NCBI GenBank assembly: GCA_030681515.1 | Contig: JAUXSE010000016.1 | Coordinates: 1 to 64,000 of the forward strand | Direction: 5' to 3' | DNA length: 64,000 nt | From: Geothrix sp. | Lineage (GTDB): Bacteria > Acidobacteriota > Holophagae > Holophagales > Holophagaceae | Shown: in pieces, positions 1 to 64,000 of the stretch | Position numbering within the stretch: position 1 is the first letter of the stretch | How the letters are laid out: every line of letters begins with the position of its first letter | Notes under the pieces: generated by a model | Seen by the model: the letters and a program-made list of their open reading frames with translations, nothing else | The model's database searches: none | What the model was told of the DNA's origin: nothing | Position numbers and translations under genes: made by a program

Positions 1-206
1 CCGATAGAACCCTCAAAGGCTTCCTATTCTTCTATCCGGTTTTCAAAGACGCCCCCATGCGCTCCGCATGGTCGAAGGATCCCTACCGGCACCCTCCTGC
101 ACCCCGCAGCCTCAACCGCGCAGGACATCCAGACTAACACCGGGCAGGGGAAGCGCAAGAGAAAATTTCCCCGCTGGGCCGTAGAATCACCCCACATGGG
201 GGATGC
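1..206. other. Non-coding left edge with a small hairpin
   Basis: I see no supportable gene in this stretch. Positions 55-71 hold a perfect 7-bp hairpin (CCATGCG, 3-base loop, CGCATGG), which could be the end of a transcript entering from the left. The rest is the leader of the methyltransferase gene starting at 207. An antisense reading frame crosses this area and runs into that gene, but it is judged a shadow. Confidence 0.4.
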
Positions 207-1553
207 GTGATTCACATCATCGGCGCGGGGCTGGCAGGCTCGGAAGCCGCATGGCAATTGGCCTTGCGTGGACACTCTGTCCGCATCACGGAAATGCGTC
301 CCCGGTGGACCACCCCCGCCCACACCACCGGTCACGCGGCGGAGATGGTCTGCTCGAACTCCTTCAAGAGCGATGACCCGGCCTCGGCCACCGGCATCCT
401 GAAGGCTGAGATGCGGCGGATGGATTCGCTGATCCTGCGCTGCGCCGAAGCAGCCCGCGTGCCAGCGGGCAATAGTCTCGCCGTGGATCGGGAAGCGTTC
501 TCCACCGCGGTGACGGAGGCCTTGAGGAACCACCCGGATATCGAGTGGACCGAGGGCCAGATCACCACGCCTGATCTGGATCACCCGACCATCCTCGCCA
601 CGGGCCCCCTCACCTCGGATCCCCTCGCGGACTGGCTCTCGGCCATCACGGGAAGGGGCCGGCTGCACTTCTACGACGCCATCGCGCCCATCGTCGGACG
701 CGACGGCATAGACATGGATATCGCCTGGAAGGCCGCCCGCTACGACAAGGGCGGCGCCGATTTCATCAATTGCCCGCTCGACAGGGAACAGTATGAGCGG
801 TTCCTGGATGCCCTCCTGTCCGCGGAGCGCGTGCCATTGCGTGACGTGGATACACCGTATTTCGAAGCCTGCCTTCCCGTCGAAGTCATGGCGGACCGCG
901 GACGCGAGACCCTGCGCCACGGGCCCATGAAACCCGTGGGCCTGGATGATCCCAGGACGGGGCGATGGCCCCATGCCGTCGTGCAACTACGCCAGGACAC
1001 GGTCGCGGGTGACCACTTCAACCTCGTCGGCTTCCAGACCCGCCTCAAGTGGGGATCCCAGAAGGAGGTCTTCAGGCTCATCCCCGGACTCGCGCACGCC
1101 GAATTCGTCCGCTTCGGCAGCATCCACCGGAATACCTACGTGCAGGCGCCCTCGGTTCTCGATGCGACACTTGCTGTCAAATTAGTCCCGAATCTGTGGG
1201 TGGCTGGACAGCTCTCGGGCGTGGAAGGCTACCTCGAATCCGCCGCCGGAGGCCTGGCGGCGGCCTTCGCGGTGGACCGCGCCGTGCGAGGTCTGGCCGC
1301 CCTGCCCTTTCCGCGGGAAACGGTGCTGGGAAGCCTCCTGCACTACCTGGCGCACGCGTCCAGCAAGGACTTCGGGCCCACCAACGCCATGCTCGGGTTG
1401 CTTCCCCCTCTTCCGGAGGGCGATCTGGATATCCGGGGACTGAAGCGCACAGGCGGAACCCGAGCGGTCCGGACGGCCAAGGGTGAGGCGCATCGGAAGC
1501 GGGCCCTCGCGGCACTGGAGACCCACCTTCGGTCCGCAGAGATCCATCCGTGA
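207..1553 (+). CDS. trmFO: TrmFO, folate/FAD-dependent tRNA uracil-54 C5-methyltransferase
   Basis: Predicted to make ribothymidine at position 54 of the tRNA T-loop, using methylenetetrahydrofolate as carbon donor and FADH2 as reductant; cytoplasmic. The N-terminus carries a Rossmann FAD motif GAGLAG (residues 6-11) followed by ITEMRP, and a CSNSFKSDD segment typical of this GidA-like family. GYLESAAGG near residue 340 is the conserved C-terminal FAD segment. The 448-residue length is normal. The start is a GTG at 207, chosen because the FAD motif begins five codons later. The gene is convergent with the flagellar hook-junction gene, with a 16-base gap and no obvious terminator. Confidence 0.95.
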   Translation: MIHIIGAGLAGSEAAWQLALRGHSVRITEMRPRWTTPAHTTGHAAEMVCSNSFKSDDPASATGILKAEMRRMDSLILRCAEAARVPAGNSLAVDREAFSTAVTEALRNHPDIEWTEGQITTPDLDHPTILATGPLTSDPLADWLSAITGRGRLHFYDAIAPIVGRDGIDMDIAWKAARYDKGGADFINCPLDREQYERFLDALLSAERVPLRDVDTPYFEACLPVEVMADRGRETLRHGPMKPVGLDDPRTGRWPHAVVQLRQDTVAGDHFNLVGFQTRLKWGSQKEVFRLIPGLAHAEFVRFGSIHRNTYVQAPSVLDATLAVKLVPNLWVAGQLSGVEGYLESAAGGLAAAFAVDRAVRGLAALPFPRETVLGSLLHYLAHASSKDFGPTNAMLGLLPPLPEGDLDIRGLKRTGGTRAVRTAKGEAHRKRALAALETHLRSAEIHP

Positions 1554-1569
1554 CCCACTCCGCCCTGGC

Positions 1570-2487
1570 TCAGCCGAGATAGTCGAAGAGATTGGTCCGG
1601 GTGGATTTCGCCAGGGTGCTCAGGGCGGCGGACTGCGCCGTCTGGTCGCTGTTGAACTCGGTCACCGCCTGGGCGTAGTCCGTGTCCTGCTGGGTGTTCT
1701 GAAGGCCCTGCAGGGTGACATTGAACCCCGACAGGGTGTCCTTGAGGTCGAGTAGCCCGGCCTGCCGTCCGCCCAGACCGGCCTGGACCTGGTTGAGGTT
1801 GTCCATGATGGCTTTCAGGCTCGTGGCGGCCGTCTGAATCAGGGCGGTGTTGTTGGTGGCCAGACCGTCCCGGAGGTCGGTGACCGCCTGGAATAGGTCT
1901 GTGGCCGATCCCTGCCCGCCCCCACCGAAGAAGACCGTGCTTCCGGGCACATTGGTGGACACGGAAGAACTGGCGGTCACATCGAGGCCGATGATGCCCG
2001 CATCCCCCGCATAGGTGATGGGGCCCGCGGGCGGCGCCGCATCCACGAAGGGCACGGTCTGCGTCTGGGTGCCCGCGAAGAGGTACTTTCCCTGTTCCCG
2101 GGTGTTCGCCAGCGCCAGCAGATTGGTGCGAAGCGCATCCACCTCCTGGGCCATGGCCGCCCGGCCGTTGGCCCCGTTGGTGGAGGTCAATCCCTGCTGG
2201 GCCAGTTCCTGGAGCCGGATCGTATCGTTGATCGCGGTGGACACGGCATCCTCGGAGGATTTCAGGAAGGAAAGCGCCGAGTCCGCCTGCTTGAGGAATT
2301 GGGCATTCGCCTTGATGGAATTCTCGAAAGCGAGGATCAGCGCGGCGGCGGTGGGGTCGTCCCCGGGACGCGTGATGCGCTTGCCCGAACCGATCCGGGC
2401 CTGGTTCAGCGCGAGCCGCTCCTTGGTCCGTTCGAGATCCAGGAGGGTCTGGCGCTGCTGGGTGGTGCTGGGGGTCCGGAAGGACAT
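1570..2487 (-). CDS. flgL: FlgL, flagellar hook-filament junction protein 3
   Basis: Flagellin-like structural protein joining hook to filament; exported by the flagellar type III apparatus and assembled outside the cell. The 305-residue protein has the flagellin-type N-terminal helix (ERLALNQARIGSGKR, ITRPGDDP near residues 30-46) and the matching C-terminal helix ending LFDYLG. Both ends form the coiled-coil D0/D1 region of the family. It lies 19 bases downstream of flgK and is the last gene of the minus-strand flagellar operon. It lacks the long variable central domain of true flagellin. Confidence 0.93.
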   Translation of the reverse strand: MSFRTPSTTQQRQTLLDLERTKERLALNQARIGSGKRITRPGDDPTAAALILAFENSIKANAQFLKQADSALSFLKSSEDAVSTAINDTIRLQELAQQGLTSTNGANGRAAMAQEVDALRTNLLALANTREQGKYLFAGTQTQTVPFVDAAPPAGPITYAGDAGIIGLDVTASSSVSTNVPGSTVFFGGGGQGSATDLFQAVTDLRDGLATNNTALIQTAATSLKAIMDNLNQVQAGLGGRQAGLLDLKDTLSGFNVTLQGLQNTQQDTDYAQAVTEFNSDQTAQSAALSTLAKSTRTNLFDYLG

Positions 2488-2506
2488 GGGTCACCTGCTA
2501 TCGGGC

Positions 2507-3988
2507 TCATCGGCCGAACTGGTTCACCAGCTGATCGGTGAGTTGGTTGATCACGCTGAGGAATCGCGCGGAGGCCTGGTAGCCCCGCTGAAGGGTCATC
2601 ATGTTCGCGGCTTCCTCGTCCAGATCCACGCCGGAGATGCGGTCGCGCTGGGCCTGGAGCGACGCCATCAGGTTCTGCTGGGTGGTGCTCTGGGCCTGGT
2701 AGGTCTGGGCTTTCGTGCCCACATCGCTGATGAGGCTTCCCACCGCGGTGCTGTAGGGGCCCGAATCGCCAATGCCATCGCCGTTGGTATCCACCGTGGA
2801 GGAAGCGAACTCGAGGGCAGCCATGGCCTTGGCATTGGCGTTGTCCCCCCGGGCGCCCGCCACGCCGGCCGCCGCGACGAGGGACGGATTCGCGGCCACC
2901 GCGGCGTTCACTGACAGGGCGTTCACCATGCCCTTGTAGAAGGTGGCCGCGGACACCGTCGCGGGAAGCCCATTGGCGCCGTTGGCCGCGCCCCCGAGGA
3001 AGAAATCGTTGCCGGTGGTGACGCCATCCGCCGCGAAGCCGGTCCTGTGGAGCAGGTTCACCTGCCCGGCCACGCCCGCCGCGAGCTGATCGAGCTGCCG
3101 CTGGAAGCCCACGAGGATGTTGTCCCGGAGATCGAGCTTGGCACCCAGCAGGCCGTCCTTGATGCCCGCCGTGACATCCACGACCGAGCCGCCCATGACC
3201 GACTCCACCCGGAGGTGGTTGTCCAGCGCCGCGCCCCCCGCCGTGGTCTGGAGCTGATAGGCGCTGCTGCCGCTGACCAGGACCGCCGCGCCAGAGTCCA
3301 GCGTGATCTGGTACTCGCCCTGGGAGCCTTCGAACACGTTGACGCCCACCAGGCCCGCGAGCTTATCGGTCAGGGCCTTCCGCTGATCCCGGGCATCGTT
3401 GTCCGAGCCCTGGGCGGTCTCGGTGGTGATGCGCTGGTTCAGCTGGGCGATCTGGTCGGTGAGCGTGTTCACCTCGGTCACCAGGCTCGCCACGGCGCGG
3501 TCGGCGTTGTCCCGCTGGTCGGTCAGCAGGCGGTACCGCGTCTGGAGGCCGGAGATCATGGTCTGGGCCTGGCCCACCAGATTCGTTCGCAGGGCACCAT
3601 CCTCGGGCCGGGCGGAGAGCTCCTGGAAGCCCTGGAAAAAGGCCTGGATCTGGGCCGCGATGCCGGTGTCGCCGGTGTCGCCGAGGCTCGTGGACACCGC
3701 GTCCACGCCGGCGTAGCGCTCGGTGGCGCCCGCCTCCCGGGCGGTTTCCCTGTATATCTGAAGATCCAGGAACCGGTCCCGGATGCCCTGGACGGTGTCC
3801 AGCGAAACGCCGGTCCCGAAGAACACCTGCCCTTCGACCAGCGACTGGTTGGCGCTGAGATTGGCCCGCTGCCGGGTGTACCCGGGCGTATTCACATTCG
3901 CGATGTTATGGCCCACCACATTGAGGGCCGACTGCTGGGCCTGGAGGCCCGAGAGCCCGAGGTAGAGGCTGGCATTGAGTCCGGGCAT
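2507..3988 (-). CDS. flgK: FlgK, flagellar hook-associated protein 1
   Basis: First hook-filament junction protein; exported by the flagellar secretion system. The N-terminus has the flagellar rod/hook signature (LSGLQAQQSALNVVGHNIAN, then NTPGYTRQ) at about residues 12-40. The C-terminus (DLDEEAANMMTLQRGYQASA, about residues 455-475) is the matching family signature. At 493 residues it is of typical size. It sits between a small FlgN-like gene (2-base gap) and flgL, the standard flgN-flgK-flgL order. Confidence 0.95.
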   Translation of the reverse strand: MPGLNASLYLGLSGLQAQQSALNVVGHNIANVNTPGYTRQRANLSANQSLVEGQVFFGTGVSLDTVQGIRDRFLDLQIYRETAREAGATERYAGVDAVSTSLGDTGDTGIAAQIQAFFQGFQELSARPEDGALRTNLVGQAQTMISGLQTRYRLLTDQRDNADRAVASLVTEVNTLTDQIAQLNQRITTETAQGSDNDARDQRKALTDKLAGLVGVNVFEGSQGEYQITLDSGAAVLVSGSSAYQLQTTAGGAALDNHLRVESVMGGSVVDVTAGIKDGLLGAKLDLRDNILVGFQRQLDQLAAGVAGQVNLLHRTGFAADGVTTGNDFFLGGAANGANGLPATVSAATFYKGMVNALSVNAAVAANPSLVAAAGVAGARGDNANAKAMAALEFASSTVDTNGDGIGDSGPYSTAVGSLISDVGTKAQTYQAQSTTQQNLMASLQAQRDRISGVDLDEEAANMMTLQRGYQASARFLSVINQLTDQLVNQFGR

Positions 3989-3990
3989 GG

Positions 3991-4323
3991 CTACGCCCTC
4001 CCGTGGAGACGGGGCGCCAAGGCCGGAACCTCTGCGGGAATGCCATCCCGTCCGTATCCGGGGGATCCGGACAGGCCGATGAGGGTGGCACGCAAAGGCG
4101 ACTGCAGGCCCGTCAGCAAGGATTGGATGGAGGTAATGCGCCGCTTGAGCGCCCGGGCCCCCACGGGATCCTCGGGCCAGCCGACGAGCTCAGACCATCG
4201 GATGCCCGAAAGCAGGGCAGTGGGATCGTCGCCCTCAAGCAGTCTGGCCTCAAGCGCGTCCAGCAGTTCGGGCACGGCGTGCAGCATGGAAGACCTCCTC
4301 CACCGTCTCCCGGCAAACCTCAA
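3991..4323 (-). CDS. Small protein in the FlgN position (possible flagellar export chaperone)
   Basis: A 110-residue (TTG start at 4323) or 98-residue (ATG start at 4287) protein directly upstream of flgK. The TTG start overlaps the stop of the preceding gene (TTGA). The ATG has no better ribosome-binding site, so the start is undecided. The first part from the ATG is helical (LLDALEARLLEGDD) and the middle reads RALKRRITSIQSLLTGLQSP, which fits the small helical FlgN chaperone fold. Position and size are the main reasons for the FlgN suggestion; no decisive motif is visible. Confidence 0.5.
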   Translation of the reverse strand: MRFAGRRWRRSSMLHAVPELLDALEARLLEGDDPTALLSGIRWSELVGWPEDPVGARALKRRITSIQSLLTGLQSPLRATLIGLSGSPGYGRDGIPAEVPALAPRLHGRA

Positions 4324-4631
4324 GCCAACAGATCCAGGTGCGGCCCGGCACCCTCTGCCGGGGTATCTTCCGCCTCACCCGGAAGCTCCGCCGATGCCCC
4401 GGTTCCATGCTCCTGCCGGGCACCCTGCTCCTGCGGCCCATGCCCGGCCAGGGTCATGGCATCGGACTCCACCACGTCCGCCACATCAAGCATGGCTTCG
4501 GCCAGCTTGGCGTCGAAGGCCTGCCGGCGGGCCTGCTCCCGCTGGACCTGGAACCCGCCCTCCATGGCAGCCCGCACCGTCTCGACCGCGGCGGTCTGAA
4601 GGATCTGGCGTTGTCCCAGGGGACTGATCAT
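4320..4631 (-). CDS. Unknown small protein of the flagellar operon
   Basis: A 103-residue protein between flgM and the FlgN-like gene, with the same direction and coding bias as its neighbours. The first half looks helical and amphipathic (QREQARRQAFDAKLAEAMLD), while the C-terminal 40 residues are low-complexity and acidic (EQGARQEHGTGASAELPGEAED). No signal peptide or membrane segment is seen. Its end overlaps the possible TTG start of the next gene. I do not recognise it; position suggests a flagellar assembly or regulatory role. Confidence 0.55.
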   Translation of the reverse strand: MISPLGQRQILQTAAVETVRAAMEGGFQVQREQARRQAFDAKLAEAMLDVADVVESDAMTLAGHGPQEQGARQEHGTGASAELPGEAEDTPAEGAGPHLDLLA

Positions 4632-4655
4632 GCCCTCACGTCGAGGGCCTGGGGG

Positions 4656-4958
4656 CTAGGAACGGCGTCCGTGCGCCATGTGTTCCTTGATGAGCCCTTC
4701 GGCCACGGCCTCTCCATCGGGGTTGTAGGCGTCGGCATCCAGCTGGTTCTTGATGGCTTCGACCTTATCCATCCGGATGTCCGGGACCACCGCCAGGGCT
4801 TCCTGGGCCACGGCCACGAGCCGGGCCGCAGAGGAGACCTGGACGGCATCGGACGCGGAAGCCGGAGCCACGGGAGCCGACGCAGGCGTGGCGGACGGTT
4901 TGGATCCGGCCACGCTCTGGGTGCTGCCGACGCCACCCGGTTTACCGCTGATGCGCAT
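4656..4958 (-). CDS. flgM: FlgM, anti-sigma-28 factor
   Basis: Binds and holds the flagellar sigma factor FliA until hook completion, when it is exported. The 100-residue protein has a disordered Ala/Pro/Ser-rich N-terminal half and the family's C-terminal helical region (RMDKVEAIKNQLDADAYNPD, about residues 62-81), ending HMAHGRRS. This matches FlgM length and layout. A GCCGATAG word lies about 20 bases upstream (see separate entry). Downstream genes are chaperone-like and hook-junction genes, the usual late-class grouping. Confidence 0.88.
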   Translation of the reverse strand: MRISGKPGGVGSTQSVAGSKPSATPASAPVAPASASDAVQVSSAARLVAVAQEALAVVPDIRMDKVEAIKNQLDADAYNPDGEAVAEGLIKEHMAHGRRS

Positions 4959-4977
4959 ATTTACCTCGACAAAACAC

Positions 4978-4985
4978 CTATCGGC
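4978..4985 (-). promoter_or_regulatory. Possible sigma-28 type -10 element before flgM
   Basis: On the minus strand this reads GCCGATAG, one base from the sigma-28 -10 consensus GCCGATAA. It lies about 20 bases before the flgM start, in the gap after the rod-binding gene. A clear TAAA-type -35 box at the right distance was not found, so this is only a candidate. A second late promoter here would separate flgM-flgK-flgL from flgH-flgI-flgJ. Confidence 0.3.
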
Positions 4986-5001
4986 AGTTTGCCAAGATCT
5001 C

Positions 5002-5337
5002 TCAATCCGCTGGGAGTTCTTTTTTGTGATCGTTTTTTTCTGACTGACTCCAGCTTGCCTTCAGGCGCTCCGCCAGGCCCCATCCACGCCCGCCGGATAC
5101 GGCCCGCTCCACCACGGCCTGGTCCATCAGGTACTCGTAGGTGGACCGGGACTGGCCTGAATCCCCGAGAAGACCCGAGGGTTCCACGGTCCTCCGCATG
5201 GTCTGGAAGAGGAGTCCCATCAGCAGGCCTTCGAACTGCCGCGCCGCCTGGTCGGTCTTTTCCGCCGGGCCGGGCAGGGCCTTGGCACCCTGGGCCTGGG
5301 CCAGGGCGTCCACCGCCGGGAGCCCCTGGGGGGTCAC
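5002..5337 (-). CDS. flgJ: FlgJ-type rod-binding protein (short form, no muramidase domain)
   Basis: A 111-residue protein with the FlgJ N-terminal rod-binding signature: QFEGLLMGLLFQTMRR (about residues 34-49), then SRSTYEYLMDQAVVERAV and RGWGLAERL. It caps the growing rod in the periplasm. The peptidoglycan hydrolase domain found in enteric FlgJ is absent, as in many other phyla, so another enzyme must open the wall. Its start overlaps the flgI stop by 4 bases. The C-terminus is lysine-rich and encoded by A-rich DNA (around 5010-5040). Confidence 0.85.
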   Translation of the reverse strand: MTPQGLPAVDALAQAQGAKALPGPAEKTDQAARQFEGLLMGLLFQTMRRTVEPSGLLGDSGQSRSTYEYLMDQAVVERAVSGGRGWGLAERLKASWSQSEKNDHKKELPAD

Positions 5338-6443
5338 AGGATCCTCAACTCGGCCTGGAGCGCGCCGGCCTCCTTGATGGCCTGGAGGATGGCCACCATA
5401 TCCCGGGTGCTCACGCCCATGCCATTGAGCATCTCCGCCAGCTTGCCCACGCTCACGCCGGGTTCGACATTGACGGTCTTGGGCTTCTCCTCCACCGCGG
5501 TCACATCCTTCTTGGTGGCGGTGACGGTCTTGCCCTGGCTGAAGGGGGCGGGCTGGCTCACCAGCGGCGTGGAGCTGACCACGATGCTCAGGCCGCCCTG
5601 CACGATGGTCACGGCGCCGATGCGGACTTCCGAGCCCAGGATCACGGTGCCCGTGCGCTCATTCACCACCACCCGCGCCTTGGGTTGCAACTGCACGTTG
5701 AGGTTCTCCAGCCGGGCCACCAGCTCCACCGCGCGGCCCTGGAATTCCTTGGGAATCAGCAGTTCCACCGTGCGGGCATCCAGGGGCTGGGCCACCTTCT
5801 CGCCCAGTTCCTCGTTGATCGCATGGACCACCCGCACGGCCGTGGTGAAATCCTCCTCCATCAGGCTGTACCGCAGCGTCCCGCGGGCGTTGAAGTTCCC
5901 GCCCACTTCGCGCTCGATGAGGGCGCCTTCGGGAACGCGGCCCACGGTCGGGTGGTTCTTCGTGACGGACGCACCCCCCGCGGCGGCACTGAACCCGCCC
6001 ACCAGCAGCGGCCCCTGGGCCACCGCGTAGGTCTGGCTGTCCGGGCCCTGCAGGGCGGTCATCAGCAGGATGCCGCCCGCCAGGGATTTCGCATCGCCGG
6101 TGCTCGACACGGTCACATCGAGACGAGAGCCCGTGCGGGCGAACGGCGGAAGCTCCGCCGTCACCATCACCGCGGCCACGTTCTTCACCTTCACCGTCGC
6201 TGGATTCACCGTCAGGCCCTGACGGGACAGCAGATTGGTCAGCGACTGCACGGTGAACTTGGTCTGATCCTTGTCCCCGGTGCCATCCAGGCCCACCACC
6301 ATGCCGTAGCCCAGCAACTGGTTGCCCCGGACCCCCTGGAGCCTGGCCACATCCCGGAGGCGGGCTTCAATCTTCTTGTCGGCCTTGGCCACATCCGCTC
6401 CGAAGAGCGCGAGGGCCGATAGGAACAAGGCTGCGATGCGCAT
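5334..6443 (-). CDS. flgI: FlgI, flagellar P-ring protein
   Basis: Periplasmic peptidoglycan-layer bushing for the flagellar rod. The N-terminus is a Sec signal peptide (MRIAALFLSALALFGADVAKA). The mature part begins with RLRDVARLQGVRGNQLLGYG and VVGLDGTGDK, hallmark segments of FlgI, and the C-terminal GVSVGKLAEMLNGMGVSTRD is also conserved. 369 residues is the usual length. It is 8 bases downstream of flgH. Confidence 0.96.
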   Translation of the reverse strand: MRIAALFLSALALFGADVAKADKKIEARLRDVARLQGVRGNQLLGYGMVVGLDGTGDKDQTKFTVQSLTNLLSRQGLTVNPATVKVKNVAAVMVTAELPPFARTGSRLDVTVSSTGDAKSLAGGILLMTALQGPDSQTYAVAQGPLLVGGFSAAAGGASVTKNHPTVGRVPEGALIEREVGGNFNARGTLRYSLMEEDFTTAVRVVHAINEELGEKVAQPLDARTVELLIPKEFQGRAVELVARLENLNVQLQPKARVVVNERTGTVILGSEVRIGAVTIVQGGLSIVVSSTPLVSQPAPFSQGKTVTATKKDVTAVEEKPKTVNVEPGVSVGKLAEMLNGMGVSTRDMVAILQAIKEAGALQAELRIL

Positions 6444-6451
6444 GGAGCCTC

Positions 6452-7126
6452 CTAGAACGGCCAGATGTAGGCCAGCAGCCGGCTGATGTAGCCCGGCTTG
6501 AGCGTCTCGTCCACCACGCCCTGGCCGCCGTAGCCGATGCGCAGTTCCGCCACCTGGCCCGAGGCGATGCTGTTGTCCTTGTCGAGCCGGTTGGGATCAA
6601 TCATGCCCGCCACATAGAGGCGCTGGGTTTCGTTGTTCAGCTGGATGTCGCGGTAGCCCTCGACGATGAGGTTGCCGTTGCCGATCACCTTCACCACCCG
6701 CGCCGTCACGGTCGTGGTGAAGGTGGCGCTGCGGCCCGTGGTGCCGGTGCCGGCATACTTGTTGGATGTGGCCGTGGTCCGATCGGCGCTGCCGCCGGTG
6801 CCGATCCCGAATCCTGCCAAGGTACCGAAAAGGGTCGGGCTATTGAGCTTGTTGCTGCCGTCCCGCTTGGTGGCCACATCCGCTTTGCTGATGGCATTGG
6901 TGCTTTCCGTGATCCGCAGGGTCACCAGATCATTCACCCGGAAGGCCCGCAGATCGGCCAGGTAGGGTCGGTCCCGCCACAGGCTGCCCTCGCTGAGGGG
7001 CTGGGTGGCCGGAGCCTCCTCGATGAGGGGGATGGCCGGCTTCTTCACCAGATTGGGATCATGGCGGCGGGGAATGGAGCAGCTGATCCCCGCGACCAAC
7101 AGGACGATGGGCAGCAATTTCCTCAT
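6452..7126 (-). CDS. flgH: FlgH, flagellar L-ring lipoprotein
   Basis: Outer-membrane bushing for the flagellar rod. The start at 7126 is preferred because GGAGGTG lies 5 bases upstream and the protein then begins MRKLLPIVLLVAGISC, a lipoprotein signal with a cysteine. An upstream GTG-like start at 7147 would put extra residues before the signal. LRAFRVNDLVTLRITEST and GNLIVEGYRDIQLNNE are FlgH family segments, and the end (YISRLLAYIWPF) resembles the beta-strand terminus. It is the first gene of the flagellar cluster. Confidence 0.94.
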   Translation of the reverse strand: MRKLLPIVLLVAGISCSIPRRHDPNLVKKPAIPLIEEAPATQPLSEGSLWRDRPYLADLRAFRVNDLVTLRITESTNAISKADVATKRDGSNKLNSPTLFGTLAGFGIGTGGSADRTTATSNKYAGTGTTGRSATFTTTVTARVVKVIGNGNLIVEGYRDIQLNNETQRLYVAGMIDPNRLDKDNSIASGQVAELRIGYGGQGVVDETLKPGYISRLLAYIWPF

Positions 7127-7170
7127 GAAACACCTCCGCACCCCCACTGGGCGAGGATAGTGCCAAGGTT

Positions 7171-8001
7171 TCAGCCCAGGGCCACCAGCAGCCGGTCATG
7201 CCCCGCAAAGTCCTGATGGACCATGGCCTTGCCCCAACCGATGCCCAGGGCCCGCCGGCACAACTCACCCCCCTGGCCCGCCCCGATCTCCAGGAGGCAG
7301 GCTGGGGCCCGGCGCGCCCGCGCCTGGGCCAGCAGGGCCTCCGTCAGCGCGAGCCCCCGGTCCGCGGCAAAGAGCGCCGAGGCCGGCTCGAAGGCCAGTT
7401 CGCGCTGAAGCCCGGGCCGATCCGCCGGATCCACATAGGGCAGGTTGGCCACCACCAGGCCCAGCGGCTCCGGCACGGGATCCAACAGGCTGCCCTCGAC
7501 GAAGGTGGCTTCCGCGCCAAGGGACGCCGCGTTCTCCCGGGCCACCGCCAGGGCGCCGGGACTCAGATCGGTGGCCGTCACCCGCCAATCCGTTTCCAGG
7601 GCCAGGCTGATGGCGAGGATGCCGCTGCCCGTGCCCACATCCACACAGCGATCCACCTTCAGGCGCCGGCCCACATCCAGGGCCGCCTCCAGCAACAATT
7701 CGGTTTCCGGCCGCGGGATCAGGGTGTCGCGGGTGACCTTGAACCGGTGGCCGCGGAACAGGGACCAGCCCAGGATGTAGGCCCAGGGCTCCCCCGTGCG
7801 CCGGCGGCGGACCCAGGCGCTGACCCGCCGCCGCACCATGGCCGGAACCATCTCGCTCCCGTGGGCCACCATCCAGGATCGGGAGAGGTCCAGTCCCTCC
7901 TCGAACCACCGGAGGCTTTCGGCATGGGCCTCCTCCGGATCCAGGAACACGGCCAGGGCCGTGGCCAGATCGAGGCGGAGCTGGTGGTACGTCTGGGCCA
8001 T
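7171..8001 (-). CDS. prmC: PrmC, release factor glutamine N5-methyltransferase
   Basis: Methylates the GGQ glutamine of peptide chain release factors using SAM; cytoplasmic. The helical N-terminal domain is followed by FKVTRDTLIPRPETELL (about residues 87-103), the PrmC hallmark. DVGTGSGILAISLA (from residue 121) is the SAM-binding loop, and the catalytic loop is N186-L-P-Y189. The family usually has NPPY, so the Leu is a variant, though NLPY is seen in some homologues. It lies 44 bases upstream of flgH, with no evident functional link. Confidence 0.9.
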   Translation of the reverse strand: MAQTYHQLRLDLATALAVFLDPEEAHAESLRWFEEGLDLSRSWMVAHGSEMVPAMVRRRVSAWVRRRRTGEPWAYILGWSLFRGHRFKVTRDTLIPRPETELLLEAALDVGRRLKVDRCVDVGTGSGILAISLALETDWRVTATDLSPGALAVARENAASLGAEATFVEGSLLDPVPEPLGLVVANLPYVDPADRPGLQRELAFEPASALFAADRGLALTEALLAQARARRAPACLLEIGAGQGGELCRRALGIGWGKAMVHQDFAGHDRLLVALG

Positions 8002-8044
8002 CCCATCAGCCTAGCGTGGGAAAGAGAGCCAGCGAATCCTGGAT

Positions 8045-8623
8045 TCAGGCCATCAGCGCCTTGGCGCGCTCCTGGCTCTTCTGGGCCACGATCTCGTGGA
8101 GGCTGCCGCCGTGGCTGTCCATGGTGACCACCAGGGGGAAGTCCTCCACCTCGATGATCCAGAAGGCTTCGGGGCTGCCGAACTCCTCAAGCATCTTCAC
8201 GTCCACCACGCGCTTGACCCGTTCGGCCAGCAGGCTGCCCGCGCCGCCGGTGGCGTGGAGGTAGACGGCGCCGGTCTTCTGAAGGCCCTCGCTGGTCTTC
8301 TTGCCCATGCCGCCCTTGCCGATGACCCCACGCACCTTGTAGGTCTCGATGACGTCAGCCTGGTACGGCTCCTCGCGGATGCTGGTGGTGGGGCCCGCGG
8401 CCACGAAGGACCAGGTGCCGTCCTCCTGTTTCTTCACGACCGGGCCACAGTGGTAGATGACCATGTTCTCGAGGATGGGCTTCAGCCATTCCGGCTTTTC
8501 CTCCTTCATGAACTTGTGGCCCATGTCCCGGCTGAGGACGACGCGGCCATTGAGCAGCACCTCATCGCCCACCTTGAGCTGGCGGACCTGATCTTCGGTG
8601 ATGGGAGTGGTGAGACGGATCAT
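8045..8623 (-). CDS. Class I fumarate hydratase, beta (C-terminal) subunit
   Basis: Small subunit of the oxygen-sensitive Fe-S fumarase (fumarate to malate, TCA cycle). The 192-residue protein carries LKVGDEVLLNGRVVLSRDMGH, then CGPVVKK, AAGPTTSIREE and GVIGKGGMG, the conserved segments of the L-tartrate/fumarate dehydratase C-terminal domain. The alpha subunit is at 9116-10096. The two halves, normally adjacent, are here separated by about 490 bases carrying a toxin-antitoxin-like pair. Its start overlaps the end of the toxin-like frame (ATGA). Confidence 0.93.
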   Translation of the reverse strand: MIRLTTPITEDQVRQLKVGDEVLLNGRVVLSRDMGHKFMKEEKPEWLKPILENMVIYHCGPVVKKQEDGTWSFVAAGPTTSIREEPYQADVIETYKVRGVIGKGGMGKKTSEGLQKTGAVYLHATGGAGSLLAERVKRVVDVKMLEEFGSPEAFWIIEVEDFPLVVTMDSHGGSLHEIVAQKSQERAKALMA

Positions 8624-8838
8624 GGGAACTCCTTATCTTCGGAAGGACGGTGTTGCCATTCGCGGTATCCAGTGGTTCCGACCGACCAGAGCTTGCCCCG
8701 CACCTCGTCCTGGTTCAGCGCTTGGGCCAAAGTCTCCAGTGCCTGAAAAACTGTACGGGCGGTGGCGACCTCGTGGCCCGCCTGTTCAAGGATTCGAGCC
8801 CCGCGCTCCCCGAGGTTCTCATCGAGCTTCACCCTCAC
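8620..8838 (-). pseudogene. Truncated DUF5615 (PIN-like) toxin remnant
   Basis: From the GTG at 8838 (overlapping the antitoxin stop as GTGA) the frame reads VRVKLDENLGERGARILEQAGHE. This matches the start of DUF5615 PIN-like toxins (LLDENL, then a GH motif). After about residue 30 the similarity ends: the expected downstream LVTLDxDF motif with its acidic residues is missing, and the frame runs into the fumarase beta start (ATGA overlap). I read it as a toxin whose catalytic half has been lost or scrambled. It may persist because it couples translation to the fumarase beta subunit. Confidence 0.6.
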
Positions 8839-9077
8839 GATGCGCTCCGGACATGCACGAATCGCTCCCGGGCCATGGCCGAGCCATAGGCAAGGCAGGC
8901 GCGGATATCCGCATCCTCTAGCCCCGGATAATCCGCCAGAATCTGGTCGGAAGTCCAGCCATCTGCCAGCAGATCCAGGATGAAGGACACCCAGATGCGC
9001 CGTCCACGGATGCACGGCTTCCCAAAACAGACGGCAGGATCCGTCGTGATGCGAGCCAACAGGTCATTGGTGGTCAT
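8835..9077 (-). CDS. DUF433 antitoxin-like protein
   Basis: An 80-residue protein starting MTTNDLLARITTDPAVCFGK, followed by PCIRGRRIWVSFILDLLADGWT and ILADYPGLEDADIRACLAYG. These are the classic DUF433 helix-turn-helix segments of VapB-like antitoxins paired with DUF5615 toxins. The ATG at 9077 has GGGAGGA just upstream, which fixes the start. It overlaps the truncated toxin frame. The pair lies between the two fumarase subunit genes, in the same direction, so it is probably co-transcribed with them. Confidence 0.85.
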   Translation of the reverse strand: MTTNDLLARITTDPAVCFGKPCIRGRRIWVSFILDLLADGWTSDQILADYPGLEDADIRACLAYGSAMARERFVHVRSAS

Positions 9078-9115
9078 GGCATCCTCCCGGTTGAGAGAAC
9101 TGAATAGAAAATGGA

Positions 9116-10096
9116 TCAATCGAAGGACACTTCGCCGGTGGAGCCGATCTTCATCACCAGCCGGCGGCTGCTCCAGCACATGTAGCTGATGCTCACGTAG
9201 AAGCTGGCGGGGTGGCGGAACATCTCCTCGGCGTGGACGCCCAGCACCGTGGTGTTGCCGCCGTAGCCCATGGGGCCGATGCCCAGGGTGTTGAGATCGT
9301 TCGTGACCTCCTTCTCGAAGGCATCCATGGCGGGATTGGCGTTCTTCGTGCCCAGCTTGCGGAGGATCACTTCCTTGCTCTTTTCATAGCTGGTGACGCG
9401 ATCGCCACCGATGGCCACGCCGAGGATGCCCGGGCTGCAACCCTGGCCCTGGGCCTTCACCACGGCATCAATGATGCACTTCCGCACGCCCTTGATATCC
9501 CGGCCCGCGCCGATGGCGACATCCGGCAGGCGGTACTGGGCACCGACATTTTCGCAGCCACCGCCCTTGAGCATGACGGCGATCTCGATCCCGGGCCGTT
9601 CCCATTCCTCGAAATGCACCACGGGATGGTCCTCATGGAAGGGATCCATGTTGTTGCCCGAATTCTTGCCGCTGAGGGCCTCCACGCAGTTCGGCCTCAG
9701 GTAGACATGCTTGGTGGCCAGTTTCACGGCCTCGCGGATCTGCCGCTTGACCGCCGCCTGGCTCAGTCCGTAGGGATGGCGCACCCAGAAGATGACCGTG
9801 CCCGTGTCCTGGCAGAGCGGCGTCACGTGGCCATCGGCCAGGATGATGTTCTTCACCATGTCGTTCAGGGTGTTGAAGGCGCGGCTGCCTTCCTCCTCGG
9901 CGTCCCGGCCCTTCACCAGGGCGTCAATGACATCCTGCGGCAGCCGGCTGGTGGCGCGGCGGAGCAGTTCCAGCACGGGCTGCAGGAGATCCAGCCCCTT
10001 CAGGTTCGCGAGATCGGCCTTCCATCCATCGGGCAGCACGGACTTGGATGCCACCACCTCGTTCGAGGTCAGGGTGGGAATGATGCACTCGGACAT
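9116..10096 (-). CDS. Class I fumarate hydratase, alpha (N-terminal, Fe-S) subunit
   Basis: Large subunit of the two-subunit [4Fe-4S] fumarase. Three cysteine segments expected to bind the cluster are visible: PLCQDTGTVIFWV (about residue 98), GGGCENVGAQYRLP (about 180) and GQGCSPGILGVAIGGDR (about 217). It is 326 residues, somewhat longer than the typical alpha subunit. It is the promoter-proximal gene of the fumarase group, transcribed leftward. It could instead be named L(+)-tartrate dehydratase alpha; fumarase is more likely for a housekeeping setting. Confidence 0.92.
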   Translation of the reverse strand: MSECIIPTLTSNEVVASKSVLPDGWKADLANLKGLDLLQPVLELLRRATSRLPQDVIDALVKGRDAEEEGSRAFNTLNDMVKNIILADGHVTPLCQDTGTVIFWVRHPYGLSQAAVKRQIREAVKLATKHVYLRPNCVEALSGKNSGNNMDPFHEDHPVVHFEEWERPGIEIAVMLKGGGCENVGAQYRLPDVAIGAGRDIKGVRKCIIDAVVKAQGQGCSPGILGVAIGGDRVTSYEKSKEVILRKLGTKNANPAMDAFEKEVTNDLNTLGIGPMGYGGNTTVLGVHAEEMFRHPASFYVSISYMCWSSRRLVMKIGSTGEVSFD

Positions 10097-10226
10097 GGGC
10101 CCTCCGGGATTCAGATCCCCATGATCCGCCCGGCGAAGCTCATGCTCAAGTGATCAATGCCCGGTTCCCCTTCCAGCCTTCTGGAATCAACGCTCCGGCT
10201 ATCCTGGAGTCACCCCGGAGATCCCC

Positions 10227-10580
10227 ATGAGCCAGCACCTGTTCATCCTCAACGACCCGCCCTACGGCACCGAGCGCAGCTACAACGGTCTCCGCCTGGC
10301 CGCATCCATCGCCAAGCGGGAAGGCGAGGAGGTGCGCGTCTTCCTCATGGGCGATGCCGCGGCCTGCGCCAAGAAGGGCCAGATCACGCCCAACGGCTAC
10401 TACAACCTGGAGCGGATGCTCAAGGGCGTCACCGTGCGCCACGGACTGGTGGGCGTCTGTGGTACCTGCATGGATGCCCGGGGCATCACCGAGCCCGAAC
10501 TGGCCGAGGGCTGCCGCCGCAGCACCCTCGAAGAGCTCACCGACTGGACCCTCTGGGCAGACCAGGTGCTGGTGTTCTAA
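10227..10580 (+). CDS. DsrE/DsrF-like family protein
   Basis: A 117-residue protein of the DsrE-like sulfur-relay fold. It begins QHLFILNDPPYGTERSYNGL, followed by VRVFLMGDAAACAKKG (Cys47) and a VCGTCMDARG segment with Cys78 and Cys81 near the C-terminus. Relatives move sulfur as persulfide, and the three cysteines fit such a role, but substrate and partner are unknown. It is transcribed away from the fumarase operon and lies 28 bases before the restriction enzyme gene, with no evident functional tie. Confidence 0.8.
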   Translation: MSQHLFILNDPPYGTERSYNGLRLAASIAKREGEEVRVFLMGDAAACAKKGQITPNGYYNLERMLKGVTVRHGLVGVCGTCMDARGITEPELAEGCRRSTLEELTDWTLWADQVLVF

Positions 10581-10608
10581 GGCCAGCGCTCCCGGCTACC
10601 CTGGGACC

Positions 10609-13600
10609 ATGCCCCTCACCGTTTCTGAGTTCCTCCAGCGCTGGAAAGGCTCCGCCGGGAACGAGCGGGCCAACAAGGATTCCTTTCTCAGGGACTTCTC
10701 GGAGGCCCTGAACCTGCCCCCGCCCGAACCCAAGGATGCCGCTTCGGCCTACTGCTTCGAGAAGGATCTGAAGATTACCCACCTGGACGGCAGCACCAGC
10801 ACCGGGTCCATAGATCTCTTCAAGGCGGGCTGTTTCGTCCTGGAGGCCAAGCAGGGCAGCACCAAGGCCAAACCCGGATCCTCCCCCCTGCGGGGCACCC
10901 GGGCCTACGACCAGTACATGGAGCGGGCCTTCGGGCAGGCCGTGAACTACGCCATCCGCCTGCCCCAGCGCCCGCCCTTCGTGCTCACCTGCGATATCGG
11001 CCACGCCTTCCATGTGTGGGAAGGCTTCTCCGGCACCTACGGCGGCTATGGCGCCCGGCGGACGATCCTGCTGGACGATCTGTTCACGGCTGAAAACCAG
11101 ATCTACCTCCGGGCCCTGTGGATGGATCCCCAGAGCCTCGATCCTGGCCGCCGCCGTGCCCTGGTCACCCGCCAGGTGGCAGGCGAACTCGGTGATCTCG
11201 CCAAGGCGTTGGAAACCCGCTTCCCCGCCCAGGCCGTGGCGGCCTTCCTCATGCGCTGCGTGTTCACCTTCTTCGCCGAGGACGTGGGCCTGCTGCCGGA
11301 AAAACTCTTCGAGAAGGCCCTGGGCAACTGGAAGGCCCGGCCCGAGCTGTTCGTGAAGGGCCTGGAAAGCCTGTGGGATGCCATGAACACCGGCAACCTG
11401 TGGGGCCCCGACCAGCTGCTGCGCTTCAACGGCGGCCTCTTCGCCGAACACCTGGCCCTGGCGCTCACCGCCGATGAGATCGCCCTGCTGTACCGCGCCG
11501 CGCACTACGAATGGGACGAGGTGGATCCCAGTATCTTCGGCACCCTGTTGGAAAGCGCCCTGTCGCCCGACGAGCGCCACCGCCTGGGCGCCCACTATAC
11601 GCCCCGCGCCTACATCGAGCGCCTGATCCGCCCCGCCATCGAGGAGCCCCTCCGCGCCGACTGGGATCTGGTCCAGGCCGAGGCCCTGGCTTTGCTGGGG
11701 GCCGAGCCCGACGAGGCTGCCCGCGCCAAGGCCCGCGCCGTGCTCCATGCCTTCCGCCAGAACCTGGCGAATACCACCGTGCTGGATCCCGCCTGCGGCA
11801 GCGGCAACTTCCTCTACGTGGCCTACGACCTGCTCAAGCGCCTGGAACAGGAGGTGCTGAGCCGCCTGTCCGATCTGGGCGAAACCCGCCAGGCCCTGCA
11901 ACTCGACCAGGTCACCGTAACGCCCGCCCACTTCCTGGGCCTGGAGATCAAGCCCTGGGCCGCCGCCATCGCCGAACTGGTGCTGTGGATCGGCCACTTG
12001 CAATGGTGGCGCCGCCTGCATCCCACCGGCAGCCCGCCCGAACCCGTGCTGCAACGCTACGACAACATCCAGAACCGCGACGCCGTGCTGGTGTGGAAGG
12101 GCGCTCGGGACACGGGCCGTTCGCGCTGGGACGGCAAGACCTTCAAGACACACCCCGTCACCGGCAAGGCCGTGCCCGACGATGCGGCCCAGACCGCCAT
12201 CGTCGAACTGGTGAACCCGCGCCCGGCGGCGTGGCCCGAGGCGGACTTCATCGTGGGGAACCCGCCCTTCATCGGCAACAAACGGATGCGCGACGCGCTG
12301 GGGGATGGCTATGCCGAGGCCCTGCGGGCGGCCTATCCCGAGGTGCCCGATAGCGTGGATTTCGTCCTCTACTGGTGGCACAAGGCCGCCGAAGCCGTGC
12401 GCAGCGGCCGCACCCGCCGCTTCGGCCTCATCACCACCAACAGCCTCACCCAGACCTTCAACCGCCGCGTCATCGCCCACCACTGCTCCGTCTCTCTCAC
12501 TGTTCCTCACCGTTTCTCACTGGTGAAAAAGAAAAGGACCGGGGAGGAACGGGGAGGAACGGTGAGAAAAGAAAAGGAAATCCCCGGCCTGAAGCTCCTC
12601 TGGGCCATCCCCGATCACCCCTGGACCGACGCAGGCGCCGCCGTCCGCATCGCCATGACCGTGGGCGGCCTGGAAGGACATCCCTGGCTGGGCCACGTCA
12701 TCGAAGAACACAGCGCCGACACCCCGGAGGCCGAGGCTGAGGCCGTGAAGGTGGAAGGGCAGGGCGTAGATGTGATTCACGAGGATTTGAGTGCGGGCGC
12801 GGATGTAGCCTCGGCTTTGCCCCTGAAGGCCAACTCAGGGCTTTGCGGACAGGGAATGAAGATCGTCGGTGACGGTTTTTATGACCATCACGACCTTTCG
12901 ACCTCCATCCTTTCGCCGACGACAGGGGTGCCGGTTGTCCGAACCATCCAGAACGCCCAGGACATCATCCAGGGCAGGCCCGGACGGAAGATTATTGATT
13001 TCTTCGGGCTTACTGAGACCCAGGCCATGACTCTCCACCCGGCCGCCTATCAGCAAGCGCACGATGAAGTGCTCCCGATCCGGAGGCAGAACAGTCGCGC
13101 ATCCATCCGGGATCTGTGGTGGCGGTTCGCCTGGGAGAGGCCGGTGGTCCGAGGTGCGATCAAGGGCTTGGGGCGCTACCTGGTCACCCTCTCTGTATCC
13201 AAACACCGTTTCTTTGTTCCCATTCCCGAAGAAGCGATCTGGGACGGGGCACTCTTCGCCATTGCGAGCAGCGATGCCTTCCATATGGGTGTCCTCTCGT
13301 CCCGTGTCCATCTTGCCTGGGCGCTGGCAGCTGGGGGACGAATGGGGGTTGGAAATGACCCGACCTGGACCAACTCCCACTGCTTCGACCCCTTCCCCTT
13401 CCCCGATGCCACGGAGCCGCAGAAGGCCCGCATCCGCGACCTGGCCGAGCGTCTGGACGCCCACCGCAAGGCGGCGCAGGGGCGCGGGGTCACGATCACG
13501 CAGATGTACAACCTGCTCGTGAAACTGCGGAGCGGCGAGGCCTTCACGCCCAAGGAGCGCGACCAGCACGCCGCCGCGCAGACCGAGATCCTGCGCCAGC

Positions 13601-14202
13601 TCCACGATGAACTGGATGCGGCCGTGATCGAGGCGTACGGCTGGAGTTCCAACCAAGAAAAAGCCAACACCGATGAACACCGAGAAAAGCTGATAAACAC
13701 CGATAGCAGTCCTGAAGATCATTCTTTTATCGGTGTTCATCGGTGTTCATCGGTGGTTAAAGAATCCTTTTCTTCGGTGGCCCTAAGCGATGCCGAGATC
13801 CTGGAGCGCCTTGTGGCCCTGAACCGTGAACGCGCCGAGGAAGAAAAGCGCGGCCTCGTCCGCTGGCTGCGTCCCGAATACCAGGCCCCAGAGAAATCCC
13901 AGCCCATCGCCCAGCCCATGATCAGTGAGATCGAAAGCCCGGCTGATTTGGAATCCGTGGCTCCCCTCGAACCCCAGCCCTGGCCCAAGGATCTCAAGGA
14001 CCAGCTCGCCGCCCTGCGGACGCTGCTGCTTTCCAACGACCGCCTATGGACCCTCGAAGCCGTGGCCGCCGCCTTCAAGAGCCGGGGCCGCTACCGCGAC
14101 GGCATCCAGGCCCAACTTGACCTGCTGGCCGACTTGCGCGTCATCGAGCGCTTAGATGGCCCCCAACCCCGCTGGCACCGGCCCCAGGCCGTGGGTGCGT
14201 AG
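10609..14202 (+). CDS. MmeI-like (type IIL/IIG) bifunctional restriction-methylation enzyme
   Basis: A single-chain enzyme predicted both to methylate and to cut DNA. The start at 10609 gives the conserved N-terminus MPLTVSEFLQRWKGSAGNER. A PD-(D/E)xK nuclease site is D69 with E79-A-K81 (IDLFKAG...LEAKQG). The methyltransferase has DPACGSGNF at residue 393 and NPPF at residue 551 (N6-adenine type). A target-recognition-like region and C-terminal helices follow. The 1197 residues exceed MmeI (919). Part of the excess is two in-frame palindromic repeats (residues about 628-656 and 1018-1053; listed separately), plus a long C-terminal extension. A Phd/ParE pair follows. With no separate specificity subunit seen, it should act alone; whether the repeats permit activity is unknown. 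Confidence 0.88.
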   Translation: MPLTVSEFLQRWKGSAGNERANKDSFLRDFSEALNLPPPEPKDAASAYCFEKDLKITHLDGSTSTGSIDLFKAGCFVLEAKQGSTKAKPGSSPLRGTRAYDQYMERAFGQAVNYAIRLPQRPPFVLTCDIGHAFHVWEGFSGTYGGYGARRTILLDDLFTAENQIYLRALWMDPQSLDPGRRRALVTRQVAGELGDLAKALETRFPAQAVAAFLMRCVFTFFAEDVGLLPEKLFEKALGNWKARPELFVKGLESLWDAMNTGNLWGPDQLLRFNGGLFAEHLALALTADEIALLYRAAHYEWDEVDPSIFGTLLESALSPDERHRLGAHYTPRAYIERLIRPAIEEPLRADWDLVQAEALALLGAEPDEAARAKARAVLHAFRQNLANTTVLDPACGSGNFLYVAYDLLKRLEQEVLSRLSDLGETRQALQLDQVTVTPAHFLGLEIKPWAAAIAELVLWIGHLQWWRRLHPTGSPPEPVLQRYDNIQNRDAVLVWKGARDTGRSRWDGKTFKTHPVTGKAVPDDAAQTAIVELVNPRPAAWPEADFIVGNPPFIGNKRMRDALGDGYAEALRAAYPEVPDSVDFVLYWWHKAAEAVRSGRTRRFGLITTNSLTQTFNRRVIAHHCSVSLTVPHRFSLVKKKRTGEERGGTVRKEKEIPGLKLLWAIPDHPWTDAGAAVRIAMTVGGLEGHPWLGHVIEEHSADTPEAEAEAVKVEGQGVDVIHEDLSAGADVASALPLKANSGLCGQGMKIVGDGFYDHHDLSTSILSPTTGVPVVRTIQNAQDIIQGRPGRKIIDFFGLTETQAMTLHPAAYQQAHDEVLPIRRQNSRASIRDLWWRFAWERPVVRGAIKGLGRYLVTLSVSKHRFFVPIPEEAIWDGALFAIASSDAFHMGVLSSRVHLAWALAAGGRMGVGNDPTWTNSHCFDPFPFPDATEPQKARIRDLAERLDAHRKAAQGRGVTITQMYNLLVKLRSGEAFTPKERDQHAAAQTEILRQLHDELDAAVIEAYGWSSNQEKANTDEHREKLINTDSSPEDHSFIGVHRCSSVVKESFSSVALSDAEILERLVALNRERAEEEKRGLVRWLRPEYQAPEKSQPIAQPMISEIESPADLESVAPLEPQPWPKDLKDQLAALRTLLLSNDRLWTLEAVAAAFKSRGRYRDGIQAQLDLLADLRVIERLDGPQPRWHRPQAVGA
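12491..12574. repeat. In-frame palindromic repeat 1 in the restriction enzyme gene
   Basis: Left arm 12491-12520 and right arm 12541-12574 are inverted imperfect copies built on the words CTCACyGTTC and CTCmCCGTTyCTC (about 21 of 24 bases match over the core). The translated piece is Lys/Arg/Glu-rich and sits between the HH and the WAIPDHPW segments. Relatives of this family, as I recall them, have a much shorter link there. Confidence 0.7.
13661..13765. repeat. In-frame palindromic repeat 2 in the restriction enzyme gene
   Basis: The left arm (13661-13705) and right arm (13727-13765) carry inverted copies of the word CACCGATGAACACCGA. The reading frame continues through it, encoding ANTDEHREKLINTD and GVHRCSSVV. 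It uses a different word from repeat 1 but has the same layout of doubled short words in opposed arms. It adds about 36 residues to the C-terminal part of the enzyme. Confidence 0.72.
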
Positions 14203-14245
14203 GCGGTGGGGCCTTGCCTGTTTCCATTTTTAGCACCATAGTTGG

Positions 14246-14256
14246 CACCAAAGGTG
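14246..14256. promoter_or_regulatory. Possible operator of the Phd/ParE pair
   Basis: A perfect palindrome CACC-AAA-GGTG lies eight bases before the antitoxin ATG, next to a related TAGCACCATA word at 14231. Phd/YefM antitoxins repress their own operon by binding short palindromes near the start, so this is a reasonable candidate. There is no direct evidence for binding. Confidence 0.4.
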
Positions 14257-14263
14257 GTACCCC

Positions 14264-14527
14264 ATGCTTCCCCGTCTTGTCCCCATCACCGATATGAAGC
14301 GTCAGCCCGGCAAGATCCTGGGTGAACTCCGCCAGGACCGCGAACTCATGGTCATCACCGAGCACGGGAAGGCTGCCGGTGTCCTCATGGATGTGGCCAG
14401 TTACGAGACGTTGGCCCGCCGGGCCATGATCCTGGAAGGCCTGAGCGAGGGGGAGCGGGACCTCGCTGGAGGCCGAGTGCATGCCTGGGATGAGATCAAG
14501 GCGGATCTGGCATCATGGCGGCTCTGA
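14264..14527 (+). CDS. Phd/YefM-family antitoxin
   Basis: An 87-residue protein with the Phd/YefM N-terminal DNA-binding fold: LVPITDMKRQPGKILGELRQ, then LMVITEHGKAAGVLMDVASYETL (to about residue 50). The C-terminal tail (EGERDLAGGRVHAWDEIKAD) resembles the toxin-wrapping tail of ParD/Phd antitoxins. The next gene is a ParE-type toxin overlapping by 13 bases, as in many such operons. It would neutralise the toxin and autoregulate the pair. Confidence 0.88.
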   Translation: MLPRLVPITDMKRQPGKILGELRQDRELMVITEHGKAAGVLMDVASYETLARRAMILEGLSEGERDLAGGRVHAWDEIKADLASWRL

Positions 14528-14820
14528 AGATCCAGTTCACATCCAGAGCCCGCCGAGACCTCCGGGAAGTACTGGGATACATCGCCCAGGACAACCCGGA
14601 GGCCGCATCGTCCCTGGCAGAACGCCTGGCTGGGGCCCTGGAGCACAAGGCACAGTTCCCGCAGTCAGGCAGGGCGATCCCCGAGGCCCCAGAACATCAG
14701 GCCCAGGAGCTGGTATTCCCGCCTTGCCGGATCTTCTATGTCACCGACGCGACCACGCTTACCGTCTTGAGCCTGATGCGCTCCGAACGGCTCTTCCGGC
14801 CCGAAGCTCTGTCGGATTGA
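14515..14820 (+). CDS. RelE/ParE-family toxin
   Basis: A 101-residue toxin with the ParE outline: LKIQFTSRARRDLREVLGYIAQDNPEAA at the N-terminus, FPQSGRAIPE in the middle, and CRIFYVTDATTLTVLSLMRSERLF at the end. ParE proteins poison gyrase, while RelE relatives cut mRNA; sequence alone favours ParE. It overlaps the antitoxin by 13 bases. It lies just after the MmeI-like enzyme, so the three genes form a small defence region. Confidence 0.87.
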   Translation: MAALKIQFTSRARRDLREVLGYIAQDNPEAASSLAERLAGALEHKAQFPQSGRAIPEAPEHQAQELVFPPCRIFYVTDATTLTVLSLMRSERLFRPEALSD

Positions 14821-14886
14821 CTTGGCGGAGCCAGGGCCGTTGTATGACGGCATCCGCGACCCAAGCCCACCAAAGGTTGTCAGCCT

Positions 14887-15945
14887 TCAGCGATTCCACT
14901 CCCGGCACAGCCTCACGGTCAGGTCGGCGAGCGGGGTCGGGCTTTTGGACAGGGCGGTGCCCTTGATATCGCGCTCGCACTGGACCACCTGCCGGAACAG
15001 GTCGCGGGCCCGGGTCAGTCCCATGCGGGTGGCCGTGGGCAGGTAGGTGCGGCCCAGCAGCCAGGCCTGGTTGGGGGGCAGCTGGACGGCCTGGGCGAGC
15101 TCGCTTTCCTTCTTCACGCCGAAAGCCATGGCCTGGGCCAAGGCGGCGACGCGGCCCAGCTCCCGGGCGGCCTGGCCCACCAGCATCAGGGAGGATTTCT
15201 CGAAGTCGTCCTCCTGGCACTCCTTGAGGATCTTGAGGGCCTGGGCGAGCTGTCCTTTCTGCCAGGCCTCAGACCAGGCGAAGACGCGCTGATCGGTCAT
15301 CCGGTAGGTCATCACCTCCACCAGCGCCGGGGAGACGACGCGGCGTTCGGAGGCCAGGTCAAAGACCTCCATGGCCCGCTTGATGATCCCGACATTGCCG
15401 CCCAGGCGCTCCTTGAGCATCTCGGCCGCCTCGGGCTGGAGCTGGAGGCCGAACCGCCGCGCTTCCTCCTGGAGGAATCCACCGATCTCGGCGGGTTCCA
15501 GGGCACCCACTTTCAGGATGCGCCCGGCCTTGGCCCAGTCGGTCCAGGGCTTGGATCCGAGCGGATTGCCGGGGCCGGCGGGAATGGTGTTCCAGGCCAC
15601 GATCAGCAGCTTCACGCCCTGGGGCGGGTGCTGCAGCAGGGCGGCCACGGGCTCGGGCAGATCCTGCTTCTTGTCCTTGGCGGCGCCCCGGCGTTTGCTG
15701 AACAGGTTGTCGGCCGCCGGCAGGATCACGGCGCGGGCCTCGGCGCCCAGGGGCGCGGCCTCCTGGAGGGCGGCGATGACCTCGGGCCAGGGACACCCCT
15801 CGGAACAGACGGTGAGGGTGAAATCGGCCCACTCGGGATCCACATGTTTCCGCTTCCAGGCCTCCACGGCTTCGCGGCGCCCATCGCCATCCTCGCCATG
15901 CACCAGGGCGAAGGGCTGCTCCAGCCATGCGGTGGGCGCGGTCAT
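14887..15945 (-). CDS. holA: HolA, DNA polymerase III delta subunit
   Basis: Clamp-loader subunit that opens the beta sliding clamp. The 352-residue protein shows LEQPFALVHGEDGDGRREAVEAWK at the N-terminus and LKLLIVAWNTIPAG-type strands in the first domain. EEARRFGLQLQPEAAEMLKERLGGNVGIIKRAME is followed by the DQRVFAWSEAWQKGQLAQALKIL C-terminal collar region. The family is divergent, but lptE directly upstream (1-base overlap at 15945) supports the call, since lptE-holA is a common pair. Confidence 0.88.
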   Translation of the reverse strand: MTAPTAWLEQPFALVHGEDGDGRREAVEAWKRKHVDPEWADFTLTVCSEGCPWPEVIAALQEAAPLGAEARAVILPAADNLFSKRRGAAKDKKQDLPEPVAALLQHPPQGVKLLIVAWNTIPAGPGNPLGSKPWTDWAKAGRILKVGALEPAEIGGFLQEEARRFGLQLQPEAAEMLKERLGGNVGIIKRAMEVFDLASERRVVSPALVEVMTYRMTDQRVFAWSEAWQKGQLAQALKILKECQEDDFEKSSLMLVGQAARELGRVAALAQAMAFGVKKESELAQAVQLPPNQAWLLGRTYLPTATRMGLTRARDLFRQVVQCERDIKGTALSKSPTPLADLTVRLCREWNR

Positions 15946-16538
15946 CAGTCGCTGCCCTCCAGCAGCTGGGTGAGGAAGCTCTCCGCGAAATCGTCGGCCA
16001 GGCTTTCGATGACCTGCAGTTCGCGGCTGTCGAAGCTGGCGAAATTCTGATCCACCCGGTACTGGTTCGAGAAGGTCAGTCCCCGGCGGGAAAGCACCAC
16101 CGCGCCCGTCTGGCCATCCAGCAGCTCCACGCTGGCCACCACCACCACCTCGACGCGGGACGCGGAACCCGCACTGGCCTTCACGCGGTCATTGCCGAGG
16201 GTGAGGCCGATGGGCCGGGACCTGTACTCCTCCAGGGTGCCCTGAAGCACCCAGCGGGAAGGCTCGCCCTGGGCCACGAGCCGCCAGGGGCTGGCCGCCA
16301 CCACGCGGTTTTCGAGGGCCCGGGTGAAGCGGTCCTCCAGCCCCAAACGCGGGGTGAGGTTGCGGAACCGCGCCAGCCGGATCGTCTCCCCCGGCTTGGC
16401 CCAGGCCGCCGCCCGCTGCTGCCGGTCCAGACGGTGGTACCCGCAGCCGGAGGTGAATACCCCCAGCAGAAACAGGACAAAAACCCGGGTCACGGAAGAC
16501 ACGGAACAGGGCAGGAAGACACGGAAAAAGGCCGCCAT
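15945..16538 (-). CDS. lptE: LptE-like LPS-assembly lipoprotein
   Basis: Plug lipoprotein of the outer-membrane LPS translocon LptD/LptE. A hydrophobic stretch (FVLFLLGVFTSGC) ends in a lipobox Cys followed by GYHRL, the LptE hallmark; RLARFRNLTPRLGLEDRFT and GTLEEYRSRPIG are family segments. The start is unusual. From the ATG at 16538, which overlaps the nuclease gene stop as TGATG, residues 3-17 are encoded by the palindromic repeat arm at 16488-16531. A GTG inside the arm (16490, V-T-R-V-F) would give a normal short signal peptide. Which start is used is open. Confidence 0.85.
   Translation of the reverse strand: MAAFFRVFLPCSVSSVTRVFVLFLLGVFTSGCGYHRLDRQQRAAAWAKPGETIRLARFRNLTPRLGLEDRFTRALENRVVAASPWRLVAQGEPSRWVLQGTLEEYRSRPIGLTLGNDRVKASAGSASRVEVVVVASVELLDGQTGAVVLSRRGLTFSNQYRVDQNFASFDSRELQVIESLADDFAESFLTQLLEGSD
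16488..16531 (+). repeat. Left terminal arm of the GxxExxY repeat element
   Basis: This 44-base arm is made of GGTCACGGAAGACACGGAA, a short spacer, and GGAAGACACGGAAAAAGG. Its near-identical inverted partner is at 16939-16981. The arm lies within the first codons of lptE and ends seven bases before the stop of the GxxExxY gene. The same word set recurs at 56258-56344, 58543-58584 and 59013-59054. Confidence 0.85.
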
Positions 16539-16996
16539 CAGAGGACGAAGCGCCGGATGCCGCGATTGGCCATGGGGTAGATTCCGAAGTTAAGAAGAAG
16601 ACCGACTGGTTTATTCGAGAAGCGGAGGTAGCTCAGGATCTGGGCCCTGTGGCTATCCGTGAAGGCCTGAACCACTTTCAATTCTACGACCACCAAATCA
16701 TCCACCAGGAGATCCAGGCGGAAAGCCTGAGGAATCACGAGGCCACGATAGGTCAGGCCGAGTTCGACCTGTCGTTCGACTCGATGCCCTTCCAGGCAAA
16801 GCTCATGGGCCAAGCAGGCTTCATAGGCGGATTCCAACAACCCCGGGCCAAGTGCGCGCTGGACCCGGATCGCGGCGCCAATCACAGCCTCCGTCAATTC
16901 AGCATGGGCACCTCCCGCCCACAAATGTCCTGGAAGGACTTGTTCTGTGTCTTCCCGCTTTTTTCCGTGTATTCCGTGACCAGTTTCTTCATTCAT
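16538..16996 (-). CDS. GxxExxY-family PD-(D/E)xK nuclease-like protein
   Basis: A 152-residue protein of the GxxExxY family (PDDEXK_3). The naming motif is G52-L-L-E55-S-A-Y58, preceded by LTEAVIGAAIRVQRALGPG, and the nuclease-type residues are D95 and E105-L-K107 (FRLDLLVDD...VVVELK). The function of the family is not established. The ATG at 16996 overlaps the hpt stop (ATGA) and the stop overlaps the lptE ATG (TGATG). Residues 6-19 (GHGIHGKKREDTEQ) are encoded by the right inverted arm at 16939-16981, and the stop falls next to the left arm. The gene therefore lies almost exactly inside a 494-bp inverted-repeat element inserted in a housekeeping operon. Confidence 0.9.
   Translation of the reverse strand: MNEETGHGIHGKKREDTEQVLPGHLWAGGAHAELTEAVIGAAIRVQRALGPGLLESAYEACLAHELCLEGHRVERQVELGLTYRGLVIPQAFRLDLLVDDLVVVELKVVQAFTDSHRAQILSYLRFSNKPVGLLLNFGIYPMANRGIRRFVL
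16939..16981 (-). repeat. Right terminal arm of the GxxExxY repeat element
   Basis: On the minus strand this 43-base arm reads GGTCACGGAATACACGGAAA, then AAAGCGGGAAGACACAGAAC. It is the inverted counterpart of 16488-16531, with only a few differences. It is translated as part of the N-terminus of the GxxExxY protein, which explains that protein's odd His/Gly/Lys/Asp start. Confidence 0.85.
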
Positions 16997-17514
16997 GGGT
17001 GGTACACACCGACGTAGGGCAGGTTGCGGAGTTTGCCGTCGAAATCGAGGCCATAGCCGACGACGAAATGATCCTCGATGGTGAAGCCGATGTAGTCCAC
17101 GGGCACCTCGACCTTGCGGCGGCTGGGCTTGTCCAGCAGGGTGCAGATCTTCAGGCTCAGGGGCTCCCGGTCCTTGAGCAGGTTGCGGACCTTGAACAGG
17201 GTGAGACCCGTGTCCACGATATCTTCCACCACCAGGGCATGGCGGCCCTGGATGCTGCGGTCGAGATCCTTGAGGATGTGAACCTCGCCGGTGCTTTCCG
17301 TGCCCCCGCCGTAGCTGGCCACCTGCATGAAGCTCACGTCGAAATCCAGCTCCATGGCCCGCACGAGATCCGCGAAGAAGGGAAACACGCCGTTGAGCAG
17401 GCCCACGATCACGAGATCCTTCCCGGCGTAGTCCTTCGTCAGCTGGGCCCCCAGTTCCCGGACCCGGACCTGGATCTGAGCCTCGGACAAGAGGGGGGTG
17501 ATGCGGTCGCGCAT
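16993..17514 (-). CDS. hpt: Hpt, hypoxanthine phosphoribosyltransferase
   Basis: Salvages hypoxanthine/guanine to IMP/GMP using PRPP. The PRPP-binding loop ALVVEDIVDTGLTLF lies at about residues 95-109, the LVIVGLLNGVFPFFADL loop at 33-49, and VDYIGFTIEDHFVVGYGLDF near 135-154 is the purine-binding segment. 173 residues is normal. It is the first gene of the hpt-GxxExxY-lptE-holA group. A degenerate heptamer run (GAAGACT-like) lies just upstream at 17521-17568. Confidence 0.95.
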   Translation of the reverse strand: MRDRITPLLSEAQIQVRVRELGAQLTKDYAGKDLVIVGLLNGVFPFFADLVRAMELDFDVSFMQVASYGGGTESTGEVHILKDLDRSIQGRHALVVEDIVDTGLTLFKVRNLLKDREPLSLKICTLLDKPSRRKVEVPVDYIGFTIEDHFVVGYGLDFDGKLRNLPYVGVYHP

Positions 17515-17520
17515 GGAATC

Positions 17521-17568
17521 TCCTGAAACCTGGAGCCTGAAGACTGAAGACTGAAAGACTTAAGCCTG
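17521..17568. repeat. Degenerate heptamer repeat before hpt
   Basis: The run contains several imperfect copies of a GAAGACT/GAGCCTG heptamer. It resembles the cleaner GAAGCCY heptamer run at 53562-53611. It occupies the leader of hpt, on the side facing the divergent sigma-factor gene. Confidence 0.5.
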
Positions 17569-17649
17569 ATCCATTCAACCCCAGGAGGCCTGGCCGGGTC
17601 CATCCCATGACGGCGGATTCTTCCTCGATCCCAGCCGCCGGAGTCTAAG

Positions 17650-18297
17650 ATGATGGCTGCTGCCACCTTTTGCGAGCCCCTGATGACCCAGACGGCCTTC
17701 CCGACCGCCGATCGGACCCCCGATCCGGGCTCGCCGTACCACACGCCGGAGGTGCTGGTCTGGGTGGAAGAGGCCCAGCGGGGGGATCAGGGGGCCTTTG
17801 CATCCCTTGTCCGGCTGTTCTCGCGGGATGTCTACGGCAAGGCCTTTTCCATCCTGAAGAACCACCAGGACGCGGACGATGTGGTGCAGGAAACCTTCAT
17901 CCGCGTTTTTCGCGCCCTGCCCGGCTTCCGTTTTGAATCCTCTTTCCGGACCTGGCTCATCACCATCGCCACCCGGCAGGCCTTGAACTACCGGGTGCGG
18001 GTCACCAAGGAGCACGAAAGCCTCGACGGACCCGAAGGCACCCTGGAGCATCCGGCCCTTCGCATCGAGGAGACGCAGATCGCCACCCTGATGGATCAGG
18101 AGGCCCGGCGGCTGCTGCAGGAGGCCCTGCCGAAATTGCCCAAACGCCAGAAGGAAGCTCTTACGCTTAAATTAAAGTATGATTGGAAATATGAACAAAT
18201 AGCCCAAGAAATGGGCACCTCGGTGGGTAGCGTGAAGGCCCACATCTTCCACGCCATCCAGAACCTGACCCGCCATGTGAAAGGAGGCCGGGTATGA
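17650..18297 (+). CDS. ECF-type RNA polymerase sigma factor
   Basis: Alternative sigma factor of the extracytoplasmic-function group. Region 2 reads VYGKAFSILKNHQDADDVVQETFIRVFRALP (split here by family landmarks at residues about 57-90). Region 4 reads LPKLPKRQKEALTLKLKYDW and QIAQEMGTSVGSVKAHIFHA. The start may be 17650 or the ATG at 17683 (MTQTAFP), which gives a more usual N-terminus. The next gene, overlapping by 4 bases, encodes a membrane anti-sigma factor, so activity is likely controlled by envelope stress. Confidence 0.9.
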   Translation: MMAAATFCEPLMTQTAFPTADRTPDPGSPYHTPEVLVWVEEAQRGDQGAFASLVRLFSRDVYGKAFSILKNHQDADDVVQETFIRVFRALPGFRFESSFRTWLITIATRQALNYRVRVTKEHESLDGPEGTLEHPALRIEETQIATLMDQEARRLLQEALPKLPKRQKEALTLKLKYDWKYEQIAQEMGTSVGSVKAHIFHAIQNLTRHVKGGRV

Positions 18298-18800
18298 CCC
18301 CTGCCCTTCTTCCCGTTCCCGAAGCCTGTTCCCGGAACCTCGATTCGGTCCTGAAGGATCCGCTGGATCCCGGGACCGAGGCCGAGATCCACCTGAGGAT
18401 CTGCCGCGCCTGTGCTGAAGCCCGGGTGGCCTTCCTCGCCCAGGAGGACGCCCCCCAGGCCCTGGCTCCGGCGGGCTATTTCGAGCGCCTGCCTGACCGC
18501 GTGCTGCGCAAGCTCCCGGCCCGGCCCAGCCTGCGCCACCGGATGCGCCCCTTCGCCTGGGCCGCAGCCGCCGCCCTGCTCATGGCTGTGGGCACCGGCG
18601 CCTTCTGGGCCGGCCGCGCCAACCGCACGCCCTATGTCGAGGCCACCCTGCCCCGGCAGCCCGAGACCGTGGAAACCAGTGTGTACGACACCCCCTTCCA
18701 TGATCGTGAAGAGGATGCGGCGGAGGTCCAGTCACTCACGCCCGAAGAAATGAAAGCGCTCTTGAAGCGCCTGGATTCCTCCCAGTCCTCCCCGCAGTGA
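18294..18800 (+). CDS. Membrane anti-sigma factor with zinc-finger-like motif
   Basis: A 168-residue protein overlapping the sigma gene (ATGA-type junction). Near residue 32, HLRICRACAEAR gives the H-x3-C-x2-C motif of ZAS-type anti-sigma factors. One membrane span (FAWAAAAALLMAVGTGAFWAG, about residues 82-102) divides a cytoplasmic sigma-binding part from an acidic periplasmic tail. I infer that it holds the upstream sigma factor at the membrane. Confidence 0.8.
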   Translation: MTPALLPVPEACSRNLDSVLKDPLDPGTEAEIHLRICRACAEARVAFLAQEDAPQALAPAGYFERLPDRVLRKLPARPSLRHRMRPFAWAAAAALLMAVGTGAFWAGRANRTPYVEATLPRQPETVETSVYDTPFHDREEDAAEVQSLTPEEMKALLKRLDSSQSSPQ

Positions 18801-18813
18801 TCCCGAGGTGCCT

Positions 18814-19347
18814 ATGTTCCGCCCCATGATGATGATGGCCATCCTTTCCCTCGCGGCCCTGCCCGGCCTCGCCCAGGTTGAAGACGAGCGGCCCCTCGCC
18901 AAGTTCCGCCTGGACCATCTGCAGCAGTCCATCGGGCTGCCCGAGGACCAGGCCCGGGCCGTGGTGGATCGCTGGTCCCGCTACGACCGCGAGCAGTTCG
19001 AGAAGACCCAGGCGATCCAGCAGATCCGCCGGAAGTTCAACGACATCCTGCTGGGTCCCGGGGGCGAGGAGGAGAAGAATGCCAAGGTGCGGCCCCTCCT
19101 CGATCAGTTCGTGGATCTGCGGCGCCAGCAGGCGGATCTCAAGTTCCGCTTCGAGGACGATATCCGAGGCAAGCTGAGCCCCGCCCAGCAGGTCCGCCTC
19201 ATCGTCCAGGTGGAGGATATGCAGCGGCGGGTGGCGGATGCCCTCCGGCAGGGCGGGATCGCGAACCGGCCCGGTGTGGGCCTCCGCCCTGGCGTGGGCC
19301 TCCGCCCGGGGGGCATGGGGGGCGATATGCGGCGGGGAGGCCGTTAG
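18814..19347 (+). CDS. Periplasmic CpxP/Spy-like stress protein
   Basis: The ATG at 18814 has GAGGTG upstream and yields a signal peptide MFRPMMMMAILSLAALPGLAQ. The mature part is helical and charged: IGLPEDQARAVVDRWSRYDRE, RRKFNDILLG, RRQQADLKFRFEDDIRGKLSPAQQVRL. This resembles CpxP/Spy/ZraP-type periplasmic chaperone-sensors with an LTxxQ-like LSPAQQ motif. The tail contains two copies of RPGVGL and is Gly/Arg-rich. It probably reports envelope state to the upstream sigma/anti-sigma pair. Confidence 0.68.
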   Translation: MFRPMMMMAILSLAALPGLAQVEDERPLAKFRLDHLQQSIGLPEDQARAVVDRWSRYDREQFEKTQAIQQIRRKFNDILLGPGGEEEKNAKVRPLLDQFVDLRRQQADLKFRFEDDIRGKLSPAQQVRLIVQVEDMQRRVADALRQGGIANRPGVGLRPGVGLRPGGMGGDMRRGGR

Positions 19348-19569
19348 CTAGTGGTGCCCGCCAGAAATAGTTGAATCTACCCGAACGATCGTGGGCACCA
19401 CGTGGCGGGGGTTTGGGGGCACGGCAGTGCCCCCAAAGGGGTGACAGCATGGACGCGCATGCGCGGCCATGCGCCAGAGGGGCTTTGCCCCGATGGAAGT
19501 GCACACCGCCTTCTCGATCATTGGTACAAATTTTTCAGGCGGGGTGCACTAGGGGGCAGAGGCTGCAGA
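19348..19569. other. Intergenic cluster of hairpins (possible structured RNA or decayed element)
   Basis: Between two convergent genes this stretch holds five inverted repeats: GTGGTGCCC/GGGCACCAC (about 19352 and 19393); an 11-bp perfect hairpin at 19412-19437 (TTTGGGGGCAC, loop GGCA); GCGCATG/CATGCGC near 19456-19475; GGGGC-TTT-GCCCC near 19478; and a 13-bp nearly perfect pair at about 19497 and 19538 (AGTGCAC...). No protein is supportable. One or more may act as terminators for the two flanking genes. Confidence 0.5.
19412..19437. terminator. Strong 11-bp hairpin between convergent genes
   Basis: A perfect stem of TTTGGGGGCAC and GTGCCCCCAAA with a GGCA loop. The flanking TTT/AAA within the stem would give a short U-run in either direction, so it can act as a bidirectional terminator for the CpxP-like gene and the RNase J gene. 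Confidence 0.5.
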
Positions 19570-21342
19570 TCAGAGCGCCGGGGCCTCCAGGATCACGGGG
19601 ATGACCAGGGGCCGGGTCTGGGTCGTCTTGCGGATGATGCGCCGCAGGGCGAGGCGCAGGGTATCCCGCAGGGCCGCCCCGTCCTTGCGGACCGCCGGCG
19701 GCGCTTCTTCGTAGGCCTTGCGGGCCACCCCCGCCAGCAATTCGGCATAGGCCTCGTCATCGGACAGCATCACGAAGCCGCGGCTGAGGATGGTGGGCTG
19801 CGCGGCCAGATCGCCGGTCTGCGGATCCACCAGCAGCGTTGCGAAGACCACGCCGTCCTCCTGGAGGATGAGGCGGTCCTGCACCACGCGGGCATCCACC
19901 ATGTGATCCACGCCCTGGTCCACGAAGCACTTGCCCACGGGCACCGCGCCCGGCATGTCCACCCGGCCATCCTCGAACAGGCGCAGGCAGAGTCCGCCAT
20001 CCAGCATCGAGATGCGCTCCGGGGGCCAGCCCAGCGAGGCCGCCAGCTTGCCGTGGGCCCGCAGGTTCCGGTAGGTGCCATGCACGGGCACCATCTGCTC
20101 GGGCCGCACGGCGCGGATGAGATCGCCCAGTTCGTCGCGGCTACCGTGGCCCGAGGCGTGGACGGAGCCGAGTCCCTCCAGCGACGTTTCCGCCCCCAGC
20201 CGCTCCGCCGCATCCAGCATCCGCGAGATGGACACCTCGTTGCCGGGAATGGCCCGGGCGCTCACCACCAGCCGGTCGCCGGGCTCCATCCGAAGGCCCT
20301 TCACCTCCCGCCGGAGCAGCCGCGCCAGCCCGCTCATGGGTTCGCCCTGGCTGCCGGTGCAGAGCACGAGCAGTTCGCCGGGATCGTACATCTGGGCGTC
20401 CTTGGCATCTATCAGGATGTCGTCCGGCAGGGATAACTTTTTGAGGGACCGCGCCAGCGTGAGGTTGCGGTCGAGGCTGCGCCCCAGCAGCACCACCCGG
20501 CGATGGAATTCATAGGCCAGGTCCACCAGCGTCTGGAGGCGGTGGATGTTCGAGCTGAAGGTGGTGACGAAGAGGCGGCCCTTCGTCTGCCCGAAGGCCG
20601 CCTCCAGGCCTTCGCGGCAGACGGATTCCGATGGCGAACGCCCCGGCCGGCCGATATTGGTGGAATCCGCCATGAGCAGCCGCACCCCGGTGTCGCCCAG
20701 GGCCTGCAGGCGCTCCATGCCCGTGAGGCGGCCGTCCAGGGGCTCCGGATCAATCTTGAAGTCCCCCGAGTGCACCAGCACACCCTGGGGCGTATGCAGG
20801 ACCAGGGCGCAGGCATCGGGGATGCTGTGGGTGACGGGAATCCACTCGGCCTCGATCTCGCCATCCCCGACTTTCACGCGGCCGTAGTCCCGCACGGGGT
20901 GGAGGAGGCTCAGATCCAGGCCATGCTCCCGCAGCTTGCCTTCCACCAGGCCCAGGGTGAACGCGGTGCCGTACACGGGCACCGGCCAGCGGCGGAGAAA
21001 GAAGGGCAGCGCGCCGATGTGGTCCTCGTGGCCATGGGTGAGCAGCACCGCCTGGACGCGGTCCGCGAAGGACTCGAGGTACGCGAAGTCCGGCACGATG
21101 GAATCAATGCCCGGCTGGTCATCCGAGGGAAAGAGCTGGCCGCAATCCACCAGGAAAAGGCTGCGGGCGCTGTGCACCACCAGGGCGTTCATGCCGAACT
21201 CGCCGAGCCCGCCAATGGGGATCAGCCGCAGCTCGCCGGCGGCGGGGGCTTCGATCCAGCTTTCAAATTCAGGCGCAATGGGAACTACGATGGGAACACC
21301 TCCGGGTGATGGTTCATGAGTTGACGCGTGGCAGTCAGCCAC
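19570..21342 (-). CDS. rnj: Ribonuclease J
   Basis: 5'-3' exo/endo-ribonuclease of the metallo-beta-lactamase/beta-CASP group. The metal-binding motif LTHGHEDHIGALPFFL is at about residue 100. Other segments are HSIPDACALVLHTPQGVLVHSGDFK, ADSTNIGRPGRSPSE, CTGSQGEPMSGLARL and VPVHGTYRNLRAH. 590 residues fits. The ATG at 21342 would overlap ksgA by 57 bases. A GGAGGTG at about 21296 suggests a later start, but no ATG or GTG follows it in frame, so the long start is kept with doubt. Confidence 0.93.
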   Translation of the reverse strand: MADCHASTHEPSPGGVPIVVPIAPEFESWIEAPAAGELRLIPIGGLGEFGMNALVVHSARSLFLVDCGQLFPSDDQPGIDSIVPDFAYLESFADRVQAVLLTHGHEDHIGALPFFLRRWPVPVYGTAFTLGLVEGKLREHGLDLSLLHPVRDYGRVKVGDGEIEAEWIPVTHSIPDACALVLHTPQGVLVHSGDFKIDPEPLDGRLTGMERLQALGDTGVRLLMADSTNIGRPGRSPSESVCREGLEAAFGQTKGRLFVTTFSSNIHRLQTLVDLAYEFHRRVVLLGRSLDRNLTLARSLKKLSLPDDILIDAKDAQMYDPGELLVLCTGSQGEPMSGLARLLRREVKGLRMEPGDRLVVSARAIPGNEVSISRMLDAAERLGAETSLEGLGSVHASGHGSRDELGDLIRAVRPEQMVPVHGTYRNLRAHGKLAASLGWPPERISMLDGGLCLRLFEDGRVDMPGAVPVGKCFVDQGVDHMVDARVVQDRLILQEDGVVFATLLVDPQTGDLAAQPTILSRGFVMLSDDEAYAELLAGVARKAYEEAPPAVRKDGAALRDTLRLALRRIIRKTTQTRPLVIPVILEAPAL

Positions 21343-22109
21343 GCCGCAGGCGTGATCACTTCAGCGCGAAGCGCTGAAGCAAGTCCGATCTCTGTCAAAA
21401 TCTCCGCCGACAAAACCCCCTGCCAGTTGTTCGCCAGGGTCTTGCGGCGGTGGGCGAAGGCGCGGTGCAGCACGGTGAGCAGGGCCTTCCGTTCGGCCAG
21501 GCTGGGCGCATCCCCCCAGGGCTCGAACTGCACCACGGCGGAATCCACCTTGGGCGCGGGACGGAAGGAGCCGGGGCCCAGCTTCACCAGCCGCGTCAGC
21601 CGCGCGCAGAGCTGGGCCAGCACCGACAGCGGCCCATAGGCCTTGGTGCCGGGCACGCCCATGAGCTTCTGGGCCACCTCCAGCTGGAACATGAGCACCA
21701 TGCGGTTCCAGGGGATGTCCTCGGTGAGCAGCCGGGCCAGGATGGGCGTGGCGGCGTTGTAGGGCAGATTCCCCACCACGGACCAGGGCTCCCCCTGCGG
21801 CAGGGGAATCCGCACGGCATCCCCCTGCAGCAGGTGGAAATGCCCGGCCGTGGCAAAGCGGTTCCGGAGCAGCTCGCAGGCCTCGGGATCCAGATCCACC
21901 GCCCAGAGTGGCCGGCCATCCGCCAGCAGGCGTTCCGTGAGCACCCCCGGCCCGGGGCCGATCTCCAGGATCCGCGCCGCCCCCGGCGCCAAGGTCGCTC
22001 CCACGATGGTGGCGATGGCCCCCTCGTTCACCAGGAAGTTCTGGCCGAAGGCCTTCTTGGGGCGAAGGCGGGCAAGGGTTGAAGGATCCGACACCCCCCA
22101 GCGTACCAT
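21285..22109 (-). CDS. rsmA: KsgA/RsmA, 16S rRNA dimethyladenosine transferase
   Basis: Dimethylates two adjacent adenosines near the 3' end of 16S rRNA. KKAFGQNFLVNEGAI is at about residue 18, EIGPGPGVLTERLL is the SAM loop, and VVGNLPYNAATPIL is the catalytic NLPY segment. SFRPAPKVDSAVVQF completes the signature. 274 residues is normal. At the DNA level the last 50 bases contain two back-to-back perfect hairpins (21326-21344 and 21359-21379) without breaking the frame. The gene overlaps the RNase J start. Confidence 0.95.
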   Translation of the reverse strand: MVRWGVSDPSTLARLRPKKAFGQNFLVNEGAIATIVGATLAPGAARILEIGPGPGVLTERLLADGRPLWAVDLDPEACELLRNRFATAGHFHLLQGDAVRIPLPQGEPWSVVGNLPYNAATPILARLLTEDIPWNRMVLMFQLEVAQKLMGVPGTKAYGPLSVLAQLCARLTRLVKLGPGSFRPAPKVDSAVVQFEPWGDAPSLAERKALLTVLHRAFAHRRKTLANNWQGVLSAEILTEIGLASALRAEVITPAAWLTATRQLMNHHPEVFPS

Positions 22110-22182
22110 CCTCCGGCCACCCCCATGAAAATGGGGCCCTTTCGGGCCCCATGGAAGGGTCTAAGGCTGGTGATGCTTCGGA

Positions 22183-25100
22183 TCAATGCACCGTTCGCCA
22201 GACCCGGGGCTTGGGGAACCGCTGGGTGGCCGAGCCCTGGATCGTGGTGATGCCCATGGTGGTGGCACTCTGACCCACCTGGGGGTTGACCACGGGGATC
22301 GCGCCGACCTGAAGCACCGCCCGGGTTCCGATGGCGAAGAAATCGGAGGCCACCCCGGACCAGGTGTATTTCAGGCCACTGGTGGAGACCAGCCCGGCCC
22401 GGGTGTCCGTGACGAGCGGGTTCATCACATTGGTCGTGAGGTAGCTGTAGGTGTTGCCCGTGCCGCCCGTGCAGGGGTCGGCGGTCGCAGGGGTGAAATA
22501 CGCGTAGAACAGGCTGTTGGCGACCACCAGCGGAGGGTTAATGCCCTTGGGAATGAAGCCGTCGGCGGTGATCGAGGGGAAGTTGAGGTAGTAGCCGAAG
22601 GCCGGGGTAAGCGGGGCCGGCGGCGTGCCCGAGTAGGGGGCGAGGTAGTAGTTCGGGCACCCGGGCGTGATCGAACCGAACACTAGGTCCGAGCAGGCGT
22701 TGACCGGCGTGGCACTGACGATGTTGGCGGAGAAGTTCTTCAGGTCCAGGTTCTTGATGCCCGCGTCAGGGCCCGTGACCGTATCGAAACCCCAGGCCCG
22801 GCTATCCTGGCGATCGAACACCACGGTCAGGCGGTGGTTCACGGGCGCCGGATTGGTGGCGGCGTCGTATTCCCGGTCCAGGGGGTTGTTCCGGTCGCCG
22901 CTGACCACGGCGATGCCCGCGGCGGCGGGAGCGGCTGACCCGGGCTTGCCGACACCAGGGAAGGAACCCACCCGGAACGGGGCCGGCAGGGTGGTGTACC
23001 GGGCGCCCTTGGCGACGATGTCGTCATCCTGGTAGACCTTCCGGATCGTCCAATCCGTGATCTGGGAGGTATCCACGCGGAAATCCACGTAGGGGGCGTT
23101 CGGGGATACGGCCTTGGAACCCCAGGCCCAGAGTCCCCCCTTGTAGTCCATGAAGTACGCCCGCTGGGCCATGCCGGAATTGACGACGAATTCGAAGGGA
23201 ACCACGCCTGCGCCGATGGGGCCGATGGTCGCGCCGCCGAGGGTGGGGTCCGTCAAGTTCGACGCGGCCAGCACCTCGCCGGAGTACACATCCAGGGCCA
23301 TCACGGAACGGCCGAGCTTGGCATTGGCGAAGTTGACCTCGATTTCAGGCACGCTGAAGCCGCCCCCGAGGAAAACCGCATCCCGGATGACGCTGTTGAA
23401 CTGGATGCGGCCGAAGGCCGGCGTGCAGGACGAGAAGCCCCACTTCCCGAGAAGGTCGGAAACCGTGGCCAAGGTGGGTCCTCCCGCGACGATCCGATCC
23501 GCCGGAAGGGTGGCCGCCTCGTCGGGAACCATGGACCACTTCAGGGCCGGGACGAAGGGATCGTGGATATCCAGGGCGTAGTAGCTCCGTCCGCCCTTCC
23601 GCAACCCGAACACGGCCACGGCCCGTTCCGTGGCGTCCACCAGGCCATTCCCGGCCCCTCCGGTGATGGGGGGGAGATCCAGATGGTAGATGCCGGAGGT
23701 GCCATCCACCATGAACCGGTGGGGGTTGTTGGCCACGGTCATGTAGTTCAGGTTGGCAAGGAGATCCGTGGGCATGAAGCTCCACAGTTCCTCCACATCG
23801 CCCTTGACGATATTCCAGGGCACGCCGTTCGCATCCACCACGGGAATCTTCAGGGTGACTTCCCCGAAGGCGTGGAGCCACCCCTGGTTGGTCCCCACCA
23901 CGAGCAGCCGGAACCGGTTCGCGCCGGCGACCGCCGATACCATGGCGGTCAGCCGGGGGTAGGCAGCGAGCTTGTCCTTCACATCGTTCCAGTTGAACTC
24001 GATGGCGGCGGGAGCGGAATTGATGACATCGCCCATGATGTTCAGGCGGTTGGCCGTGGGGCGCCCATCGGCGCCCGGCTTGGTGAGATCCCCCCCGGCG
24101 GCGAACTGGACCACATGCTGCTTGTCTATCAGGTTCGTCAGGGAGGTCGCCACAAACTTCTGCAGCCCGGTGGCGGGATCCGTGAATTCAGTTCCGATGT
24201 CCGTGAAGGGTTTCAGCACCGTGGCGCCGGGGAGGCGGGTGTACAGCTTCCGGGCGCTCCACAGGCGCGCGTTGAGCAGAGCATCCTTGGCGGACCACTG
24301 GGCGGTGGTTTCGTCCGTGGTGGTGGTGACATTGCCGGTCTTGTCAATGATCACGGTCTGGCCGCTCACTTCGCGGGTGCCGAACATGAGCACATCGCCC
24401 GGCCAGACGGCGCCACCGGCAGAGGGGGGCTGGAACTTGCCCAGGTAGATCTGGCTTCCGAAACTGGCCCCCACGAAGGGGAGGTTGGGATTGGACGTGG
24501 CGTTCACATTCGAGGCCAGCGACAGCTCGTAGAAGGCCGCGTCCAGGCTCTTGGTGAGCTTGTCGGGATCGGTGGCGTCAAAGAAGTAGGTCGAGCTGGG
24601 GGTCTTCCCCTTGCTGGGATCGGTGGGATCATTCAGGGTGAACTCGGTCAGGGTGGACACATCCCAGGTCTTGCGCGCGGGGTCGCCGAAGGCCGCGGCC
24701 AGGAAGAGGCGGCGTTTGGGGTGGGTGGAAATCGTCGCCACGCCCGTGAGGCTCACGCCAATGGTCATGGTGGTGATCGGACGGGGCTTGGTGAAGGTCA
24801 CCTTTTCGGTTCCCGCACCCCGGCTGCGGATCCAGAAGGGGATCCAGTCCGAGGGCTTCCAGGTGGAAGGCGTGGTCGGGTAGGTCTGGGTCGTGGTGGG
24901 ATAGATCGGTGCGGTCCAGCCGCCGTTATCCGTTTCGCCCCCGTGGGCCGCCAGGGCCGCCAGATTGATGACATTGAAGTAGGGGGTGCCATTGGTGGTA
25001 TCAATGCGGGTCTTGTTGGCCGCGAAGAAGGCATTGCCTGTGTTGGCCGTACCGTACGTCGCCACGGCGGGGGAGGGCTCAAGGCCCACATAGGGCGTAT

Positions 25101-26517
25101 TCGTATTCTCAGGGGTTCCAGGATCCGTATTGGGCACGCCGTCCGTGAAGAGCATCACGTAGGTGTTGCGGCACTCCACGGGCTTGTCCACGCCCGTTTC
25201 GATATCATTGAAGATGCAGTTGGGATCGTTGAGCTGGGCGTAGGTGTTGGCCAGGGCCGAATTGAGGGTGGTGGATCCCATGGCCATCAAGGCGGCCAGG
25301 CGCTTGAGCCCCGTATCCGAATTGCTGTTGAGCAGCACCCAGCCGCGGTCGCTCTGGCCGTATCTGCCCACGAGGGTGGGATCGCTGACGTTTTTATTAT
25401 TCCGGCTGTCGTTGGAGGGAAAGACAGCGCTGTCGTACTGGGCGTTGCCACTATCCGGAGCGAAGTACTTGAGGAACCGATAGGCCCAGAACACCTTGTT
25501 GTGGTACTTGGCCCAGGTCCGCATGGCCGCGTCCTTGGTGCCCTGGGTCCGGGTGCGGGCGGGGATGGCATTGGCGGCAATGGCGGGATCCGGGTTGACG
25601 CCCTGGGCGAAGGCCCTGCCTCCAGGAAGGGTGGACTGGATGACGCTGGTGGCCGTGTTGAAGAGCCAGGTGATGTAGGCCGACTTCCAGTAGATGAAGT
25701 AGTACTGCCTACCGAGGGTGCAGTCGGTCATGGGAGCCGTGCCCACCGTCGTGTCGAACATCCCGAAATTGGCGTCCGCCACCTGGGAAGCCACGCGGTA
25801 GGACGAATCCATCTCGATCTCGGTGTTGGCCGCCGTCCCTGGATTGATGATGGTCATCTTCAGGGGGTAGGTGTTGTACATCTTCCGGAACTGCCCTGCG
25901 GCCACGTTGGGCTGGACCGAGGGGTCGTCGAGGATGGTCCAGCAGAGGGGCAGGTCGTAGGTTCTCCCGTTGCTGGTGAAACGAACGTGGGAGGCGCTGC
26001 GGATCCAGTTCCGGACATCGGATGCGGGCAGGAACCCGATGGCGGTGCTTTCCCCGCCCAGCAGCGGAGTACTCACCACGTAGTTGCTGTTGATGGCCTG
26101 ATCCCCGCCGCTGGCGAATTCCAGGAGACTCCCATCGGGACGCACGAGCTTCCCGTTCGACAGGGCCGTCGTGGTGGCGAGGGAGACCGTCACGTCGTAG
26201 CGGTTCAGCGCCGGCGAGGTGCGTGTGAATCTCATCCCCGCGCCGCCGCCGCCGTCACTCGTATCGGTGTTGACGGGATAGACATACTCCCGGTGATACA
26301 TGGTGGCGGCCATGGACCCCGAGAAGTCGAAGACCGACACCACTTCGGGTTTCATGACCAGGTTGACGCTCTGCTGGTAGAGGTCGAGGAAGTCGGTCTT
26401 GCTCCCTTGCAGCTTGGGATCAAGCTGGGCGGAAAGGGGCTGGATGGCCGCGATGGACCCCAGGAGGAGGCCCGCGAGCAGACGGATGAAAGTTCGGCGA
26501 TGGTGGTTCATGGCCAT
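22183..26517 (-). CDS. pilY1: PilY1-like type IV pilus tip/assembly protein
   Basis: A 1444-residue exported protein with signal peptide (FIRLLAGLLLGSIAAIQPLSAQ). A von Willebrand A-like region has a MIDAS motif, DFSGS (about residue 64), with a later MLFTDGVPNTDP. The C-terminal half carries PilC/PilY1 propeller segments such as LLVVGTNQGWLHAFGE, AVFGLRKGGRSYYALDIHDP and RAYFMDYKGGLWAWG. PilY1 proteins promote pilus extension, adhesion and surface sensing. It is the last and largest gene of the minor-pilin operon, 17 bases after the PilX-like gene. Confidence 0.9.
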   Translation of the reverse strand: MAMNHHRRTFIRLLAGLLLGSIAAIQPLSAQLDPKLQGSKTDFLDLYQQSVNLVMKPEVVSVFDFSGSMAATMYHREYVYPVNTDTSDGGGGAGMRFTRTSPALNRYDVTVSLATTTALSNGKLVRPDGSLLEFASGGDQAINSNYVVSTPLLGGESTAIGFLPASDVRNWIRSASHVRFTSNGRTYDLPLCWTILDDPSVQPNVAAGQFRKMYNTYPLKMTIINPGTAANTEIEMDSSYRVASQVADANFGMFDTTVGTAPMTDCTLGRQYYFIYWKSAYITWLFNTATSVIQSTLPGGRAFAQGVNPDPAIAANAIPARTRTQGTKDAAMRTWAKYHNKVFWAYRFLKYFAPDSGNAQYDSAVFPSNDSRNNKNVSDPTLVGRYGQSDRGWVLLNSNSDTGLKRLAALMAMGSTTLNSALANTYAQLNDPNCIFNDIETGVDKPVECRNTYVMLFTDGVPNTDPGTPENTNTPYVGLEPSPAVATYGTANTGNAFFAANKTRIDTTNGTPYFNVINLAALAAHGGETDNGGWTAPIYPTTTQTYPTTPSTWKPSDWIPFWIRSRGAGTEKVTFTKPRPITTMTIGVSLTGVATISTHPKRRLFLAAAFGDPARKTWDVSTLTEFTLNDPTDPSKGKTPSSTYFFDATDPDKLTKSLDAAFYELSLASNVNATSNPNLPFVGASFGSQIYLGKFQPPSAGGAVWPGDVLMFGTREVSGQTVIIDKTGNVTTTTDETTAQWSAKDALLNARLWSARKLYTRLPGATVLKPFTDIGTEFTDPATGLQKFVATSLTNLIDKQHVVQFAAGGDLTKPGADGRPTANRLNIMGDVINSAPAAIEFNWNDVKDKLAAYPRLTAMVSAVAGANRFRLLVVGTNQGWLHAFGEVTLKIPVVDANGVPWNIVKGDVEELWSFMPTDLLANLNYMTVANNPHRFMVDGTSGIYHLDLPPITGGAGNGLVDATERAVAVFGLRKGGRSYYALDIHDPFVPALKWSMVPDEAATLPADRIVAGGPTLATVSDLLGKWGFSSCTPAFGRIQFNSVIRDAVFLGGGFSVPEIEVNFANAKLGRSVMALDVYSGEVLAASNLTDPTLGGATIGPIGAGVVPFEFVVNSGMAQRAYFMDYKGGLWAWGSKAVSPNAPYVDFRVDTSQITDWTIRKVYQDDDIVAKGARYTTLPAPFRVGSFPGVGKPGSAAPAAAGIAVVSGDRNNPLDREYDAATNPAPVNHRLTVVFDRQDSRAWGFDTVTGPDAGIKNLDLKNFSANIVSATPVNACSDLVFGSITPGCPNYYLAPYSGTPPAPLTPAFGYYLNFPSITADGFIPKGINPPLVVANSLFYAYFTPATADPCTGGTGNTYSYLTTNVMNPLVTDTRAGLVSTSGLKYTWSGVASDFFAIGTRAVLQVGAIPVVNPQVGQSATTMGITTIQGSATQRFPKPRVWRTVH

Positions 26518-26534
26518 GCTCCTGGTCGAGGGGA

Positions 26535-27158
26535 CTACTGGACAGGCGTGGAAATCCAGACTTCCTTGGCGTGGATGAAGGTGGCGGGGCCCTGCGTGAC
26601 CTGGGCATCCGAGCGGATGGCCCAGAGATCCGGGGCCTGCTTCAGGGGACCGCCGGTGGCCGGCGTGAAGGCACCGGCGCCCACCCCCTGGCTCATGCCC
26701 GTGATGGGCAGCTTGCCCATGCGGGTCAGCCCGAGGGTGTAGCCCTGGACCAGTCCGATGGCGCCGGGCAGCAGCAGGTCCGCCTGGAGGGTGCCGCCGG
26801 GCACGTAGTCAAGGGGCGCGGTGAAATCCGGGGAGTTGATGTCCTTCGCCACGCCCGCCAGGGTGTCGTTGGCCAGCAGACCGGCCTTCAGGCTGGCCAG
26901 CTGCAGAGCGGAGGTCCCGGCGGGGGCCACTTTGCTGTTTTCCAGATCAATCCAGTGGATGGACCATTCGATGCCGGAATCGGCCACGTTGCGGGCCATG
27001 GCCCCCTGGCGGCTGAAGCCGGAGGTGACGATCTCGCGCAGGGAATTGCGGGACATGGCCACGGAGGCCACGGTCAGAAGCACCAGGAGCATGAGGGCCA
27101 CGATGATCGTGATGCCGCCCGCCTGGGAATTCCCTGAATGACGCTGAGTGCGGTGCAT
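26535..27158 (-). CDS. pilX: PilX-like minor pilin assembly protein
   Basis: A 207-residue protein starting with a short charged leader and a hydrophobic helix (GGITIIVALMLLVLLTVASVAMSRN), followed by REIVTSGFSRQGAMARNVADSGIEWSI. This is the PilX N-terminal signature, in which the helix inserts in the inner membrane and pilus core. A classic G/F(T/S)LxE cleavage motif is not evident, which is common in PilX. It lies between the PilW-like and PilY1 genes, the usual order. Confidence 0.82.
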   Translation of the reverse strand: MHRTQRHSGNSQAGGITIIVALMLLVLLTVASVAMSRNSLREIVTSGFSRQGAMARNVADSGIEWSIHWIDLENSKVAPAGTSALQLASLKAGLLANDTLAGVAKDINSPDFTAPLDYVPGGTLQADLLLPGAIGLVQGYTLGLTRMGKLPITGMSQGVGAGAFTPATGGPLKQAPDLWAIRSDAQVTQGPATFIHAKEVWISTPVQ

Positions 27159-27168
27159 GGCGGACCTT

Positions 27169-28344
27169 TCAGTTCATGGTCAGACCCGAATGCCGCGGCA
27201 CGAAGACGAGGCTCTGGGTCAGGTTCCGGTAGGCGGGCACCAGCCCGTTGTCGGAGTACTCGGCGCGCTGGGTGGCGGTGCGCGTGCTGACATCCACGCG
27301 CACGAGCGTGGGAATGGAGCGGAACCAGTGCTCGCTGGCCCGGGTGGTCCTGTAGTCCGGGCGGCCCGTGGCCGCGAGCTGGACGTCCACCTCGCTGCGG
27401 ATGCCCTGATCCCATCCCGCGTTGAAGCCGGTGTAGGCGGCCGGCAACCCGCTGGGAAGCAGCCCCGCCCAGGAGGTGCCCGCGTTGGTGCTGAGGTAGA
27501 CCTTGAAGCCGGAGATGTTTTCCGAGATCACCTGCTGAGTCGCGGTGGGCGTGAACACGGCCGCATCGTAGGTCCCCTGGTCGCGCACCAGGCAGGGGAT
27601 ACCGTTGGGATTGGAGGGATCCAGGTTCAGGATCGCGATGCGGTAGCGGACCATCTGGGCGGGCAGGAGGAAGACGATGCCACTGTTGGGAAGATGCTTG
27701 GCCTTGGAGGGCAGGCCGGCGGGTCCGGCGCCCGAGACCATGGCGTTGGGAGCGGGCCCGGCCACGACGGACACCAGGGATCCGGAAACCGTCGGGGGAT
27801 TGGTGATGTAGGCGGTCTCCCAGGAATCCTTGAAGATGAAGATCTGCCCCCGTTGCACCTGGTTCGCGTAGCTGGAGTTTTTGCATTCAATGATGAAGGT
27901 GTTGTCGGCGATACCGGGAACCGTCCCGGCGACCACCAGTTCGGAGGCCGTCTGCTGGGGGGCCGCCCCGCTGAGGGCGCCCTCGAAGGCGAGGGCCTGA
28001 TCCATGTAGAAGTAGAGCTCGTCGCAGGTGGCCGGATCATTGGCCCCGGCACCGGCGATGGGCATGTTCGGAAGGATGAAGAAGGGGGGGACCGCGGCGC
28101 TGACCGGGGGGGGGACCGACAGGTCCGTCAGGTACATGCAGGTGGTGTTCAGGTCATCAATCAGCAGATCCACCGACATGCGGTTCCGGCGGGCGCTGGA
28201 AAGGGCTTCCCCTGAAGTGTAGAAGGTGGAAAGGCTGGCCTTGTACACGTTGGCCATGCCCGCCATGAGCACCATGGTGAAGACCAGGGCCACCAGCAGC
28301 TCCACCAGGGAGAATCCATGCTCGCGGGTGCGGGGCTTAGCCAT
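27169..28344 (-). CDS. pilW: PilW-like minor pilin
   Basis: A 391-residue prepilin with a class III signal, EHGFSLVELLVALVFTMVLM: cleavage is expected after the Gly, with Glu at +5. The rest is an extracellular domain of unknown fold. It overlaps the PilV-like gene by 8 bases. It is long for PilW, with Pro/Gly/Asn-rich loops, suggesting a surface-exposed adhesive part. It probably primes pilus assembly together with the FimT-, PilV- and PilX-like proteins. Confidence 0.85.
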   Translation of the reverse strand: MAKPRTREHGFSLVELLVALVFTMVLMAGMANVYKASLSTFYTSGEALSSARRNRMSVDLLIDDLNTTCMYLTDLSVPPPVSAAVPPFFILPNMPIAGAGANDPATCDELYFYMDQALAFEGALSGAAPQQTASELVVAGTVPGIADNTFIIECKNSSYANQVQRGQIFIFKDSWETAYITNPPTVSGSLVSVVAGPAPNAMVSGAGPAGLPSKAKHLPNSGIVFLLPAQMVRYRIAILNLDPSNPNGIPCLVRDQGTYDAAVFTPTATQQVISENISGFKVYLSTNAGTSWAGLLPSGLPAAYTGFNAGWDQGIRSEVDVQLAATGRPDYRTTRASEHWFRSIPTLVRVDVSTRTATQRAEYSDNGLVPAYRNLTQSLVFVPRHSGLTMN

Positions 28345-28879
28345 GGGCGATCCTCCGGGTCAGCGTGACGGTGCGCAGGATGGGCGTGTTCGCCGGATCC
28401 ACCTGATCCGTGAACTGGACCTGGACCGAAATATCGGAAAGACGGCCGGTCGTGGCGGCCAGGAGCGGAACCCGCCGGGTGGTGGTGGTGAAGAACGGGG
28501 TCTGCTCGGCGGGATCCAGGGAGGCCGGGTTGGGCGCGCCCCCCTTGATGTTGAAGGTCTCCACGACCGCGGCGGCCGGGAGCAGGGTGACGTACTTCAG
28601 CGTGGGGAGATCCGCCAGGCTGGGGGTGGCTAAATTCGTATCGGTGATGTTCAGCCAGCTGAGGCGCCCTTCCATTTCGGCCCGGTCCATCACGTCCTCG
28701 CCGACGAGCACGGCCGTGGACAGGCTCCGGCTGCCCCGGGAAGCCTGCAGGGACATCACCTGGAGCAGGGAGAGCCCGAGGATCCCGATGGCCATGATGA
28801 AAGCGGTCATCAGCATCTCGACCATGCTGAAGCCGGCTTGCCGTTGCCACCGGCCGTCGTTTCGTCGCGGAGTGCGCAT
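28337..28879 (-). CDS. pilV: PilV-like minor pilin
   Basis: A 180-residue prepilin with leader RQAGFSMVEMLMTAFIMAIGILGLSLLQ: prepilin peptidase site after Gly, Glu at +5, and the IGILGLSLLQ stretch typical of PilV. Its start overlaps the stop of the preceding FimT-like gene by one base (TGATG), and its end overlaps the PilW-like gene. It is part of the minor-pilin priming complex. Confidence 0.85.
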   Translation of the reverse strand: MRTPRRNDGRWQRQAGFSMVEMLMTAFIMAIGILGLSLLQVMSLQASRGSRSLSTAVLVGEDVMDRAEMEGRLSWLNITDTNLATPSLADLPTLKYVTLLPAAAVVETFNIKGGAPNPASLDPAEQTPFFTTTTRRVPLLAATTGRLSDISVQVQFTDQVDPANTPILRTVTLTRRIAHG

Positions 28880-29643
28880 CAGAGTCTCCTCCAGATCCCG
28901 TCTGAATCCCTGGCCCCGGGGTTGTAGAACTTGTAGATGGATCCCCCGTTATTCAGCACGACGATCAGCCCCATGGGCCCCCCCGGCAGGGCGCCTCCTG
29001 CCGTGGTGGTGCCCACCACCGGAATGATGAAGGTGGTATTGAACCGCTTGTTGCTTCCGCTGATCTCCACACGGTTCAAGGCCCCCGTGAAGAGGCGATT
29101 GAGATCGCTCACCGTGCCGGCCAGGGGACCGGCGGAAAACGGCGGAATGGTGGTGGGGTCCGGGTTGGCGGTCCCGGCGGGGGTGGCCTGCAGTGCATTG
29201 ACCCACTGGGGCGAGGCAAGATCCACGATCCGGGCGCGGGTCTGGATGACATCGTTGGGCAGGAAGCGGAAGGGAACAGCCACGGTCTGGCCCGCGGGTC
29301 CGTAGGCTGGATCAGGCGGCAGGCCGGCGAGGATATTGACGACCGTGGCCTGGATCTCGGCCTCCGTCAGAGAGGCATCCCCGTGGGCCAGCCTCAGGGG
29401 CGTTCCGGCATCCCAGATGTCCCAGGTGACGATGGCCACGTCGCGCCCCGTGGCGACGGCGGCCTTGTGGGCGTTGGTCAGGGCGCCTTCCAGTTCATCC
29501 ATGAGCGACCGCACGGCCCCGGCCTGGCGGTTGCCGATCATGGTCACCCCGGCGATGGCCAGGATGGCGACGATGGCCAGCACCACGAGCATCTCGATCA
29601 ACGAGTAGCCCGATGCACCTGGGCCCCTGGATTGGATGGTCAT
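28879..29643 (-). CDS. FimT/GspH-like minor pilin
   Basis: The ATG at 29643 gives a prepilin leader (SGYSLIEMLVVLAIVAILAI, Glu at +5) followed by GAVRSLMDELEGALTNAHKAAVATGRDV. That is the FimT/GspH domain, which begins with a Sxxx-helix of short segments. 254 residues. It is the first gene of the five-gene minor-pilin/PilY1 operon. FimT relatives in some species bind DNA for competence; that activity is not shown here. Confidence 0.85.
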   Translation of the reverse strand: MTIQSRGPGASGYSLIEMLVVLAIVAILAIAGVTMIGNRQAGAVRSLMDELEGALTNAHKAAVATGRDVAIVTWDIWDAGTPLRLAHGDASLTEAEIQATVVNILAGLPPDPAYGPAGQTVAVPFRFLPNDVIQTRARIVDLASPQWVNALQATPAGTANPDPTTIPPFSAGPLAGTVSDLNRLFTGALNRVEISGSNKRFNTTFIIPVVGTTTAGGALPGGPMGLIVVLNNGGSIYKFYNPGARDSDGIWRRL

Positions 29644-29786
29644 GGCGGAACCTTTCGATGCCTTCAAGCTTCGACAGGACACGGACACCTCCCAAGGAAA
29701 TATTAGGTTCATATTTTAAGCCATTTAGGAACACCACAAGATACGGCCTGAATGACAAGAAGTCATGAATGTATATTTTTTATACA
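29644..29786 (-). promoter_or_regulatory. Promoter region of the minor-pilin operon
   Basis: This short gap is distinctly AT-rich compared with its neighbours. On the minus strand it includes TTAAAATATG about 60-70 bases before the FimT-like start, a plausible -10, but no convincing -35 or sigma-54 box could be fixed. At 29770-29786 lies a perfect 6-bp palindrome (TGTATA, 5-base T loop, TATACA) next to the priA stop, which may be a weak terminator or an operator. Confidence 0.4.
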
Positions 29787-32072
29787 CTATCCAAACTGGA
29801 TTGGATCCCGATCCAGGGTGATGGGCCCGGAAGGTTGGAGGGGGTGGCGGGCGAGGACTTGGCCCAGGGCGCCCCGGCCACCCTTGAGCAGCAGATGCAT
29901 GCGCCAGCGGTCCCGTACGCGGGGGACCGGCGCCTCCAGGGGACCCAGCACGCGCAGGCCAGGGACGGACAATCGTTGCCGGAAGCCTTCCAGCGCCTCG
30001 CGGGCTTCCTTCATCGTGTCGGCTTCGGCCCGGTAGAGGCAGAGCGCCGTGAAGGGCGGATAGCCCAGGCCTTCGCGGAAGGGCAGCTCCGACGCCGCGA
30101 AGCCCTCGAAATCCTGGGCCAGGGCGAAGGTGATGGCCGGATGCTCGGGTGAATAGGTCTGGAGGATCACGCGGCCCGGCAATTCGGCCCGGCCCGCCCG
30201 GCCCGCCACCTGGGTGAGCAGCTGGAAGGTGCGCTCCGAGGCCCGGAAATCGGCCACCTTCAGCCCCTGGTCCGCGTTGAGCACGCCCACCAGGGTGAGC
30301 CCCGGCAGGTTGTGGCCCTTGGCCAGCATCTGGGTGCCCACCAGGATGTCCACCTCCCCGGCTTCGGCCGCCAGCAGGCCGGCCTCGAAGGAGCCGCGGC
30401 GGCGGGTGGTGTCCCGGTCCAGGCGCAGGATGCGGGCGGCCGGAAACAGCTGTCTCAGGTGCTCTTCCACCTGCTCGGTGCCCTCGCCCACGCCCCGCAG
30501 GTGATCGGCGCCGCAGTCGGGACAGGCCTCCGGGGGCGCGGTCTCGTGTCCGCAGAGGTGGCAGCGCAGGCGGAAATCGCCCCGGTGGTAGGTGAGCGAG
30601 ATGGCGCAGTGGGGACAGCCCAGCGTCTTTCCGCAGGCCCGGCACATCCAGAAGTTCTCGTAGCCCCGGCGGTTCAGCAACAGCAGGGCCTGCTCGCCCT
30701 TCGCCAGGGTCCCGGTGAGGGCCTGCATCAGGGCCGGGGCGAGGATCACCTTCCGCCGCACCTGGCGGTATGCCTCGCGCAGATCCACGATCTCCACGGT
30801 GGGCAGCGTGATGCCCGCGGGCCGCTGGCGCAGCCGCAGCAACCGGTAGCGGCCGCTCTGCGCCGCCTGCCAGCTCTCCAGGCTGGGGGTGGCGCTGCCC
30901 AGCAGGATGGGGCAGCCTTCGAGCTGGGCCCGCTTGATGGCCAGATCCCGGGCGTGGATGCGGGGATGTTCCTCGGACTTGTACGAGCCCTCGTGTTCCT
31001 CATCCACGACGATGAGCCCGATATCGCGCAGGGGCGCCAGCACGGCGTTCCGGACACCCACGAAGACATCGGCGCCATTGAAGAGCAGGCGGGCCACGTC
31101 GCCATGCTTTTCGCCGGCGTTGAGGCCCGCATGGCCCACGGCGACGCGGCCGGGGAAACGGGCTTCGAGGCGGTCCAGCAGCCGGGCCGTGAGCCCGATC
31201 TCCGGCACCAGCCAGAGCACCCGCCGGCCCGCGGCCAGCACCCGTTCCGCCAGGGCCAGATAGACCTCCGTCTTGCCGGATCCGGTGATGCCATGGAGCA
31301 GATGGACGCCGAAGAATCCGGGTTCCACCGCGTCCAGAGCCGTCTGTTGCTCGGCATTGAGGATCACCGTGCGATCCACGCCCGCCTCGCGCCGCTGGCC
31401 CAGCAGGTCCACCCGCTTCATGCGCGCGATGAGGCCCCGCTTCTCCAGGGTGCCCAGCACGGAGGCGCCCACGCCCGCGGCCTCCAGCAGTTCCGGTTCC
31501 ATCAGGGCGCCGCCCGCGTCCTCCAGGGCCAGCAGCACCTTCGCCTGGGAGGGCGTGACCCGGGGCGGATGGGGTGCGCCCGTGAGGCGGACCTCCGTGA
31601 ACCCGGCCCCGCGCAGGGCCGTCCGGTGCAGCAGGGTGGGCAGGATGGAGGGATCCCGGTGCCAGGCCTCGCCGAGAGCGGCCAGCACCTCCCAGGCGCC
31701 GCGGTCACGGTGAAAGGACAATCGCTGTCCATCCTCCGCCGCCTCCCATTGGGGCAGCAGGGCCTGGGGCAGGCTCAGGGGCAGCAGGTGGGCTTCGCGG
31801 CAGCCGTAGTAGCGGGCCGCGAAGGTCTGCAACTCCCGCAGCTTTCCGGGCAGGAGGGGGAACGGATCCAGCACCGCCTCGATGGGCCGCAGTTTCGCCG
31901 CGGGGGGCGCGGGATCGGGCCCCATGGCCAGGCCCACCGCCAGGCTGTTCCGCACCTTCACCCGCACCCTCACGCCCGCGGGAAGTCCCTCCGGCGCCAG
32001 GTAGGTGAGCGGCGGCAGGGGCCGGTTCAGCTGGACACGGGTGGGGACGAGGTCGGGCGGCCCTTCCTTCAT
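29787..32072 (-). CDS. priA: PriA, primosomal replication-restart helicase
   Basis: 3'-5' DNA helicase that reloads the replisome at stalled forks. The ATG at 32072 overlaps the upstream gene stop (ATGA) and gives MKEGPPDLVPTRVQLNRPLPP. Walker A is LLHGITGSGKTEVYLALAE, the helicase box is IVVDEEHEGSYK, and then LLGSATPSLES. Zinc-binding cysteines are in CRACGKTLGCPHC and RCHLCGHE...CPDCGA. GTQMLAKGHNLPG and QVAGRAGRAE complete the helicase. About 761 residues, normal. Confidence 0.95.
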   Translation of the reverse strand: MKEGPPDLVPTRVQLNRPLPPLTYLAPEGLPAGVRVRVKVRNSLAVGLAMGPDPAPPAAKLRPIEAVLDPFPLLPGKLRELQTFAARYYGCREAHLLPLSLPQALLPQWEAAEDGQRLSFHRDRGAWEVLAALGEAWHRDPSILPTLLHRTALRGAGFTEVRLTGAPHPPRVTPSQAKVLLALEDAGGALMEPELLEAAGVGASVLGTLEKRGLIARMKRVDLLGQRREAGVDRTVILNAEQQTALDAVEPGFFGVHLLHGITGSGKTEVYLALAERVLAAGRRVLWLVPEIGLTARLLDRLEARFPGRVAVGHAGLNAGEKHGDVARLLFNGADVFVGVRNAVLAPLRDIGLIVVDEEHEGSYKSEEHPRIHARDLAIKRAQLEGCPILLGSATPSLESWQAAQSGRYRLLRLRQRPAGITLPTVEIVDLREAYRQVRRKVILAPALMQALTGTLAKGEQALLLLNRRGYENFWMCRACGKTLGCPHCAISLTYHRGDFRLRCHLCGHETAPPEACPDCGADHLRGVGEGTEQVEEHLRQLFPAARILRLDRDTTRRRGSFEAGLLAAEAGEVDILVGTQMLAKGHNLPGLTLVGVLNADQGLKVADFRASERTFQLLTQVAGRAGRAELPGRVILQTYSPEHPAITFALAQDFEGFAASELPFREGLGYPPFTALCLYRAEADTMKEAREALEGFRQRLSVPGLRVLGPLEAPVPRVRDRWRMHLLLKGGRGALGQVLARHPLQPSGPITLDRDPIQFG

Positions 32073-33319
32073 CGCGGCCGGGCCTGGGACATGCCGCCCC
32101 ACCGGACGGCGAGGTCCGGGCGGTTCAGGCGCAGGGCGAGATCCCGGGCCTGGCCGGCCAAGCCGTCCCATCGCAGGGCTTCCATGGCCTGGAGGACCAC
32201 CTGGTCGGCGCTTCCCGCATCCCCCAGGGCCAGGAGGGCCTCGATCAGGGGCTGGAGCACCCGGGACCAGATCCGTTCGCCCGGCCCCTGCCCCATGGCC
32301 GAACGGCGGGTATCGCGCCGCCACTCCTCCCACCGGGGTTCCATGGCCTCGCGGATGGCCCGCCAATCGCCACGCTTTTTCGCGTCCCGCACGAAGGCCT
32401 CGAGCACGGCCGCCGGGGGCCAGTCTTCGGGGGCCGTGCCAGGGAGGGGCTCCAGGCTGTCGAGGAGGGGCGAGAGCGGGCGGCCACCGGCCAGATCCGC
32501 CCCCAGGATCCAGACCCGCCAGAGGTCCCAGGCGTTGGGCTGGCGCCGCAGCGCATCCTCGATGGCGGGCAGATGCCGCGCCCAGAGGGCCCGCATGGTG
32601 GGCGAATGGACCGCTTCCGCGCCGTTGAGCGCCCAGGGCAGGTCGGAGGAGACCTCCAACCAGGGGCCCTGGAACAACCGGTCGAGGGCCTGGGCCACCT
32701 CCGCCCAGATTTTCAGGTCGTTCTCGACATCGAGCTGAACCGGTTCCTGGACCTTGCCCGCATCAGCGTCTGTTTTCGGCTTCTCCTCGACGGTTTTCGG
32801 CTTCTCCTCAACCACTCCCAGCGTCTTCCGGGTGCGCCGGCAGGCGATGAGAATCCGCTCGTGCAGCAGCGCGGCCTGGGCTTCCAGATGGTCGCCGTTG
32901 CGCCGCAGGAAATCCGCGAGCTCCTGGGCCCGGGTTTTGAGTCCCGCCCGTTCCGCCGCGGCACCCAGGACCGTGGCACTGGGCAGCGAGGCCCCCTCCG
33001 CCAGCACGCGCCCCCCGCTGTCCACCAGGGCCCAGTGGCCGCCCCGCGCCCAGCCGTAGCGGTCACGCAGATAGCTGGACATGGCGTCGGCCTTCTTTCC
33101 CCCCGCCACCTGGAGCGGGAGATTCAGCGCCACCAGGGGATCCTCCTGCAGGGCGGCCCGGGCCGCAGTCCCCCAGGTGGCCCCCTCGTCCTCCAGCACC
33201 AGCCAGGTGCCGAGGCGGTTCTTCTTGAGTTCCCGCTCGAAGAGATCGGCGGGGGACAGCGTCCTGGGTCCCTGCGCGACCAGGGCCGCAGGAAGCAGCA
33301 TCAGGACAGGACTGCGCAT
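32069..33319 (-). CDS. Unknown exported protein with an EEKPKT tandem repeat
   Basis: The ATG at 33319 gives a probable signal peptide (MRSPVLMLLPAALVAQG) and a 416-residue protein. The rest is helical and Trp/Ala/Arg-rich, with WEEWRRDTRR and repeated WxxA patterns, but no family is recognised. In the middle a 21-base unit is repeated in tandem (32770-32812), giving EEKPKTVEEKPKT. Its stop overlaps the priA start, so the two are translationally coupled. It is divergent from tsaD, with a 35-base gap holding both start regions. Confidence 0.7.
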   Translation of the reverse strand: MRSPVLMLLPAALVAQGPRTLSPADLFERELKKNRLGTWLVLEDEGATWGTAARAALQEDPLVALNLPLQVAGGKKADAMSSYLRDRYGWARGGHWALVDSGGRVLAEGASLPSATVLGAAAERAGLKTRAQELADFLRRNGDHLEAQAALLHERILIACRRTRKTLGVVEEKPKTVEEKPKTDADAGKVQEPVQLDVENDLKIWAEVAQALDRLFQGPWLEVSSDLPWALNGAEAVHSPTMRALWARHLPAIEDALRRQPNAWDLWRVWILGADLAGGRPLSPLLDSLEPLPGTAPEDWPPAAVLEAFVRDAKKRGDWRAIREAMEPRWEEWRRDTRRSAMGQGPGERIWSRVLQPLIEALLALGDAGSADQVVLQAMEALRWDGLAGQARDLALRLNRPDLAVRWGGMSQARPR

Positions 33320-33354
33320 GGGATCGCTCCAGGTTGCCAAGTTACACTATCCGG

Positions 33355-34377
33355 ATGCTGGTCCTGGGCCTGGAATCCTCCTGCGACGACTGCTCCGCCG
33401 CCGTGGTGGAGGAGACGGTCGCGGGCCCGGTGCTGCGCTCCCTGGTGCGGGAAAGCCAGGACGGGATCCACGGTCCCTTCGGGGGCGTGGTGCCTGAGCT
33501 CGCGGCGCGGGAGCATCTGCTGCAGGTGCGGGCGGTCATGGCCGGGGCCCTGGCCCAGGCGGGCGTCGGTCTGGATGACCTCGACCGCATCGCCGTCACC
33601 CGGGGCCCCGGGCTGGTGGGCAGCCTGCTGGCCACCTTCAGCGCGAGCAAGGCCGTGGCCTGGCGCCACAGGATCCCCTGGGTGGGCGTCCACCACCTGC
33701 TGGGACACCTCAACGCCGCCCGCTTCGCGACGCCGTACCTGCCCTTCCCCGCCCTGGTGCTGCTGGTCTCCGGCGGGCACACACACCTCTACCTGGCGCA
33801 GGACTGGATCTCGCTCCAGCTGCTACAGAAAACCCGCGATGATGCCGCGGGCGAGGCCTTCGACAAGACCGCCCGGATGCTGAACCTGGGCTATCCGGGC
33901 GGCCCCCTGGTGGACGCCTGTGCCCAGGCCTCGGCCCGGGCTGCCGAGCCTTTCACGCCGCCCAGGTTCCGGGACGGCAAGGCCTCCTGGAGCTTCTCCG
34001 GCCTGAAGACCGGCGTGAAGCTGCGGATCGAAAGAAATTCCCGTCTGGCGGAGGCGGGATCCGCGGATCCCGAGGTCCAGGGCCTTTGCCGCAGCCTCCA
34101 GGAGGCCATCTCCACCTGGCTGCTGAAACCCCTTCCCGCCCTGGCGCGGGAGCACGGCGCCCGAAGCCTGGTGATCAGCGGCGGCGTGGCCTGCAACTCG
34201 CGGCTGCGGGCCGAGGCGGCGATCCTGGCGACCCGCGAAGCCCTGGTGCTGGCCATCCCCGAGCCGCGCCTCTGCACGGACAACGGAGCCATGATCGCCG
34301 CCGCGGGCGCGCTGCTGGAGCCCGACCCGGATCCCTGGATCCAGAACGCCGACGCCGATCTGAAGCTGGGAGCCTGA
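33355..34377 (+). CDS. tsaD: TsaD, tRNA threonylcarbamoyladenosine transferase subunit
   Basis: Transfers the threonylcarbamoyl group to A37 of ANN-decoding tRNAs, with TsaB and TsaE. The start at 33355 gives MLVLGLESSCDDCSAAVV, the ASKHA phosphate-1 motif. The metal-binding histidines are in VPELAAREHLLQV (one H) and GVHHLLGHLNAARF, and LLVSGGHTHLYL and VISGGVACNSRLR follow. 340 residues is normal. The metal motif differs from the usual HxExH: the first segment reads ELAAREHLL, which still contains E and H. It is followed 1 base later by gatC. Confidence 0.94.
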   Translation: MLVLGLESSCDDCSAAVVEETVAGPVLRSLVRESQDGIHGPFGGVVPELAAREHLLQVRAVMAGALAQAGVGLDDLDRIAVTRGPGLVGSLLATFSASKAVAWRHRIPWVGVHHLLGHLNAARFATPYLPFPALVLLVSGGHTHLYLAQDWISLQLLQKTRDDAAGEAFDKTARMLNLGYPGGPLVDACAQASARAAEPFTPPRFRDGKASWSFSGLKTGVKLRIERNSRLAEAGSADPEVQGLCRSLQEAISTWLLKPLPALAREHGARSLVISGGVACNSRLRAEAAILATREALVLAIPEPRLCTDNGAMIAAAGALLEPDPDPWIQNADADLKLGA

Positions 34378-34378
34378 G

Positions 34379-34663
34379 ATGAACGTGACCCGGGAGGATG
34401 TCCTCCGCTGCGCCGCCCTGGCCCACCTGAGCCTGCGGGAGGATGAGATCGAGGCCATGCGGCAGGCCATGGCGCGGATGCTCACCCACGCGGCCAGCCT
34501 CGATGAGCTGGATCTCGATCAGGTCGAGCCCATGCTGGCGGGCCTGGGCCGCCCCCTGCCCCGCCGGGAGGATGAACCGCGCGACACCTTCACCCAGGCC
34601 CAGGCCCTGGCCAACGCGCCCGCCCAGGACCGGGGGTACTTCGTGGTGCCGAAGGTGCTTTGA
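34379..34663 (+). CDS. gatC: GatC, amidotransferase subunit C
   Basis: Small subunit of the Glu-tRNA(Gln)/Asp-tRNA(Asn) amidotransferase GatCAB. VTREDVLRCAALAHLSLREDEIE at the N-terminus, DELDLDQVEPM in the middle and the terminal FVVPKVL are hallmark GatC segments. 94 residues is normal. It directly follows tsaD. The gatA and gatB genes are not in the window. Confidence 0.94.
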   Translation: MNVTREDVLRCAALAHLSLREDEIEAMRQAMARMLTHAASLDELDLDQVEPMLAGLGRPLPRREDEPRDTFTQAQALANAPAQDRGYFVVPKVL

Positions 34664-34672
34664 TCGCCAAGT

Positions 34673-34691
34673 TTATTTTGTTACGGCCCCT
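34673..34691 (+). repeat. 19-bp inverted repeat, left copy
   Basis: TTATTTTGTTACGGCCCCT lies 9 bases after gatC. Its exact reverse complement is at 35331-35349. The two copies bracket a single minus-strand gene and end at the same base on both sides. This looks like the ends of an inserted cassette rather than two terminators. Confidence 0.8.
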
Positions 34692-34697
34692 TGGCGC

Positions 34698-35279
34698 CTA
34701 CCAGTCCCCGCCCGAATCCCCGCCGCCGGAGTCGCCGCCACCGGAATCACCCCAGTCGCTGGAACCGGAGCTGGACTCGCCCCAATCGCTGGAAGAGCTG
34801 TCGGGGGAGCCCCCGGTCCCACCCTCGCCACCGCCCTGGCCGCCCTGTTGAGAATGGCCGCCACCCAGCATGCCGCCGATCATCATGCCCGTGAGCAGGC
34901 CGCCCATGCCGCCGCCAGATGGGCCATAGCCACCCTGCTGCATGGAGACGGAGCCCTGCATCGGCCCATCCAGACCCAGGCGCCGGCGGGCGGAGGGGGG
35001 CAGCTCCTCGTCCTTGAGCGCCTGAACGCCGGCCAGGGCGCCGCAGTAGCCGCAGGTCCACTTCACCGAACGCAGCCCATCCCACTCCTGCTTCATCCGG
35101 TCGCCCGTGGCGCCGCAGGTGGGGCACTTGGGATGGGGGCAAGGGAAGGTGTGCGGTTCCAGCGGACCCGTGGGAAGAGCGCGCCGGGAAGCCCCCAGCT
35201 GTTCGGGCCGGTCCTGTCTGCCGCGCATCAGAAGATAGATCACGGCACCGATGATGAGCAGGATGATGAGCGTCTTCAT
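34698..35279 (-). CDS. Zinc-ribbon membrane-anchored protein of unknown function
   Basis: A 193-residue protein. An N-terminal hydrophobic helix (MKTLIILLIIGAVIYLLM) is followed by a four-cysteine zinc ribbon (CPHPKCPTCGATGD, then WTCGYCGAL, about residues 47-82). A long Gly/Ser-rich tail ends in repeats of SSDWGESSSGSSDWGDSG and GGGDSGGGDSGGDW. Tails of this type occur in predicted membrane or secretion proteins, but I do not recognise the family. It is the only minus-strand gene in the tsaD-gatC-anmK stretch and is framed by a 19-bp inverted repeat. Confidence 0.75.
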   Translation of the reverse strand: MKTLIILLIIGAVIYLLMRGRQDRPEQLGASRRALPTGPLEPHTFPCPHPKCPTCGATGDRMKQEWDGLRSVKWTCGYCGALAGVQALKDEELPPSARRRLGLDGPMQGSVSMQQGGYGPSGGGMGGLLTGMMIGGMLGGGHSQQGGQGGGEGGTGGSPDSSSSDWGESSSGSSDWGDSGGGDSGGGDSGGDW

Positions 35280-35330
35280 GAGGGCTCCCGACGATCCCAG
35301 GGTACCCGGATCCGCCAGCCATCGTGACTC

Positions 35331-35349
35331 AGGGGCCGTAACAAAATAA
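35331..35349 (-). repeat. 19-bp inverted repeat, right copy
   Basis: Exact inverse of 34673-34691. It ends 23 bases before the anmK start, on the far side of the zinc-ribbon gene. Together the ends define a 677-base unit. Confidence 0.8.
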
Positions 35350-35372
35350 CCTTTGCTGGCATCATCAGCGTC

Positions 35373-36494
35373 ATGAAGCCCCGCATCCCGATCCCGGAGG
35401 ACCGCCCCTGGCGCGTGCTGGGCCTGATGTCGGGCACCAGCGCGGATGGCGTGGATGCCGTCCTCATCGAAGTGGACCCCCACGGGTTCCAGGGCGGGCG
35501 CCCCTTCCGGTCGCTGCTGGGCCATGGGGCCGCCCCCTATCCGGGCGACCTTCGGGAGGAGGTGCTGGCCGCCGCCTCCAACCACCTGGATCCGGCGGGC
35601 CTCTGCGTCCTCCAGCGCCGCCTGGGCGACCACCACGCCCGCGCCGCCCGGGCTCTCTGCGATCGCCTCGGGCTCCGGCCCGACCTGGCCTCCCTGCATG
35701 GACAGACGGTGCAGCATCACCCCGCGCAGGGCGCGAGCCTCCAACTGGCGGATCCCTACGTGCTGGCCGAGACCCTGGGTTGCCCGGTGGTGTGGGATCT
35801 CCGCCGCCGGGATCTCGCCCTGGGGGGACAGGGGGCGCCGCTGGTGCCCCTGGCCGAACGCTGGCTGCACGGCGCCGGGCCGTGGCTGGCGCTCAACCTC
35901 GGCGGGATCGCCAACCTCACGGCCTGGGATGGCCGGAAGACCTGGGCCTGGGATACGGGGCCGGGCATGTCCCTGCTGGATCTCGCCGCGGAACGCTGGA
36001 TGGGCCTTGCCTTCGATCCCGGGGGCGCCGCGGCCTCCGGCTCCGTGGCGGAACCCCTCCTGGCGCGCTGGCTCACGCACCCCTACTTCCAGGCGCCTCC
36101 GCCCAAATCCACGGGGCGGGAAATCTTCGGAGCCGCCTGGCTCCGCTCCGAAGGGGATGCCCTCGAGTTCCTCCCCCTGCCGGATCGCCTGGCCACCCTC
36201 GCCGCCTTCACGGCCGCCTCCGTCGCGCTGGAAGCCTCGCGCCTCGCCCCCTGGCCGCCGGGCACCCGAGCCCTCGTCAGCGGAGGCGGCGCCCGTCATC
36301 GCAGGCTTCGCGCCGAGCTGAGCGCGCGCCTGCCGCTGCCCCTGGAGGACGATGCGACCTTCCCCTCCGGCGCGCGGGAGGCCGTGAGCTGGGCGCTGCT
36401 GGGCGCCGCCAGCGCCCTGGGCCTGCCTGGAAACCTGCCTGAAGTGACCGGCGCCTCGCGGCCCGCGGCTCTGGGGAGTTGGGTGTGGCCGTGA
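35373..36494 (+). CDS. anmK: AnmK, anhydro-N-acetylmuramic acid kinase
   Basis: Phosphorylates and opens 1,6-anhydro-MurNAc in cell-wall recycling. RVLGLMSGTSADGVDAVLIEVD is the ATP/substrate motif near the N-terminus, ALNLGGIANLTAWD and DTGPGMSLLDLAAE are family segments, and LVSGGGARHRRLRA is near residue 305. 373 residues is typical. Its stop overlaps the next gene start (GTGA). It would be next to gatC if the inverted cassette were removed. Confidence 0.93.
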   Translation: MKPRIPIPEDRPWRVLGLMSGTSADGVDAVLIEVDPHGFQGGRPFRSLLGHGAAPYPGDLREEVLAAASNHLDPAGLCVLQRRLGDHHARAARALCDRLGLRPDLASLHGQTVQHHPAQGASLQLADPYVLAETLGCPVVWDLRRRDLALGGQGAPLVPLAERWLHGAGPWLALNLGGIANLTAWDGRKTWAWDTGPGMSLLDLAAERWMGLAFDPGGAAASGSVAEPLLARWLTHPYFQAPPPKSTGREIFGAAWLRSEGDALEFLPLPDRLATLAAFTAASVALEASRLAPWPPGTRALVSGGGARHRRLRAELSARLPLPLEDDATFPSGAREAVSWALLGAASALGLPGNLPEVTGASRPAALGSWVWP

Positions 36495-38431
36495 GGTGGA
36501 GCCGATGGGTGGATCACCTGCCCCTCTGGGTGGCCCTCGGCGCGACCCTGTCCACGGGCATCCACGAACCCGGGGAATCGGCGGTGATGGCGCTTCCCCT
36601 GGTCGCGGCCGCGGCGGTGGAACGATCGCGGCGGGATCTGGGCCCGTACCACCGCTGGCTGGAGGTGGGGGCCCTGCTCTTCTTCCTGGGCGACCTGGCC
36701 CGGGGTCAGGGGGTCTTCCCCGTGGCCATCCACACGTTGTTCGTGCTGGCCGGGGTGCGGCTGGCCCTGCCCCGGGACACCCGTCAGCGGCGCCAGCTCG
36801 TGCTCATGGGCTTCCTCCTGCTCCTCACGACGACGGTGAGCACCACCGATCCGGTATTCCTGGCCTGGGCGGTGGCCTGGTTCACGGCGGCGGCGCTGGC
36901 GCTGCTCCAGCTGAGCTGGGAGGCCTCGGCCCTGCTGAGGCGGGGCGCCCTGATCCGGCCCCCCTATGCCAGGGTGCCGATCTGGGCGGGCGCGGCCCTG
37001 GTGATCGGGTCGGGCTTCTTCCTGGTCATGCCACGCATCCAGGCGGGCATCCGTCCCACTTTCCTGGGCACCCCCGGCGCCTTCGGACGGGCCGGGCTGG
37101 GGGACCAGGTGGATCTGGGGGTGGGTGGCCCCATCGAAGCCAATCCCGAGGTGGCTTTGCGCATCGTGCCCCCACCGGGGACCGCACCGGCCTCTCTGGA
37201 GGGCCTCGATCTGTTGCCGGGCGTGACCCTGGAAGCCGTCCAGGGTCAGCGGTGGTTCCCCTCGGATCTCACCCCCCCATCCAGGCGCTCCCGCCAGGGC
37301 GGAACGGGCTTCCAGGCGGAGTTCCTGTACACGCCGAGTCCCCACGGGATCCTGGCGCTGCCCTATGGCCTGATCTCCCTGGCCCCCCCGGGCCTTCCCA
37401 TCCGCCCTGGAGAGGGAGCCAGCCGGCGCTGGATGTTTCCGCGGGCGCGCACCGTGCCCATGGGGATCACCTGGAACCCCCGTGAGGCGGTCCAGGCCGA
37501 ACCCCGGTTGCCGCCCCGGCGCCTGGAGCTGCTCACCTTCCTGGAGCCGGAGCACGCGGCCGCCCGGCGGTGGAGCCTGCGCCTGGCCCCCGGCATCCGG
37601 CCCACGCCCGAGTTGGCCCGCACCCTGGAAACGGCCCTGCGTGGGTTCCGTTACACCCTGGACAACCCCTCCGGCCGTGCGGCGAACCCCCTGGAGGATT
37701 TCCTCGACCAGACCCAGGCCGGGCATTGCGAGTACTTCGCCTCCGCCATGGCCCTGATGCTGCGGGCTCGGGGCGTGCCGGCCCGGGTGGTGAACGGCTA
37801 CCGGCTGGGGCCCTGGATCCCCGAAGGCGGCTATTTCCGTGTCAGCCAGGATCAGGCCCACAGCTGGGTCGAATACTGGGACGAGGGACGCTGGCAACGG
37901 TCGGACCCGACCCCGGCCGCCCCGGCCGGGTCGGGGCCATCGGACTCTGGCCTGGGGACCGCCTCCCGATGGCTCGACGCCCTCCGCTACCGCTGGGATC
38001 GGTACGTGGTGCGGTTTTCCGATCAGGATCAGCAGGCGGGATTCGCCTGGTTTCAAGGCCGATGGAAAGACTGGGAATGGCGCTGGAAAACGCCGCCCGC
38101 CCCCCTCTCCTGGGGTGCGGGGCTCCTCGTCCTGGCCTGGGTGGCCTGGCGCACCCGGGATCACTGGCGGCCGGTCCCGAAGGGCCCTGGACGCATCCGC
38201 GCCCTGCGTCCTCTGCTGGTCCGGGTCCGCCGGTCAGCGCCCCCGCAGGCCGGCGATACGGCCCGGGCCTGGCTGATGCGCCTGGGCGACCTCCGCCCGG
38301 AACGGCGGGCCCCCCTGCGTTGCTTGGCAGACGCCGTGGACGCGGACGCCTACGGCCATGGAGGCGATGCGGCCTCCCCCTTGGCAAAGGCGGAGGCCGC
38401 GGCGTGGCGGGGCTGGAAGGCTACTTCGTGA
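36491..38431 (+). CDS. Membrane transglutaminase-like protein (TgpA/DUF3488 type)
   Basis: The GTG at 36491 overlaps the anmK stop. The first about 180 residues contain several membrane spans (LPLWVALGATLSTG, LLLLTTTVSTTDP, IWAGAALVIGSGFF), followed by a DUF3488-like region. The transglutaminase core has Cys413 in GHCEYFASAMALML, His457 in QAHSWVEYW and Asp472 in RSDPTPA. A further membrane helix (LLVLAWVAWRT) and a cytoplasmic tail follow. The family occurs near MoxR/DUF58 genes and may cut or cross-link peptides outside the membrane; those partners are not seen here. Confidence 0.85.
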   Translation: MRWSRWVDHLPLWVALGATLSTGIHEPGESAVMALPLVAAAAVERSRRDLGPYHRWLEVGALLFFLGDLARGQGVFPVAIHTLFVLAGVRLALPRDTRQRRQLVLMGFLLLLTTTVSTTDPVFLAWAVAWFTAAALALLQLSWEASALLRRGALIRPPYARVPIWAGAALVIGSGFFLVMPRIQAGIRPTFLGTPGAFGRAGLGDQVDLGVGGPIEANPEVALRIVPPPGTAPASLEGLDLLPGVTLEAVQGQRWFPSDLTPPSRRSRQGGTGFQAEFLYTPSPHGILALPYGLISLAPPGLPIRPGEGASRRWMFPRARTVPMGITWNPREAVQAEPRLPPRRLELLTFLEPEHAAARRWSLRLAPGIRPTPELARTLETALRGFRYTLDNPSGRAANPLEDFLDQTQAGHCEYFASAMALMLRARGVPARVVNGYRLGPWIPEGGYFRVSQDQAHSWVEYWDEGRWQRSDPTPAAPAGSGPSDSGLGTASRWLDALRYRWDRYVVRFSDQDQQAGFAWFQGRWKDWEWRWKTPPAPLSWGAGLLVLAWVAWRTRDHWRPVPKGPGRIRALRPLLVRVRRSAPPQAGDTARAWLMRLGDLRPERRAPLRCLADAVDADAYGHGGDAASPLAKAEAAAWRGWKATS

Positions 38432-39188
38432 ACTTCTCGAAGGCCCGCATGAGCTCCATCGGCAAGGGGAAGATGATGGTGCTGTTCTTCTCCGTGGCGA
38501 TCTCCGCGAGGGTCTGCAGGTAGCGCATCTGGATGGCGGTGGGGTTCACGCTGATATTGTTGGCGGCTTCCAGCAGCTTATGGCTGGCCAGCAGTTCGCC
38601 CTCGGCGGCGATGATCTTCGCCCGCTTTTCGCGTTCAGCCTCGGCCTGCTTGCCCATGGCGCGCTGGATCTGCTCGGGCAGGTCCACGCTCTTCAGCTCC
38701 ACGCTGGTGACCTCGATGCCCCAGGGTTCGGTGGAGCGGTCAATGATCTCCCGCAGCCGCAGGCTCAGCTTCTCGCGGTCGGCCAGCAGTTCATCCAGGG
38801 TGACTTCGCCGAGGATGCTGCGCAGGGTGGTCTGGGCCATCTGGCTGGTGGCGTAGTAGTAGTTTTCCACGCCGATGATGGCGCCCTTGGGATCCAGCAC
38901 CTTGAAGTAGACGACGGCGCTCACCTTCAGGCTCACGTTGTCGCGGGTGATGATGTCCTGGCTCGGCACATCCATCACGACCGTGCGGAGGCTGACGGTG
39001 ACGGCGGTCTGGAAGGGCCGCCACACGAAGCAGAGGCCGGGCCCCTTGGGATGGTCCCCCACCTTGCCGAGGGTGAAGACTACCAGCCGCTCGTACTCGT
39101 TCACCACCTTGAGGCAGGAGAAGAAGTAGATCAGCAGGAAGATCGCGAACGGGCCGGAACAGCCGAACGACGAAATCAGCGCGTCCAT
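38421..39188 (-). CDS. Slipin/SPFH (band 7) membrane protein
   Basis: A stomatin-like scaffold protein of the inner membrane. An N-terminal hydrophobic hairpin (FAIFLLIYFFSCLKVV) is followed by YERLVVFTLGKVGDHPKGPGL and a SPFH core with DVPSQDIITRDNVSLKVSAVVYFKV. The C-terminal helix (GKQAEAEREKRAKIIAAEGE) is the coiled-coil oligomerisation segment. 255 residues. A partner NfeD-type gene, often adjacent, is not present. It is convergent with the transglutaminase gene, with 11 bases of overlap at the 3' ends. Confidence 0.9.
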   Translation of the reverse strand: MDALISSFGCSGPFAIFLLIYFFSCLKVVNEYERLVVFTLGKVGDHPKGPGLCFVWRPFQTAVTVSLRTVVMDVPSQDIITRDNVSLKVSAVVYFKVLDPKGAIIGVENYYYATSQMAQTTLRSILGEVTLDELLADREKLSLRLREIIDRSTEPWGIEVTSVELKSVDLPEQIQRAMGKQAEAEREKRAKIIAAEGELLASHKLLEAANNISVNPTAIQMRYLQTLAEIATEKNSTIIFPLPMELMRAFEKFTK

Positions 39189-39239
39189 TGAAGACCTCCA
39201 GGGGATGATGGCGCCCAGTCTACCCCCCGGACGATCCGG

Positions 39240-39863
39240 CTAGGCCCTCACGAACGGATTTGTGACCGATTCCTCACCCAGGGTGGTGGCGGGCCCGTGT
39301 CCCGGGATGACCAGCGTGGCCCCGTCCAGCACATAGAGTTCCCGGCGGATGCTCTGTTCCAGCAGATCCCAGCTACCGCCCCACAGGTCCGTGCGGCCGA
39401 CGCCGCCCCGGAAGAGGGTATCCCCCGCCAGCAGCACCTGGCCCTGGGCAAACTCGCCATGGAAGCAGCAGGATCCAGGCGTGTGGCCGGGCGTATGCAG
39501 GGTCGTGAGGTCCAGATGACGCTCGCCGGCATTCAGGTCCATCATCTCGGGCTGCGGGATGGCGGGCATTCCGAACATCCCCGTCTGCTGGGGCAGCACC
39601 TCGATGAGGAAGGTGTCGTCCCCATGCAGATGCGCCGGGCACTGCCAGAGATCCTGCAATTCGCGGGTGGCGCCCACATGATCGAAGTGGGCATGGGTAT
39701 GGAGGAGTGCCGTGACCTTGAAGCCCAGGGCCTCCACCCGGCGGCGGATCTTCGCGCCGTCTCCGCCCGGATCCACCACCACGCCCAGGCCTGTGGCAGG
39801 ATCCCACAGCAGCGAACAGTTGCAGCCCAGGGGGCCCACGGGGAAGGATTCGAGGCTCAGCAT
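39240..39863 (-). CDS. Metallo-beta-lactamase fold hydrolase (glyoxalase II-like)
   Basis: A 207-residue enzyme with the metal motif LLHTHAHFDHVGATRELQ (about residue 56), then HTPGHTPGSCCFHGE and LLAGDTLFRGGVGRTDL and a final VIPGHGPATTLGEE. This set fits the small hydroxyacylglutathione hydrolase-like group (YcbL/GloC type), which cleaves thioesters. It lacks the long C-terminal glutathione-binding domain of classic GloB, so the thiol partner is uncertain. Confidence 0.87.
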   Translation of the reverse strand: MLSLESFPVGPLGCNCSLLWDPATGLGVVVDPGGDGAKIRRRVEALGFKVTALLHTHAHFDHVGATRELQDLWQCPAHLHGDDTFLIEVLPQQTGMFGMPAIPQPEMMDLNAGERHLDLTTLHTPGHTPGSCCFHGEFAQGQVLLAGDTLFRGGVGRTDLWGGSWDLLEQSIRRELYVLDGATLVIPGHGPATTLGEESVTNPFVRA

Positions 39864-39934
39864 CCTACCAGTGTGCCAACTTCGTGGCCGGATGTGCGCG
39901 CCGTCAGCCGATGGCTGATCGCTAAACTGGACCC

Positions 39935-41788
39935 GTGGCCGCCGTCCGAACCAACCTCGACAAGTCCCCCCTCCTGCAGCGCAAGCTGGCGGATCTCCCC
40001 CTGCGTCCGGGCTGCTACCTCTACCGCGACGAAGGCGGGAACCTGCTCTACGTGGGCAAGGCCAAGGTGTTGCGGAACCGGGTGAAGACCTACTTCCAGC
40101 AGAAACGGCTGGACGCCAAGACCCGCCGCCTGGTGGCCCGCATCTGGGACATCGAGCTCATCGTCTGCGAAACGGAACTGGAAGCCCTCATCCTGGAGAA
40201 CAACCTCATCAAGGAGCACTGGCCGCCCTTCAACATCCTGCTCAAGGACGACAAGAGCTACCCCTACGTGAAGCTCACCTGGAAGGAGGCCTTCCCCAAG
40301 GTCTTCGTCACCCGCAAGGTGCGCAAGGACGGCAGCCTCTACTTCGGGCCCTTCTTCCCCGCCAGCACGGCCTATCGCACGGCGGAGCTGGTCTACCGTT
40401 TCTTCCAGATCCGCGACTGCGATATCGAGATTGACGGCAAGCGGGGCCGGGCCTGCCTCAAGTACCAGCTGCACCGCTGCACAGCCCCCTGCATCGCCGC
40501 CGTGGGCCAGGAGGCCTATCGCGAGCAGGCCAAGGAAGCGCGCCTTTTCCTCGAAGGCAAGCGGGACGAGCTGAAGGCGAGGCTGGAGGCCGCCATGTGG
40601 AAGGCCGCCGAGGCCGCCGCCTTCGAGCAGGCCGCCCAGCACCGGGACGCCCTCCAGCAGGTGGACGCCTGGTTCACGCGGCAGAAGGCCGCCAGCGCGG
40701 ACCTGGACGATACGGATGTCTATGGCAGCGCCGTGCTCGACGGCCGCGCGTGTGTGCACCGCCTGATGCTGCGGGAGGGCCGCATGATGGGTCGGCAGGA
40801 ATACGTGCTGGAGGACATCGAGGCCTTCGATGGCGCCGTGCTGGCCCAGGTCCTTCAGCGCGTCTACAGTTCCGATCCCGTGCCAGCCAAGCTCCTCGTG
40901 GAGGTCGAGCCAGAAGAAGGCGACCTCCTCCGCGAATGGCTGTCAGGCCTGCGAGGCACCAGGGCCCGCATCCACGTCCCTCAGAAAGGCGAGAAGGTGG
41001 AACTGCTGGCCATGGCCCAGGAGAACGCGCGGCTCGCGCTGGAACGCAAGTTCGAGCCGGCGCGATTGAACGAGGCGGTCCTGGAGGGCCTGCAGGCCTT
41101 CCTGGGCCTGAGCCACCTCCCCCGCCGCCTGGAATGTTTCGACATCAGCCACGGCCAGGGCCGCGAGGTGGTGGCCAGCTGCGTGGTGTTCACGGACGGC
41201 GTGCCCGACAAGGCCCGCTATCGCCGCTTCAAGATGGCCAACGAGCAGAATGATGACTTCGCCAACATGCAAGAAGCGGTGACCCGCCGCTACCGGCGGA
41301 TGAGGGACGAGGGCCAGGAATTCCCGAATCTGGTGATCATTGACGGGGGGCTGGGGCAGCTTCATGCGGCGGAAGCGGCCCTGAAAGAACTGGGGCTGGA
41401 GCAGCTGGAACTGGCGAGCCTGGCGAAGAAGGAGGAGCTGGTGTTCCGCCCCGGCTCCAGCGAACCGCTGAAAATCCCCAAATCCTCGCCGGTGCTGCAG
41501 CTGCTCCAGCGCATCCGCGACGAGGCCCACCGCTTCGCCATCACCTACCACCGGGCCCTGCGCGCCAAGCGCACCCTCCAGACCGAGCTGACGCAGATCC
41601 CCGGCATCGGCCCGGCCACGGCGAAGAAGCTGCTCCAGACCTTCGGCAGCGCCACACGGGTGCGCGAGGCCACGGAGGCGGATCTCGTCCTCGCCATCGG
41701 CGCCGCCGCCACCCGCAAGGTGCTGGCCGCGCGAACCGGAGAGGTCCAGGTCCAGGCGCCCGGCAACCGGGGTGGCCGGGGACGCTGA
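39935..41788 (+). CDS. uvrC: UvrC, excinuclease ABC subunit C
   Basis: Makes both incisions in nucleotide excision repair, recruited by UvrB. The GIY-YIG domain is at about residues 15-95 (LRPGCYLYRDEGGNLLYVGKAK), the UvrB-binding coiled coil near 200-235, and the RNase H-like nuclease around 380-520 (LECFDISHGQGREVVASCVVF, VIIDGGLGQLHAAEAAL). Helix-hairpin-helix motifs are at the end (IPGIGPATAKKLLQTFGS). 617 residues is normal. The start is a GTG, with no strong ribosome site. Confidence 0.96.
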   Translation: MAAVRTNLDKSPLLQRKLADLPLRPGCYLYRDEGGNLLYVGKAKVLRNRVKTYFQQKRLDAKTRRLVARIWDIELIVCETELEALILENNLIKEHWPPFNILLKDDKSYPYVKLTWKEAFPKVFVTRKVRKDGSLYFGPFFPASTAYRTAELVYRFFQIRDCDIEIDGKRGRACLKYQLHRCTAPCIAAVGQEAYREQAKEARLFLEGKRDELKARLEAAMWKAAEAAAFEQAAQHRDALQQVDAWFTRQKAASADLDDTDVYGSAVLDGRACVHRLMLREGRMMGRQEYVLEDIEAFDGAVLAQVLQRVYSSDPVPAKLLVEVEPEEGDLLREWLSGLRGTRARIHVPQKGEKVELLAMAQENARLALERKFEPARLNEAVLEGLQAFLGLSHLPRRLECFDISHGQGREVVASCVVFTDGVPDKARYRRFKMANEQNDDFANMQEAVTRRYRRMRDEGQEFPNLVIIDGGLGQLHAAEAALKELGLEQLELASLAKKEELVFRPGSSEPLKIPKSSPVLQLLQRIRDEAHRFAITYHRALRAKRTLQTELTQIPGIGPATAKKLLQTFGSATRVREATEADLVLAIGAAATRKVLAARTGEVQVQAPGNRGGRGR

Positions 41789-41809
41789 AATCCACTACTC
41801 TTTTGCTCC

Positions 41810-42682
41810 ATGCTCATTCGCTCCGCGCTTCTCCTGACCCTGCCTCTGGCGCTGTCCGCACAGGAGGATCCCTTCTTCCTGGAGCCTCCGCTGCCTTCCA
41901 CGGTCACCCGGGTGGCCGTGGGAGCCTACGATCAGGCCTTCTCGGACGGACGGGGACACTGGAAGGGTTGGAGCCTGGAAGGGACGATCTACCCCGCCAG
42001 CGGGGCCCCCTGGCAGCTGTCCGCCTCGGGCATTGACCGGCCGGAAGGCAAGGGGACGATGTTCTCCGGGGGCAAGTACCTGCTCATCGGCGAAGCCTCC
42101 TCCGCCTTCCTCGGTCTGAGCGGGGGAACCAACAGCGACTTCCTGCCCTTGTTCCGGGCGGATGTGGATTTCCGGTTCGACCTCGGCGCTGGCTGGAAAC
42201 TCGATCTCGCCGGGGCCCTCAGCCGGTTCACGGAGGATCAAGAGGTGCGGATGCTCCAGGTGGGCCCGGCCTACCAGGGGTCAGGCTGGAGCGTCTCGAC
42301 CCGGATCCAGCAGCTGACCTACGACCCGGGAGGCGATAGCGATACGGGAGGCTTCCTGAACATCCGGTTGGGAGGCAACGATTTCGGCGTGTGGCACAAC
42401 CTTCGGCTGGCCGCGGGCCGGGGCATCCTCGAAAGCACGGCTTCCGGCGGAAGCCTGGCCACCTCGACCATGATGTCCAGTGCCACGGGCCGCTTCAGCC
42501 GACGCCCCCCTTCCACCTCCCTGACCTCAACCGCATCGCTGCCGCAGGAACGCCTCGCCAGCCTCACCGGCCACTGGCCCCTGACGGACCGGTTCGCCCT
42601 CAAGGCCGAGGCCACCTGGGGCGAAAAAGTCTCCACCTACCGCTTCTGGGGCGGAGGCCTCCAGGTCGTGGCCACGTTCTGA
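41810..42682 (+). CDS. Probable outer-membrane beta-barrel protein
   Basis: A 290-residue protein with a signal peptide (MLIRSALLLTLPLALSAQ). The mature part has alternating strands rich in Gly/Trp/Tyr (WKGWSLEGTIYPASGAP, FRADVDFRFDLGAGWKLDLAGAL), with a final aromatic strand ending LQVVATF. Such layout is typical of outer-membrane barrels, but no named family is recognised. It stands alone 22 bases after uvrC and may be co-transcribed with it. Confidence 0.65.
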   Translation: MLIRSALLLTLPLALSAQEDPFFLEPPLPSTVTRVAVGAYDQAFSDGRGHWKGWSLEGTIYPASGAPWQLSASGIDRPEGKGTMFSGGKYLLIGEASSAFLGLSGGTNSDFLPLFRADVDFRFDLGAGWKLDLAGALSRFTEDQEVRMLQVGPAYQGSGWSVSTRIQQLTYDPGGDSDTGGFLNIRLGGNDFGVWHNLRLAAGRGILESTASGGSLATSTMMSSATGRFSRRPPSTSLTSTASLPQERLASLTGHWPLTDRFALKAEATWGEKVSTYRFWGGGLQVVATF

Positions 42683-42895
42683 TTTAGATCCGCTTCAAAA
42701 CGGCCCGTGTTTCCTGGATTTTTTTCGCCTGAAGGACCGTTCGGAGGCGAAAATGATACCGTTCGGCGGAATCCGGCCCGGTGGCCCCGGGGTCGTACCT
42801 ATGATCTCCGGGTGAGACCACCCATGCCCGACCCATTCATGAGGCATCGCGACCCAGGGGACTTCGATGGGGATAGAGCCTGCTATCGACCTGTG
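42683..42895. other. Gene-free stretch before the IS256 remnant
   Basis: I see no convincing gene here. The segment after the barrel gene contains a T-run (GGATTTTTTTCG at about 42717), which could serve as its terminator, then GC-rich DNA leading into the IS256-like remnant. Confidence 0.35.
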
Positions 42896-43174
42896 ATTTA
42901 TGTGGAGGAGCACCTGGAAAGCCTGTTGGCGGTGCTGGAGTTCCCCGAGGCGCGTCACAAGCCGTTGCGAACGACGAACATGCCCCTAGATCCCCGACAG
43001 CGCATGCGCTGGCGGGGAGTGGAGCGGGTGAACGAGGAGCCGAAGCAGAAGGCTCGCCTGGTGCGGACCAGACCCAATGCCGCCCGCCGGGAGCAAACCT
43101 ACCGTGCGCTGCTGATGGAGCAGCATGAACGCTGGCTCGGCGTCACCCGGCTGAAGATGCAGGGGACCTCGTGA
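42896..43174 (+). pseudogene. C-terminal remnant of an IS256 (mutator) family transposase
   Basis: The frame encodes YVEEHLESLLAVLEFPEARH, then RTTNMPL, GVERVNEEPKQKARLVRTRPN and a terminal EQHERWLG. This matches the C-terminal end of mutator-type transposases (RTTN, ERxNEExxR, FPN, EQHEEW). The catalytic DDE core and the N-terminal half are missing, so this is a dead fragment. It marks the left edge of the AT-rich accessory island. Confidence 0.75.
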
Positions 43175-43202
43175 CCAGGATCCCCCAGACCCACGAAGCG
43201 CC

Positions 43203-43277
43203 GCAGGGTAGCGGCTGCGGTCGGGCTCCGCCCTGCCTCTGCCTCTGCCGCTACCGCTACCGCTACCGCTACCCTGC
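43203..43277. repeat. Inverted repeat with a hexamer tandem array
   Basis: A perfect 12-bp inverted repeat (GCAGGGTAGCGG at 43203-43214; its inverse at 43266-43277) encloses a run of CGCTAC hexamers at 43249-43272, next to a shorter CTCTGC run. It lies between the IS256 remnant and the first island gene. It may be slippage-prone or the edge of a lost element. Confidence 0.6.
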
Positions 43278-43373
43278 AGGATCGTCATCAACCACCTACC
43301 GGAACGAAGTTACAGAAAAAGATGGACACAACTACTGGGGATGTCTCATCCCCTTACTTTTCGAGGAGTAATG

Positions 43374-44030
43374 ATGTCACCTACATCAAGTCTATTCAGG
43401 GGGATCGCTGTGGTTCTCGCAATCGGTTTAAGCACCGGATGCGATACCGTAATTCATGGGAGTGCAAAAGTTACTGGCGGAACACATCGTCAAGTAAAGT
43501 ATGACATTCAACTCGGTGGTGGCTTTTCATTCTTGCACCCTGGTGGGAGCCACCCCGTCTACTCACTTGTTGTGGATGGTTACCCCTATAACCGCCTATT
43601 GGTTGAAGCGTCTTACGTGTCAAATTCACCAGATCCTGTTACGGACCAATCCACGGTCACTCCAATGCAATTGGCCGTCGGTACTCAAATCCCAATGTCC
43701 GTGTCCGTCGGGCCGGATGTCTACACCTACACTGCGGTACTTACTTATGTAAGTAGCTTACCACAAGGTACTTATCTAATAGATGCTCCGGGTGCAGTTG
43801 AAGACGTTCAGGCATCGCTAGAGTCCTATCCTGGGGCCGCTATCCAAATCAACCTCCCTGGGTTGGGAAGTGGCGCAAACAAACCTCTCCCCTCAGCAGG
43901 GACCACCTATGTTGATGGGGATACTGGTTCAACTTCAGTTCTGGTCGATATGGAGCCCACTCAGGCACTTTATTGGTATCAGGTCCAGACTACGCGTTTG
44001 CCCAAGCCGGGAGTCCAAACTCCTTTTTGA
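43374..44030 (+). CDS. Unknown lipoprotein of the AT-rich island
   Basis: The ATG at 43374 has GAGGAG five bases upstream; an ATG at 43371 is too close. A signal (IAVVLAIGLSTGC) ends in a lipobox cysteine, then a about 195-residue domain rich in Ser/Thr/Gly/Val and strands (YDIQLGGGFSFLHPGG, VDGYPYNRLLVEASYVS). No family is recognised. Codon use is much less GC-rich than in neighbouring core genes, so recent transfer is likely. A hairpin (44051-44085) follows. Confidence 0.65.
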   Translation: MSPTSSLFRGIAVVLAIGLSTGCDTVIHGSAKVTGGTHRQVKYDIQLGGGFSFLHPGGSHPVYSLVVDGYPYNRLLVEASYVSNSPDPVTDQSTVTPMQLAVGTQIPMSVSVGPDVYTYTAVLTYVSSLPQGTYLIDAPGAVEDVQASLESYPGAAIQINLPGLGSGANKPLPSAGTTYVDGDTGSTSVLVDMEPTQALYWYQVQTTRLPKPGVQTPF

Positions 44031-44050
44031 CCTCAACCAGAATTTGTAAC

Positions 44051-44085
44051 TTTCTGGGGCGTCAACGAAATAGGCGCCCCAGAAA
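44051..44085. terminator. Hairpin after the island lipoprotein gene
   Basis: An 11-bp perfect stem TTTCTGGGGCG / CGCCCCAGAAA with a 13-base loop, 20 bases after the stop. The A/T ends suit a terminator, although no long T-run follows on the plus strand. Confidence 0.55.
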
Positions 44086-44142
44086 AACACTATTAGAATG
44101 TAATGTGTGTGCTCATTTGTGTCCTAATCCCGAGGAGTAAGA

Positions 44143-45255
44143 ATGCGCTACTTGTTGATATTTCTTCTAACCCTCGCCCTTCATGCGATTGAGACACCCC
44201 AAAGGATGTCCTTTGAATGGAGCTTCTCTGGGCTCCCAATTCTTAAGGCTTCGCTTACCGCAAAGAATGGTTCAAATAAATCAGTGAGAATGCTCTTAGA
44301 CACAGGTACCTCAACCACAGTGTTAGATAGAAGTGTTTCTTCAGCATTCGTATCTACTGCAGGCCCTGAAACCACAGCTCGAACTTCATTCGGTGGCGAG
44401 TTAAATGTTGAACCAATAATTATTCATAAACTTGAACTAGCCGGAATATCTGTTGAAGAATTGACAGGGCTTAGGAGTGATTTAAGTTTATTTAATCGTA
44501 CAGAGGATTTACCCATTGATGGTATCATTGGCATAGATGTGATTAAAAAATTTAAATTTATTTTGGATTTAAAAAATCGAGAAATCATATGGGGAGGAAA
44601 TCCGAATGGTTTCTATCTTCAAAAAGTGGCCTACACTGAAACCGGCACCCCTACTGTTACACTGACAATTTCAAATAAAAAAATCACAGCATTGGTAGAT
44701 ACGGGAGATAATGGAGCGCTAGAATTAACCGAAGATGATTATGCGCATTTTAAATCAAATGCCGATATGATATCAGATGGGACACAGGTAGATGCGACTA
44801 GGCTTTCAAAAGAATCAATAGTACATGTCTCACCACGTGCAGTTAATTTAGGTGGAAAAAGCTGGTGTAACATTTATATAGTGTCCCGGCCAGGCCTTGT
44901 TCTAAGTCGATTGGGAATTGGCGCGATGTGGGATTCCATCTGGTTTGATTTTCAAAATAATCAGATTGGATTAGCGATTGGGTCGTCAGGATGCTTCAAT
45001 TCTCACGGACCAATTCGCATGCCAATACATGCATTTTGGGATCGCACTGGCTCTATGCCGAAACTTGTCGTTGTTGGAGTAAAACCAAATAGTTACTATG
45101 AAAAAATAGGACTAAAATCGGGTGATACCCTTTTAGGTGTTGGTGAGATAGGTGGCGAAGAACTATCTCTTGTGAACCTAGAGAAGACATTAAGAGGCGA
45201 ACCCAGGGTGAATATTAAAATTGAGCGAAATGGGAAAATCATTCAACTGCAGTAA
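44143..45255 (+). CDS. Exported aspartic protease with C-terminal PDZ domain
   Basis: A 370-residue protein with a signal peptide (MRYLLIFLLTLALHAI). It has two retropepsin-type active-site segments, LLDTGTSTTVLDRS (D53) and ALVDTGDNGALEL (D186), each expected to give one aspartate of the site. Between them, PIDGIIGIDVIKKFKFILDLKNREIIW is typical of bacterial aspartyl proteases. The C-terminal part (VVGVKPNSYYEKIGLKSGDTLL, about residues 306-370) is a PDZ domain. A GAGGAG site precedes the start. It is very AT-rich compared with the core genome. It probably acts in the periplasm; its target is unknown. Confidence 0.8.
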   Translation: MRYLLIFLLTLALHAIETPQRMSFEWSFSGLPILKASLTAKNGSNKSVRMLLDTGTSTTVLDRSVSSAFVSTAGPETTARTSFGGELNVEPIIIHKLELAGISVEELTGLRSDLSLFNRTEDLPIDGIIGIDVIKKFKFILDLKNREIIWGGNPNGFYLQKVAYTETGTPTVTLTISNKKITALVDTGDNGALELTEDDYAHFKSNADMISDGTQVDATRLSKESIVHVSPRAVNLGGKSWCNIYIVSRPGLVLSRLGIGAMWDSIWFDFQNNQIGLAIGSSGCFNSHGPIRMPIHAFWDRTGSMPKLVVVGVKPNSYYEKIGLKSGDTLLGVGEIGGEELSLVNLEKTLRGEPRVNIKIERNGKIIQLQ

Positions 45256-45307
45256 TCGATCTTAAACAAGTCTCAACATGAAACACGACAATAGTTTGGG
45301 AAAATAA

Positions 45308-45772
45308 ATGGACTATCTAAAGCACCAGATTGGTAGGGGTGCCCCCGCTAAATCGTCCGTCCAGAAAAAGCCACTCAGGTCATCGGCGCCGCCCCTCGTG
45401 CAGGATCCTGCACCGTCACCACCATCTACAATATTGATTTTCATTGCTGGAATATTATTTGTGTTCGGTTGTCGCGGCCCTGTTTCAACGCGTGTTTATT
45501 CTCATCCACAAATTGATGGAGTAGATGCACGAAGCGTTCAAGATGGAGATAAGGCCTGGTTTGAATTAACTATTCCACATGAATCAAAAGCTGAACAATG
45601 GTCCGCAATTTTTGACAATGGAGATCCGGAAGGTCTTCAAGTCCTTCCCAAGGAAACCAGCACGCAATTTAAATGGATAATCTCTCCCAACAAAGTAAAA
45701 TTCTTAGGGACACCGGGTTATGGTCTTAGCGTTAAAAATTCAAAAAACTCCTATCACATGACCCTAACCTAA
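45308..45772 (+). CDS. Unknown membrane/lipoprotein-like protein
   Basis: A 154-residue protein with a Pro/Ser-rich N-terminal part, then a hydrophobic span ending in cysteine (ILIFIAGILFVFGC, about residues 43-56), then a small beta-rich domain (WFELTIPHESKAEQWSAIF). If the true start is near the hydrophobic span it would be a lipoprotein; the first 40 residues are encoded by more GC-rich DNA than the rest. No family is recognised. It is followed directly by an IS1380 transposase region. Confidence 0.55.
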   Translation: MDYLKHQIGRGAPAKSSVQKKPLRSSAPPLVQDPAPSPPSTILIFIAGILFVFGCRGPVSTRVYSHPQIDGVDARSVQDGDKAWFELTIPHESKAEQWSAIFDNGDPEGLQVLPKETSTQFKWIISPNKVKFLGTPGYGLSVKNSKNSYHMTLT

Positions 45773-45850
45773 TCACCCAGGTTCCAGAAAGTCATTGAGA
45801 ACCGCACCATTGTTGGAACTTTGTGGGGTCATGGTATCACCCAATGGGTG

Positions 45851-47200
45851 ATGACAAAGCGACCGAAATTCTACGATGTGGGCGGAATCAAGGTGGAGAT
45901 CGGGCCTCCGGTTTCGACGGACGGGGGGCTGGTGGTCGTGGCGCGGCAAGTCCGCGGATCGGCCTGGTTCAAGGGTTTGGTGGGGTCGTTGCGCACGGCC
46001 GTCGCGGGCTTTGAGGGTCAGCGGTTCGGCTTCGTGGGGGAGGAGAAGTTGTCCCGTACGCTGCTGGCCCTGATTTGCGGGTTCGCCATGGGCTACCGCT
46101 CGGGCAAGGAAATCGCGGATGTGATCGAGGCGGACAAGCTCTGGCGGAAAGTGCTGGGCTCCCGGGTGCCGCAGATCGATCTGTCGCGCCTGGTTTGCGT
46201 CCTGGCGGAAGTGGGTGTGGATCCTCTGCGTGTGGCCCTTTTGGCCTCGGCCTCTGAGGGCATTCCGGCCCTGCACCTGGACGGTGATTCCAGCCTCCTT
46301 GAGCTTCATGGGAAGCAGGAGGGCGGTGCCTTCAACGGCCACTACAAGGAGTTCGGCTACCACGCGGGCTGGATCCTGGAGGCATCGGGGCGGCTGGCCG
46401 CGCTGTGGCTCAACGAAGGGAACGCCCACACGGCGCAGGGACAGGCAGAGAAGCTGGCCTGGATGCTCGCGCAGGGCGTTCGGATCGGCTCGTACCGGGG
46501 CGATGCGGGCATGCCTTCGGCCGGGTTGATGAGCGGGCTGGAAGGCATGGGTGCCACCTACGCCATGCGGTTGCGGAGCAACTCACGGCTGGACGAGGCC
46601 TCGCAGGCCATCTGCCCCGAGCTGCCCAAGGTGGGTGGTGCCGTGGCCTTCAGCGAATTCCAGCATGCCGTGAAGTCCTGGGGCACCGAACGCAGGATCG
46701 TGGTGAAGTTCCAGGTGCCCGAGACGAAGGATGGCGCGGCGGCGCTGTTCGCCGAGGCCTTCTACTTCGTCACCAACCGGGATGATGCGCCCGCCAAGGT
46801 GGTCGAACACTACCTCAACCGGGGCGAGGCGGAGCGGCGGTTCGGGGATTTCCTCTCCGCCTTCGAGCCCACCTTCCGCCACGCCGAGATGGCCAAGAAC
46901 GAAGTGTGGGCGCAGTTGCTGGCCCTGGGCCATAACACGCTGGTGGACCTGCGGAACAAGGTGGACGGCGGCGAGGAACTGAAGCCCCGGCCCAGTCTGA
47001 AGCCGATCAAAGGCGAGGGCGGCTGGTCCGCGCTGGCCACCACCTTCACCATGGGTCGCGTGAAGCCGAGCCTGGCCAGGTTTCGCGCCTTCGCCCTGAA
47101 ACTTGCCAACACCGCTCTGGAGCACAGCCGCAGTCAGTGGTTCCGTCTCCATCCCCAGCACATCCGCCCCGCCTGGGTCGGCGCCTTGATCGCGGGCTGA
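45851..47200 (+). CDS. IS1380-family transposase
   Basis: A 449-residue transposase that appears intact. The start at ATG 45851 gives MTKRPKFYDVGGIKVEIG. IS1380-type segments are LHLDGDSSLLELHGKQEGG with GHYKEFGYHAGWILEASGR (first catalytic Asp region), SYRGDAGMPSAGL (second), and the late NRGEAERRFGDFLSAFEP (Glu region). The GC-rich composition contrasts with the AT-rich genes on both sides, so it arrived separately. Terminal inverted repeats could not be set firmly: a 9-base match (TTGTGGGGT at 45821 and its inverse at 47220) is the best candidate. Confidence 0.88.
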   Translation: MTKRPKFYDVGGIKVEIGPPVSTDGGLVVVARQVRGSAWFKGLVGSLRTAVAGFEGQRFGFVGEEKLSRTLLALICGFAMGYRSGKEIADVIEADKLWRKVLGSRVPQIDLSRLVCVLAEVGVDPLRVALLASASEGIPALHLDGDSSLLELHGKQEGGAFNGHYKEFGYHAGWILEASGRLAALWLNEGNAHTAQGQAEKLAWMLAQGVRIGSYRGDAGMPSAGLMSGLEGMGATYAMRLRSNSRLDEASQAICPELPKVGGAVAFSEFQHAVKSWGTERRIVVKFQVPETKDGAAALFAEAFYFVTNRDDAPAKVVEHYLNRGEAERRFGDFLSAFEPTFRHAEMAKNEVWAQLLALGHNTLVDLRNKVDGGEELKPRPSLKPIKGEGGWSALATTFTMGRVKPSLARFRAFALKLANTALEHSRSQWFRLHPQHIRPAWVGALIAG

Positions 47201-47324
47201 AAAACCCCACCGAAGGCAAACCCCACAACGACCAGAACCGACAACCTCGACCCCAGCCGAAGGCCTATCGCATAACCGTTTCCCGAAGCCCATAGCCACT
47301 GCCGATCACTCCGAACACAATGAA

Positions 47325-47350
47325 AAGCGCCTCAAGATGCCGAGGCGCTT
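47325..47350 (-). terminator. Intrinsic terminator of the AT-rich gene at 47332
   Basis: A perfect 9-bp stem (AAGCGCCTC / GAGGCGCTT) with an 8-base loop, overlapping the stop codon. On the minus strand it is followed by TTTTC, a short U-run. Confidence 0.6.
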
Positions 47351-47976
47351 AGGTCAGGGTAATATCTATTCATATCACGGCTTTGGAATATATATTGTTC
47401 TTTAAGCCCCTGATAAATGAAGGATAATTTATGCATCAATTGGGCCAAAGTAATCAATTCATCCTGGCGTGTTTTTGCGATTTGTTTGGAACTCAGGCTG
47501 TCATCATTGATATCCATGGGGGTAGCATTTTTCGATAAAAACCAATCAGCCGCATTGCCATCATGCCATAATTGCATGATTACATTATTAATATCGGATG
47601 ATCGTTTCCCGCCATCAAGGGACCATGATGTGTGTCCGTGTTCATAAGTATCATAAATGGTGTGTATGGCCATGGGCTGATCGTTGATGCACTCGCGCAG
47701 ATGATCCATGGCGGTGGCAATATTATTGAAATAATTTTCAATTTCCTCGCACATCAATATATCTATGCCAAGACGCCGGGAAGCCACATATTTCTTGTAG
47801 TACAAAGCCAAGGCCTTTAGTTCATGACTACAGGCTTTGACCGTTTTGGTTTCGCTTTGTCCAAGCCGCCCGAAATGATTTTTCTCCAGGCGTTTTATTT
47901 CATTCAGATTGTGAATCAGGCTCCGCGATGTGATTGCGACCATACCGACCGTCTCCGCCATGACAAAATACATCAT
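47332..47976 (-). CDS. Unknown AT-rich island protein
   Basis: A 214-residue, largely helical protein with no signal peptide or clear membrane span. Segments such as LIHNLNEIKRLEKNHFGRL and MCEEIENYFNNIATAMDHLR suggest coiled helices. The start could be 47976 (MMYFVM) or the ATG five codons later. No family is recognised. Composition is far from the genome norm, so it is probably acquired. It stands alone between the IS1380 transposase and lhgO. Confidence 0.6.
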   Translation of the reverse strand: MMYFVMAETVGMVAITSRSLIHNLNEIKRLEKNHFGRLGQSETKTVKACSHELKALALYYKKYVASRRLGIDILMCEEIENYFNNIATAMDHLRECINDQPMAIHTIYDTYEHGHTSWSLDGGKRSSDINNVIMQLWHDGNAADWFLSKNATPMDINDDSLSSKQIAKTRQDELITLAQLMHKLSFIYQGLKEQYIFQSRDMNRYYPDLSASAS

Positions 47977-48050
47977 GCAATAACAGGATCAGTATTTTTA
48001 CCCAAATGTTGGGGCATGGGCTGGAGCGTCCCGGGTTTCCGTCGCCCCCC

Positions 48051-49148
48051 TCAGCGCGCGGCCTCCTCCGCCAGGGCCAGGCAGGCCGTGAGCCCCGGGG
48101 ATTCGATGCCGAACAGGTTCACCAGACCCGGCACGCCGTGCGCATCTTCGCGCTGGATGAGGAAATCCGGGGCGGGCTCCCCGGGCCCGTGCAGTTTGGG
48201 CCGGATGCCCGCATAGTCGGGATGGAGCGAGCCCTCGGGCAGCCCGGGCCAGTACTTGCGGACCTCGGCGTAGAAGGCATCGGCGCGCCGGGGATCCACC
48301 GTGTAATCCTCGCGGTCCACCCACTCCACGTCGGGCCCGAAGCGGGCCTGGCCGCCCAGGTCCAGCGTGAGATGCACGCCCAGACCGCCCTGCGATGGCA
48401 CCGGGTACACCAGCCGCGAGAAGGGTGCCGCGCCGGACAGGCCATAGTAGTTGCCCTTGGCGAACCGCCGGGGGAGGGGCGGGAGGTTGTCGAGGCGGAT
48501 CCCTTCGAAGGCCCGCGCCAGGGCCAGGGCGCCGAGGCCCGCGCAGTTGAAGACGCGCCCAGCCAGCAAGGTCATCGGATCTCCCCCGCCGACCTTCACT
48601 TCAAGGCCTCCGGGCAGCCGGCGTCCCCCCAGCACGGGGCTCTTCAACACCACCGCGGCGCCCGCCGCCTCCGCGTCCATGCGCAGGGCCCGCATGAGGC
48701 CGTGGCTGTCCACGATGCCCGTGCTGGGGGAGAGCAGGGCGGCGGTGCAGTGGATATTCGGTTCCAGGTGCCGGGCCGCCGCCGCCTCCAGCCACTGGAG
48801 ATCCCCCACGCCGTTGGTTTCGGCGCGGCTCCTGAGCTGACGCAGGGCCCCGGTCTGGGCCGCGTCCGTGGCCACGATGAGCTTGCCGCAGCGGCGATGG
48901 CCCACGCTCCGGGCTTCGCAGTAGGCGTAGAGGGCGCGGTTCCCCGCCAGGCAAAGCCGGGCCTTGAGGGAACCCGCCGGGTAGTAGATCCCCGCATGGA
49001 TGACCTCGCTGTTGCGGGAGCTGATGCCCGTGCCGATGCGGTCCTCCGCTTCGAGCAGCACCACCTCGCGGCCCTTCAGGGCCAGGTGCCGGGCCAGAGC
49101 CAAGCCCACCACCCCGGCGCCGATGACGATGCAGTCCACGCGATCCAT
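48051..49148 (-). CDS. lhgO: LhgO-like FAD-dependent L-2-hydroxyglutarate oxidase/dehydrogenase
   Basis: A DAO-fold flavoenzyme of 365 residues. The FAD motif [19 protein letters not shown] is followed by [36 protein letters not shown], a signature of the LhgO/L2HGDH group. The C-terminal [31 protein letters not shown] closes the FAD domain. Substrate assignment is by family, and glycerol-3-phosphate-like substrates are possible. Confidence 0.87.
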
Positions 49149-49238
49149 GGCTCCATCTTCGCGGCAACCTCGGGCCTGTGGGAAGATCGTGGTTTCGACC
49201 CATGGACCGTGCGTGAAGCCATCTCGATTGGAAAAGAA

Positions 49239-49342
49239 TCAGGAAAGCGGAGGAAAGCGGAATGGCTGAGGATGGCGGTATCAAGCGAATCCTGAATCCA
49301 CGCATTCCTCCGCTTTCCTCGGCTCCTCCGCAAACCTCCGCT
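49239..49342. repeat. Palindromic repeat (GGAAAGCGGA word family)
   Basis: The left arm CAGGAAAGCGGAGGAAAGCG (from 49240) pairs with 49301-49320 (18 of 19 bases), and further CCTCCGC words follow to 49342. It lies in the gap between lhgO and mutS. The doubled-word, two-arm layout matches the other repeats, but the word is different. Confidence 0.6.
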
Positions 49343-49365
49343 TATTAAGCTTTTCAAAGGCCCCC

Positions 49366-51888
49366 GTGTCCACTCCGATGCTGCAGCAGATCGCCGGCCT
49401 CAAGCGCGAGGCGGGCGACGCCGTGCTGCTCACGCGCATGGGCGACTTCTACGAGATCCTGGGCGAGGATGCCGTTCGCGCGGCACCCGTGCTGGAAATC
49501 GCGCTGACGATGCGCGGCAAGGGTTCTGAATCCGAAACGCCCATGTGCGGGGTGCCCCACTTCGCGCTGGAAGCCTACCTTCCGAAACTGTTGGCGGCCG
49601 GTTTCTCCGCGGCCATCGCCGAGCCCACGGCCAAGGCGGAGGACGTGAAGGGCCTGCTGCCCCGGGCCATCAGGCGCATCATCACGCCGGGCACCTGGCT
49701 GGACGACGACGCCCGCTGGCTGTGCGCCCTGCATCGTTCCGGCGCCTCCTGGGGCCTGGCCCTGCTGCAGCTGGCTTCCGGCGCCCTGCGCGTGCTGCCG
49801 GGCGAGGGCGACGAGGCCCTGCGCGCCACCCTGGAGCGCCTCGGGCCTCAGGAATTGATCCTGGCCGAGGGGGCCGAGGACATCCCCGAGTTCGAAGCCG
49901 CCCGCACCCGGCTGCCGGCCTGGCGCTTCGAGGCCTCGCGGGCCAAGCAGCAGGTGCTGGCCTTCTTCGGCTGGCAGCACCTCGAAGGCGTGGGCCTGGA
50001 CCCCCATCCCGCCGCCCTCGGCGCCCTGGCGGCCCTGCTCGATCAGGTGGAGGCCACCCAGAAGGGCCGCCCCGCGCATCTTCAGGGTGTGTCGCTGGAG
50101 CTGGGCGCCGCGGGCCCGCTGCTGGACGCCACCAGCGCGCGGCATCTGGAAGTCCTGGCCAACGGCCTCGATGGGGGACGGGCGGGCACCCTCTTCGCCC
50201 TGTTGGATCAATGCCGCACCCGCCTGGGCTCGCGCCTGCTGAAGGCCTGGCTAGAGCAGCCCCTGCGGGACCCCGCGGCCCTGGAGCGCCGCTGGTCCCA
50301 GGTGGCCTGGCTCACGGAGGACCGCCGCCGCGCGCCCATCCAGACGCTGCTGGCCCAGGTGCCGGATCTGGATCGCCTGCTGGGCCGCGTGGCCCTGGGC
50401 CTCGCCACGCCGCCCGAACTGGCCCAGTTGCGCGAAGGCCTTGCCGTGCTCCAGAAGCTGCCCGCCCGCATCCAGGACGAAGGCTGGGCCGAAGAGGTGG
50501 CCGGGCTGGGCCTCTGGCCTGCGGGTACACCGCTTTGCCAGGCTCTCCTCACGGAGCTTCAGCGCTGTTTGGCTGAAGCTCCGCCCCTGGATCTGGAGAA
50601 GGGTGGCGTCATCCGCGAAGGCGTGGACCCGGAGCTGGACGCGGTGCGCCGCCTGGCCCGGGACGCCAGGCAGGTGATGCTGGAACTGGAAGAGGAGGAG
50701 CGCCGGGCCAGCGGCATCCAGAGCCTGAAGATCAAGTACAACCGGGTGTTCGGGTACTACTTCGAGATCACGAAAGCCAACCTGGGCGCGGTGCCCGCGC
50801 ATTTCCTCCGCAAGCAGACCCTGGCCAACGCCGAGCGCTTCACCACCGAAAAGCTGGTGGCCTTCGAACAGAAACTGCTGAGTGCGGAAAGCGATCAGGC
50901 CAAGCTGGAAGCCACGCAGTTTCAGCGCCTGCTGGCCCTGGTGCTGGAGCACCGCGCGGATCTCACGGGCCTGGCCCGGGCGGTGGCGTCGCTGGATGTG
51001 GTGGCGGCCCTGGCGGAGCGGGCGCGGCTCTCAAGCTGGACGCGGCCCGAACTGGGCGAGGAGCGGGAACTGGTGCTGGCGGCGGCCCGCCATCCCATGC
51101 TGGAAGCCCGCCTGGGCCGCGAGTGCATCCCCAACGATCTGCAGTTCAGCGCCACCCAGCCCATGGCCGTGGTGACGGGCCCCAACATGGGCGGCAAATC
51201 CACCTTCCTCCGCACGGCGGCCCTGCTGGTGGTGCTGGCCCAGACCGGCTCCTTCGTGCCCGCCGAATTGATGCGCTTCGGCCTGGTGGACCGCATCTTC
51301 ACGCGCATCGGCGCCTCCGATCAGCTGGCCAAGGGGCAGTCCACCTTCATGGTGGAGATGACCGAGACCGCGCGGATCCTCAACCAGGCCACCGCCGCCA
51401 GCCTGGTGATCCTGGACGAGATCGGCCGCGGCACCTCCACCCGCGACGGTCTGGCTCTGGCGGAAGCCATCGCCGTGTTCCTGCGGGACCTCAAGGGTGG
51501 TGCGCCGCGCACGCTCTTCGCCACGCACTACTTCGAAATGACGAAACTGGCCGACGATCCACGCATCCAGAACCTCCATGTGGAAGTGCAGGAGTGGGAG
51601 GAACAGCTGCACTTCCTCCACCGGGTGGCGCCCGGCCCCGCGGACCGCAGCTACGGCATCCAGGTGGCGCGGCTCGCGGGCATCCCGAAAGCCGTCATCC
51701 AGAAGGCCCAGCGGCTGCTGGCCCAGGCGCCCGAAGCGCCGCCCCGGGCGCCCATGCCCAGCCAGCCGCTGCTGCCCTTGTTCGAGGCGGAGCCGGATTC
51801 GCTCCGCGCCGAGCTGGAGGCCCTGGACCTCAGCCGCATGACGCCCCTGGAGGCGCTGAACTGGCTGGCGATGAAGCAGAGGGGCTAG
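49366..51888 (+). CDS. mutS: MutS, DNA mismatch repair protein
   Basis: Recognises mismatches and starts repair. The mismatch-contact F-x-E is F28-Y-E30 in RMGDFYEILGEDA. Connector, lever and clamp domains follow, with the Walker A motif GPNMGGKSTFLR near residue 605, then ASDQLAKGQSTFMVEM, LVILDEIGRGTSTRDG and FATHYFEMTKLAD. 840 residues is normal. The start is a GTG at 49366; the ATG four codons later is an alternative. It ends on an 18-bp inverted repeat. Confidence 0.96.
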   Translation: MSTPMLQQIAGLKREAGDAVLLTRMGDFYEILGEDAVRAAPVLEIALTMRGKGSESETPMCGVPHFALEAYLPKLLAAGFSAAIAEPTAKAEDVKGLLPRAIRRIITPGTWLDDDARWLCALHRSGASWGLALLQLASGALRVLPGEGDEALRATLERLGPQELILAEGAEDIPEFEAARTRLPAWRFEASRAKQQVLAFFGWQHLEGVGLDPHPAALGALAALLDQVEATQKGRPAHLQGVSLELGAAGPLLDATSARHLEVLANGLDGGRAGTLFALLDQCRTRLGSRLLKAWLEQPLRDPAALERRWSQVAWLTEDRRRAPIQTLLAQVPDLDRLLGRVALGLATPPELAQLREGLAVLQKLPARIQDEGWAEEVAGLGLWPAGTPLCQALLTELQRCLAEAPPLDLEKGGVIREGVDPELDAVRRLARDARQVMLELEEEERRASGIQSLKIKYNRVFGYYFEITKANLGAVPAHFLRKQTLANAERFTTEKLVAFEQKLLSAESDQAKLEATQFQRLLALVLEHRADLTGLARAVASLDVVAALAERARLSSWTRPELGEERELVLAAARHPMLEARLGRECIPNDLQFSATQPMAVVTGPNMGGKSTFLRTAALLVVLAQTGSFVPAELMRFGLVDRIFTRIGASDQLAKGQSTFMVEMTETARILNQATAASLVILDEIGRGTSTRDGLALAEAIAVFLRDLKGGAPRTLFATHYFEMTKLADDPRIQNLHVEVQEWEEQLHFLHRVAPGPADRSYGIQVARLAGIPKAVIQKAQRLLAQAPEAPPRAPMPSQPLLPLFEAEPDSLRAELEALDLSRMTPLEALNWLAMKQRG

Positions 51889-51944
51889 GAGCGTGTCCAA
51901 GTAATCGATAGGTGCAGCCCCCACCCATTACTTGGACACGCTCC
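51888..51944. repeat. 18-bp perfect inverted repeat between mutS and the hemerythrin gene
   Basis: GGAGCGTGTCCAAGTAAT (51888-51905) and its exact inverse (51927-51944) surround a 21-base loop. It begins on the last base of the mutS stop and sits between convergent genes, so a bidirectional terminator is plausible. The length and perfection would also fit a miniature insertion element end pair; no T-run follows. Confidence 0.75.
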
Positions 51945-51948
51945 CGGG

Positions 51949-52761
51949 TCAGAACGGCACCGCCATGCGGCGAAGCTCGGCCATGAGCATCACCGGGTTC
52001 GTGTGGTGGAGGGTCTGGAGTTTGCCGGCCTGGGCTGCATCCAGGCAGGCGGGGTCGCGGTGGATGAGCAGGCAGGTTTCCGGCGCCAGGCCCAGCTGCG
52101 CGGCGGCCGCCAGGAAGAGGGCCGGATCCGGGGGCCTCGCCCCGGCCTCGCCGGGGAGATCTTCGGCATCGGAGTGGCCCTCGATCACGAGGTGGGCGAA
52201 GTCCTGGGTCCGCATCCAGGGCGGGGCGTCCCCCACCAGCGCCACGGGCTGGTGCGCCTTCAGGCGGCCTGCCAGCTGCAGCATGGCGGGCACCGGGTCC
52301 AGATCCCGGGTACAGATCACCCCCTCCAACCCGAACAGGATGCCCTGGATGGACGCGGTGGGCAGGGCCCGCTGGAGGAACGGCGCGTAGTCCTGGTCGG
52401 ACTTGATGATGTGGTCCAGGTACCAGTGCTTGAGGAATTCCAGGGTTTGATCCACCAGCTGGGGATCCCCGGGATCGTAGGCCTGGCTCAGTTCCAGCAC
52501 CCGCGCCACGAAGGCCGCGTGTTCCTGGCGATGCTCCTCCAGCTTCGGGTAGCCCGCCGCCTGCATGTAGCGCTCTTCACTGCTGAAATGGGTCAGGGCG
52601 TAGTCGCAGAGGGCGTGGAAGATCCGCGCCACCGGCTGGGGGTCGCAACGGTCGCCCAGCAGGTCAATCAATTCATTGAGCAGGTCCAGCAGGCCGCGGT
52701 GCTGCGCGTCAATCTCCCGGAAGTGGATGCTGTAGCGGTCCTTCCACTGGATATGGGCCAT
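51949..52761 (-). CDS. Bacteriohemerythrin fused to a HAD-like domain lacking its catalytic aspartates
   Basis: The ATG at 52761 gives 270 residues. Residues 1-130 are a bacteriohemerythrin with all expected di-iron ligands: H21, H58, E62, H77, H81, H117 and D122. Residues 138-266 look like a HAD-superfamily hydrolase: SIQGILFGLEGVICT parallels the usual FDLDGVL motif I but has Gly144 and Glu146 in place of the two aspartates. RPPDPALFLAAAAQLGLAPETCLLIHRDPACLDAAQAG parallels motifs III/IV. The HAD part should be catalytically dead and may sense or signal. The full fusion is one continuous frame with no sign of frameshift. Confidence 0.75.
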   Translation of the reverse strand: MAHIQWKDRYSIHFREIDAQHRGLLDLLNELIDLLGDRCDPQPVARIFHALCDYALTHFSSEERYMQAAGYPKLEEHRQEHAAFVARVLELSQAYDPGDPQLVDQTLEFLKHWYLDHIIKSDQDYAPFLQRALPTASIQGILFGLEGVICTRDLDPVPAMLQLAGRLKAHQPVALVGDAPPWMRTQDFAHLVIEGHSDAEDLPGEAGARPPDPALFLAAAAQLGLAPETCLLIHRDPACLDAAQAGKLQTLHHTNPVMLMAELRRMAVPF

Positions 52762-52839
52762 GGATCCTTCCCGAAAGCGAACGGTCCACGACCTCATCGG
52801 AAGGTTCGGCCCGAAAGCCCATTCCTGTAGACTTCGGGC

Positions 52840-53163
52840 ATGATCCCCGCGCAGGCCCCCAGACCCCCCCTCAGCACGACCCGCATCCGCCTCGCCTGGG
52901 CCATCGCGCTGACGGTGGACGCGCTCCAGATCCCGGCAACCGTGACCGGGCCGATGGGCTGGTTTCTGGGGGCCGGGCTCGATCTGATCACCATGCTCGT
53001 GTTGTGGGCGCTGCTGGGCTTCCACTGGGCCTTCCTGCCATCGTTCCTGACCGAGTGGATCCCCTACCTGAATCTGGCACCCTTCTGGACCCTGGCGGTG
53101 GCGCTGGCCACCCGGGGCCGGGGGGAGGCCGAGTTGCCGGGGCCGCCGAGGAGGCTGAATTGA
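52840..53163 (+). CDS. Small inner-membrane protein of unknown function
   Basis: A 107-residue protein with about two to three hydrophobic spans: LAWAIALTVDALQIPATV, FLGAGLDLITMLVLWALLGFH and LNLAPFWTLAVALAT. The C-terminal tail is charged (RGRGEAELPGPPRRLN). I do not recognise the family. Its stop overlaps the TTG start of the next gene (TTGA), so the two are coupled. Confidence 0.65.
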   Translation: MIPAQAPRPPLSTTRIRLAWAIALTVDALQIPATVTGPMGWFLGAGLDLITMLVLWALLGFHWAFLPSFLTEWIPYLNLAPFWTLAVALATRGRGEAELPGPPRRLN

Positions 53164-53561
53164 ACCTGGGCGTGAAGGGCCTCGGGGGCGTATTCCTCTA
53201 TGCGGAGGATCCGAAAGCCCTGTCGCAGTGGTACTCGGAGCACTTCGGCCTCAGCTTCACGGAATGGGAGCCCGGCACCTGCTACGGACTGGAATTCCTC
53301 CACACGGACCCCGATGGGGCGAAGGCCCACACGGTGTTCTCGTTCATGAAGGCCAAGGCGCCCCTGGGCGCGGGCCGCCCCGAATGCATGGTGAACTGGC
53401 GGGTGGCGGACCTGGACGCCTTCTGCGCGCGGCTGGAGGCGGAGGGCATCCCCGTGGAAAAGCGCGAGGACTTCGACTACGGCCGCTTCGCCTGGATCCA
53501 TGATCCCGAAGGCCATCGCGTAGAGCTGTACCAGCCTATGAAGGAGCCAGGCTCCTTTTGA
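53160..53561 (+). CDS. VOC-family (glyoxalase-like) protein
   Basis: A 133-residue protein from the TTG at 53160; a GTG at 53172 is an alternative. Segments FLYAEDPKALSQWYSEHFGL and WRVADLDAFCARLEAEGIPVE are followed by IHDPEGHRVELYQP, the C-terminal metal-binding strand motif of the vicinal oxygen chelate fold. It resembles glyoxalase/bleomycin-resistance proteins and the specific substrate is unknown. A heptamer repeat starts at the base after its stop. Confidence 0.82.
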   Translation: MNLGVKGLGGVFLYAEDPKALSQWYSEHFGLSFTEWEPGTCYGLEFLHTDPDGAKAHTVFSFMKAKAPLGAGRPECMVNWRVADLDAFCARLEAEGIPVEKREDFDYGRFAWIHDPEGHRVELYQPMKEPGSF

Positions 53562-53611
53562 AGCCCGAAGCCCGAAGCCTGAAGCCTGAAGCCTGAAGCC
53601 TGAAGCCTGCC
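53562..53611. repeat. Heptamer tandem repeat (GAAGCCY)
   Basis: About seven tandem copies of GAAGCCC/GAAGCCT, beginning directly at the VOC gene stop and ending just before the stop of the convergent ABC ATPase. A degenerate relative lies at 17521-17568. Copy number is likely to vary by slippage; here it is non-coding. Confidence 0.8.
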
Positions 53612-53612
53612 T

Positions 53613-54422
53613 CTAATCCACCGCCGCGCCCCTGAATTCATCCTGGTTGTGCCGGCTCTGCTCTTCCATGAGCAGCTGGCTCAGCTCCTTCTTCAGGGCG
53701 TTGAAGGCGGGGCTGGCCACATCGCGGGGGCGGGGCAGGTCCACGCGGAGGTCCCGCTTGATGGTGCCGGGGCGGTAGGTCATCACCACGGTGCGGTCCG
53801 CGAGGTAGAGGGCCTCTTCGATGCTGTGGGTGACGAAGAGGATGGTCTTCTTCAGTTCCGTCCACAGGCGCAGCAGCTCATCCTGCAGGTTGCGGCGGGT
53901 GAGGGCGTCCAGGGCGCCGAAGGGCTCGTCCATGAGCATGATGGGCGAATCCAGGGCCAGCACCCGGGCGATGGCCACCCGCTGGCGCATGCCGCCGCTC
54001 AGGTCCTTGGGGTAGCGCTTGCGGAAATCCTGCAGGTGCAACATGCCGAGCAGGCTGTCCACCTTGGCCTGGATGGCGGGTTTGGCCGTGCCCTTGATTT
54101 CGAGGCCGAAGGCGACATTCTGCTCCACGGTCATCCAGGGGAACAGGGCGTACTCCTGGAACACCATGCCACGATCGGGACCGGGGGCCGTGATGATCGT
54201 CCCCTCTACGGTGATGGCGCCGGAACTGGGCAGGCTGAAGCCCGCCACGGCGTTCAGCAGGGTGGATTTGCCGCAACCGGAGGGCCCCAGCAGGCAGACG
54301 AACTCGCCCTGGGTGATCTCCAGATCAATGGCCTGGAGGGCGTGGACAGCCTGCCCTCCGCTCTGGAACACCTTGTCCACGCGGCGGATGGAGATGTGGG
54401 AGCCGGGATCCATGGTCGTCAT
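53613..54422 (-). CDS. ABC transporter ATP-binding protein (SsuB/TauB/NrtD-like)
   Basis: Energises import of sulfonate-, nitrate- or taurine-type anions. Walker A is GPSGCGKSTLL, the signature LSGGMRQRVAIARVL, and Walker B IMLMDEPFGALD; VFQEYALFPWMTVEQN and HSIEEALYLADRTVVM are typical of this subfamily. The ATG at 54422 overlaps the permease stop (ATGA). Substrate cannot be fixed from sequence. Confidence 0.92.
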   Translation of the reverse strand: MTTMDPGSHISIRRVDKVFQSGGQAVHALQAIDLEITQGEFVCLLGPSGCGKSTLLNAVAGFSLPSSGAITVEGTIITAPGPDRGMVFQEYALFPWMTVEQNVAFGLEIKGTAKPAIQAKVDSLLGMLHLQDFRKRYPKDLSGGMRQRVAIARVLALDSPIMLMDEPFGALDALTRRNLQDELLRLWTELKKTILFVTHSIEEALYLADRTVVMTYRPGTIKRDLRVDLPRPRDVASPAFNALKKELSQLLMEEQSRHNQDEFRGAAVD

Positions 54423-55243
54423 CCCTGCTCCAGTCCCCGATGCCACTTCAGCAGGTGCGAGCTGAGGCGGCTCATGACGGTGTCAATGCCGAGGCCCAGC
54501 AGGCCGATGGTGAACATGCCGGCGATGATCTTGTCGGACCAGAGGTACTCGCGGGCTTCGAGGATGCGGTAGCCCAGGCCATTGTTCACCGCGATCATCT
54601 CGGACACGATCACCACGATGAAGGCCGTGCCCATGGCGATGCGCGCCCCGGTGAAGATGTAGGGCGTGGCCGCGGGCAGGATGATGCGGGTGAACTGGGT
54701 GAACCGCGAGGCGCCCAGGTTGCGGCCCACGCGGAGGTAGATGCTGTCCACGTTCTGCACGCCGGCCACGGTGTTCATCAGCACCGGGAAGAAGGCGCCG
54801 ATGCTGATGAGGAAGACGGCGGGCGGGTTGCCCAGGCCGAACCAGAGGATGGACAGGGGGATGTAGGCGATGGGAGGGATGGGCCGCAGCACCTGGATCA
54901 GCGGATTGAACAACCCGTAGGCCACCTTGCTGTACCCCATGGCCAGGCCCAGGGGCAGGGCCAGGCCGCCCCCGATGAAGAACCCCGCCAGGACGCGGTA
55001 GAGGCTCCCGAGGGCATCCTGGATCAGCTCGCCGGAGAAACACCACTTGAGATACGACCCCTGGGCCGGGTCGAAGACCTCCAGGGGCCGCAGGTAGGCC
55101 CACCACTTGATGAGCACCTGGGTGGGCGAGGGCAGGATGGTGGCGTTCACCCAACCCATGGAGGACAGCAGCTGCCAGAAGGCCAGGGCCGCCAGCGGGA
55201 CGAGGATGCCGGAGGCGGCGTGCCGATACCTTTTCATTTTCAC
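54419..55243 (-). CDS. ABC transporter permease (SsuC/TauC/NrtB-like)
   Basis: A 274-residue inner-membrane permease with about six spans. IPPIAYIPLSILWFGLGNPPAVFLISIGAFFPVLMNTVAGV contains the conserved EAA-like coupling loop region, and SRFTQFTRIILPAATPYIFTGARIAMGTAFIVVIVSEM closes it. Its start overlaps the binding-protein stop and its stop overlaps the ATPase start, giving tight co-translation. Confidence 0.92.
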   Translation of the reverse strand: MKMKRYRHAASGILVPLAALAFWQLLSSMGWVNATILPSPTQVLIKWWAYLRPLEVFDPAQGSYLKWCFSGELIQDALGSLYRVLAGFFIGGGLALPLGLAMGYSKVAYGLFNPLIQVLRPIPPIAYIPLSILWFGLGNPPAVFLISIGAFFPVLMNTVAGVQNVDSIYLRVGRNLGASRFTQFTRIILPAATPYIFTGARIAMGTAFIVVIVSEMIAVNNGLGYRILEAREYLWSDKIIAGMFTIGLLGLGIDTVMSRLSSHLLKWHRGLEQG

Positions 55244-56202
55244 TTCACCTTCAACTGCTTCTTGGCCTCGATCAGGAGGTCCAGCTTCACCCAGTCGGCG
55301 GCCTTGGGCGGATTCGTCATCTTGCCCACGCCGTACTTGGCCATGAGGTCCGTGGTGACCTGCACGTGGGCCTGGTCAATGTCATAGGTGAAGGGCGAAT
55401 TGCCGATGGCGTCCTGGTAGTCGTCGGAGGTGATCTGGTTCTTGAACATCACCTCGCGAACGTACTTCTCCGCGGTTTTGGGCTCGTCTATGAACTTCTT
55501 GGTGGCTTCCACGAAGCAGAGCAGGAAGCGCTGGGCCACGTCGCGGCGCTCCTTGTAGAGCTTCTCGGTGATGACCAGGGCGCGGATGGGCTCGCCAATG
55601 GGGGTGTCGTAGGGCTTCAATAATTCCACGCCGAACTTCCGGTTGATGGCCTGGGAGCTGTAGGGCTCGCTCTGGCACATGGCGTCAATGTGCTTCGCCA
55701 TGAGGGCCTGGTTCAGGTCGGCGAAGGGCAGGTAGAGCACCAGCACATCCTTGCCGGGCTTGTCCGACCAGGTGAGGCCGGCCTTGGCCAGTTCCGCCAG
55801 CAGCAGCAGCTCCTGGGCCCCGCCCCGGGCCACGCCCACCTTCCGGCCCTTGAGCTCCTTCAGCGACTTGATGCCCGACGTCCCGCCCACCACGATGCGG
55901 GCGCCGCCCTTGGCGAAGCCCGCCACCACATAGATGGACACGCCCGCCGCCCGGCCCGCGATGGCCGCGTCCAGGGCCGCGGCGCTGGCATCAATCTCAC
56001 CTGCCACGATGGCCGGATTGATGTCAATGCCCTTGGCGAACATCTGCTCTTCGATCTTGAGCTTGTACTTCGGCGCCAGTTCCTTCATGTACGACACCGC
56101 GCCGTAGTGGGCGAACTTCAGGTTGCCCAGGCGGACCACATCCTGGGCGGACAGGGCCAGGGCTGACAGGCACAACAGCGAAAGGATGGGCTTCACGCGC
56201 AT
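55240..56202 (-). CDS. Periplasmic substrate-binding protein (SsuA/NMT1-like)
   Basis: The ATG at 56202 gives a signal peptide (MRVKPILSLLCLSALALSAQ) and a mature two-lobed binding protein: LAPKYKLKIEEQMFAKGIDINPAIVAGEIDASAAALD, VAGFAKGGARIVVGG, LKGRKVGVARGGAQELLLL. It belongs to the NMT1/SsuA-like group for sulfonates, nitrate or thiamine precursors. A longer frame upstream is only the 87-base dispersed repeat read through. It is the first gene of the transporter operon. Confidence 0.88.
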   Translation of the reverse strand: MRVKPILSLLCLSALALSAQDVVRLGNLKFAHYGAVSYMKELAPKYKLKIEEQMFAKGIDINPAIVAGEIDASAAALDAAIAGRAAGVSIYVVAGFAKGGARIVVGGTSGIKSLKELKGRKVGVARGGAQELLLLAELAKAGLTWSDKPGKDVLVLYLPFADLNQALMAKHIDAMCQSEPYSSQAINRKFGVELLKPYDTPIGEPIRALVITEKLYKERRDVAQRFLLCFVEATKKFIDEPKTAEKYVREVMFKNQITSDDYQDAIGNSPFTYDIDQAHVQVTTDLMAKYGVGKMTNPPKAADWVKLDLLIEAKKQLKVK

Positions 56203-56257
56203 GGGTCGCTCCAGGTTGGGATTGGTTGAAGCCATTCTAGGCCAAGTTGCCTCCCGT

Positions 56258-56344
56258 TGCCCCCGGGATGCAGCCCGTGCCTTTGGAGCGAACGCCCTGT
56301 CTTTTTTCCGTGTCTTCCGGCTTTCTTCCGTGTCTTCCATGACC
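56258..56344 (-). repeat. 87-bp dispersed repeat, copy A
   Basis: On the minus strand it starts GGTCATGGAAGACACGGAAG and ends ATCCCGGGGGCA, with a GCTCC(A/G)AAGGCACGGGCT core. It aligns without gaps to copy B (58543-58629), with about 9 differences in 87. The first half is the same word family as the GxxExxY element arms, and the second half is an extra GC-rich module. It lies upstream of the binding-protein gene. Confidence 0.85.
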
Positions 56345-56397
56345 AGCCAAGCCTCTGCGCTCCTGCTTTCCTTGAAATCCCGGAAGAATCGAGAGAT

Positions 56398-57258
56398 TCA
56401 GCGCTTCCGCGCCACCAGGAGGTACTCCCGGCCCGCGCGGCGCGGGTGGCTTTCCGAAGCCTCGGCCAGGTGCAGCACCTCGAAGCGGGCCTCCGCGAGG
56501 GCGCGCGTCTCCGCCATGGGAATGGCGTGGGGCGGCCCGGGCCGTCCCTTCACATCATGGAAGAGCACCGCCAACCAGAGGCCACCGGACTTCAGGTGCC
56601 CGGCGCAGGCGTCCACATAGGCTGGCCGCCGGGGCGGGTCCATGGCCACCAGGCAGGTGTGATCGAAGATCCCATCCCAGGGGCCTGTCCCTGCCCCCCC
56701 GCGAGCCGCGCTGGGAGCGCCGGGCGGTGGCCCGCAAGGAAGGCGAGGTGAGCATAGTGGTTCTACGCGATCCGAGCTTGACGCAGTGGGGTGCCGCCCG
56801 CCGCCCCAGCCCAGAGGGACGACGCCAGACGGGCGCTCCGCGGCGTCAGGGCCCTTGAACAACGAACCACGTTGCCCTGCGGGCCCTTCCTTCCAGAGCA
56901 TCCCGGCTGGCGTCGTCGCGGCACACGGGGGGGCAGGGACAGGCCCCGAGGGCCCGAGCTGCGTGGTGAACCAGTCCGCCTGGGACCAGGTGACGCGGTT
57001 GCCGTAGCGATGCATGGCGCCCTGGATGGCCAGCGGCGCGAAATCCAGGCCCGTGACGGTGAAGCCCCGGGCCTCCAGGGCCGCCGCATCGTGGCCGTAG
57101 CCGCAGCCCGGAACCACCAGGTCGCCGCCCGGCTTCAGGCCCAGGGGAAGGGCCAGGTCCAGTACCTCGCGCACCAGGGGCGTGGCGCCGTCCATATCCC
57201 AGCCCGGCCGGCCCTCGTCCTCGTAGATGCGGTTCCAGTAGTCGGGGTGGGTGGTCAT
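56398..57258 (-). CDS. TPMT-like SAM methyltransferase with an in-frame 268-bp insertion
   Basis: A 286-residue protein. The core resembles thiopurine-methyltransferase-like enzymes: YWNRIYEDEGRPGWDMDGATP at the N-terminus, VVPGCGYGHDAAALEARGFTVTGLDFAP as SAM site, then WSQADWFTTQ, and after the break WDGIFDHTCLVAMDPPRRPAYVDAC. Residues about 104-193 (SGPVPAP...GAGTGP) are encoded by an inverted-repeat element (56680-56947). They are Gly/Pro/Arg-rich and not family-like; without them the length is about 196, normal for the family. Whether the enzyme still folds is unknown. The start overlaps the YcaQ-like gene by 4 bases. Confidence 0.78.
   Translation of the reverse strand: MTTHPDYWNRIYEDEGRPGWDMDGATPLVREVLDLALPLGLKPGGDLVVPGCGYGHDAAALEARGFTVTGLDFAPLAIQGAMHRYGNRVTWSQADWFTTQLGPSGPVPAPPCAATTPAGMLWKEGPAGQRGSLFKGPDAAERPSGVVPLGWGGGRHPTASSSDRVEPLCSPRLPCGPPPGAPSAARGGAGTGPWDGIFDHTCLVAMDPPRRPAYVDACAGHLKSGGLWLAVLFHDVKGRPGPPHAIPMAETRALAEARFEVLHLAEASESHPRRAGREYLLVARKR
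56680..56947. mobile_element. 268-bp inverted-repeat element inside the methyltransferase gene
   Basis: The ends are 21-bp perfect inverted repeats (56680-56700 and 56927-56947; the left starts GGGGCCTGTCCC). Inside, an 11-bp perfect pair (GACGACGCCAG at 56817 and its inverse at 56907) forms another hairpin. There is no gene of its own. The host reading frame passes through it without a stop in the sense direction. It resembles a MITE-like element, but the word family differs from the ACGGAAGAC repeats. Confidence 0.75.
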
Positions 57259-58448
57259 GGCAGCAGTATGCCGTCGGCGCCCACGAAGGCCGCCAGCCGT
57301 TCCAGGGCCTCATCGAGCCCGCGCTTCCGGGCCCTGGTGGCCTTGATGCCGGGCTCCCACCAGAGGCCCTTGATCTCCAGCAGGCCCCGGTCGCGGTGCA
57401 GCTTGGGATCCAGGCGGCCCACCAGGCGGCCGCCTTCGAGGATGGGCAGCACGAAGTAGCCGTACTGGCGCTTGGGTCCGGGCACGAAGGCCTCGAAACG
57501 GTAGTCGAAGCCGAAGCGGCGGAGGGCGCGAGCCCGGTCGCGCAGGATGGGGTCGAAGGGGCAGAGCAGGCGGGTGCGCTCCGGCGGCTCCGGCAGCTTC
57601 GCCAGCCTGGCCTCCCAGTCCGCCAACGCAAAGGCCGGGCGGACTTCGCCATCGGCGCCTTCCACCTGCACGGGAACGATTCGGCCGGCGCTCACCGCGG
57701 CGGCGCACCAGGCCCTGGCCTCGGTTGCCTCGATGCTGTCCCAGAAATCCGCCAGTTCCTTCGGCGTGAAGACCCCCAACCGCTCGGCGGCGGTGGTGCA
57801 GGCCCATTCCAGATGCTCGGCGGACTCCGGGCAGGGCCGGGCGTGGTGGTCCGGCAGCACGCGCTCCGTGAGGTCGTAGAGCTTCTGGAAACCCTCGCGC
57901 CGGGGGATCATCAGCTCGCCGCTGCGCCAAAGGAAATCCAGGGCCGCCTTCTGCGGTTTCCAGCCCCACCAGGGGCCACGCTTTTCGGGATGCTCGAAGT
58001 CCGAGGATTTCAGCGGACCTTCCTTCGTGATGCGGGCCTTCACATCCTTCACCACCCGCCCGCCCTCTGTCCCGCGGAAGTGATGCTGCCACCAGGCGTG
58101 GGTGTGGATGCGCTCCCGGTCGCGGGCGAAGCGGGGCTTCCAGTGGGGAAACCAGGCCGTGGGGATGGCGGAGGCGTCGTGGGTGAAGCCCTCGAAGAGG
58201 CCGCGCTTATCCTCCAGCAGCCGCTTCAACTGCTCCGGGCGGTAGCCATCCAGGCGGCTGGACAGGGTGAGGTCGTGGGCCCGGGCCAGCACATTGATGG
58301 TGTCCACCTGCACGAACCCCAGCCGCTCGATGAGGGCCTGCAGCGAAGCCGTGGTGGCCCGCCGCGAAGGATCGTCCAGCAGGCCCTGGGCCCCCAGGAA
58401 GAGGCGCTGGGCGGCCACAGCAGTGATCGTAGGAATTGAATCAGCCAC
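57255..58448 (-). CDS. YcaQ/AlkZ-like winged-helix DNA glycosylase
   Basis: A 397-residue member of the DUF1006/HTH_42 family, whose studied members remove bulky alkyl adducts or unhook interstrand crosslinks. LIERLGFVQVDTINVLARAHDLTLSSRLDGYRPEQL at the N-terminus carries the QxDxI-like motif (VQVDTI). GLFEGFTHDASAIPTAWFPHW, then RPAFALADWEARL and LCPFDPILRDRARALRRFGFDYRFE complete the family pattern. It overlaps the methyltransferase by 4 bases and lies just after a repeat-dense zone. Confidence 0.88.
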   Translation of the reverse strand: MADSIPTITAVAAQRLFLGAQGLLDDPSRRATTASLQALIERLGFVQVDTINVLARAHDLTLSSRLDGYRPEQLKRLLEDKRGLFEGFTHDASAIPTAWFPHWKPRFARDRERIHTHAWWQHHFRGTEGGRVVKDVKARITKEGPLKSSDFEHPEKRGPWWGWKPQKAALDFLWRSGELMIPRREGFQKLYDLTERVLPDHHARPCPESAEHLEWACTTAAERLGVFTPKELADFWDSIEATEARAWCAAAVSAGRIVPVQVEGADGEVRPAFALADWEARLAKLPEPPERTRLLCPFDPILRDRARALRRFGFDYRFEAFVPGPKRQYGYFVLPILEGGRLVGRLDPKLHRDRGLLEIKGLWWEPGIKATRARKRGLDEALERLAAFVGADGILLP

Positions 58449-58493
58449 GGATGAACTCGGATGGATCGGTATCTTTTGATTTCAGGGAAAGCA

Positions 58494-58513
58494 GGAACAC
58501 AGAGGACACAGAA
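58494..58513 (+). repeat. Outer arm of the nested repeat (ACAGAGGAC word)
   Basis: The 20 bases beginning GGAACACAGAGG match the inverse of 59106-59127 with a single gap. A second ACAGAGGACACAGAG word follows at 58519-58533. Confidence 0.8.
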
Positions 58514-58542
58514 ATCTCACAGAGGACACAGAGAAAAGCAAT

Positions 58543-58629
58543 GGTCACGGAAGACACGGAAGAAAGCTGGAAGACACGGAAAAGGGAATGGGCGTCCGCT
58601 CCGAAGGCACGGGCTGGATCCCGGGGGCA
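58543..58629 (+). repeat. 87-bp dispersed repeat, copy B (also middle arm of the nest)
   Basis: About 90% identical to copy A (56258-56344). Its first 42 bases also pair with the inverted arm at 59013-59054. It thus belongs both to a dispersed family and to a local palindrome. Confidence 0.85.
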
Positions 58630-58691
58630 CCTGATACCAATTCGCATTCAATCATGAAGGATCCACCACGGAGCCACGGAGCATGGGCCCA

Positions 58692-58745
58692 CGGGAGGCG
58701 CCGGGTCCGGATTCCCCCAGAAGGATCCGGGCCCGGCGCCTCCCG
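58692..58745. repeat. Central hairpin of the nested repeat
   Basis: Arms of 19 bases (58692-58710 and 58727-58745; CGGGAGGCGCCGGG core) pair at 18 positions plus one G-T wobble, with a 16-base loop. Confidence 0.8.
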
Positions 58746-59012
58746 TGACTTCCGGCGCAGCCGGAAGCGGCCTCCGGCCGGCCCATGCACGGAGGTTCAC
58801 TGAGGCCTCCGTGTCGTCTCCGTGAGATCCGTGGCCTCTCGGTATCGGCTACGCCAATACGCGAGACATACTGAAATCTCGTGGTGAATCTCTACCATTG
58901 ACGGCGGACTGGTATGAAACGCGCCTCCTGGGACGCGATCCTGGCGCCCCGGGATAACTTCCGGCCATGCCGGAAGCCGCCTGCGACGGGCCCGCGCGGC
59001 GAGGGCCACGGC

Positions 59013-59054
59013 CCCTTCTGTGTCTTCCCTCGAATTCCGTGTCTTCCGTGACCA
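59013..59054 (-). repeat. Middle right arm of the nested repeat (ACGGAAGAC word)
   Basis: On the minus strand it starts GGTCACGGAAGACACGGAA and continues to GGGAAGACACAGAAGGGG, the inverse partner of 58543-58584 and very close to the arms of the GxxExxY element. Confidence 0.85.
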
Positions 59055-59105
59055 GCCAAGCCTTGGGGATTGGCTGGTAGCCGCTGTGGGACCACAGCAC
59101 GGCCG

Positions 59106-59127
59106 TTCTCTGTGTCCTCTGTGTTCC
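59106..59127 (-). repeat. Outer right arm of the nested repeat
   Basis: The inverse of 58494-58513 (TTCTCTGTGTCCTCTGTG...). It closes the outer layer just 37 bases before the stop of the FadH-like gene. Confidence 0.8.
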
Positions 59128-59163
59128 GCTCTTGATCCCTGAATTTTAGGAGGACCCGACTAT

Positions 59164-61522
<2,359 letters not shown>

Positions 61523-62099
61523 GGGTATCTCCTTTCGGATGGGGCGGGGAGAAAAGCGACATGGATCCTCCGGGGATATCTCAATCTAGGGAAGGCTTCA
61601 GGGCGCGGGGGCGGAAACCGGCGAATGGCTCCCACGAATCGGCGAAGGAACGCGCTGATTGCGAAAAGTGCGATCTGCTTAGCGGCCATACTCCGCTTGA
61701 AAAGCAGGATCCGATTATCGGCATTCCTCAGCCTGACGAGCGGCCTTTAAGATCTCCACGAAGGTCACGAATGAAGAAAAGCCAAGGCCACGAAGGCCGG
61801 CCGCAGCATCTGTCCGCGGGTCATCCGGGCCTTTGGCCCCAGGTCGCGGTGGCGCGACCTGCTTTGGGAGCGGCGGCCAGGGCAGCCCCCGAAAGCGGCC
61901 CTGGCCGCCGCTCCCAAAGGGATGACCGAGGTGGGGACGGGGCCGCTTCGTGACCTTCCTGCGCCCGCAGGGCGTATTCGTGTCCTTCGTGGTGATCTTT
62001 CAAGCTGAGCCAAGCCGACAATCAGGAAGCAGGAAACCACGGAAGCCGCATGAAGGTATATCTCCGTGCCTTCCGCGACCAGCTGGTGGTGCTGGATGG
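61523..62099. other. Gene-free 0.6-kb stretch with a hairpin-only repeat element
   Basis: This holds the leader of the DUF4342 gene, then a repeat element at 61755-61995, then a CCACGGAAGC-type run near 62035-62085 just before the stop of the M14 peptidase gene. A short frame at 62050-62103 (MKVYLRAFRDQLVVLDG) is too small and repeat-derived to call. Confidence 0.6.
61755..61995. repeat. Repeat element with CACGAAGG arms and a perfect 22-bp stem, no gene
   Basis: The left arm (61755-61797) has doubled CACGAAGG/TCACGAA words, and the right arm (61945-61995) is their inverse. Between them are a 7-bp hairpin (61841-61860) and a perfect 22-bp stem (61862-61883 with 61898-61919) with a 14-base loop. 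The arm layout parallels the GxxExxY element, but the interior has hairpins instead of a gene. Confidence 0.8.
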
Positions 62100-63632
62100 C
62101 TAGCCCAGGCTCGGCACCCGCCAGAGGGCCAGTTCCTCGCCCAGGGCAGGGCCTGGCAGCAGGCCGTTCTCCACGGCGCCATCGTCGCTTTCGGGTTCGC
62201 ACAGGTAGACGGCGATGGCCCCCAGGGGCTGGTCCGTGGGCACCAGGGCCCAGCCCGCTGGCACCGCCCGGGGGCCGCGGCGCCAGGACACGGACAGATC
62301 CCCCACGGTGGCGGCCTCCAGGATGGCGCGGCCACCCATGGAGCCCAGGCCCTCCACCACGGGCACCTCCACCTCGAAGATCCCCACGGCCTCCCGCAGC
62401 GCGAGGCCGTGCAGACGCAGGTGGGCCGCCATGGACGCGGGCACCAGGTAGGCCTCCGGGCGAGCCACCACCGTGGTGCCCACGAAGCGGCCAAGGTGGG
62501 GGATCGTCACGCGCGTGGGCGCGCCCTCCAGGGTGCGGGGCGCGCGGGTGAGGATCTCGATGGGTGTTTCGAAGCGCTCCAGGCCGTAGCGCACGGCGAT
62601 GCGTTCGGGGGGCATGCGGCTTTCCGCCACGGTCTGCACCACTTCGTCCCGGTGGGCGGCCACGTACTTCAGCGTCTCCAGCATGAAGGCGTAGGCCGTG
62701 CGCACGCGCTCGGCGAAGCTGATGTAGGAATAGCACTCCAGCAGCAGATCCATGCGGCCGGTGAGGCCCCGGTAGTTGCTGCCGAAGCGCGGGTGGTGCG
62801 GATAGGTCATCCAGCCTTCGCGCACGGCCGCGCCGGGCTCGGCATCGCGGTGCGCGTCCAGGGCCCGCTCGTCTTCCACGAAATTGCCGTACCAGCCCGC
62901 GTCCAGGCCGTGGTTGGCCTTCAGGGCCGCGGTGACGGGCGGCAGCAGCCGGTGCCGCATGTACTCGATGGGCTCGCTCCGGCCGCTTCCCACCGTGTGG
63001 GGGATGTCGTAGGTCATGGAGAAGCGATGCACCGAACCGTTGGTGGCGTGGTTGTCAATCGTCAGATCCGGGGCCCAGGGCTGGCAGACGCGGGTCTGCA
63101 GCAGGCGCATTTCCTCGCCTTCCATGCGCAGGTAGTCGCGGTTCAGGTTGATCTGGGCGGCGTTCACGCGGGTGCCCACGCCGCTCTCCGGCCCCAGCTG
63201 GCCCGTGAGCCTGGGCAGGTGCAGCTTCCGGTTGCCGGGGTGGATGGCGTCGTTGCCATCGGGATTGAAGAGGGGCGCCACCACCAGGGTGAGGTCCGCC
63301 AGAATCGCGCCCGCGTCCAGGCCGGGCCTGCCCTCCAGCAGATCGCGCACCAGCATCAGGCAGCCCTCCTTGCCCTCCACTTCGCCCGCGTGGATGCCGC
63401 TGATGACCAGCACCACGGGCCGCCCCAGGCTGCGGGCCTCCTCCGGGGTCTTCACCCCGTGGGCCGATAGCACCAGCAGGGGCAGGTCCCGGCCTTCCGG
63501 GCTCGCTCCGAAGCCGGTGACGTGCAGGCGCTTGTCGCCCTTGGCCTGAAGCCCCGCGATGAAGGCCATCACGTCCGCGTGGCGGCTGGTTTCCTCGTAG
63601 TGCGTGGCTTCGGCGCGGGTGAGCAGGGGCAC
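62100..63632 (-). CDS. M14-family zinc carboxypeptidase-like protein
   Basis: A 510-residue metallopeptidase. The zinc motif is H81-A-G-E84 in ISGIHAGEVEGKEGCLML, followed by LTLVVAPLFNPDGNDAIHPGNRKLHLPRL and QINLNRDYLRMEGEEMRLLQ, typical of M14 proteins. A third zinc ligand is expected in the SMTYDIPH/DNHATNGSVH region near residue 190. No clear signal peptide is seen, so location is uncertain. Members trim peptides or cell-wall fragments; the substrate here is unknown. Confidence 0.85.
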   Translation of the reverse strand: MPLLTRAEATHYEETSRHADVMAFIAGLQAKGDKRLHVTGFGASPEGRDLPLLVLSAHGVKTPEEARSLGRPVVLVISGIHAGEVEGKEGCLMLVRDLLEGRPGLDAGAILADLTLVVAPLFNPDGNDAIHPGNRKLHLPRLTGQLGPESGVGTRVNAAQINLNRDYLRMEGEEMRLLQTRVCQPWAPDLTIDNHATNGSVHRFSMTYDIPHTVGSGRSEPIEYMRHRLLPPVTAALKANHGLDAGWYGNFVEDERALDAHRDAEPGAAVREGWMTYPHHPRFGSNYRGLTGRMDLLLECYSYISFAERVRTAYAFMLETLKYVAAHRDEVVQTVAESRMPPERIAVRYGLERFETPIEILTRAPRTLEGAPTRVTIPHLGRFVGTTVVARPEAYLVPASMAAHLRLHGLALREAVGIFEVEVPVVEGLGSMGGRAILEAATVGDLSVSWRRGPRAVPAGWALVPTDQPLGAIAVYLCEPESDDGAVENGLLPGPALGEELALWRVPSLG

Positions 63633-63663
63633 GGGTTCCTCCGATCGGGGTTCAGCGGTGGCC

Positions 63664-63870
63664 TCACAGGCTCCGCTTCAGCACTTCCAGGCCCATGTGG
63701 GACACGCGGTAGCGTCCGATGGCCCGCTCGCGGATGAGGTCGTGGCGCTCCAGGTAGGTCAGGTCGGCGTCCGTGGCCCCGGCCTTCACCAGATGGTCCC
63801 GCGGCACATCCGGATGCTTGGCCACCACCTGGAGCAGGGTGAGCTGGCGGGGGGTGATGGGTTCGGCCAC
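63664..63870 (-). CDS. Small protein of unknown function (winged-helix-like)
   Basis: A 68-residue protein from the GTG at 63870, which has AGGAGCC just upstream. The sequence (PITPRQLTLLQVVAKHPDVP, HLVKAGATDADLTYLERHDLI, IGRYRVSHMGLEVLKRSL) has the helix-helix-wing pattern of small DNA-binding or MarR-like domains. No specific family is recognised. It is upstream of the M14 gene with a 31-base gap. Confidence 0.6.
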   Translation of the reverse strand: MAEPITPRQLTLLQVVAKHPDVPRDHLVKAGATDADLTYLERHDLIRERAIGRYRVSHMGLEVLKRSL

Positions 63871-63884
63871 GGGGGCTCCTGATT

Positions 63885-64000
63885 TCAGTAACTGATATGC
63901 CGGCGGTAGCTGGGGCGGTGGATGTCCGTGATCTGGACCGTGAGGCTGCACTTCATCCGCGCCAAGGTCTGGGGGAAGGCCCGGACAAGCGCCGGGAGCA
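63885..64000 (-). CDS. 3' end of an unidentified gene cut by the window edge
   Basis: The minus-strand frame ends ...FPQTLARMKCSLTVQ then ITDIHRPSYRRHISY and a TGA at 63885. Codon use matches neighbouring core genes, so this looks like a real C-terminus. The protein family cannot be told from about 37 residues. Confidence 0.45.
   Translation of the reverse strand, partial: LPALVRAFPQTLARMKCSLTVQITDIHRPSYRRHISY

Follow-up and report, generated by a model that had tools for sequence, protein, structure and literature searches.

How does a single bacterial intergenic gap come to hold several different palindromes, one inside another? The gap lies in a 64,000-nucleotide stretch of a Geothrix sp. 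contig (the whole stretch is the window; its genome is G000 below). A sequence-only reading of the window described three concentric layers of repeated words, each pairing with its own inverse, and explained them by stepwise insertion of one palindrome into the loop of another, by related elements that target each other or target hairpins.

Architecture of the nested locus

The 715-base gap (58449-59163) is flanked by an AlkZ-like gene and an FMN oxidoreductase gene, and the gene-free stretch described earlier makes up most of it. All three word layers were recovered in the inverted-repeat coordinates. From outside to inside the order is D (a left half only, CCACGGATGAAC), O (CACAGAGGACACAGA), M (CACGGAAGACACGG) and C (CACGGAG). 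The CACAGAGGACACAGA layer had been taken as the outermost; half-layer D, which reaches into the AlkZ frame at its annotated start, lies further out, and the order of the other layers had been read correctly. The features of the locus are:

57255-58448, minus strand: AlkZ-like gene, one flank of the nest
58440-58473, plus strand: element D, half, left arm and centre of a CCACGGATGAAC palindrome without the right arm (aligned by eye with the complete D palindromes of the orthologous gap in loci L036-L041 and L043)
58488-59130, unstranded: element O (outer), inverted CACAGAGGACACAGA-word arms 58494-58535 and 59106-59127 (inverted-repeat analysis; solo copy at G000:C5:27167-27296)
58540-59056, unstranded: element M (middle), inverted CACGGAAGACACGG-word arms 58542-58581 and 59016-59054, conserved GC-rich hairpins inside (inverted-repeat analysis; solo copies elsewhere; conserved fold)
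58632-58634, unstranded: left-hand TGA of the 3-bp target duplication that flanks C
58635-58914, unstranded: element C (inner), 280 bp long with TACC...GGTA ends; contains the CACGGAG arms and, at 58690-58747, the central hairpin (high-copy alone in G010 and G008; removal restores M)
58915-58917, unstranded: right-hand TGA of the 3-bp target duplication that flanks C
59164-61191, minus strand: FMN oxidoreductase gene, other flank of the nest

The outer arms pair over 19 nt (58494-58512 / 59109-59127) and, in a second copy, over 18 nt (58518-58535 / 59106-59123), and the middle arms over 20 nt (58542-58561 / 59035-59054), all with 100% complementarity; the inner CACGGAG arms (58671-58699 / 58770-58798, 29 nt) are only 76% complementary. 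These inner arms had been recognised before, but the true ends of their element are wider (58635-58914). The central hairpin is also present, not with the 18/19 bp first given but with 23 nt (58690-58712 / 58725-58747) that are 96% complementary around a 12-nt loop. In the folding check that had been proposed, the nest as a single strand folded far better than its shuffles (-210.8 versus -128.1 +/- 6.3 kcal/mol, z = -13.2). Within the window, 13 word matches were observed against 1.05 expected. The nest is a non-random stack of separable elements. An Rfam search of the gap gave no match at the gathering score, and the sub-threshold ones were mostly miRNA models on the hairpin; with all matches below threshold, a known RNA family was ruled out for the nest.

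Element C is an insertion

Element C is a later insertion into the hairpin loop of M with a 3-bp (TGA) target duplication. Its ends are TACC...GGTA, TGA stands on either side, and the insertion point is at the stem-loop border. When C is removed together with one TGA, the M hairpin is restored as it is found in nine uninterrupted M copies. Among 16 scorable C copies (ends were scored by eye and copies with decayed ends left out), 14 have the same TNA trinucleotide on both sides (seven TGA/TGA, seven TCA/TCA; Fisher p = 0.003). Therefore, a duplicated target fits and an inverted terminal base does not. C occurs alone in many copies in the congeners G010 and G008, and its copies elsewhere adjoin gene ends. 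The MITE features that were tested, terminal inverted repeats and a target duplication of fixed length, are both found in C. Given the TNA duplications, C may be moved by an ordinary transposase instead of the nuclease considered below.

Copies of O and M in the genome

The search for single layers that had been suggested was done by BLAST of the gap against its own genome. It found solo O arms at C5:27167-27296 and solo M elements at C59:22558, C30:230846, C1:145012 and C27:14837. The O+M composite was found at about 12 loci of G000 with the same asymmetric internal spacer, where a short gap replaces the 280-bp insert of the window and the C part is missing; these copy numbers are lower bounds from search hits, with 40 of 133 candidates scored. 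Repeat matches occur in 23 of 24 congeners. Because O+M recurs at so many loci, O and M probably arrived together as one composite, and since the internal spacer can be aligned between copies, this points to a single nesting event that was then copied. Recurrence of the layers as one fixed unit at many loci had been named as the observation that speaks against nesting; such recurrence was found for O+M and not for the full nest.

M interiors have a common three-hairpin fold, in which 9 of 54 pairs are kept through changes on both sides. The hairpin order in the interior of C is related to that of M (by eye), and the two share a 71-nt match at 70%; therefore, the relation between M and C may extend further than the words. 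Several further copies were seen. At G000:C20:151589-151912 (L135), an M element has the outer arms CACAAAGG on both sides, versus CACAGAGG. CACAAAG is present in both outer arms of what looks like the same O+M composite, which suggests that both arms changed together. At G000:C54:45414-45679 (L139), a second M element contains part of C, with the junction in a hairpin core common to M and C. In the window, positions 62035-62085 contain what seems to be a minimal M-word unit, a short palindrome of CACGGAAG (ACCACGGAAGCC ... TCCGTGCCTTCCGCGACCAGC), and there is one partial copy:

56258-56354, minus strand: half M element (M-word arm with adjoining core)

Elements with a GxxExxY nuclease gene

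At least three repeat types of the gap also form the matching ends of elements with a small nuclease gene, in this or a sister species. For this reason the gap looks like the fossil record of a widespread, little-described mobile DNA. The element of this kind in the window, which the sequence-only reading had overlooked, is:

16488-16981, unstranded: candidate autonomous M-word element, in which a GxxExxY gene stands between inverted M-word arms (46 nt, 83%); 42 kb from the nest, orthologous site empty in many sister species
16550-16900, minus strand: GxxExxY domain (TIGR04256 / PF13366 PDDEXK_3), predicted minimal PD-(D/E)XK nuclease

Other words bracket further GxxExxY genes in the genus, among them the inner word CACCACGGAG and CCACGGATGCACA, which is close to that of D. 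Beyond the genus, 77 GxxExxY loci were compared on contigs that by their records come from about a dozen phyla, including one archaeal record with arms; the loci were picked by similarity to the proteins of the genus and are not a random sample of the family. Inverted word arms (score >=13, within 200 bp of the gene) accompany 58 of these 77 genes versus 2 of 254 control windows on these contigs, and the other 19 genes have no arms at this threshold. GxxExxY genes with palindromic CACRGA-like arms occur in genomes of many phyla. The arms consist of tandem 8-11-nt words, with the same word on both sides and best self-periods of mostly 8-10 nt, and the arms of the nest have the same tandem-word inverted design. 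A left arm resembles its own right arm rather than those of other loci (median Jaccard 0.37 versus 0.02). Word similarity rises weakly with protein similarity (rho 0.18, 0/1000 permutations), an increase that common ancestry of arms and gene would give as well. Among the loci read, word-matched gene-less palindromes exist for four of the five GxxExxY words in G000. Gene calls and a domain search found no GxxExxY gene inside the nest, which is therefore at most a dependent form.

Phage carriage was rejected, one relative being found among viral contigs. Two further arrangements were observed in G000. At window positions 61755-62000, CACGAAGG words form a palindrome whose central hairpin is 25 nt long (61862-61919), and a matching word makes up the arms around the GxxExxY gene at G000:C11:16516. 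At L147 (G000:C30:121000-123000), a GxxExxY gene has on each side, in place of a single arm, a complete CCGGTGATGGACGGTGAT palindrome with a hairpin core of its own.

In 52 GxxExxY proteins D63, E73 and K75 are invariant, which fits a PD-(D/E)XK site. AlphaFold2 modelled the protein with a pLDDT of 96.6, and the best Foldseek match of this model is a Holliday junction resolvase with a weak E-value of 0.04. In the VIA-align ranking the Cas4-like SSO0001 came first (Z 9.3), followed by several archaeal Holliday junction resolvases (Hjc) at Z ~6-7, all middling scores. A sequence search gave no significant solved homologue. The model supports a minimal nuclease of the PD-(D/E)XK fold, for which junction cutting is a matter of structural resemblance.

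States of the orthologous junctions in sister species

The orthologous AlkZ gap was searched for in 24 congeners with the AlkZ protein. It is repeat-free in L032, L035 and L050-L052, carries one small CCACGGATGAAC palindrome (D), in some cases degraded, in L036-L041 and L043, and shows other arrangements in the remaining loci. In the window the left arm and centre of D are followed by the start of O, and the right arm of D is absent. From these sequences the simplest order at the locus would be D, then O+M, then C. Stepwise insertion stands for C, which entered M cleanly, and is matched by D-only intermediate states in sister species, whereas O+M probably entered as one composite. A palindrome of AACACCGATGAACACCGA words, a further D-like word, is present at window positions 13666-13755.

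Two other junctions, with the neighbour genes hpt and murI named by eye, also vary between species. At the hpt site, which holds the 16488-16981 element in the window, many congeners are empty. The M-word form is found in G018, a close variant in G010, G020 and G013, and a GxxExxY gene with the O word in G015 and G016; the six readable proteins of this site form one clade with three word types. The murI junction has O palindromes in G000, G018 and G020, CACGGAG palindromes in G008, G019 and G023 and a third word in G016, and is empty in G002, G011, G013 and G014. From these states murI may be either a hot spot or a place where words change in situ. Against the empty orthologous sites, O and M showed no clear target duplication, with the exact ends of O, M and D imprecise. 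The readable empty sites (murI, hpt, C30:230846 and AlkZ) are short or overlapping gene junctions without a palindrome. Therefore, the proposal that the elements target each other or hairpins was not supported. In nesting, another element may be just a harmless landing place.

Origin of the nest

We consider it probable that the gap is a stack of palindromic mobile elements, in which gene-bearing nuclease copies are autonomous and gene-less ones dependent, and we infer mobilisation by the GxxExxY nuclease. Autonomy would belong to the gene-bearing copies, on which gene-less palindromes with the matching word would depend. The nuclease might recognise the iterated words (one per 8-11 bp, about one helical turn) or their cruciform and cut, and the element would then be copied into gene junctions, where it is harmless. 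At this locus D would have come first, the O+M composite would then have entered D with loss of its right arm, and C would have entered M.

Alternatively, the spacers could be fixed at their junctions, with words homogenised by gene conversion or templated repair, so that layer identity shifts without insertion. Different words at the same junction across species (murI, hpt) and the three word types of the single hpt-site clade mean that words may change in place and not arrive by insertion, and the joint alteration of both outer arms in C20 also fits. However, these junctions are repeat-free in many congeners, C was cleanly inserted, and GxxExxY genes come and go together with their arms. We regard this explanation as unlikely. 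The same judgement applies to targeted nesting, in which an element would recognise another's hairpin or words and insert in the loop. It agrees with C at the stem-loop border of the M hairpin, with M between the O arms and with the modelled nuclease fold, which resembles junction resolvases. The readable empty sites have no hairpin, though, C copies elsewhere adjoin gene ends, and M inside O looks like one ancestral event that was copied many times.

That all families are ordinary MITEs, non-autonomous relatives of a DDE transposon, is slightly less credible still. Like MITEs, the elements are gene-less and multicopy with terminal inverted repeats, and C has TIR-like ends and its 3-bp TNA duplication; but no comparable duplication was seen for O, M and D, and the gene bracketed by the words of M and O encodes a nuclease and not a DDE transposase. 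A single complex element, copied whole with all its layers, is improbable. The O+M copies with their shared asymmetric spacer would suit it, yet O, M and C are each found alone, the other O+M copies have no C, and M is restored once C is taken out; a fixed unit is refuted for the full nest and holds only for O+M. REPIN/BIME-type repeats moved by a RAYT (Y1_Tnp, HUH) transposase are likewise palindromic, intergenic, multicopy and hairpin-forming, but this reading is very improbable and was rejected on the absence of Y1_Tnp (PF01797) from G000, the domain being present in 1 of 15 congeners sampled although nearly all congeners carry the repeats, and on the lack of any observed RAYT-repeat linkage compared with the strong GxxExxY-repeat linkage.

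It is tempting to speculate, and we do so tentatively, that these elements belong to a class of mobile DNA that is spread over many bacterial phyla and also occurs in some archaea. In this class a junction-resolvase-like PD-(D/E)XK nuclease and its iterated inverted words would co-evolve, each nuclease moving only elements of its own word. Words could switch in place along with the protein, and the gene-less palindromes scattered over intergenic DNA would be dependents. The GxxExxY protein is named only by its motif, and the tie to the repeats gives the gene a testable role. The same tie offers a source for much unexplained intergenic palindromic DNA, and the nested locus allows relative dating of repeat families. 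A literature search for GxxExxY with repeats and for nested palindromes returned nothing on either.

Comparison with known systems

REPINs, too, are intergenic palindromes that share a genome with a nuclease presumed to be their helper, the RAYT transposase (PMC3116915, PMC8266576). They differ in that the helper proposed here is PD-(D/E)XK and not HUH, the arms are tandem words and this genome has no RAYT. In Geobacter metallireducens (PMC2700814) and G. bemidjiensis (PMC2996986), paired tandem short repeats on opposite strands form several intergenic families, and several multicopy sequences of G. bemidjiensis often share one gap (31% of such gaps; PMC2996986). The repeat descriptions in these papers, by which alone they are likened to the nest, present putative regulator sites or sequences of unknown function and make no link to a nuclease gene (PMC2700814, PMC2996986).

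The intervening sequences (IVS) of 23S rRNA with the S23p four-helix-bundle protein are likewise small elements, in which terminal inverted repeats pair into a long stem around a single short ORF; their mobility is suspected, and they occupy hairpin tips in 23S rRNA (PMC4990558). Their protein family is different, and they sit in helices of rRNA, from which RNase III cuts them out at the RNA level (PMC4990558), whereas GxxExxY elements lie in intergenic DNA. The nest is located between two protein genes and not in a 23S rRNA helix. In the genus, 23S IVP genes (PF05635, four-helix bundle) outside rRNA are bracketed by inverted short tandem-word arms, often of about 7 nt (e.g. TAGCTATCAGCTATC), at L097, L099, L102, L103 and L105, an arrangement that parallels the GxxExxY elements.
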